Positions 1 through 25,124 of a DNA stretch of 25,124 nucleotides are shown piece after piece (positions within the stretch are counted from its first letter, which is position 1; every line of letters starts with the position of its first letter). The translations under genes and the position numbers were made by a program. Source of the stretch: a virus; IMG/VR virus record IMGVR_UViG_3300010885_010691, positions 1-25,124 of that record. One strand, 5' to 3'. The notes under the pieces were generated by a model, which saw only the letters and a program-made list of their open reading frames with translations, searched no databases and was not told the origin of the DNA.

Positions 1-171
1 GAACCAATGTCAGACCAAACTGGAAGTATTTATTGGACTGGAAGTATTGAATCAGACAATCGTTATGCTAGAGATTCAATGGCGGTTAGTGGAGTTCCTT
101 CTCAAAGACTTCATTTCATTGACCCAATCAAAGGAAGAGTTACAGCCCAATATCAAATTTGGCTTGATTAA
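1..171 (+). CDS. C-terminal end of an unidentified protein (5' end outside the window)
   Basis: An open frame runs from the first base to a TAA at 169-171, giving 56 residues of a longer protein that ends in QYQIWLD. The tail is rich in Gly, Ser, Asp and aromatic residues and contains a near-repeat (TGSIYWTGSIESD). That would suit a phage structural or tail protein, but no family is recognised. Its stop overlaps the stop of the leftward gene at 168-389 by four bases, so the two genes converge. Confidence 0.6.
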   Translation, partial: EPMSDQTGSIYWTGSIESDNRYARDSMAVSGVPSQRLHFIDPIKGRVTAQYQIWLD

Positions 172-389
172 TCATCTTCATCTATATCATCGCCATAGTC
201 TGAATAATCAGCAGTAACTAAACGCATATTGGCAACGTCAACATCATTAGCCTTTGCGTTTGCCATACTTTCTTTGAATGTTTCTACGGTTCTTTTGCAC
301 AAATCATCTACGGCATCGGGATATTGCAATTCTGTTCCAAGAGTTACCGATAAACCGCCGCAAGTAATTTCGATTTGTGTGTAAGCCAT
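168..389 (-). CDS. Small acidic hypothetical protein, the only convincing leftward gene
   Basis: A 73-residue protein starting MAYTQIEITCGG and ending in a strongly acidic tail (DYGDDIDEDD). The N-terminal half alternates as expected for beta strands, and the middle is likely helical. No family is recognised. It converges on the rightward gene ending at 171, with stop codons overlapping. I see no clear Shine-Dalgarno sequence in the bases before its ATG (387-389 on this strand), so it may be translated as a leaderless or weakly initiated message. Its promoter would lie in the noncoding stretch to the right. It is kept because the whole interval is open, the residue composition is natural, and no rightward frame competes. 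Confidence 0.6.
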   Translation of the reverse strand: MAYTQIEITCGGLSVTLGTELQYPDAVDDLCKRTVETFKESMANAKANDVDVANMRLVTADYSDYGDDIDEDD

Positions 390-410
390 AAAAGAATTGT
401 AAGTGCGTTA

Positions 411-443
411 CATAGTATTAACGCAACTATGTTTGTTTTGTTT
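411..443 (+). terminator. Possible terminator for rightward transcription entering from the left
   Basis: CATAGT (411-416) pairs with ACTATG (426-431), followed by a T-rich run, TTTGTTTTGTTT (432-443). An overlapping inverted repeat, TGCGTTA (404-410) with TAACGCA (419-425), competes with it. It could end transcripts of the gene that stops at 171. The six-base stem is short and the T run is interrupted, so this is tentative. Confidence 0.35.
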
Positions 444-599
444 GCTACGTGGCTTTGTAAACTGTTAATGACCTTTATCTATATCCGAATAAGGACAAGA
501 AGCCCTGAAAGCCTTACAAAGCCTTTGTAGGCGTTTAAGCCCCTATTTAGCCTTGCCAAGTAGGCGTAACTCGCTACTTATAACGTTATGTACTTTGTA

Positions 600-1073
600 A
601 CGCCGTTACCCTTATGATTGGAGAAGGCGCACGCGGTTCGGGTATCCCCTAGGGGAGCGAACCAGAAGTGAAAAAAGCCTAAGGCTTAGCAGGTAAAACT
701 GGTGAACCGTTTCAGAACATTATGAATCCCTAGGGAATCTGAACGATTGACAGAAAACTTGAGGAAGTCAAATTACATAGAGAAGGCACGAGAAGTTACA
801 TAACTTCTTACTTGTAACCAGCCGAACAAATTGAAACGTACGCGTTGCCAGCAAATCTAGGTTAAAACAACTACACGACTTCAAGAGTAATTGGTTCTAC
901 ACAAAATAAAGCACCGCACGTTGCCAAGCAACCATAAGTCAAGAACGCGATGACCCGAAAGGTGAGCGATACAGATTCAAGACTTTAGCGCAATGCAAAT
1001 AAAAGTGAATAGAAGATGGTGAAGAGCCTCAGTAAATTCCGAAACTGCGTTAACAATAAAAGTTAGCGCAGTC
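600..1073 (+). ncRNA. Candidate structured noncoding RNA upstream of hammerhead 1
   Basis: The interval 390-1130 has no convincing gene but many inverted repeats. These include GTTAC pairs at 597-609, a hairpin at 635-663 (GGTTCG/CGAACC enclosing TCCCCTAGGGGA), a stem at 675-687 (AAGCC/GGCTT), and a hairpin at 711-743 (TTCAGA/TCTGAA enclosing TCCCTAGGGA). Further on are a perfect 8-bp hairpin at 791-808 (AGAAGTTA/TAACTTCT), a stem at 920-932 (GTTGC/GCAAC), and a nested element at 936-984 (AAGTC/GACTT around CGC/GCG and ACC/GGT). The CCCTAGGG cores of 635-663 and 711-743 are self-complementary and could pair with each other. The left boundary is approximate. The right end is set by the predicted ribozyme cleavage after 1073. 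Large phage-associated RNAs such as GOLLD and ROOL are similar in size, but membership cannot be shown by eye. Confidence 0.4.
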
Positions 1074-1109
1074 TTACTAACCGCCGATTAGTAACTGATG
1101 AGGATAGGC
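1026..1109 (+). ncRNA. Type II hammerhead self-cleaving ribozyme (HHR1)
   Basis: All core elements are present in the circularly permuted type II order. GAA lies at 1041-1043. An 11-bp stem III follows (1044-1054 with 1062-1072, one G-U pair), opened by the expected A-U pair. The cleavage-site nucleotide C is at 1073. A perfect 7-bp stem I follows (1074-1080 with 1088-1094). CUGAUGA (1095-1101) comes directly after it. Stem II is GGA (1102-1104) with TCC (1038-1040), then after an internal loop AGGC (1106-1109) with GCCT (1026-1029). No base separates stem I from CUGAUGA, or GAA from stem III, as the fold requires. Cleavage is predicted between 1073 and 1074, leaving a 5'-OH RNA that begins with the stem I hairpin. 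The next gene starts at 1131. Confidence 0.88.
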
Positions 1110-1110
1110 A

Positions 1111-1136
1111 CTAACAAAGGGATAAATAAAATGACA
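1111..1136 (+). repeat. Leader repeat copy 1, between hammerhead 1 and the next start codon
   Basis: These 26 bases are identical to 1872-1897. They contain an AAAGGGA ribosome-binding sequence, an AT spacer and the ATG of the following gene. A shorter relative lies just before the ATG at 6569, without a ribozyme. The shared block suggests that ribozyme plus leader was duplicated as one regulatory module. Confidence 0.8.
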
Positions 1137-1439
1137 ACAACTTCAATTCACGACGCAAGCAATAAAGTAATCGCAAGTTACGAAGAAAAGCAAAAAGTAA
1201 AGTTAGAAATAATCACAATGCTAACTGGTAAAGCGGGAGCAAATATCGTTACGAACAGCAATAATAAATTAACATTTCAATTTAACGGTTTCACAATTTT
1301 CGTTAAGAACGATGAAAATGGTTATCGCATTCAGGCTTACCAAGGCGGAATGGAAAAGTACGATTTCTATAATCAAAATAAGCACGCAACAAAAGCAATC
1401 ATTAACTTAATCGCAACTTCAATGAAGGCAGGTAACTAA
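1131..1439 (+). CDS. Small hypothetical protein, first gene after hammerhead 1
   Basis: A 102-residue protein starting MTTTSIHDASNK. An in-frame ATG at 1098 lies inside the catalytic core of hammerhead 1, so the start at 1131 is chosen. It has AAAGGGA about nine bases upstream, in a leader shared with the gene at 1892. The N-terminal half is likely helical and lysine-rich (YEEKQKVKLEII). The middle reads as beta strands (KLTFQFNGFTIFVKND), and the C-terminus is helical. No family is recognised. After ribozyme cleavage its message would begin at 1074 with a stable hairpin. Confidence 0.7.
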   Translation: MTTTSIHDASNKVIASYEEKQKVKLEIITMLTGKAGANIVTNSNNKLTFQFNGFTIFVKNDENGYRIQAYQGGMEKYDFYNQNKHATKAIINLIATSMKAGN

Positions 1440-1634
1440 ATGCTATACACAAAACTAATTGCAAAACGCTTAAAAATTACAATGCAAAAAGCCGCACTCG
1501 TTCGTGACTTTATTGAATCTTATTTAGAGATTGATTGGTCAGAAGCAACTCTAAAAGAAATCAACTTAGTAATAGATGAAGCAGCAAGCCTAATGAATAT
1601 CAAAGCAGTAACTACAGTAAAGGGAGCAAAATAA
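1440..1634 (+). CDS. Small helical hypothetical protein
   Basis: A 64-residue protein starting MLYTKLIAKRLK. Its ATG directly follows the TAA of the preceding gene, which suggests translational coupling. Predominantly helical, with a basic N-terminus and a DWSEATLKEINLVIDEA segment. No family is recognised. It lies in the RNA segment bounded by the two predicted hammerhead cleavage sites. Confidence 0.6.
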   Translation: MLYTKLIAKRLKITMQKAALVRDFIESYLEIDWSEATLKEINLVIDEAASLMNIKAVTTVKGAK

Positions 1635-1635
1635 A

Positions 1636-1809
1636 ATGTCAATGACAAGAAAAGATTACGAGTTGGTTGCACGAATCCTAAAAATGAACTTAGAAAATAA
1701 TCCAAATAACGACGCAGTTCAAGAAATTATTTACAATTTCGTAGGAGCGTTTCGTGCGTATCCAAATTACAACGAAGCAACTTTCAGAGACGCTTGCGGA
1801 GTTAAGTAA
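1636..1809 (+). CDS. Small hypothetical protein ending at the edge of hammerhead 2
   Basis: A 57-residue protein starting MSMTRKDYELVARILKMN and ending DACGVK. It begins one base after the previous stop, preceded by AAGGGAGCA about ten bases upstream. Its TAA (1807-1809) directly abuts the first paired base of hammerhead 2 at 1810, so a ribosome finishing this gene would sit on the ribozyme and could hinder its folding. No family is recognised. The sequence looks like a small two- or three-helix protein. Confidence 0.6.
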   Translation: MSMTRKDYELVARILKMNLENNPNNDAVQEIIYNFVGAFRAYPNYNEATFRDACGVK

Positions 1810-1862
1810 AGGCGAAACACCCGCAAGGGTGTCCGACGTTGAACGGCGTCGCTGATGAGCCT
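1810..1862 (+). ncRNA. Type II hammerhead self-cleaving ribozyme (HHR2)
   Basis: A second, more compact hammerhead in the same permuted order. Stem II is AGGC (1810-1813) with GCCT (1859-1862). GAA lies at 1814-1816. Stem III is ACACCC (1817-1822) with GGGTGT (1827-1832), closed by a GCAA tetraloop of the GNRA type. The cleavage-site C is at 1833. Stem I is CGACG (1834-1838) with CGTCG (1847-1851), around an 8-base loop. CUGAUGA lies at 1852-1858. Every conserved core base expected for a hammerhead is present with no insertions. Cleavage is predicted between 1833 and 1834. The following gene starts at 1892 through the repeated leader. Confidence 0.93.
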
Positions 1863-1871
1863 CATCAGAAA

Positions 1872-1897
1872 CTAACAAAGGGATAAATAAAATGACA
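1872..1897 (+). repeat. Leader repeat copy 2, between hammerhead 2 and the next start codon
   Basis: Identical over 26 bases to 1111-1136, covering the ribosome-binding sequence, spacer and first two codons of the following gene. CUGAUGA ends 13 bases before this copy and 9 bases before the first copy. Confidence 0.8.
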
Positions 1898-2386
1898 CTA
1901 GAAAACACAACATCAGAAACAGTAGAAATAGAACTAACTCCAGAACAAATTGCGGAAAACTTTATCAAAGCCAATTCCGTTGCTTCTCTCATAGAAGAAT
2001 TTGTAAATCATTACAACGCAATCGAATCTCTTAAAAAGCGTTTAGAGTATTCAAAACAATCTTCTAATACTGACCGCGCCAAAGTGTGTGAAGTTACAAA
2101 TACAGTAGAAGAATTTCTCAAAGAACATATTAAAGAGAACGATTCAGCGTCAGTAGAAGAACTAAAAGAACTTGCAGAATCGCTAGACATTGAACTTACA
2201 AAAACAATAAACGTTTCATTCACAGTTCAAGTAGAAGCAGAACTAACTGTTCCTCTTGACTTTGACGAAGAAGATATCAACGACGGTGATTTTAATATCA
2301 GTATTGACTATTGCGGAAGCCATAACGACGTTGATTGTGACGACCTTTCTACTGAAGTAGATGACTTTTCAGCAGAAGAAGAATAA
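1892..2386 (+). CDS. Acidic hypothetical protein with a predicted coiled coil
   Basis: A 164-residue protein, very rich in Glu and Asp. Residues about 15-95 are helical with a heptad-like pattern (HYNAIESLKKRLEY, EELKELAESLDIE). The remainder alternates as beta strands and ends in an acidic stretch (DDFSAEEE). The start ATG has AAAGGGA upstream in the repeated leader and is the first gene after hammerhead 2. No family is recognised. An acidic protein of this kind might bind a basic surface or mimic nucleic acid, but nothing in the sequence proves this. Confidence 0.75.
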   Translation: MTLENTTSETVEIELTPEQIAENFIKANSVASLIEEFVNHYNAIESLKKRLEYSKQSSNTDRAKVCEVTNTVEEFLKEHIKENDSASVEELKELAESLDIELTKTINVSFTVQVEAELTVPLDFDEEDINDGDFNISIDYCGSHNDVDCDDLSTEVDDFSAEEE

Positions 2387-2397
2387 GGAGAAAAATA

Positions 2398-2622
2398 ATG
2401 TTAGAAAATGTTGAATGTAATTTATGTGACGAGCCAGTTCTTTCCGATATTACTTTGGATTTGGCTTATATCGAACTAGCAGCGCAAATATTTGCTCGCG
2501 CTATCGAAATAAAAGATTACAACCACGCGCAAGTTGTAGTAAGCAATTTAATGTTTAGTGCGCAAACACTAGGTAAATATGCAACTCATAAAGCACACTC
2601 AAACCAAACAAAGGGAGAATAG
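2398..2622 (+). CDS. Small hypothetical protein with a CxxC pair
   Basis: A 74-residue protein starting MLENVECNLCDEPV, where C7 and C10 form one half of a possible metal site. The rest is helical. AGGAG lies eight bases before the ATG. It lies between acidic and helical small genes in the same operon. No family is recognised. Confidence 0.7.
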   Translation: MLENVECNLCDEPVLSDITLDLAYIELAAQIFARAIEIKDYNHAQVVVSNLMFSAQTLGKYATHKAHSNQTKGE

Positions 2623-2625
2623 AAA

Positions 2626-2853
2626 ATGATAAAAAAATTATCAAGTGAGGCTTTTGCTATTGAACAAATGGCAGAAGAAGTGTGGAAGCAAATTCAAATT
2701 CTTGATGAGTCAATAGTTAAATATATTGACAATCGTGCTGATGAAGCAATTTCATATCGTGGATATTTTGATAAAAGATTTCCACTTTTAGCGGAACAAT
2801 TCAAAGGTATTCATAAGGGTATCGGACAACTAATCGAAACAGAAGGAGAATAG
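2626..2853 (+). CDS. Small helical hypothetical protein
   Basis: A 75-residue protein, likely all helical (SSEAFAIEQMAEEVWKQI). It is preceded by AGGGAG and follows the previous stop after three bases. No family is recognised. The tight spacing with both neighbours indicates one operon. Confidence 0.65.
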   Translation: MIKKLSSEAFAIEQMAEEVWKQIQILDESIVKYIDNRADEAISYRGYFDKRFPLLAEQFKGIHKGIGQLIETEGE

Positions 2854-2856
2854 AAA

Positions 2857-3129
2857 ATGACACAAGAACCTAATTCGTTTATAACTATTCAGCCGAATAG
2901 TCATTATCACAATGCCGCTTATAACGAATCCTTATGTAAATCAAATCAGTATTTAGTGATTGATTTTTATTCTTGGGTTAAGTGGTACAACGAAGCAAGA
3001 TTTCAACGCAATCCGTTAATACCGACTCCAGTATTTGCTGGCGATACTTACGAAATTGCTTTGGAAGTATGTAAAGAACTAAATGAAGGCGTTACAAATC
3101 AACCACTAACAACGAAAGAAGGCAAATAA
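2857..3129 (+). CDS. Small hypothetical protein rich in aromatic residues
   Basis: A 90-residue protein starting MTQEPNSFITIQPN, with a Tyr/Trp-rich centre (VIDFYSWVKWYNEARFQ) and a helical C-terminal part. AAGGAG precedes the ATG. It ends one base before the DUF932-like gene and is probably co-transcribed with it. No family is recognised. Confidence 0.65.
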   Translation: MTQEPNSFITIQPNSHYHNAAYNESLCKSNQYLVIDFYSWVKWYNEARFQRNPLIPTPVFAGDTYEIALEVCKELNEGVTNQPLTTKEGK

Positions 3130-3130
3130 A

Positions 3131-4144
3131 ATGGTACACGCATTAGAGCAGTTCACAGATGGCACAACAGCGTTCTTTAGTAACCGCGAACCTGCTTGGC
3201 ACAAACTCGGTACGGTAACTGACGGCGCATTAACAGCAGAAGAAGCGTTGAAAACTGCTTACCTTGATTGGGAAGTTAAGAAGTCAGAAAACCCAGTACA
3301 AGTTCTTGTACCAGATGTAAATGGCAACTTCTCAGATGAAAACGGAAAGAATAATCTCATTACCACTAACGATAAGTTTATGACTTATCGCTATCATCCA
3401 AAAACAAATATCGCAGAAGCCTTAGGCGTAGTCGGTAGCCGTTACACACCAGTTCAAAATCTTGAAGCATTTTCATTCCTTAACGGAATTGTTGATGAAT
3501 CAGGCGCGGTATTTGAAACTGCTGGAAGTATAGATAACGGTAAAAAAGTCTTTATGACTATGAAACTTCCAAAAGGAATAACGCTCGGTGGCGTAGATAA
3601 CTTGGATTTGTATTTAATGGCGTGGAATACGCACGATGGTACAAGTTCATTTCAGGTAGTAGTAACTCCTATTAGAGTTGTTTGTCAAAACACTTTAACT
3701 TGGGCTATCGAAAGCGCAAAGAGTACGTTCTCTTGGCGTCATACACCACGCGTAACAAACAAAGTTCAAGTAGCGCGTGAAACTCTTGGTTTGACATTCG
3801 CTTATGTAGAAGCGTTTGAAAAACAAGCAGAGGCATTACTTAGTCAAAAAATGACAGATAAAGAGTTCTACAAAATCGTTGAAAAGATGATTCCTATTGA
3901 CGATGAATCAACTCGCGCTCGTTCTTTGGCTGATACTGCTCGCGCTACTCTTAATGGATTGTGGAAAGCACCAACACAAGCCAATATCGCTAATACAAAG
4001 TGGGCGGCATATAACACGTTCGTTGAATATGCAGACTGGGCTAAGCCAGTACGCGGAACGAATCAAGAAACTGCTCGCGCTGAAAGAATCGTAACTGGAT
4101 TAGGTGACGCGTTCAAAGCAAAAGCGGTTTCACTTATTTCATAA
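3131..4144 (+). CDS. DUF932 / phage-plasmid-like protein (TIGR03299 type)
   Basis: A 337-residue protein with the hallmarks of the DUF932 family found in many phages and plasmids: an N-terminal AWHKLG motif, a central VVTPIRVVCQNTL segment and a following WRHTPRV stretch. The length matches the family. The biochemical role of the family is not established, although members are often near DNA replication and recombination genes. It is the last gene of the operon that begins after the hammerheads, and a strong terminator lies 13 bases after its stop. Confidence 0.85.
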   Translation: MVHALEQFTDGTTAFFSNREPAWHKLGTVTDGALTAEEALKTAYLDWEVKKSENPVQVLVPDVNGNFSDENGKNNLITTNDKFMTYRYHPKTNIAEALGVVGSRYTPVQNLEAFSFLNGIVDESGAVFETAGSIDNGKKVFMTMKLPKGITLGGVDNLDLYLMAWNTHDGTSSFQVVVTPIRVVCQNTLTWAIESAKSTFSWRHTPRVTNKVQVARETLGLTFAYVEAFEKQAEALLSQKMTDKEFYKIVEKMIPIDDESTRARSLADTARATLNGLWKAPTQANIANTKWAAYNTFVEYADWAKPVRGTNQETARAERIVTGLGDAFKAKAVSLIS

Positions 4145-4156
4145 CGTTAACAATAT

Positions 4157-4192
4157 AAATAGCGTCAGTCTTAATTGGCTGACGCTATTTTT
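4157..4192 (+). terminator. Rho-independent terminator after the DUF932-like gene
   Basis: A perfect 12-bp stem, AAATAGCGTCAG (4157-4168) with CTGACGCTATTT (4179-4190), with a 10-base loop and running into a T tract. It ends the first early operon and is the clearest intrinsic terminator in the window. Confidence 0.9.
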
Positions 4193-4263
4193 ATAATACT
4201 AACTGAAAGAGTCGTTTCAATCATTACTTCTCATATAACGTTTCATAAACTAAAATAACTAAT

Positions 4264-4268
4264 GGAGG
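4264..4268 (+). promoter_or_regulatory. Ribosome-binding site that sets the start at 4277
   Basis: GGAGG lies eight bases before the ATG at 4277. An upstream in-frame ATG at 4262 overlaps this sequence and has no ribosome-binding site of its own, so 4277 is the better start. Confidence 0.7.
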
Positions 4269-4276
4269 CAACCCAA

Positions 4277-4504
4277 ATGATAATGACTTTTTTTGATGCT
4301 TTATTTGCGCTTGTTTTTTCGTGCTTGATTCTTTTTACAATTAAATTAAACGGAAATCCTAATCGTTTAACTGTGCGCGGTCTGCGCTTTTTATTCATAA
4401 CTTTAATTCCTGTGGGATTTATGTTGGCTATATTCGCCACAAATTTTACTTGGATATGTGATACCACAACTGGCTGTCATATCGGTTGGGGCTTGTCATT
4501 TTAA
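4277..4504 (+). CDS. Small two-span membrane protein
   Basis: A 75-residue protein with two hydrophobic segments, roughly residues 3-21 (FDALFALVFSCLILFTI) and 37-57 (FLFITLIPVGFMLAIFA). They are separated by a basic loop with Asn and Arg. The C-terminus carries two Cys (WICDTTTGCHIGWG). The size and two spans would allow a holin-like role, but there is no specific holin signature, and the lysozyme-like gene is 4.9 kb away. It is the first gene after the terminator. Confidence 0.65.
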   Translation: MIMTFFDALFALVFSCLILFTIKLNGNPNRLTVRGLRFLFITLIPVGFMLAIFATNFTWICDTTTGCHIGWGLSF

Positions 4505-4514
4505 CTTTTACTAA

Positions 4515-4535
4515 CGTGGGTAAGAGTTACCTACG
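4515..4535 (+). promoter_or_regulatory. Hairpin in the leader of the gene at 4559
   Basis: CGTGGGTAA (4515-4523) pairs with TTACCTACG (4527-4535) with one G-U pair and a GAG loop. No T tract follows, so it is unlikely to be a terminator. It may stabilise the message or mark a processing site. Confidence 0.45.
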
Positions 4536-4558
4536 AAACCAACAGGAAGGCAAACCAA

Positions 4559-4759
4559 ATGGCTAAAGTAAAAATCAAGGCAGTACTAAATGTAGAAATT
4601 CCAGAGCCAAAGAAGTCTTTGGAAAAGCAAACATCAACGGAACGAAATGATTATGTAAGACAATGCGCGGAAGAAGCGATTCTTGATGCGTTGCAATTAG
4701 CGGAACTCAATCCTGAGATTCTAAAGATTCGGTTAACACGAACAGAAAAGGGAGAATAA
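4559..4759 (+). CDS. Small hypothetical protein upstream of the annealing protein
   Basis: A 66-residue charged protein starting MAKVKIKAVLNVEI, with a beta-like N-terminus and a helical, acidic centre. AGGAAGG precedes the start. It lies three bases before the Bet/RecT gene, so the two are likely co-expressed. No family is recognised. Confidence 0.65.
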   Translation: MAKVKIKAVLNVEIPEPKKSLEKQTSTERNDYVRQCAEEAILDALQLAELNPEILKIRLTRTEKGE

Positions 4760-4762
4760 GAA

Positions 4763-5557
4763 ATGGCAAATACATTAGCGGTAACTAGCGACCAATCCTT
4801 TTGGGATGAAAAGCAAATCGCGGCACTAAAACAAATCGGATTAGCCGATGCGCCCAAGCCAGAGTTAGCAGTATTTCTTCATTACTGTCAACGCACGGGG
4901 CTTGACCCATTCGCTCGCCAAATTTATATGATTGCACGTGGCGGCAAATATACAATTCAAGCCAGCATAGATGGTTTGCGTATCGTGGCGCAACGTTCTA
5001 ATAACTACGGCGGACAAACACCGGTGGAATGGTGCGGTGACGATGGAGTTTGGAAAGATGTTTGGCTTGCTAAAGAAAATCCAGTTGCGGCACGTGTCGG
5101 AGTATTTTACAAAGATTCGCCACACCCAACTTACGCGGTAGCCAAGTTTGAATCTTATTTTGCAGGTTCTCCTATTTGGAAAAAGATGCCTGACTTAATG
5201 ATTGCTAAGTGCGCGGAAGCGTTAGCACTACGCAAAGCCTTTCCTAATGACCTTTCAGGTATTTATACCAATGATGAAATGGCTCAGGCGGATACGCAAA
5301 TTGAAACTTCTGTACAAACTAAAGTTCAAAATGTACAAATTCCAGAAGCGGTAGTTATTAAGGCTAATCCTGAAACGATTTCAATGTTACAAAATGCGTT
5401 TTCAGAAATTCTTATTACTAACGAACTTGCAGAACTTATTGCTTTGCGTAACTCGTGTATTGACGAACTTGATATTGAGTTTCCATTAGGCGATGGCACA
5501 GGCGTAACAACGTTACGTCAGCAATTTGATATAGCGCGAAAGAATTTTTCAAAATGA
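4763..5557 (+). CDS. bet: Bet/RecT-family single-strand annealing protein
   Basis: A 264-residue protein with the characteristic RecT/Bet signatures. CQRTGLDPFARQIYMI lies near residue 42, followed by an ASIDGLRIVAQR segment, and CAEALALRKAFPNDLSGIYT lies near residue 150. This family binds single-stranded DNA and anneals complementary strands during phage recombination and replication-fork repair. The length matches typical members, and the divergent C-terminal third is normal. It overlaps the next gene by four bases (ATGA). A Cas4-like nuclease that could supply single strands is encoded at 6569. Confidence 0.93.
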   Translation: MANTLAVTSDQSFWDEKQIAALKQIGLADAPKPELAVFLHYCQRTGLDPFARQIYMIARGGKYTIQASIDGLRIVAQRSNNYGGQTPVEWCGDDGVWKDVWLAKENPVAARVGVFYKDSPHPTYAVAKFESYFAGSPIWKKMPDLMIAKCAEALALRKAFPNDLSGIYTNDEMAQADTQIETSVQTKVQNVQIPEAVVIKANPETISMLQNAFSEILITNELAELIALRNSCIDELDIEFPLGDGTGVTTLRQQFDIARKNFSK

Positions 5558-5886
5558 GATACGAAAGAAATCAAGATTTAATGGAATTTGATTTCTTTGG
5601 AGCGTTGCGCCCTGCGGATAAATTCGAGCAATTTCATTATTTGAATCCGCAGGTATTTCTCGCTCTTGAATCTATGGCTTATGACTTAATTCAACGTGGA
5701 CGTAAGCGGATTGGAATAAAGATGCTTATGGAAGTTTTACGTTGGAATTATCAGATGGAAACAGATGACCCTAATTCTGATTTCAAAATAAATAATAATT
5801 ACGCGCCGCATTATTCGCGTTTGCTAATCGAACGTCACCCAGAGTGGGCAAGCGTTTTTGAACTACGACAACTAAGGAGTATCTAA
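5554..5886 (+). CDS. Phage hypothetical protein of about 110 residues
   Basis: A 110-residue protein with a mixed helical fold, containing FEQFHYLNPQVFLALESMA, then RIGIKMLMEVLRW, then a tail with YSRLLIERHPEWASVFELR. This pattern resembles a small family common in phage genomes, but I cannot name a function. It overlaps the Bet/RecT stop by four bases and the next gene by one, so it belongs to the recombination operon. Confidence 0.75.
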   Translation: MRYERNQDLMEFDFFGALRPADKFEQFHYLNPQVFLALESMAYDLIQRGRKRIGIKMLMEVLRWNYQMETDDPNSDFKINNNYAPHYSRLLIERHPEWASVFELRQLRSI

Positions 5887-6128
5887 TGACTAACGCTGTT
5901 ACTGATAAAGAATGGCTTGCGTTACTTGCAAGCATTTATAAAAGTACGTCAATAAGCACTACAACTACAAAATTTACGGTTAACAAAATATCTGATGATG
6001 CAGTTACCGCTATTCCCGTTGATAAATTAAAAGAGTTACACGACAATTTAATTTATAGTGGATTTTCCGATACAGAAGCATTAGTAATAACAGCGCAGGT
6101 GGCTTCCAATGCTAAGCGAACCATTTAG
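5886..6128 (+). CDS. Small hypothetical protein
   Basis: An 80-residue protein starting MTNAVTDKEWLALLASIY. It starts on the last base of the previous stop (TAATG), with AAGGAGT upstream. A Ser/Thr-rich stretch is followed by two likely helices. The final 20 bases overlap the start of the zinc-ribbon gene at 6109 in another frame. No family is recognised. Confidence 0.7.
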   Translation: MTNAVTDKEWLALLASIYKSTSISTTTTKFTVNKISDDAVTAIPVDKLKELHDNLIYSGFSDTEALVITAQVASNAKRTI

Positions 6129-6237
6129 ATGTTGGTATTGCGCAAACTGGAAGGTCAACGAAAATGACCAATGCTCAGTCTGCGGAAACTCTGGAAAGGA
6201 GAACCCACGTGGTAACACCGCAAAGTATAGAAAATAG
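6109..6237 (+). CDS. 42-residue zinc-ribbon protein
   Basis: A short frame, MLSEPFRCWYCANWKV onward, with C8-x2-C11 and C22-x2-C25 spaced as in a small zinc ribbon. The clean two-knuckle pattern supports it being real. AGGTGG lies about six bases before the ATG. It overlaps the preceding gene by 20 bases and the following gene by 29. Such miniature zinc ribbons are common in phages and may bind nucleic acid or protein, but the target is unknown. Confidence 0.65.
   Translation: MLSEPFRCWYCANWKVNENDQCSVCGNSGKENPRGNTAKYRK
6195..6201 (+). promoter_or_regulatory. Ribosome-binding site that sets a GTG start at 6209
   Basis: AAAGGAG sits seven bases before GTG at 6209. The longer in-frame ATG at 6164 has no comparable site and would overlap most of the zinc-ribbon gene, so GTG 6209 is preferred. 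Confidence 0.7.
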
Positions 6238-6547
6238 ATTGGTAACGCTAAGTAAAGAAGTTGACTCATCTCATAAGTTTCTTGAAGAAGCAGAAATGAG
6301 TTATCACAAAACCAAAACCGAATTTGAATTGGCTATGGCTAAGGCTCGAATTTCTTTTGGCGATACCAAAATGCGCGTACAAGATATACAAGACCAAGCG
6401 TTAGTAATCAACGCCGATTATTACCGCGCACTTAATTCATCAGAGGCTACCGTTAAAGCGGCACGTGCTAACGCTACGCGAATCAGAACGCAGGTTGACA
6501 TAGCCCGTTCTATCGGTACTTCTGTCCGCGCTTCACTAGAGATATAA
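6209..6547 (+). CDS. Coiled-coil hypothetical protein
   Basis: A 112-residue protein from GTG, reading VVTPQSIENRLVTLSKEV onward. It is almost entirely helical with heptad-like spacing (KEVDSSHKFLEEAEMSYHK, then KTEFELAMAKARIS), suggesting a coiled coil. An alternative start at 6164 would add 15 residues. It lies directly upstream of the Cas4-like nuclease gene. No family is recognised. Confidence 0.7.
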   Translation: MVTPQSIENRLVTLSKEVDSSHKFLEEAEMSYHKTKTEFELAMAKARISFGDTKMRVQDIQDQALVINADYYRALNSSEATVKAARANATRIRTQVDIARSIGTSVRASLEI

Positions 6548-6568
6548 CTACTAACAAGGGATAATAAA

Positions 6569-7474
6569 ATGGAAATAAATGAAATGTTAATGAAGGCTCT
6601 CACGTCATACGACAACAACCGCGCTCGCTCTATGCAAAAAGAGTTAGGCGTATCTTCAATCGGTGGTTGTCGCCGTTCTGTTTATTTTACTTTGAACGGA
6701 GAACAAAAAACTAACGAAACATTAAAACTTCCTGCGCTTATGGGAACTGCAATTCATAAGATGATTGAGGAAGCAATTACAGAAACAACTTGGGGAGAAT
6801 ATCAACTTGAATTAGAAGTTGAATTTGACGGATTAAAAGGTCACGTTGATTTGTATATCCCAGAAGTTGGCGCGGTTGTAGATTGGAAAACCACAAAGAT
6901 GAAAGGCTTATCGTATTTTCCAAGTACGCAACAACGTTGGCAGGTTCAGTTATACGGTTATTTGTTATCAAAGAACGGTCAAGAAGTTAAAACTGTTTCT
7001 CTTGTAGCGATTCCACGTGACGGCGATGAACGTTCAATAAAAGTTCATACCGAAAATTATGATGAAGCGATAGCACTAGAAGCGTTAGCGTGGTTAGAAG
7101 ATGTTAAAGAACGCGTAGAAGTTCCTGAACCCGAAAATTACGCCAACTTTTGTAGCCTTTATTGTGGTTACTATGGCGAACTTTGCGGTGGCAAGGGAAA
7201 AGCACAAGCCGTAGAAAGTATTAACGATGTAGTAATTATTTCTGCGGCAGAACGCTATATCGAAGTTTCAAAACAAATCAAGGAATTGGAACTCGAAAAG
7301 GATTCTGCCAAAGAAGCGTTAGAAAATATTGACGGCGTTATTCCTAGCGGTATAAAAATCTCTTGGGCAACGGTTAATGGTCGAACATCAGTCGATGAAC
7401 TGGAAGTTGAAAAACTTCTTGGCTATGTTCCGAAAAAGCAAGGCGAACCCTCTATGAGATTAACGGTGAAATAA
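6569..7474 (+). CDS. Cas4/RecB-like PD-(D/E)XK nuclease with a probable Fe-S cluster
   Basis: A 301-residue protein with the order of a Cas4-like nuclease: C34 in an N-terminal GGCRRSVYF motif, H63 in GTAIHKMIEE, D94 in GHVDLY, and D105-W-K107 as the DXK signature. A QVQLYGYL helix motif follows (about 125-132), then C195, C199 and C206. One N-terminal and three C-terminal cysteines is the layout that holds an iron-sulphur cluster in Cas4 and AddB. The enzyme probably degrades DNA ends to expose single strands for the Bet/RecT protein encoded upstream. The leader before its ATG resembles the repeated leader at 1111 and 1872. There are no CRISPR genes here, so a phage recombination role is favoured. 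Confidence 0.87.
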   Translation: MEINEMLMKALTSYDNNRARSMQKELGVSSIGGCRRSVYFTLNGEQKTNETLKLPALMGTAIHKMIEEAITETTWGEYQLELEVEFDGLKGHVDLYIPEVGAVVDWKTTKMKGLSYFPSTQQRWQVQLYGYLLSKNGQEVKTVSLVAIPRDGDERSIKVHTENYDEAIALEALAWLEDVKERVEVPEPENYANFCSLYCGYYGELCGGKGKAQAVESINDVVIISAAERYIEVSKQIKELELEKDSAKEALENIDGVIPSGIKISWATVNGRTSVDELEVEKLLGYVPKKQGEPSMRLTVK

Positions 7475-8352
7475 TGACTTGGGTAAAAATTAACGATTCG
7501 TTTCCACACCATCCTAAGATTATTGACTTATCAGACCAAGCGTTCAGAGTTCATATACGCGGTTTATGTTATTGCGGTCAATATCTAACAGATGGCTTTA
7601 TTCCTTATACAGCAGTTAACGCGATGATTTCCGTTCCAGAAACTAAACCGACTGACGAATTGGAGAAAGTCGGTTTATGGTATCGAACGGAAGGTGGCTT
7701 TGTAATCCACGATTACTTAGAACATCAAACATCAAAGAAACAAGTTGCAGAAAAAAGAGAAGCAACAAAAGAAAGGGTAAAGCGTTACAGAGAAAAGAAA
7801 GCGGTAACTGAATCTAATGACGATTGGAGTAACGCTGATGTAACGCGACCAGAATACAGAATACAGAACACAGAAGTCAGAACACAGAATACAGATAGCA
7901 GAATACAGATTACAGAAGAAGAAAAAACCGATGATGAAAATAATTCAAATTCATCCTACGAAGTAGAAACAACAAGCGATTACGTAAGTACCCTTCCACG
8001 CGTTAAAAGCGCGAGAGAAGCCGTTGAAGCCGTTTCTGCCCGTCTTGATGAGGCGCGTAAGAACGGAATAAACGCTTGGAATCTTTCTCGCCTAGTAGAA
8101 GATGAATGGGATAAATTACATAACGCTAATGATATTGGCGGATGTATTGCGTTAACCGCTTGGTATGTTTCAGAACTGCAATCGCGTTCTCTTACTTCAA
8201 GCGAAATTGGAAGAATTGGGCAAATGACAAAACGCTTTGGACGTATTGCTTTATTAGCAATTGACGAAGCGGCAAGTAAAGATTTAACAGACTTAGTAAG
8301 TTACGCATATCGCGTGGCACAAAATATGTATAAAGAGAGGCAAGGCAAATGA
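7474..8352 (+). CDS. Phage replisome-organizer-like replication initiation protein
   Basis: A 292-residue protein. The first 85 residues (MTWVKINDSFPHHPKIIDLS onward) match the winged-helix-type N-terminus of phage replisome organizers. A basic helix follows (KKQVAEKREATKERVKRYRE), then a linker encoded by nine 7-bp DNA repeats, then a helical C-terminal domain that may contact the helicase loader. By analogy with lambda O and related proteins, it would bind the origin and recruit the host helicase. It overlaps the nuclease stop by one base. The family call rests on the N-terminal pattern and gene context and is less certain than the enzyme calls. Confidence 0.7.
   Translation: MTWVKINDSFPHHPKIIDLSDQAFRVHIRGLCYCGQYLTDGFIPYTAVNAMISVPETKPTDELEKVGLWYRTEGGFVIHDYLEHQTSKKQVAEKREATKERVKRYREKKAVTESNDDWSNADVTRPEYRIQNTEVRTQNTDSRIQITEEEKTDDENNSNSSYEVETTSDYVSTLPRVKSAREAVEAVSARLDEARKNGINAWNLSRLVEDEWDKLHNANDIGGCIALTAWYVSELQSRSLTSSEIGRIGQMTKRFGRIALLAIDEAASKDLTDLVSYAYRVAQNMYKERQGK
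7853..7915 (+). repeat. Nine tandem 7-bp repeats within the replication gene, possible origin iterons
   Basis: Nine contiguous heptamers related to AATACAG: AATACAG, AATACAG, AACACAG, AAGTCAG, AACACAG, AATACAG, ATAGCAG, AATACAG, ATTACAG. The period of seven is not a multiple of three, so the repeat is kept at the DNA level across all frames while the gene stays open. Lambda-type phages place their origin iterons inside the initiator gene, which makes this a reasonable origin candidate. Repeat slippage in a tolerant protein linker is the alternative. Confidence 0.75.
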
Positions 8353-8570
8353 GTGAAGAAAAAGATTTTCCGCGAATAACACTAGAAGTTAAGTGTGATG
8401 GAGACGAAATGGAACTTATTAAATATCTTAAAAATGAAATAATACCAAGATTAAATGGCGGTTTTACAAGCGGTTATGAAACTTGGTACAAAGGTTGGGT
8501 TGCAAATTTGCAAGGTAATCATTCAGAGGAAACGTCACCAGAGACGATAAGAGAGGCAGAGATTAAATGA
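8349..8570 (+). CDS. Small hypothetical protein
   Basis: A 73-residue protein starting MSEEKDFPRITLEVKCDGDE, with a beta-like N-terminus and a helical, Trp-containing middle (YETWYKGWVANLQG). It overlaps both neighbours by four bases (ATGA), so it is translationally coupled to the replication gene. No family is recognised. Confidence 0.7.
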   Translation: MSEEKDFPRITLEVKCDGDEMELIKYLKNEIIPRLNGGFTSGYETWYKGWVANLQGNHSEETSPETIREAEIK

Positions 8571-8812
8571 AAATATTTTGCAAAGATAATCATTGGAGTA
8601 TAAAAGAAAATAAATTGCACTTAAAAGGAGAATTACAAAAAGTTGCACAAATGGAAGCGGCAATAGAAGCGCGTGTACGTATGCAAATTTATAATGATAT
8701 TTGCGATATGAAGTTAACAGAAAATCGAAAAGCGATTGTTAAAGCAGGTGTAGATAACGTTGCACTTTCAGTACAAGCGTTATGTGCAGATAAAGCGTTG
8801 GGATATAAATAA
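8567..8812 (+). CDS. Small hypothetical protein
   Basis: An 81-residue protein starting MKIFCKDNHWSIKENKLHLK, with helices in the rest and four Cys spread along its length. It overlaps the previous gene by four bases and shares one base with the next start. No family is recognised. Confidence 0.65.
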   Translation: MKIFCKDNHWSIKENKLHLKGELQKVAQMEAAIEARVRMQIYNDICDMKLTENRKAIVKAGVDNVALSVQALCADKALGYK

Positions 8813-8949
8813 TGTCAACTTTATTTGTTATTTTAGCAATTCTATTATTAGTGTTAATAGTTCCTTTTTGGATAGGAGTTGTTGTCGCATCTGTAATACA
8901 TATTAAAAATAAGAAAGGCGGATGCGATGGCTCTTGTCGACCATTTTGA
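8812..8949 (+). CDS. 45-residue single-span membrane protein
   Basis: MSTLFVILAILLLVLIVPFW begins a long hydrophobic segment to about residue 29. A short basic and Cys-containing tail follows (IKNKKGGCDGSCRPF). The start shares a base with the preceding TAA. The topology is probably N-terminus out and tail in. The function is unknown; the membrane span next to early genes would suit a small host-interaction protein. Confidence 0.6.
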   Translation: MSTLFVILAILLLVLIVPFWIGVVVASVIHIKNKKGGCDGSCRPF

Positions 8950-9088
8950 ATTATTACAAACAGTAATGGCTCATATTGAATCGAAACGTTGGAAGGATGA
9001 CCCTATGAATCAAGAAGCCTATTATTGGAAGATGGGTTATGAAGAAGGATTAAATGTTGCGCTTAATGAAGTAAGGAGAGAGTTATGA
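8927..9088 (+). CDS. 53-residue hypothetical protein
   Basis: MALVDHFELLQTVMAHIESK onward, containing AYYWKMGYEEGLNVALNEV. The YYWKMGYEEG pattern recurs in small phage proteins of unknown role. It overlaps the membrane-protein gene by 23 bases and the following gene by four (ATGA), with AAGGCGG upstream of its ATG. Confidence 0.6.
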   Translation: MALVDHFELLQTVMAHIESKRWKDDPMNQEAYYWKMGYEEGLNVALNEVRREL

Positions 9089-9384
9089 GCCTTCCTTGTT
9101 CAAAAACAGAATGTAAATGTCCTCATACCGATTGCGATTACGGGATGATAGAAGTAACGCAAACACACATAACTGAACGTACCTTGCGAGATGGTAGTAA
9201 AAAACAATTAGAGCAGGTATATTTAGCGTCAACGTTTTGTCCTACGTGCGACCCTGAAAGAGCGCACATAATCGCAACTTCTACATCAGCCGATGAACGC
9301 GACAAACGATTAAGAGAAAACTCTCACTTCAAAAAATCCGAAAGATATGACAATCTTGAAGCGAGTAGAACCCGAACTCTGTAA
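9085..9384 (+). CDS. Cysteine-rich putative zinc-binding protein
   Basis: A 99-residue protein. The first 20 residues hold five Cys (PCSKTECKCPHTDCDYG) and a second knuckle, CPTC, lies near residues 52-55. That would form a zinc-ribbon-like site around a beta region. The C-terminal third is charged and helical. AAGGAG lies upstream of the ATG, which overlaps the preceding stop. Its role is unknown. Confidence 0.7.
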   Translation: MSLPCSKTECKCPHTDCDYGMIEVTQTHITERTLRDGSKKQLEQVYLASTFCPTCDPERAHIIATSTSADERDKRLRENSHFKKSERYDNLEASRTRTL

Positions 9385-9395
9385 GGAGTACGCAA

Positions 9396-9785
9396 ATGAA
9401 AACTCTAAAAATAATAACGGTAATACTGCTTGTAATTTCTTGGACGATTCAATCTCCAGCAAAAGCAGAAGCACCTTCCATACCAATTAAACAAGTAGTA
9501 ACAGTTGTACCAATAGAACCAAAGACATATGCGCTTAATTCCTTTAGTGATTATGGATGGTCAAGACTTTCCTTCCCTTGCCTTGACAATTTATGGACTA
9601 ACGAATCACATTGGAATTCAAAAGCAGACAATCCAAATAGCACGGCATTTGGCATAGCCCAAAAATTAGGGGAAGATTCAAAGAGTGCTGTGATACAAAT
9701 AGATAACGGTTTGAGGTACATTAGTAACCGTTATGGAAACCCCTGTGCCGCTTGGAAGTTTTGGCAAAGCCACTACTGGTACTAG
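9396..9785 (+). CDS. Secreted lytic transglycosylase / lysozyme-like protein
   Basis: A 129-residue protein with an N-terminal signal peptide (hydrophobic residues 5-19, possible cleavage after AKA at 22-24). Its C-terminal domain, of the type common in Actinobacteria, reads CLDNLWTNESHWNSKADN, then FGIAQ, then GLRYISNRYGNPCAAW and a final WY. E70 in NES is the expected catalytic acid, and C62 and C117 probably form a disulphide. It should cleave peptidoglycan outside the membrane. The segment between the catalytic helix and the C-terminal motif is a little shorter than usual. It lies among replication genes rather than next to an obvious holin. It may be the phage lysin or act in entry or superinfection control. 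Confidence 0.8.
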   Translation: MKTLKIITVILLVISWTIQSPAKAEAPSIPIKQVVTVVPIEPKTYALNSFSDYGWSRLSFPCLDNLWTNESHWNSKADNPNSTAFGIAQKLGEDSKSAVIQIDNGLRYISNRYGNPCAAWKFWQSHYWY

Positions 9786-10200
9786 CGCGCACTTTTTTGT
9801 TAACGGCAGACCCGTACCTCAGGGGTCTTTGAAGTTTATTAATGGACACGCGATTCACGTGCGCGCTCAGGACTTAGCATTATGGAGAGCCGATATTGCT
9901 AATAATGCGCGCCACGTGAATGTATCCAAAGCCAAAGGCGCTGTTCAAATAGCGTTAACTTTTGTTTTTAATAAACCAAAAACCGTTAAAAGAAATGAAC
10001 CTCACGTCAGACCAGATTTAGATAAGTTAATTCGTGCTGTACTTGATGGATTAACTGACGTGGCTTATGAAGATGACCAGCAAGTAACCGCTATAACTGC
10101 AACTAAAGTTTATGGCGAAAATCAAGGCGTATGGATACGCGTTACTGATAGAGAATTAGTTGCTACTAATGAATTGGTAGTCAACAATAATTCCGATTAA
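9733..10200 (+). CDS. rusA: RusA-type Holliday junction resolvase
   Basis: A 155-residue protein with the RusA active-site pattern RPDLDKLIRAVLDGL, then YEDDQQV: D95, D97, D105 and the D114/D115 pair. The typical N-terminal VNGRPVPQGSLK lies at residues 23-34. RusA cuts four-way DNA junctions during recombination and can debranch DNA before packaging. The ATG at 9733 makes a 53-base out-of-frame overlap with the lysozyme-like gene. GTG or TTG codons a few residues later are possible starts, so the first 15-20 residues are uncertain. Confidence 0.85.
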   Translation: METPVPLGSFGKATTGTSAHFFVNGRPVPQGSLKFINGHAIHVRAQDLALWRADIANNARHVNVSKAKGAVQIALTFVFNKPKTVKRNEPHVRPDLDKLIRAVLDGLTDVAYEDDQQVTAITATKVYGENQGVWIRVTDRELVATNELVVNNNSD

Positions 10201-10229
10201 CTCATCACTATATTCAACAAAGGATTCAA

Positions 10230-10580
10230 ATGGCATTTCCGAAAGGCTTACGCGAATTGGTTCTGGCACGGTGTGAAGGCTACTGCGAAAAATGTGGCTA
10301 TGGCTTACCAGAATCATTTGCTTTACATCATAGAAAACTTAAATCACGGGGCGGCAAAGATACTGTTGAAAATTTAATTGCGTTACATCACGGATGCCAC
10401 AATGGTAATACAGACGCGGTTCATTTTAATATAGCGTTATCAGAATCAACTGGTCACATAGTTTCGACACACGCAGAGCCTTCTAACATACCTTTAACGC
10501 TTTCAGATGGTTCTGTTGTTACACTAACGGTTGATGGCTCATACGAATACCTAGAAAGGAAAGAAGGCTATGGCAGGTGA
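10230..10580 (+). CDS. HNH endonuclease
   Basis: A 116-residue protein with a CEKCG knuckle (C19, C22) followed by LHHRKLKSRGG, N48 and LHHGCHN (H53-N58), the standard HNH order with an extra zinc-binding pair. The C-terminal 50 residues are a separate beta-rich stretch. HNH nucleases near a terminase can help packaging, but this one is 5 kb from the terminase and overlaps the SSB gene by 11 bases. A role in replication or recombination, or as a mobile nuclease, is equally possible. Confidence 0.85.
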   Translation: MAFPKGLRELVLARCEGYCEKCGYGLPESFALHHRKLKSRGGKDTVENLIALHHGCHNGNTDAVHFNIALSESTGHIVSTHAEPSNIPLTLSDGSVVTLTVDGSYEYLERKEGYGR

Positions 10581-10971
10581 AGGCGTAATAACAGTTACAG
10601 GCAACTTAGGTGGCGATGCAGAATTGCGTAAGACTCCTAATGGAAAACTGGTAACAAGTTTTAATCTTTGCAATACACCACGTTTGCAAGTTAATAACGA
10701 ATGGGTTGACGGCGAACCTGTTTGGTTCCGTTGTTTTGTTTGGGGCAAAGATGCTACGGGTGCGGCAAATGAATTGCGCAAAGGTTCACGCGTAATTGTT
10801 ACTGGTCGCTTTGCAGTAGATAACTTTGTTGACAAAGAAGGTAAAGAACGTAAAACATTAGAAATCAACGTTGATAATTATGGATTAACACCGCGTAACG
10901 TTGCGGCAGAACCAATAATTGTTAATCCAGATATCATTGTTGAAGACCCTATAGATGACCCTTGGCTTTAG
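10570..10971 (+). CDS. ssb: Single-stranded DNA-binding protein
   Basis: A 133-residue protein with the SSB OB-fold pattern: ITVTGNLGGDAELRKTPNGK, then FNLCNTP, WFRCFVWGKDA, and LRKGSRVIVTGRFAVDNF. It would coat single-stranded DNA at the replication fork. The acidic tail ends in DDPWL, where bacterial SSBs usually end in an acidic stretch and PF. The tip may therefore bind phage partners differently or weakly. It lies in the replication operon just after HNH, consistent with its role. Confidence 0.92.
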   Translation: MAGEGVITVTGNLGGDAELRKTPNGKLVTSFNLCNTPRLQVNNEWVDGEPVWFRCFVWGKDATGAANELRKGSRVIVTGRFAVDNFVDKEGKERKTLEINVDNYGLTPRNVAAEPIIVNPDIIVEDPIDDPWL

Positions 10972-10980
10972 GAAGGTATT

Positions 10981-11178
10981 ATGAATTCACAAGAAGATGT
11001 AGTTGATTCTGTTACTGCGTGTGAAATGTTAAATGTTTCGCGCACTAATTTGCGTCAGTTTGTATTTCGCAAAGTATTAGTACCAGTAGGCAAACAAAAA
11101 CGCCGTTCATTATTTAAGTTGGCTGATATTGAAGCCTTGAAAGTTTCTCGCTTGCCGTCTATCCCTTCGGCAGAGTGA
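10981..11178 (+). CDS. Small helix-turn-helix DNA-binding protein
   Basis: A 65-residue protein with a MerR/excisionase-like pattern: SVTACEMLNVSRTNLRQFV, then a basic wing-like segment (GKQKRRSLFKLADIEALK). AGGAAGG precedes the ATG. Proteins of this size act as excisionases or small regulators; no integrase is visible in the window. It ends just before a hairpin and the modification cassette, so it might regulate either, but this is not shown by the sequence. Confidence 0.75.
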   Translation: MNSQEDVVDSVTACEMLNVSRTNLRQFVFRKVLVPVGKQKRRSLFKLADIEALKVSRLPSIPSAE

Positions 11179-11183
11179 GTCAA

Positions 11184-11218
11184 GAAAAGGCGTAGAGCCG
11201 AATCCCCTGCGCCTTTTC
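11184..11218 (+). terminator. Possible terminator before the modification cassette
   Basis: GAAAAGGCG (11184-11192) pairs with CGCCTTTTC (11210-11218), a perfect 9-bp stem with a 17-base loop. The T run lies inside the stem rather than after it, so termination may be partial. It sits in the only gap within this otherwise tightly packed region. Confidence 0.5.
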
Positions 11219-11231
11219 ACCCCTAATATTT

Positions 11232-11238
11232 GGAAGGA
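11232..11238 (+). promoter_or_regulatory. Ribosome-binding site that sets a TTG start at 11245
   Basis: GGAAGGA lies six bases before TTG at 11245. An in-frame TTG at 11230 would overlap this site and has none of its own. Confidence 0.7.
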
Positions 11239-11244
11239 ACCAAA

Positions 11245-11730
11245 TTGGAAATTGAAAAAGTAGCGTTAAACAAATTAAAGTTTGACCCAACTAATGCGCG
11301 CAAACATTCCGCACGTAATATAGAAGTTATTGCTAATTCATTAAAAGATTTTGGTCAACGTAAACCTATTGTTGTTACTGCGTTTGATGTAGTAGTTGCT
11401 GGTAATGGAACTCTTGAAGCAGCAAAAACTTTAGGATGGAAAGATATTGAAATTGTTCGCGTTCCCGAAGATTGGACTGAAGAACAAACTAAAGCGTTTG
11501 CGTTAACAGATAATCGTTCTGCTGAGTTAGCAGAGTGGGATACAAGTGCGCTCGCTTCTCAACTTCTTGAATTAAGTGATTATTTTGATATTCAAGATTT
11601 TGGTTTTAATCCTTTAGTACAACAAGAAGTAGAAACACCGCCTACTGATTTTCCTGATTTTAGTAATGATGCAAAGACCGCGTATTGCTGTCCTAAATGC
11701 AATTACGAATGGAATGGCGCACCCAAATAA
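11245..11730 (+). CDS. ParB-like protein of the phage DNA-modification type
   Basis: A 161-residue protein starting at TTG. It has a ParB N-terminal domain: VALNKLKFDPTNARKH, a following helix, GQRKPIVV, and AGNGTLEAAKTLGW (about 52-65), then a helical segment with ALTDNRSAELAEWD. The C-terminus ends in CCPKCNYEWNGAPK, a single zinc-type knuckle often seen in phage ParB-like proteins. The domain lacks the long linker and dimerisation parts of chromosomal ParB. Such ParB-like proteins are repeatedly found next to phage DNA methyltransferases and base-modifying enzymes, where their exact role is unsettled. It shares a base with the next start and opens the six-gene cassette ending at 14711. Confidence 0.85.
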   Translation: MEIEKVALNKLKFDPTNARKHSARNIEVIANSLKDFGQRKPIVVTAFDVVVAGNGTLEAAKTLGWKDIEIVRVPEDWTEEQTKAFALTDNRSAELAEWDTSALASQLLELSDYFDIQDFGFNPLVQQEVETPPTDFPDFSNDAKTAYCCPKCNYEWNGAPK

Positions 11731-12572
11731 TGACTCACGAACTTGCTGAGCCTGTTAGAAACATACTGTTAGAGAATAGTAAGGCTGATGGTTCCTGCGG
11801 CATACTCCTTTCTAGTGGCGTTGATTCAAATAGTATTTTGGCAAGTTTGTTGCGTAACGGAATCAAACCAACGGTTTATTCTTTTCGTGTAGCAGGGCAT
11901 TACTCAACTGATTTTCGTTATGCGGCACGTACAGCAAAAAGATTGAATTTAGATTTTGTTGAAGTAGAAATATTGCACGACCTTGATTCAATTATTAGGG
12001 ATGTCCGGTGGGCTATTCACTATTTAGGTTTCCGCAAAAAAGCAGATATTGAATGTACTATCCCTGTTAAACATATTATTGACAAAGCGCGTGAAGTAGG
12101 AACTGAAAACTTATTCTCTGGCGCGTTCGGTGACCATTATTTTGGTACTACAAGAAAATGTCACGTTACTGCTTACACAGGTAATAATCTTGATGACCCT
12201 ACTTGGCTGAATAAGTATCGTGAAGAATCTTTGGCTGACTTAACTATGAGCCAAACTCATAGGTTGGGAAGATATGCAAAGCCGTTTGGCATAACGGTAC
12301 ACGCTCCATACGACAGTCCACCTCTTGTTAAAGTATTTCATAACTCTTCTTGGCGTTCAATTAACAAACCAAAACAAAAACTTCCTGTACGCGATGCTTT
12401 TCCTGAGATGGAAATTTGGGGAGTTGGTAAAAAGAATCAACCTTTACAACTTGGTGATTCTCGTATAGCAAAAACATACGAACAACTTTTAACCTCTGAT
12501 TTGAATACAGGTAATTGGAAATCAGTAGTTGGTATTTATAATTCAATAGCGAAAGAGAAAACAAATGCCTAG
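11730..12572 (+). CDS. Asparagine-synthetase-like ATP-dependent ligase (no glutaminase domain)
   Basis: A 280-residue protein matching the C-terminal synthetase half of AsnB. The PP-loop SSGVDS (S28-S33) binds ATP pyrophosphate. SGAFGDHYFG corresponds to the SGxxxDxxFG motif. KLPVRDAFPE and the following KKNQPLQLG match the C-terminal K-x-LR-x-AF region. Family members activate a carboxylate with ATP and attack it with ammonia or another amine. The N-terminal glutaminase domain of AsnB is absent, so free ammonia, a partner or another amine would be needed. The start at 11730 (TAATG with the previous stop) is preferred over an ATG at 11697. The gene overlaps the CmoA homologue by eight bases, which suggests its substrate is a carboxylate made by this cassette. 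Confidence 0.82.
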   Translation: MTHELAEPVRNILLENSKADGSCGILLSSGVDSNSILASLLRNGIKPTVYSFRVAGHYSTDFRYAARTAKRLNLDFVEVEILHDLDSIIRDVRWAIHYLGFRKKADIECTIPVKHIIDKAREVGTENLFSGAFGDHYFGTTRKCHVTAYTGNNLDDPTWLNKYREESLADLTMSQTHRLGRYAKPFGITVHAPYDSPPLVKVFHNSSWRSINKPKQKLPVRDAFPEMEIWGVGKKNQPLQLGDSRIAKTYEQLLTSDLNTGNWKSVVGIYNSIAKEKTNA

Positions 12573-13263
12573 AGATGAAGTAATGGCTGGCGATAAATGG
12601 AAATTTGATGCTGATGTAACAGAAGTATTTGACGATATGTTGTCTCGTTCAATACCTGATTATGTTGGTATGCGTAGAGCCACGACTGAGTTAGCGTTAC
12701 GGTTTGCACAAAAAGGTACGGATATTGTTGACCTTGGTTGTTCACGTGGAGCCGCATTAAAACCAATTATTCAAGCATTAGGCGTAGATGATTATGATTA
12801 CATAGGGCTAGAAGTATCTGAACCAATGATTGAAGCCGCAGAATTAGAAATACCTAATGCTGAAATCTATAATTTTGATTTAAGAGATGGTTATCCAGAA
12901 GTTCAAAGTTCTGTAACGTTATCTATATTAACTTTACAATTTGTTCCTATTGAATACCGCCAAAGAATTATCCAAGATGCTTATGAATCAACCGTATCTG
13001 GTGGCGTGTTTTTATTCGTTGAAAAAGTATTAGGTAGTGACGCAGTTTCGGATAAAGTTCTTGTTGATACATACCTGAATCGCAAAGGCGAGAATGGTTA
13101 CACACAAGAACAAATAATTGCTAAGCGCAGAAGTCTTGAAGGCGTTCTTGTTCCCGTTACAAGTGACTGGAACGTTGACCTTATGGAACGCGCTGGATTT
13201 ACTAACGTTGAATGTTATTGGCGTCAACTTAATTTTGCTGGATGGTTTGGTATTAAAAAATGA
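12565..13263 (+). CDS. cmoA: CmoA-like carboxy-S-adenosylmethionine synthase
   Basis: A 232-residue class I SAM-fold protein that aligns by eye along nearly its whole length with E. coli CmoA. It has FDADVTEVFDDMLSRSIPDY, the SAM loop VDLGCSRGAA (55-64), LTLQFVPIEYRQRII, VSGGVFLFVEKV, and NGYTQEQIIAKRRSLEG, and a C-terminal NFAGWFGI like NFGSLVAL. CmoA converts SAM and prephenate into carboxy-SAM. R188 here aligns with E. coli R199, the residue recalled as holding the carboxylate of carboxy-SAM. In bacteria CmoA feeds CmoB for tRNA modification, but no CmoB is present here, while a DNA methyltransferase with a motif X Arg is. The likely job is to supply carboxy-SAM for DNA. A plain methyltransferase is the alternative. 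Confidence 0.88.
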   Translation: MPRDEVMAGDKWKFDADVTEVFDDMLSRSIPDYVGMRRATTELALRFAQKGTDIVDLGCSRGAALKPIIQALGVDDYDYIGLEVSEPMIEAAELEIPNAEIYNFDLRDGYPEVQSSVTLSILTLQFVPIEYRQRIIQDAYESTVSGGVFLFVEKVLGSDAVSDKVLVDTYLNRKGENGYTQEQIIAKRRSLEGVLVPVTSDWNVDLMERAGFTNVECYWRQLNFAGWFGIKK

Positions 13264-13481
13264 ATATTGAAAACGTTATGGAACACGGCGCAGAAGCCCA
13301 TAAAGACTTAACGGTAACTTTACCTGTTTGTTGTTACCGCGAAATCATTCGCTTAATTGCTATGGATATTCAAAATGCTCCTGTACCAGAAGAAATGACT
13401 TGGCAAGAACGTATTGGATTTTTAATCGCCAAATCTAATCTTTCCAATATGGTCAGGGAGAATATAAATGCCATCATATGA
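13260..13481 (+). CDS. Small hypothetical protein inside the modification cassette
   Basis: A 73-residue protein starting MNIENVMEHGAEAHKDLTVT, with a CC pair at 24-25 and helices after it (YREIIRLIAMDIQN, WQERIGFLIAKS). It overlaps the CmoA homologue by four bases (ATGA) and the zinc-ribbon gene by 14, so it is made with the cassette. No family is recognised. It may be a cofactor or regulator of the modification enzymes, or an unrelated passenger. Confidence 0.65.
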   Translation: MNIENVMEHGAEAHKDLTVTLPVCCYREIIRLIAMDIQNAPVPEEMTWQERIGFLIAKSNLSNMVRENINAII

Positions 13482-13638
13482 TTTTGTATGTAACGATTGT
13501 GGCGAAAAGATAACAGAAACTTTTGGTTTTCACGAAAACCATCTTGTTGATTGTCCTCAATGCCTAAAACAAATGAGAAAAATAATCAAAGCAACGCCAG
13601 CAGTATTTCGTGGAACTGGTTGGGGTGGAAGTAAATGA
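13468..13638 (+). CDS. FmdB-type small zinc-ribbon protein
   Basis: A 56-residue protein with the FmdB pattern: MPSYDFVCNDCGEKI (C8, C11), then CPQC (C29, C32), and a C-terminal ATPAVFRGTGWGG like the V-x-F-x-G-x-GF end of the family. Family members are common in Actinobacteria and their phages. Their function is largely unknown, though they are often annotated as regulators. AGGGAG precedes the ATG, and the TGA overlaps the methyltransferase start by four bases, coupling the two genes. Confidence 0.85.
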   Translation: MPSYDFVCNDCGEKITETFGFHENHLVDCPQCLKQMRKIIKATPAVFRGTGWGGSK

Positions 13639-14711
13639 ACCCTAATTATGTAATACCAACTATGGCTGACGTGGCTAAGGTTAAAGGCACAAACGGTTAC
13701 AAGATGATTAGTACCTTTAGTGGTTGTGGTGGTTCCTGCTTAGGTTTTGAAATGGCTGGCTTTGATATTCTTTGGGCTAATGAATTCATAGAAGAAGCAA
13801 GAACAACGTACGCCGCAAATCACGATACCGTTAAAATGAATGGTCAAGATATTCGTGAGATAACCGCCGAACAAATCCTTGAAGAAACAGGATTACAAGT
13901 AGGCGAACTTGATTTGTTTGAAGGCTCTCCACCTTGTTCTTCCTTCTCTATGGCTGGAAGTCGTGAAAAAGCGTGGGGCAAAGATAAAAAATACAGCGAC
14001 AAGAATCAACGCTCTGATGATTTATTCTTTGAATACTCTCGCTTGGTTAAAGGATTACAGCCCAAAGTATTTATTGCTGAGAACGTTGCTGGCTTAGTAC
14101 GCGGCAAAGCAATCGGTTATTTCAAGGAAATCGTAAAGGAATTATCTGACGCTGGTTATTTAGTTAACGCTAAAGTGTTAGATGCTTCTTGGTTAGGAGT
14201 TCCACAGGCTCGCCAAAGGTTAATCATTATTGGAGTACGTAATGACCTTGTAAAAAAGTTCAACGTTAAGCCAGAGTTTCCAACGCCGTTACAATCTCGT
14301 TATGTGTTGCGCGATGTAATTGACGTCAATGAAGAACGCGTTACACACGACCCAGAAACAAATCACGATATTACTCTTGACCGTTACGCTGTTGGTAACG
14401 CGTACGATGCTTTGCGTATGGGAGAACAATCTCAAAAGTATTTCCAACTTGTCAGACCATCTTTAGATAAGCCTATTGGAACTATTACCGCTACTGGTGG
14501 AGTAGTTGGCGCCGCAAGCGTTACTCATCCATTACAAAAACGTAAGTTCACTCTTGGAGAATTACGTACGCTGAGTTCTTTTCCTGCTGACTTTGAATTA
14601 ACAGGAACGTTTCAACAACGTTGGGAACGTATTGGAAGAAGCGTTCCACCACTTATGGCTAAGGCTATTGGTGATGCAATTCGTTACAACATACTTGACA
14701 CGTTACGTTAG
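13635..14711 (+). CDS. Cytosine-C5 DNA methyltransferase with Arg in motif X, possible DNA carboxymethyltransferase
   Basis: A 358-residue protein with the full cytosine-C5 methyltransferase motif set. Motif I is STFSGCGGSCLGFEMAGF. Motif IV is GSPPCSSFS with catalytic C101, and motif VI is ENV (149-151). Motif VIII is QARQR (191-195), motif IX is RKFTLGELRTLSSFP, and motif X lies at 333-339. The last reads IGRSVPP where nearly all relatives have IGNSVPP or IGNAVPP, so R335 replaces the conserved Asn next to the methyl donor. Replacing the equivalent Asn of M.MpeI with a basic residue allows use of carboxy-SAM, as recalled from published work. With a CmoA homologue in the same operon, this enzyme probably adds a carboxymethyl group to cytosine C5. 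The target-recognition region (about 205-295) is short, so a short recognition sequence is expected. Ordinary methylation remains possible. Confidence 0.92.
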   Translation: MNPNYVIPTMADVAKVKGTNGYKMISTFSGCGGSCLGFEMAGFDILWANEFIEEARTTYAANHDTVKMNGQDIREITAEQILEETGLQVGELDLFEGSPPCSSFSMAGSREKAWGKDKKYSDKNQRSDDLFFEYSRLVKGLQPKVFIAENVAGLVRGKAIGYFKEIVKELSDAGYLVNAKVLDASWLGVPQARQRLIIIGVRNDLVKKFNVKPEFPTPLQSRYVLRDVIDVNEERVTHDPETNHDITLDRYAVGNAYDALRMGEQSQKYFQLVRPSLDKPIGTITATGGVVGAASVTHPLQKRKFTLGELRTLSSFPADFELTGTFQQRWERIGRSVPPLMAKAIGDAIRYNILDTLR

Positions 14712-14745
14712 AGTGTACGCATAGGAAGAATAACGGAAGGATGAT

Positions 14746-14907
14746 ATGAGTATAAATGAAAGGCGTTCAGTTGAATCGTATGTAACTGCTTGGCAAGAGT
14801 TACGGATTAGCGTGGCGCGTTTAATAATGGAAGCAATAGTTGAACACGGTGAGGAATCAGTTCAAGCAGAGATGATTCGACAAGGATTAATGGAGAGAGT
14901 TAACTAA
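14746..14907 (+). CDS. 53-residue hypothetical protein
   Basis: MSINERRSVESYVTAWQELR onward, predicted helical throughout, ending RQGLMERVN. AAGGA lies four bases before the ATG. The TAA shares a base with the next ATG. No family is recognised. It opens the block leading into packaging genes. Confidence 0.6.
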   Translation: MSINERRSVESYVTAWQELRISVARLIMEAIVEHGEESVQAEMIRQGLMERVN

Positions 14908-15269
14908 TGAAAAAAGCACTTTACGTATGGATAACCGTTATTGCTGTAAGCGTTATTATGCTTGTTGTTCTAGCGTTAACAAGTAGTCCTGCTCACGCGG
15001 AAGATTCAGATACGCCTATTGTTAAAACTGTTTACGTTGACAAGATTGTTTACGTGGATAAACCAGTAACGGTTTATGTTGATAAGTCAGTAGCGCGTAC
15101 GGTTGATGTTCCCGTTACTAAAACTGTTTACGTTGAAGTTCCTGTATATGAAATTATGCCCGTGACTTCTAATCCAAAAACTATTAGAGCGATGATGAAA
15201 GTAACACACGATAGATACATAACGTTACTTTCTAAATACCGTGAACTAATGAAAGCAAAGAAAAAGTAA
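14907..15269 (+). CDS. Exported or membrane-anchored protein with VYVDK repeats
   Basis: A 120-residue protein with a hydrophobic N-terminal segment (about 8-25) and an AHA motif (29-31) that could be a signal-peptidase site. An extended Val/Tyr/Lys-rich repeat follows (TVYVDKIVYVDKPV, TVYVDKSV, TKTVYVEVPV; about 40-80), then a basic helix ending KAKKK. The repeat would form long beta strands. Its position before the terminase and its single N-terminal span allow a spanin- or lysis-related role, but no signature confirms it. Confidence 0.7.
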   Translation: MKKALYVWITVIAVSVIMLVVLALTSSPAHAEDSDTPIVKTVYVDKIVYVDKPVTVYVDKSVARTVDVPVTKTVYVEVPVYEIMPVTSNPKTIRAMMKVTHDRYITLLSKYRELMKAKKK

Positions 15270-15733
15270 TGGCTGGTAAAGCAAGACCATCGCGCATAAC
15301 TCCATCGGTATTAGAACGCGAGCGCAAAGTATTGGAATTGCGACGTGGAGGATTAACGTTTGATTTAATAGCCAAAGAACTTGATTTCAAACACGCGTCA
15401 GGAGCGCATAAGGCTTATCTAAATGCCTGTAAAAGAATCGTTCTATCTGAGGTTGTTGAGATTCGTAACATAGAAACTGAACGTTTGGATATTGCACAAA
15501 CGGCAATATGGAACGGCGTATTACGTGGAGATATACCAGCAATTAACACGCTACTAAGAATTATGGAACGCAGAGCAAGATTGCTTGGTTTGGATTCACC
15601 TACAAGGGCGCAGATTGAGGTTACTACTTATGACACAGGAACTATTGACGCAGAAGTCCAAAGACTTGTCGGCTTACTTGGCACATCGAACAGCACGAAG
15701 GGTGCTTTGGACGCACCAACTAGCGCGACCTGA
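15269..15733 (+). CDS. Probable terminase small subunit
   Basis: A 154-residue protein with an N-terminal helix-turn-helix-like region (RERKVLELRRGGLTFDLIAK, then KHASGAHKAYLNA). A helical middle follows (ERLDIAQTAIWNGVLRGD) with RIMERRARLLGLD, a pattern common in phage small terminases. It would recognise the packaging site on concatemeric DNA and work with the large subunit. It shares a base with the previous stop and overlaps the large-subunit gene by about 104 bases in another frame. The call relies on these patterns and position. Confidence 0.75.
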   Translation: MAGKARPSRITPSVLERERKVLELRRGGLTFDLIAKELDFKHASGAHKAYLNACKRIVLSEVVEIRNIETERLDIAQTAIWNGVLRGDIPAINTLLRIMERRARLLGLDSPTRAQIEVTTYDTGTIDAEVQRLVGLLGTSNSTKGALDAPTSAT

Positions 15734-16994
15734 ACAAGTTCCAAACGATGAAGAAGAATGGAACACGTTATTGCTATTGGCTGGTCGTGGTTTTGGAAAG
15801 ACTCGTACTGCCGCAGAATGGTTAGCGTGGCAAGCCATAAGGTTTCCTAAAACTCGTTGGGCTATTGCCGCACCTACTCACGCTGACGCTAGAGATACTT
15901 GCGTTGAAGGTGAATCTGGAATTCTCAATATCTTGCGAGAGTATGGCGTACTGAAAGATTACAACCGTTCTATTTCTGAAATCTTTCTTGATAATGGTTC
16001 GCGTATGAAGTTGTTTTCTGGTGAAGAGCCTGACCGCTTTCGTGGTCCACAATTTCACGGCGGTTGGTTTGATGAGTTAGCAGCATTTAAGTATCCAGAA
16101 ACGTGGGACCAATATAAGTTTGGTTTGCGACTTGGTACTCACCCAAGAACAATCGTTACTACTACGCCACGACCAACTAAGTTGATTAAAGGTTTAATGG
16201 CAGACCCAACAGCCAAGATAGTTCGTGGTTCAACTTTTGATAACGCTAAGAATCTTGCCCCGTCTGCGCTCGCTGACCTCAAACTTAAATATGAAAACAC
16301 GCGCTTGGGGCGTCAAGAATTATACGGAGAAATCCTTGATGTTGTTGAAGGTGCATTATGGAATCGTGAACTTATTGAAGCGGCACGAATAACTCCTATT
16401 GAAGTACCGCCTTTGGTTCGTATTGTTATTGGCGTTGACCCTGCTGTAACAAGTGGAGAAACAAGCGATTTAACTGGAATCGTGTCTGCTGGTATAGATG
16501 CTACAGGTCATTACTACATCCTTGATGATAAATCGTTACGCGCTTCTCCTGATACTTGGGCGCGTGTAGCAGTTAACCTTTATCAAGACCGTAACGCTGA
16601 CAAGATTATTGCTGAAACAAATAACGGTGGGGATATGGTTATCATCCTTATGAAGCAAGTTGACCATTCTGTTGCTACTAAAAAAGTAACAGCAACTAGA
16701 GGAAAGCAACTCAGAGCAGAACCAATCTCATCGTTATACGAACAAGGCAGAGTTCATCACGTTGGTTATTTTGCTGAACTAGAAACGCAGATGTGCGAAT
16801 GGACACCGATGGATAAGGATTCGCCAGATAGACTTGATGCATTAGTCTGGGCTCTTACAGAATTAAATACTGGTGGTGCTAGTATGATTGCGCTCGCTGG
16901 TATGTCTTTGCTTTGTGTAAAGTGCGGTATGCCATCGCCTAAGACAGCAAGTATTTGTTTTAGTTGCGGTACTCAACTTGAAAGGTCAGCGTAA
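15630..16994 (+). CDS. Terminase large subunit with a C-terminal zinc ribbon
   Basis: A 454-residue protein. The ATPase has Walker A LLAGRGFGKTR (50-60) and Walker B WFDELAAF (146-153). The RNase H-like nuclease has D270 in GVDPAV, E329 in AETNNGG and D403 in DRLDALVWAL. It pumps DNA into the prohead and cuts it. After the nuclease it adds a zinc ribbon, C429-x2-C432 and C443-x2-C446, which is unusual for the family. The ATG at 15630 has GAGG ten bases upstream; an in-frame TTG at 15585 has no better site. It overlaps the small-subunit gene by 104 bases. Confidence 0.95.
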   Translation: MTQELLTQKSKDLSAYLAHRTARRVLWTHQLARPEQVPNDEEEWNTLLLLAGRGFGKTRTAAEWLAWQAIRFPKTRWAIAAPTHADARDTCVEGESGILNILREYGVLKDYNRSISEIFLDNGSRMKLFSGEEPDRFRGPQFHGGWFDELAAFKYPETWDQYKFGLRLGTHPRTIVTTTPRPTKLIKGLMADPTAKIVRGSTFDNAKNLAPSALADLKLKYENTRLGRQELYGEILDVVEGALWNRELIEAARITPIEVPPLVRIVIGVDPAVTSGETSDLTGIVSAGIDATGHYYILDDKSLRASPDTWARVAVNLYQDRNADKIIAETNNGGDMVIILMKQVDHSVATKKVTATRGKQLRAEPISSLYEQGRVHHVGYFAELETQMCEWTPMDKDSPDRLDALVWALTELNTGGASMIALAGMSLLCVKCGMPSPKTASICFSCGTQLERSA

Positions 16995-17338
16995 TGGCAA
17001 CTCTTTATAGTACAACTATTGACCAAGGTGCTGACTGGTACATTAACTTTACTTATGAAAATAGCACAGGAACGCCAATTAACTTGACTGGCTATACAGC
17101 CGCAATGCAATTACGTTCAGAGCCAAGCGATTTAACTGCGGCATTATCTTTAACTTCTTCTAGCGGTATTACAATTACAGGAACAACGGGATTAGTTGCA
17201 GTTCACGCTACCGCTACTCAAACAGGCTCGTTACAAGCAGGAATTTATTATTACGATTTAGAAATAACTTCACCGACAGCAATCGTTACTAGATTGGTTC
17301 AAGGACAAATAGTTGTATCGCCACAGGTAACACGATGA
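16994..17338 (+). CDS. Small beta-rich structural protein
   Basis: A 114-residue protein with the pattern QGADWYINFTYEN, then INLTGYTAAMQLR, SSGITITGTTG, AGIYYYDLEITSP and VTRLVQGQIVVSPQVT. This immunoglobulin-like beta pattern is common among minor virion proteins encoded next to phage terminases. Start and stop overlap neighbouring genes. The place in the particle is not known. Confidence 0.75.
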   Translation: MATLYSTTIDQGADWYINFTYENSTGTPINLTGYTAAMQLRSEPSDLTAALSLTSSSGITITGTTGLVAVHATATQTGSLQAGIYYYDLEITSPTAIVTRLVQGQIVVSPQVTR

Positions 17339-17763
17339 GCAATATTGTTGTAGTTCAACCTATTACCCCTAGTATAACTGTCACAGAAAATACGTCACAA
17401 TTAAATGTAACAAGTTCTGGACCACAAGGCGCGACAGGCGCGATGGGATTAGTTCCAGTCTTTTCACGACAAAATGAAATATCTACTGTAGTTGGCAATA
17501 CGCGTTTCTACTTTGATTCAACAAGAATCATTTCACAAATCAGAGCAAGTCTAGGAACAGCACCTACGGGTTCAGGGGCAACGTTCGATACGTTAATCAA
17601 CGGCGTATCTATTGGGACTGTAACAATTCCTGCTAATAGCAACACGGCAATTCTTACTTTATCGAAAACTGTATATGCAAATGATTATGCTACGGTTAGC
17701 ATATTGAGCGTTGGTTCAACAATCACAGGTTCGGATTTAACTTTAGTCTTGACAATTAACTAA
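17335..17763 (+). CDS. Structural protein with a short collagen-like segment
   Basis: A 142-residue protein. Residues about 1-28 are beta-rich. GPQGATGAMG (about 29-38) is a short collagen-type Gly-x-y stretch, and the remainder is a beta-rich domain with many Thr, Ser and Ile. Collagen-like linkers are typical of phage fibre or decoration proteins. It overlaps the preceding gene by four bases. No exact family is recognised. Confidence 0.7.
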   Translation: MSNIVVVQPITPSITVTENTSQLNVTSSGPQGATGAMGLVPVFSRQNEISTVVGNTRFYFDSTRIISQIRASLGTAPTGSGATFDTLINGVSIGTVTIPANSNTAILTLSKTVYANDYATVSILSVGSTITGSDLTLVLTIN

Positions 17764-17774
17764 GGAGCAAAACA

Positions 17775-18128
17775 ATGGCACTAGCATCAACAACAGAAAC
17801 CACACAAGCACTTGTATCAACTGGTTGGGCTTATGTGTCGCTTCATACAGCAACCCCAGGAACTACTGGTACATCAGAAGTCGCTGGTGGAACTTACGCA
17901 CGTGTCGCCGTAACTTGGAACGCCGCATCTGCTGGTTCAATTTCAAACTCAAACGCTTTATCTCTTAACTTGCCAGCAACAACTACTGCGGCATTTTTCG
18001 GAGTTTGGTCTGCTCTTACTGGTGGAACTTATTACATTGGTGGCGCACTTACTCCTACTGTAACAACAGGTGGTACTGCTGGCGTTGTAACTATCGCCGC
18101 ATCTGCTCTTACTGTCACCGCTTCCTAA
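17775..18128 (+). CDS. Phage structural protein of about 117 residues
   Basis: A protein of a recognisable phage type: TGWAYVSLHTATPGTTGTSE, GGTYARVAVTW, then FFGVWSALTGGTYYIGGAL. It is Ala/Thr-rich and lacks charged residues in most of its length, as expected for a virion surface domain. AAGGAG lies before the ATG. It is probably a minor head or fibre-associated protein. Confidence 0.75.
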   Translation: MALASTTETTQALVSTGWAYVSLHTATPGTTGTSEVAGGTYARVAVTWNAASAGSISNSNALSLNLPATTTAAFFGVWSALTGGTYYIGGALTPTVTTGGTAGVVTIAASALTVTAS

Positions 18129-18150
18129 CTAGGAAGGGGAACAACCCCAA

Positions 18151-20148
18151 ATGGCAATCGTATTAACGACTACCAAAACAGCAATAACATCAACGACTGC
18201 GGCTACAACTGCAACCGTTTCTTATACTCCTGCTGTTGGTCAAAATATCTTATTGGGAATGTCTTGGAACCCAACAGGTAACCAAACTCCTACGATAACA
18301 ACCGTCACCGATACTGGTGGCGGAACGTGGGTTGCGGTTGGTTCTATATTAAGCGCACCTGCTACTACTGCCGCAGGAAACATTCTTCAACAATGGTGGT
18401 ATCGCTCAACTAAGTTTGCAAATACAACGGCAGTTACAGTTACCGTTACATTTAGTGCCGCTACTACTTCAACAGGTTCTATTTTTACTGCTACTGGCGT
18501 GGGTGCTACACCAACAACGGTAATTTCTGAAATAGGTACAGGCGCAACAACAGCCGTATTAAATACTGGAACTCTTGTATCTGGTGATGCTTTAGTAGCG
18601 ATTGCTCTTGGTTATGGAACATCGCCAGTTATAAGTAACGCAACATACGGAAGTTTTACCGCTATGTCAGGCGCAATGACTATCGGTACTACTGTCGGTG
18701 GTCGTTCTTTATATTCGACAACAGCAGGCGCAACAACTGTTGGTGCAATAACTATAACTGGAACCGTAACTGGTTATATGGTTTCTGCGGTTTACTTAAC
18801 GCAAGCACAAGTAACAGCCGCAACACTTACTTTAACTGGCGCAACATCAGGCGTTAAATTAAACTTTCCCATTACAGCAACAGCATCATTAACTTTAACT
18901 GGTAACGCAATAATTCCAGTAACGGCTACTGGTTCTATTTTTTTAGTAGGTTCTTCAACTGCAAGTTTAAGTTATCCAGTATCAGCATCAGCATCTTTAT
19001 CTCTTAATGGAAGCGCAACGCAAGAATTAGATTTTGCCACTACGGGCAATGGCTTTATAAATTTAACTGGTTCGGCAACAACTAGCACATCTTCGCTTGT
19101 AACTACTGGTTCTGGCTTCATTAGTTTATCTGGTAACGCTTTTATTGAAGAAGATTTTCCCGTAACAGCAACGGGTTCAATTAGTTTAAGCGCGAGCGCA
19201 TTAGATAGCCTTACATTTATTTCCACTGGTAATGGTTCAATTACATTAACTGGAAACGCAATAGGAGAAGAAGATTTTCCTGTTATGGCAATCGCTTCTC
19301 TTTCTTTATTGGGTAACGCTTTTAGCGGTATTGCCCCCGTACCTGCTACTGGCTTTGGTTCGTTAACTCTTAACGGTTCAGCAACTCAATCACTTTGTTA
19401 TCCAGTAACGCCAACAGGTTCTATTTCTTTAACTGGAAATGGAGTGCAATCTCTTTCATATATTGCTACCGCAACAGGTTCAATAACTTTAACTGCTTCA
19501 TCTACGGATACAGAAACTTTTCCCGTTACTGCAACTGGAACAATTTCGTTAGCAGGAACAGGAACAGCGCAACTATTACAAACATCAGGTACGGGTTCAA
19601 TTACTCTTAACGGTAACGCAACTTCTTTATTAACATTTGTAGATACAGCAAATGGTTCATTAACACTTACCGCTAATGGAACTATTGGATTAAAGTTTCC
19701 TGCTACTGGTAATGCTTCATTAACACTTAGCGGTAACGCAACAGATACCATCGCAATATCAGGTACAGCATCTATATCTTTATTGGCTAATGCAAACGTT
19801 GGCTCGTTTCTTATTACTACTGGCTCAGGTTCTCTTTCTCTTACCGCTAACGCAAACGCAATTATTAGTTACTTCACTTCTGGTTCTGGTTCTTTAGGAT
19901 TATCAGCGACAGGAACGCCATTACTTTCTTATGTCACTACCGCTATTGGTTTACTTGGCTTAATAGCAAGCGGAACAATAAGTCAACCAAAGTATTCGGT
20001 ACTTGGTAATGGTTCATTAAGTTTAGATAGTTCAGCAAATAGCAAATTAGTATTTTCGGGAAGCGGTAATGGAAGCGTTACGCTTAATGGAAATGCCTCA
20101 GCAAGAATCCTTGGAATGGGCTTTATTGGTTGGGGAATACCAGTATGA
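18151..20148 (+). CDS. Large repetitive beta-structured virion protein
   Basis: A 665-residue protein. Residues 1 to about 220 form a beta-sandwich-like region (TTATVSYTPAVGQNILLGMS, TPTITTVTDTGGGTWV). From about 226 to 655 there are roughly 22 imperfect repeats of 19-21 residues with a core such as TGSISLTGNA followed by L-x-[FY]-P-V. It ends in a short hydrophobic stretch (FIGWGIPV). The composition is Ser/Thr/Gly/Ala with few charges, as in adhesins or beta-solenoid fibres. Lying between the terminase and portal genes, it may decorate the head or serve as a fibre; the sequence does not decide. Confidence 0.8.
   Translation: MAIVLTTTKTAITSTTAATTATVSYTPAVGQNILLGMSWNPTGNQTPTITTVTDTGGGTWVAVGSILSAPATTAAGNILQQWWYRSTKFANTTAVTVTVTFSAATTSTGSIFTATGVGATPTTVISEIGTGATTAVLNTGTLVSGDALVAIALGYGTSPVISNATYGSFTAMSGAMTIGTTVGGRSLYSTTAGATTVGAITITGTVTGYMVSAVYLTQAQVTAATLTLTGATSGVKLNFPITATASLTLTGNAIIPVTATGSIFLVGSSTASLSYPVSASASLSLNGSATQELDFATTGNGFINLTGSATTSTSSLVTTGSGFISLSGNAFIEEDFPVTATGSISLSASALDSLTFISTGNGSITLTGNAIGEEDFPVMAIASLSLLGNAFSGIAPVPATGFGSLTLNGSATQSLCYPVTPTGSISLTGNGVQSLSYIATATGSITLTASSTDTETFPVTATGTISLAGTGTAQLLQTSGTGSITLNGNATSLLTFVDTANGSLTLTANGTIGLKFPATGNASLTLSGNATDTIAISGTASISLLANANVGSFLITTGSGSLSLTANANAIISYFTSGSGSLGLSATGTPLLSYVTTAIGLLGLIASGTISQPKYSVLGNGSLSLDSSANSKLVFSGSGNGSVTLNGNASARILGMGFIGWGIPV
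18826..20112 (+). repeat. About 22 coding repeats of roughly 60 bp
   Basis: Each unit encodes about 20 residues with the core T-G-x-[AG]-S-[IL]-x-L-x-[GA]-[NS]-A. Units vary in length by one or two residues and in sequence, so this is an old diverged array rather than a recent tandem expansion. The repeats leave antisense frames open by chance. Confidence 0.8.
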
Positions 20149-20188
20149 TTAACACAACGCTGAATCACAAGAGCGACTAGGAGACACA

Positions 20189-22051
20189 ATGGGCTTGCTT
20201 GATAACTTTGCAAAAAGAGTAGCGGAAGAACTAAGTAAATCTCCTAACCTTCCTGTCGGTGCCGTATCTATGACGCAGGAACAAATGCAACAACGTTCTA
20301 ATGCAAATTTAACTACGTACGGACAAAGCGTTGGATTACCACGCGATGTAAATGCACCTATGGTTCCTTTCTCACCGGGAATGCCAATTATTCCTGGAGC
20401 CATTAACCCACCGTTAGATGAATCAGGTCGTCCTGCACCACGCCGTTATGAATTTCAAGTTGCACAAAATATTAACGTTACTGAAACACGTTTAGTTCCT
20501 TTTAAGACTTTACGTGCCGCCGCAGACCAGATAGATATTTTGCGTCGTTGTATCGAAGTATTGAAAGCAAAAGTTTCTGGTTTGCAATGGGATATTGTTT
20601 TGGCGGAAGATGCTTCTGAACAACTTATCTCTGAAATAGGTGGCAACCAAGTACGCGCCGCAGGTATTGCAAGAGAACAATTTAATGATGAAATTTCTCG
20701 CTTACGTCAATTTTGGGAGCAACCAGATAAGAGTAACGGTTTGGTATTTGCAGACTGGCTTAACGTTGCGTTGGAAGAAATTCTTGTACTAGATGCTTGG
20801 GCTGTCTGGCCTCAAAGAAGTGTCGGTGGAGATTTAATGGGATTACAAATCCTTGACGGCTCTACGATTAAACCTTTGATTGACGATAGAGGTATGCGCC
20901 CTGCTTCACCGTATCCTGCTTATCAACAAATTCTTTACGGTTTCCCACGTTCTGAATTTTCTGCTCCAGAAGAAGATATAGAAGCAGACGGAGAATTTAG
21001 TTCAGACGAACTCGCTTATATGATTAAAAACCGTAGAACGATGACTGTTTATGGTTACTCACCAACAGAACGTTCTCTTGCCGTTGCAGATATTTATTTG
21101 CGCCGTCAGCAATGGTTACGTGCGGAATATACCGATGGCGTTACACCTGAACTCTTAATGAAAACCGATGCAAACTTTGGTAATAACCCAGACTTGCTTC
21201 GTGCTTATGAAAATATCTTCAATAGTGATTTAGCAGGACAGACAGAACAACGCAAGCGCGTTCGCCTTCTTCCAGTAGGTATGGAGCCAGTTCAGTTCGA
21301 TGGTTATGGCGAAAGATTCAAAGATGTTCTTGATGATTATTTAGTTAATTCTATTTGCGGTCACTACGGAGTTATGCCAGCAGAAATTGGTTTCTCTCCT
21401 AAAGGTGGTTTAGGTGGAGCAGGTCACCAAAAGGGTCAAGCCGAATCAGGTGAGGTTATTGGTTCACAACCTTTATCTAATTGGGTAGCGCGGATGCTTT
21501 CTAATCTCTCTTATGTATTTCTTGGTATGCCACGCGAACTTGAATTCAAGTTTATGCCTAGCGAACGTCAAGACACAGAAGCAATAGCACGTACCCACGA
21601 TATTGAAGTTAAAAATGGTGCGATAACTGTTAATGAGATGCGCTCGCTTGCTGGTCGCTCTTTGATTGATTCACCAGAAGCAGATATGCCTATTATCGCG
21701 TTAGGTAATACCGCTTACTTCATAACAGAAGATGGCGTTAAATCTTTTGAATCTTTTGTTGACGCTACTGCAATACAACCTCCTATGAATAGTGTTGGAG
21801 ATTTGCCTAATGACGCTGAAACTAATGAGCCAAACGAAACCGCAGAGATTGAAAGCCCAGAAGAAGAATCAAGCGATGCCGTTAAAGCGCAAGATGAAAT
21901 TAAGCGTTTCTTGCGATGGATTAAAAAGTCGCCAGACCGTTCTTTCAACTTTCAAGCGGTTCCTGTCGTTTATTCGGAAGTGTTAAACAAATTCATTTCA
22001 ATAAAGGATTATGACTCAGCACGTTGGTATGCCGAACGCTATTTGGCTTAA
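20189..22051 (+). CDS. Portal protein
   Basis: A 620-residue protein with portal features. An N-terminal variable region is followed by VPFKTLRAAADQIDILRRCI, where the central helices begin, then LNVALEEILVLDAWAVWPQR, LQILDGSTIKPLID, VYGYSPTERSLAVAD, and a YGVMPAEIGFSPKGGLGG segment near residue 400. It forms the ring through which DNA enters the head and to which the tail attaches. The C-terminal 100 residues are acidic and helical. AGGAG precedes the ATG. It follows the order terminase, structural proteins, portal, head morphogenesis. Confidence 0.92.
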   Translation: MGLLDNFAKRVAEELSKSPNLPVGAVSMTQEQMQQRSNANLTTYGQSVGLPRDVNAPMVPFSPGMPIIPGAINPPLDESGRPAPRRYEFQVAQNINVTETRLVPFKTLRAAADQIDILRRCIEVLKAKVSGLQWDIVLAEDASEQLISEIGGNQVRAAGIAREQFNDEISRLRQFWEQPDKSNGLVFADWLNVALEEILVLDAWAVWPQRSVGGDLMGLQILDGSTIKPLIDDRGMRPASPYPAYQQILYGFPRSEFSAPEEDIEADGEFSSDELAYMIKNRRTMTVYGYSPTERSLAVADIYLRRQQWLRAEYTDGVTPELLMKTDANFGNNPDLLRAYENIFNSDLAGQTEQRKRVRLLPVGMEPVQFDGYGERFKDVLDDYLVNSICGHYGVMPAEIGFSPKGGLGGAGHQKGQAESGEVIGSQPLSNWVARMLSNLSYVFLGMPRELEFKFMPSERQDTEAIARTHDIEVKNGAITVNEMRSLAGRSLIDSPEADMPIIALGNTAYFITEDGVKSFESFVDATAIQPPMNSVGDLPNDAETNEPNETAEIESPEEESSDAVKAQDEIKRFLRWIKKSPDRSFNFQAVPVVYSEVLNKFISIKDYDSARWYAERYLA

Positions 22052-22054
22052 CTA

Positions 22055-22963
22055 ATGAAAAAGTTGTTCAGCGAAGCCAACGGCGCAAAGTTAAGACTTG
22101 CCGCCAGACGTGCTGATTTAATTCGTAACGCAATAAAGGATTCTGTTGACGTTAATAAAATTATGGAAGCGTGGACTCATACGCATTTCACCGACACTGT
22201 TACGCCAGCGCAAGCAAGAGAATGGGCGCAAGTTCATATCTACTTCGACAAGAAGCCATTAAACAAAGCGTTAGAAACTATCTATGCAGAAGGTTATGTT
22301 CTTGGAGAACAAATGGCGTTTGCTGCATTAGCCAAGATAAGACTTAACAAATCAGCCCCGACATTAAATCAAATGCGCGGTGCTATTGGTACTCCTTGGA
22401 AAACTTGGACACCGGGCAATAAAGCAGCCGCACGTTTATTGAATCCGCCTAACGGTTTGAAGAATCTATTGCAATCTCGTGGTGTAACAATAGACGGTAT
22501 GAGTAAAACAACTCTTGACCGCATAGGAAGTATTCTTGCTAAAGCGTTAAAAGAAGGAGCAAGCCCACGTAGCACGGTTGCTTCTCTTTTAGATGTATTG
22601 CCAAAACCAACGGAAGCGCGAGCGCAGGTATTACAGGCTCTTGGTTATAGTGAAGTTGATTCTATGTTGTCCGACCCTGAACGCGCTTTAATGATTGCCC
22701 AAACTGAAATGAGCAGAGCCGTAAGTGTTGCTAATCGTGAATTGTATTTGGATTCTGGCGTTGAATTGGTAGAGTGGCTTACTGCTGACCCTTGTGATGA
22801 GTGTCAAGAGAATCAAGATGTATCTCCTATCAGTATTGAAGATACATTTCCAAGTGGAGATACTGAACCCCCTGCGCATCCTAATTGTGTTTGCGACTTA
22901 GCCCCGTATGTTGTAGATACTCAAAATATTGGTGAAGATGCGCTAGCATTAACACTTGACTAA
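22055..22963 (+). CDS. Mu F-like head morphogenesis protein
   Basis: A 302-residue protein with the C-terminal signature of phage Mu gpF-like proteins: AQTEMSRAVSVANRE, then WLTADPCDECQEN with two Cys, and PPAHPNCVCDLAPYV with HPNC. The N-terminal part is helical. The family is needed for head assembly and sits beside the portal in many phages. It starts three bases after the portal stop, with no strong ribosome-binding site, suggesting coupling. Confidence 0.9.
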   Translation: MKKLFSEANGAKLRLAARRADLIRNAIKDSVDVNKIMEAWTHTHFTDTVTPAQAREWAQVHIYFDKKPLNKALETIYAEGYVLGEQMAFAALAKIRLNKSAPTLNQMRGAIGTPWKTWTPGNKAAARLLNPPNGLKNLLQSRGVTIDGMSKTTLDRIGSILAKALKEGASPRSTVASLLDVLPKPTEARAQVLQALGYSEVDSMLSDPERALMIAQTEMSRAVSVANRELYLDSGVELVEWLTADPCDECQENQDVSPISIEDTFPSGDTEPPAHPNCVCDLAPYVVDTQNIGEDALALTLD

Positions 22964-22974
22964 GGAGAAACTAA

Positions 22975-23256
22975 ATGGCAATTCAACACGTTAATGCAAG
23001 TACTCAAACAACTGCTACACCCCTTGTCACAATTAAAACAGGGTTAAAACAATTACAAGCCGTTCAGATTTACAATGGACATTCGGCAGCAATCTTTATT
23101 GGTGACGCAACTATCGCAACTTCTGGCGCAACTATTGGACGCACTATTGCTGCCGCTGGTTCGTTTCAACTTTGGTGTAATTCAGGCGATACCATTTACG
23201 GAATTTCCGCTGCGGCTTCTGCTGTCGGCGCAATCGTTATTACTTACTCGGCATAA
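22975..23256 (+). CDS. Small beta-rich virion protein, possible head decoration
   Basis: A 93-residue protein starting MAIQHVNASTQTTATPLVTI, with a beta pattern and almost no charged residues (AVQIYNGHSAAIFIGDATIA). AAGGAG lies before the ATG. Its position between head morphogenesis and protease genes, with its size, fits a head decoration or completion protein, but no family is confirmed. Confidence 0.7.
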   Translation: MAIQHVNASTQTTATPLVTIKTGLKQLQAVQIYNGHSAAIFIGDATIATSGATIGRTIAAAGSFQLWCNSGDTIYGISAAASAVGAIVITYSA

Positions 23257-23274
23257 TCAAACAAGGAGAAATCA

Positions 23275-24429
23275 ATGGCAAATACCAATCTATCAACTTC
23301 ATATGCCGCTATTACAAAAAGCGTTAAGCAAGAAGATGGCTCGCTTATGGTTTATGGAAAGGCTACTGATGACGCTATTGACAGCGATAATCAAATTTGC
23401 GATATGGGTTGGCTCTCTAAGGCTATGCCTGAGTGGTTTAAGTCTGGCGGAAATATCCGTGAACAACATTCTAATATTGCGGCAGGAGTAGCGAAAGAAC
23501 TTGACGCAAAGAACGATGGTTTTTATATTCGCGCACATATCGTTGATTCTTCTAGTATTAAAAAAGTTGAAGCGGATGTGCTAAAAGGTTTCTCAATCGG
23601 TATTCGCGGTGCGCGAGTTCAACGTGATGATAAGGCTCTTGGTGGTCGAATCATTGACGGACAGATTGTAGAAGTAAGCCTTGTTGACCGCCCTGCCAAC
23701 CCTAATGCCAAACTTATGTTGGCAAAATCTAACGGAACGGAAATAATCCAAGTGGAAGAATTAGTTGAACAAGAACTACCAACAGAAGAAACTTTAGAAG
23801 TTATTGACGCTCCTGTTGCAGAAGAAGTTATTACAGAGCCAGTAATTGAAACTCCAGCAGTAGAGGAAACTCCTGCGGTTGAAGAAGTAGTGGAAGCAGA
23901 AAAATCTGATTCTACCGATAAGTGTCTTGAATGCGGTTGCCACAAAGTAGAAGATAATCACGGTAGTGCTGACGTAACTACTGCTGAAATGGTTCAAGAA
24001 AAATCAACCATCACACCTCTTCCAATTATCGAACGCGTTGGCGATGTTCAAGATGAAGAAATCTTTGAATCAGAAGATGATTCAAGTAAGTCTGCTCTAA
24101 CCGATAGCACGATTGACGCTATCATTGAGAAAGCCGTAAAGAGTGCAACTGAATCTGTTCGTACAGAGGTTGAAACATTAAAGTCTGCTCACGCAGAAGT
24201 TATCAACAAATTACAGGATGAGTTGGCTGTGGCAAATTCAAAAGCAGCAAGCGGTGGTCCAAAGCGCACGGCTGTAAAGCCAGTTGCTACTGGCGTTAAT
24301 GAGTTCATTAACAAAGCAGCAGAATATCGCGCAAAGGCAAACGCAACGACAGACCCAATCCTTGCAAAAGGTTGGAAAGAAATGGCTACGGACTTTGAAG
24401 CCAAAGCCAACGAACTACTAACCAAATAA
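23275..24429 (+). CDS. Prohead protease fused to a scaffold-like C-terminal region
   Basis: A 384-residue protein. Residues about 10-150 are an HK97-type (S78) prohead protease: H65 in IREQHS, S107 in LKGFSIGIRG, and E133 before SLVDRPANP. An acidic Glu/Val/Pro linker (about 155-210) is followed by a Cys/His cluster CLECGCHK (C217, C220, C222, H223) with H229 near. The C-terminal part is a long coiled coil (SATESVRTEVETLKSAHAEV) and a helical end. The coiled coil probably acts as the scaffold and the protease removes it during maturation. Protease-scaffold fusions are known in tailed phages. It directly precedes the capsid gene. Confidence 0.92.
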   Translation: MANTNLSTSYAAITKSVKQEDGSLMVYGKATDDAIDSDNQICDMGWLSKAMPEWFKSGGNIREQHSNIAAGVAKELDAKNDGFYIRAHIVDSSSIKKVEADVLKGFSIGIRGARVQRDDKALGGRIIDGQIVEVSLVDRPANPNAKLMLAKSNGTEIIQVEELVEQELPTEETLEVIDAPVAEEVITEPVIETPAVEETPAVEEVVEAEKSDSTDKCLECGCHKVEDNHGSADVTTAEMVQEKSTITPLPIIERVGDVQDEEIFESEDDSSKSALTDSTIDAIIEKAVKSATESVRTEVETLKSAHAEVINKLQDELAVANSKAASGGPKRTAVKPVATGVNEFINKAAEYRAKANATTDPILAKGWKEMATDFEAKANELLTK

Positions 24430-24455
24430 ACCTCTTTACGAAAGGAACAAACCTA

Positions 24456-25124
24456 ATGGCACTTAACGCGCCTAAGGCAAGTGACTTGTTCAGCGATGCA
24501 GTATCCGCTAAGGATTCAGCTGCACGTATGGATGATTTCACTTCCGAACTCAATAAGTCAGTAGGAAATTCTGTATCAGACCCAACGGCAATTATGTCTA
24601 TCAAGTCTGGTCAGTCAACATTCGCAGAAGCAAGCGGAAGTTCAGTAGCAGTTTTGGAGCGTCTTGTTACAAACAAATCACTAACTCCTGATGCTCTTGC
24701 TGGTCTTAACAACGCTCTCGCTTCACAACGTATGGCTATGGGAGAAGTTAACAAAGATATTTCTTTGACTTCACCTCTTTCAACTTCTTTTGCCGCTTTC
24801 GATTTGGAAGCACCAGCAAAGTTGCTTACACCACGCCCAACACCACTTCGTAACAAAATCGCTCGTAAAAAAGGCGTAGGAACTTCTCATAGAATCAAGA
24901 GAATTACAGGTTACACAGGTACAGGTACAGGTGGACAAGGAAACATTTGGCCGGGCATTACAGAATCTACAACAACACAGTTCGGTCAAATTAACTACGA
25001 ACGTGGCGCAAAGATTTCTTATACTGCTGACGACATCGTTCTTCCTTATAACTCTTACTCACTATCAGATAGCGTTTCTTTTGATGCTAACTTCTCTGGT
25101 CTTGGTTACCAAGATTTGCGTCAA
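24456..25124 (+). CDS. Major capsid protein, N-terminal part (runs off the window)
   Basis: An open frame of 223 codons to the last base, starting MALNAPKASDLFSDAVSAKD. A helical N-terminal arm is followed by the start of a capsid fold (FAAFDLEAPAKLLTPRPTPL, NKIARKKGVGTSHRIKRI, NIWPGITESTTTQFGQINY). AAAGGA lies upstream of the ATG. Position after the protease-scaffold gene and the sequence pattern fit an HK97-fold major capsid protein. The 3' end is not in the window. Confidence 0.88.
   Translation, partial: MALNAPKASDLFSDAVSAKDSAARMDDFTSELNKSVGNSVSDPTAIMSIKSGQSTFAEASGSSVAVLERLVTNKSLTPDALAGLNNALASQRMAMGEVNKDISLTSPLSTSFAAFDLEAPAKLLTPRPTPLRNKIARKKGVGTSHRIKRITGYTGTGTGGQGNIWPGITESTTTQFGQINYERGAKISYTADDIVLPYNSYSLSDSVSFDANFSGLGYQDLRQ

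Follow-up and report, generated by a model that had tools for sequence, protein, structure and literature searches.

The six genes at positions 11245-14711 of the window, i.e., the whole stretch of 25,124 nucleotides of viral DNA that was analysed, very probably form a phage CmoA-CmoX-CmoY system that writes amide-capped 5-carboxymethylcytosine into DNA, as judged from their sequences and by analogy with Synechococcus phage S-B43. All are located on the plus strand and encode, in this order, a ParB-like protein, an AsnB-like ligase, CmoA, an orphan protein, an FmdB-type zinc ribbon, and a C5-cytosine methyltransferase (Table 1). Six overlapping genes had been described at this place in the original prediction, and all six ORFs and their families were recovered. 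The ORFs are arranged head to tail with successive overlaps of 34, 8, 4, 14, and 4 bases, as is common in operons with translational coupling. The first ORF can be read from position 11230 or 11245; because the ribosome-binding site GGAAGGAA lies just ahead of the TTG codon at 11245, this codon was taken as the most likely start of the ParB-like gene. The gene content, the catalytic and cofactor residues, and the recurrent linkage described below were observed directly.

Table 1. Positions and supporting matches of the six cassette genes
Feature	Position	Strand	Supporting matches
ParB-like (ParBc) protein, 161 aa	11245..11730	+	phrog_620 5.9e-37; PF02195 (ParB_N) 1e-4
Putative CmoY-type ATP-dependent amide ligase, 291 aa	11697..12572	+	PF00733 (Asn_synthase) 1.3e-10
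CmoA, carboxy-SAM synthase, 232 aa	12565..13263	+	TIGR00740 5.5e-41; Arg188 = E. coli Arg199
73-aa orphan protein	13260..13481	+	no family match
FmdB-type zinc ribbon, 56 aa	13468..13638	+	TIGR02605 3.4e-13; Zn_ribbon_8 2.5e-10
CmoX, predicted DNA cytosine C5-carboxymethyltransferase, 358 aa	13635..14711	+	DNA_methylase 3.4e-61; PDB 8yf3 2.3e-67

The window is an entire IMG/VR contig, which is classed as linear and was therefore regarded as probably being a genome fragment. It belongs to a phage, as indicated by genes for RecT, an exonuclease, a replication initiator, RusA, SSB, and HNH upstream of the cassette and by large terminase, portal, and prohead protease genes downstream, where an RNase E-like gene occupies the usual position of the small terminase. 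A nucleotide search with the whole window against phage records gave zero matches, and defence-system models run on the window yielded generic methyltransferase matches only.

The closest relative of the methyltransferase in the PDB was CmoX of S-B43 (SpCmoX, 8yf3), followed at a distance by HaeIII (E value 3.4e-24). Cys101 within the SPPC nucleophile motif aligned to Cys98 of SpCmoX, and motif X reads IGRSVPP rather than containing the usual Gly-Asn, with Arg335 aligned to SpCmoX Arg350 at the position of HhaI Asn304. In SpCmoX, Arg350 contacts the carboxymethyl group of carboxy-SAM, and an R350N variant accepted neither cofactor (PMC12783734). In an alignment of 136 CmoX proteins, the window protein deviated at only five well-conserved columns, none of which is catalytic. 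With both the SPPC motif and the cofactor-selecting Arg present, the protein is a CmoX by its sequence features.

The CmoA protein scored 140.8 bits against TIGR00740, which is below the equivalog cutoff of 193.3, in line with its being a divergent member from a phage, and matched the structures of CmoA (4gek, 2.5e-27) and YecO (1im8, 2.2e-27) in the PDB. Arg199 of E. coli CmoA, which forms a salt bridge with the carboxylate (PMC3663124), is conserved as Arg188. Among 129 aligned phage-associated CmoA proteins, the window protein matched every well-conserved column. Glu was found at the Arg199 position in 80 of the 129, including the CmoA protein of S-B43 (SpCmoA), which is proven to be active (PMC12783734); therefore, this Arg is not essential in the phage family. 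The predicted absence of CmoB held in that no CmoB model match was obtained in the 25,124-base record, itself probably a fragment.

For the linkage analysis, viral contigs were scanned for CmoX irrespective of CmoA, which gave 76 distinct loci with an Arg/SPPC enzyme and adequate flanks. Within the fetched stretches, CmoA was encoded in 73 loci, ParB in 65, and a ligase in 32. The nearest SPPC relatives with Asn (L190), Met (L191), or Leu (L073) in place of the Arg, a small set of three controls, lacked CmoA in the flanking sequence that was fetched. In the cassettes most closely related to that of the window, the order was ParB-CmoA-CmoX or ParB-ligase-CmoA-CmoX, the same as in the window. 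As the ParB-(ligase)-CmoA-CmoX arrangement recurs in many independent viral contigs, it exceeds chance. In five close relatives, the search for Asn_synthase genes over the whole known contig had no match; the presence of CmoA and CmoX on these contigs indicates that the ligase step is not obligatory. Such members may leave 5-carboxymethylcytosine bare or encode a ligase off the contig. Moraxella phage Mcat8, whose host is known, also has ParB-CmoX-CmoA, and no ligase was seen beside these genes. Reading of the genes in the CmoX-CmoA gap of ligase-less loci for a replacement ligase revealed no carboxyl-modifying enzyme; low-complexity or reverse-strand ORFs made up the majority, and five loci had a UDG-like gene.

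In the proposed pathway, CmoA would convert SAM and host-derived prephenate to carboxy-SAM. CmoX would flip a cytosine out of its target motif, Cys101 would attack C6, and the carboxymethyl group, its carboxylate gripped by Arg335, would be moved to C5 to give 5-carboxymethylcytosine. The AsnB-like ligase would adenylate the carboxylate of this base with ATP and couple it as an amide to an amine, for which glycine or some other small amino acid is the likeliest candidate. ParB would probably aid the engagement of DNA by CmoX, and the bulky modified base would shield virion DNA from host restriction. For the phage in the window, we infer the identity of the product, the amine, the target motif, and the role of ParB by analogy. 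The same succession of carboxy-SAM, 5-carboxymethylcytosine, and an amide had been predicted originally, and the diagnostic residues, the gene linkage, and the proven homologous system of S-B43 (PMC12783734) support it.

The ligase consists of the AsnB synthetase domain only, with the PP-loop S39-S-G-V-D-S44, and this PF00733 domain adjoins CmoA and CmoX in the cassette. An AlphaFold2 model (39 sequences) had a mean pLDDT of 92, and its best fold match in the PDB was AsnB (1ct9, E value 1.6e-9), with beta-lactam synthetase also matching. When the ligase was used as a single query, the viral contig search gave zero matches, and an alignment query was required. Asn_synthase was the sole family found in the 291 residues, which contain no glutaminase (N-terminal glutamine amidotransferase) domain. 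For this reason, glutamine-derived ammonia is an unlikely source of the amide and an amino acid is preferred, with glycine as the best single guess. The AsnB-like amide step of the original prediction stands, backed by the residues, the linkage, and S-B43, but its carbamoylmethyl product has a lower likelihood than an amino acid amide. The predicted neutralization of charge would not occur with glycine, the amine of S-B43, since one carboxylate would be left.

The final base could also be 5-carbamoylmethylcytosine, a primary amide formed by a ligase that uses ammonia. The affiliation of the ligase to the Asn_synthase family is in line with this product, as is the occurrence next to CmoX, in Streptomyces phage TurkishDelight and about a dozen loci, of ligases that comprise 450-520 aa and include a glutaminase domain, and ammonia was suggested for the glutaminase-type ligase cluster (PMC12783734). 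However, the window ligase begins at the synthetase domain and would depend on free ammonia, and Arg153-Lys154 is retained at the [ST][KR]K site that is conserved among SpCmoY-like ligases, beside the AsnB pocket loop; we therefore consider this product unlikely. Alternatively, the amide may be formed with neither glycine nor ammonia but with a different amino acid or a polyamine, a possibility that we entertain without favouring it. The window ligase shares only about 27% identity with CmoY of S-B43 (SpCmoY), its pocket loop reads SGAFGDHYFGTTRKC versus SGIGADGYYGVSKKA, and apart from the Arg-Lys pair the loop around residues 142-155 is unlike that of SpCmoY. At position 247, the window ligase has Asn, whereas His is found in 72 of 76 relatives. 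In the nearest relatives (36-40% identity), GDDR[NDE]C replaces the SKK site, so that the Lys of the [KR]K pair is changed to Asn, Asp, or Glu. Positions 153-154 and 247 presumably help to bind the amine, and these sequence differences suggest that the amine of the subclass may not be that of SpCmoY; alternative amines were also predicted for small ligase clusters (PMC12783734). On the other hand, the Arg-Lys pair is kept in the window and lost in the near relatives, and family searches recognised no amine-synthesis gene on the contig. That the ligase represents a CmoY subclass joining 5-carboxymethylcytosine to an amine unseen in DNA, and hence makes a new natural base, is conceivable but rather doubtful.

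A more conventional assignment, in which an ordinary orphan 5-methylcytosine enzyme lies next to a host-like tRNA gene for CmoA, would agree with the generic C5-methyltransferase and methyltransferase family matches, but is highly improbable in view of the Arg replacing the motif X Asn, the closest relationship to SpCmoX, the adjacent CmoA in 73 of 76 loci, and the lack of a CmoB match in the record. In the case of ParB, the C-terminal tail has the pattern CPKC(x)YEWxG; CPKC was invariant in all 14 aligned cassette ParB proteins and was followed by Tyr and usually Glu-Trp. This tail is possibly half a zinc site, and ParB is a probable DNA-binding partner of the methyltransferase that would tether CmoX to DNA. 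The two small proteins had been counted as system components, which our results do not support. The 73-aa protein gave no match in family searches and had no homologue in any fetched viral locus; it was rejected as a conserved part and is probably an inserted accessory gene outside the core. The zinc ribbon is missing from most cassettes, and related zinc ribbons are encoded downstream of CmoX in L017, L177, L178, L182, and L184; it is a phage accessory placed elsewhere in relatives and a weak candidate for a conserved part. Both small genes might nevertheless be working parts of the pathway, with the zinc ribbon serving, for example, as a carrier or adaptor; they overlap their neighbours, and the five relatives with zinc ribbons just behind CmoX are close ones. 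Given their distribution and the fact that CmoX, CmoA, and CmoY of S-B43 function without either of them (PMC12783734), such a role is decidedly unlikely.

The pathway is already published for S-B43 (PMC12783734), and the window is a further example in another phage, far from the cyanophage of first discovery. It provides independent support, drawn from sequence alone, for a pathway that was published as recently as December 2025. The ParB-CmoA-CmoX core stays constant, whereas the ligase is missing, replaced, or divergent, which makes the ligase the place to look for novel DNA bases and for amide-forming enzymes of practical use.

The S-B43 pathway starts with the synthesis of carboxy-SAM by CmoA; CmoX then installs 5-carboxymethylcytosine at GC motifs, and glycine is ligated to this base by CmoY, an AsnB-like enzyme (Yang et al., Nat Commun, 7 Dec 2025, PMC12783734). 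The virion DNA contains the base 5gcxmC, HhaI resistance was shown for 5cxmC DNA, and candidate CmoX proteins were reported in the thousands, with neighbours that include CmoA, ligases, and ParBc proteins (PMC12783734). S-B43 (MN018232, L002) and the window have in common a single operon with CmoA, an SPPC/Arg C5 enzyme, and an AsnB-like ligase devoid of a glutaminase domain, and the ParB of the window corresponds to the ParBc proteins reported beside many CmoX. They differ in gene order, which is ParB-ligase-CmoA-two small genes-CmoX in the window and CmoA-ligase-CmoX in S-B43, and in sequence, with identities of about 39-43% for CmoX, 29% for CmoA, and the low value given above for the ligase, whose pocket loops differ. 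TurkishDelight (L003) likewise has ParB, CmoX (48% identical, with the motif X Arg), a ligase, and CmoA in a row, but its ligase of 466 aa contains a glutaminase domain (GATase_6, GATase_7) and is probably of the ammonia type. The engineered DNA carboxymethyltransferase M.MpeI N374K (cited in PMC12783734) also uses a basic residue in place of the motif X Asn to select carboxy-SAM; this residue is an introduced Lys, whereas the window has a natural Arg and a phage-encoded CmoA partner. Bacterial CmoA-CmoB, which modifies the tRNA wobble position, shares the formation of carboxy-SAM by CmoA but acts on tRNA hydroxyuridine, whereas the predicted acceptor of the window system is cytosine in DNA.

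Alignment of the ligases revealed GLTAGGLFGDDR[NDE]C at the place of the SKK pocket motif, common to the closest relatives of the window's CmoY-like amide ligase. Judged by sequence, these ligases are a candidate subclass that would use another amine. Near the window cassette, a family search gave a weak double zinc ribbon match at the C-terminus of the large terminase (PF12773, 0.0079, below the cut-off), a third zinc-ribbon-like element in addition to the FmdB protein and the C-terminal tail of ParB.

Gene content varied among the other viral contig loci compared (L-numbers). CmoX, the DNA carboxymethyltransferase, was doubled in tandem between CmoY and CmoA in L140, L141, L151, L160, L162, L165, L172 and L174, both copies being Arg/SPPC, and the pair perhaps serves two target motifs. 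A small uracil-DNA-glycosylase superfamily protein adjoined or separated CmoX and CmoA in five cassettes; both of the two proteins tested from these five loci matched PF03167. In Moraxella phage Mcat8, ParB, CmoX (motif X region RMGRMVAPF) and a CmoA-like methyltransferase are all annotated as "hypothetical", and no ligase was recognised adjoining them. The host of this phage is known, and bare 5-carboxymethylcytosine could be seen there.

Features of the window and the compared loci
Feature	Locus	Positions
Large terminase	window	15585-16994
GLTAGGLFGDDR[NDE]C ligases	L177, L016, L098, L024, L022, L011	
Uracil-DNA-glycosylase superfamily protein	L187	7516-7974
Same	L029	7541-8008
Same	L167	6866-7306
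Same	L015	5009-5962
Same	L049	4115-4909
ParB, CmoX, CmoA-like methyltransferase, in that order	L189 (Mcat8)	5499-7699
GSPC/Gly-Gly C5-methyltransferase	L006 (Staphylococcus phage vB-SscS-F1)	6813-7820
Same	L119	5192-6187
Arg C5-methyltransferase, GFPC	L119	4319-5164
Arg C5-methyltransferase, GFPC/GTPC	L106	4943-5995
Same	L135	6746-8005
Same	L149	4809-5996
Same	L108, L110, L111, L113, L115, L128	

CmoA and CmoY were also found beside C5-methyltransferases of other types. Two loci carry next to them a GSPC enzyme with Gly-Gly and no Arg at motif X; L119 encodes an Arg/GFPC enzyme as well, and no Arg-type enzyme was seen within the fetched stretch of L006. In 10 loci, the C5-methyltransferase adjoining CmoA and CmoY has the motif X Arg, with GFPC or GTPC replacing SPPC in the alignment. 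A small tree separated these enzymes from SPPC CmoX by a fully supported branch, on their side of which non-Arg enzymes were interspersed. From the sequences, the Arg switch at motif X may have had more than one origin. The SPPC filter applied to CmoX candidates in the published system (Yang et al., PMC12783734) would not include the GFPC/GTPC Arg enzymes.
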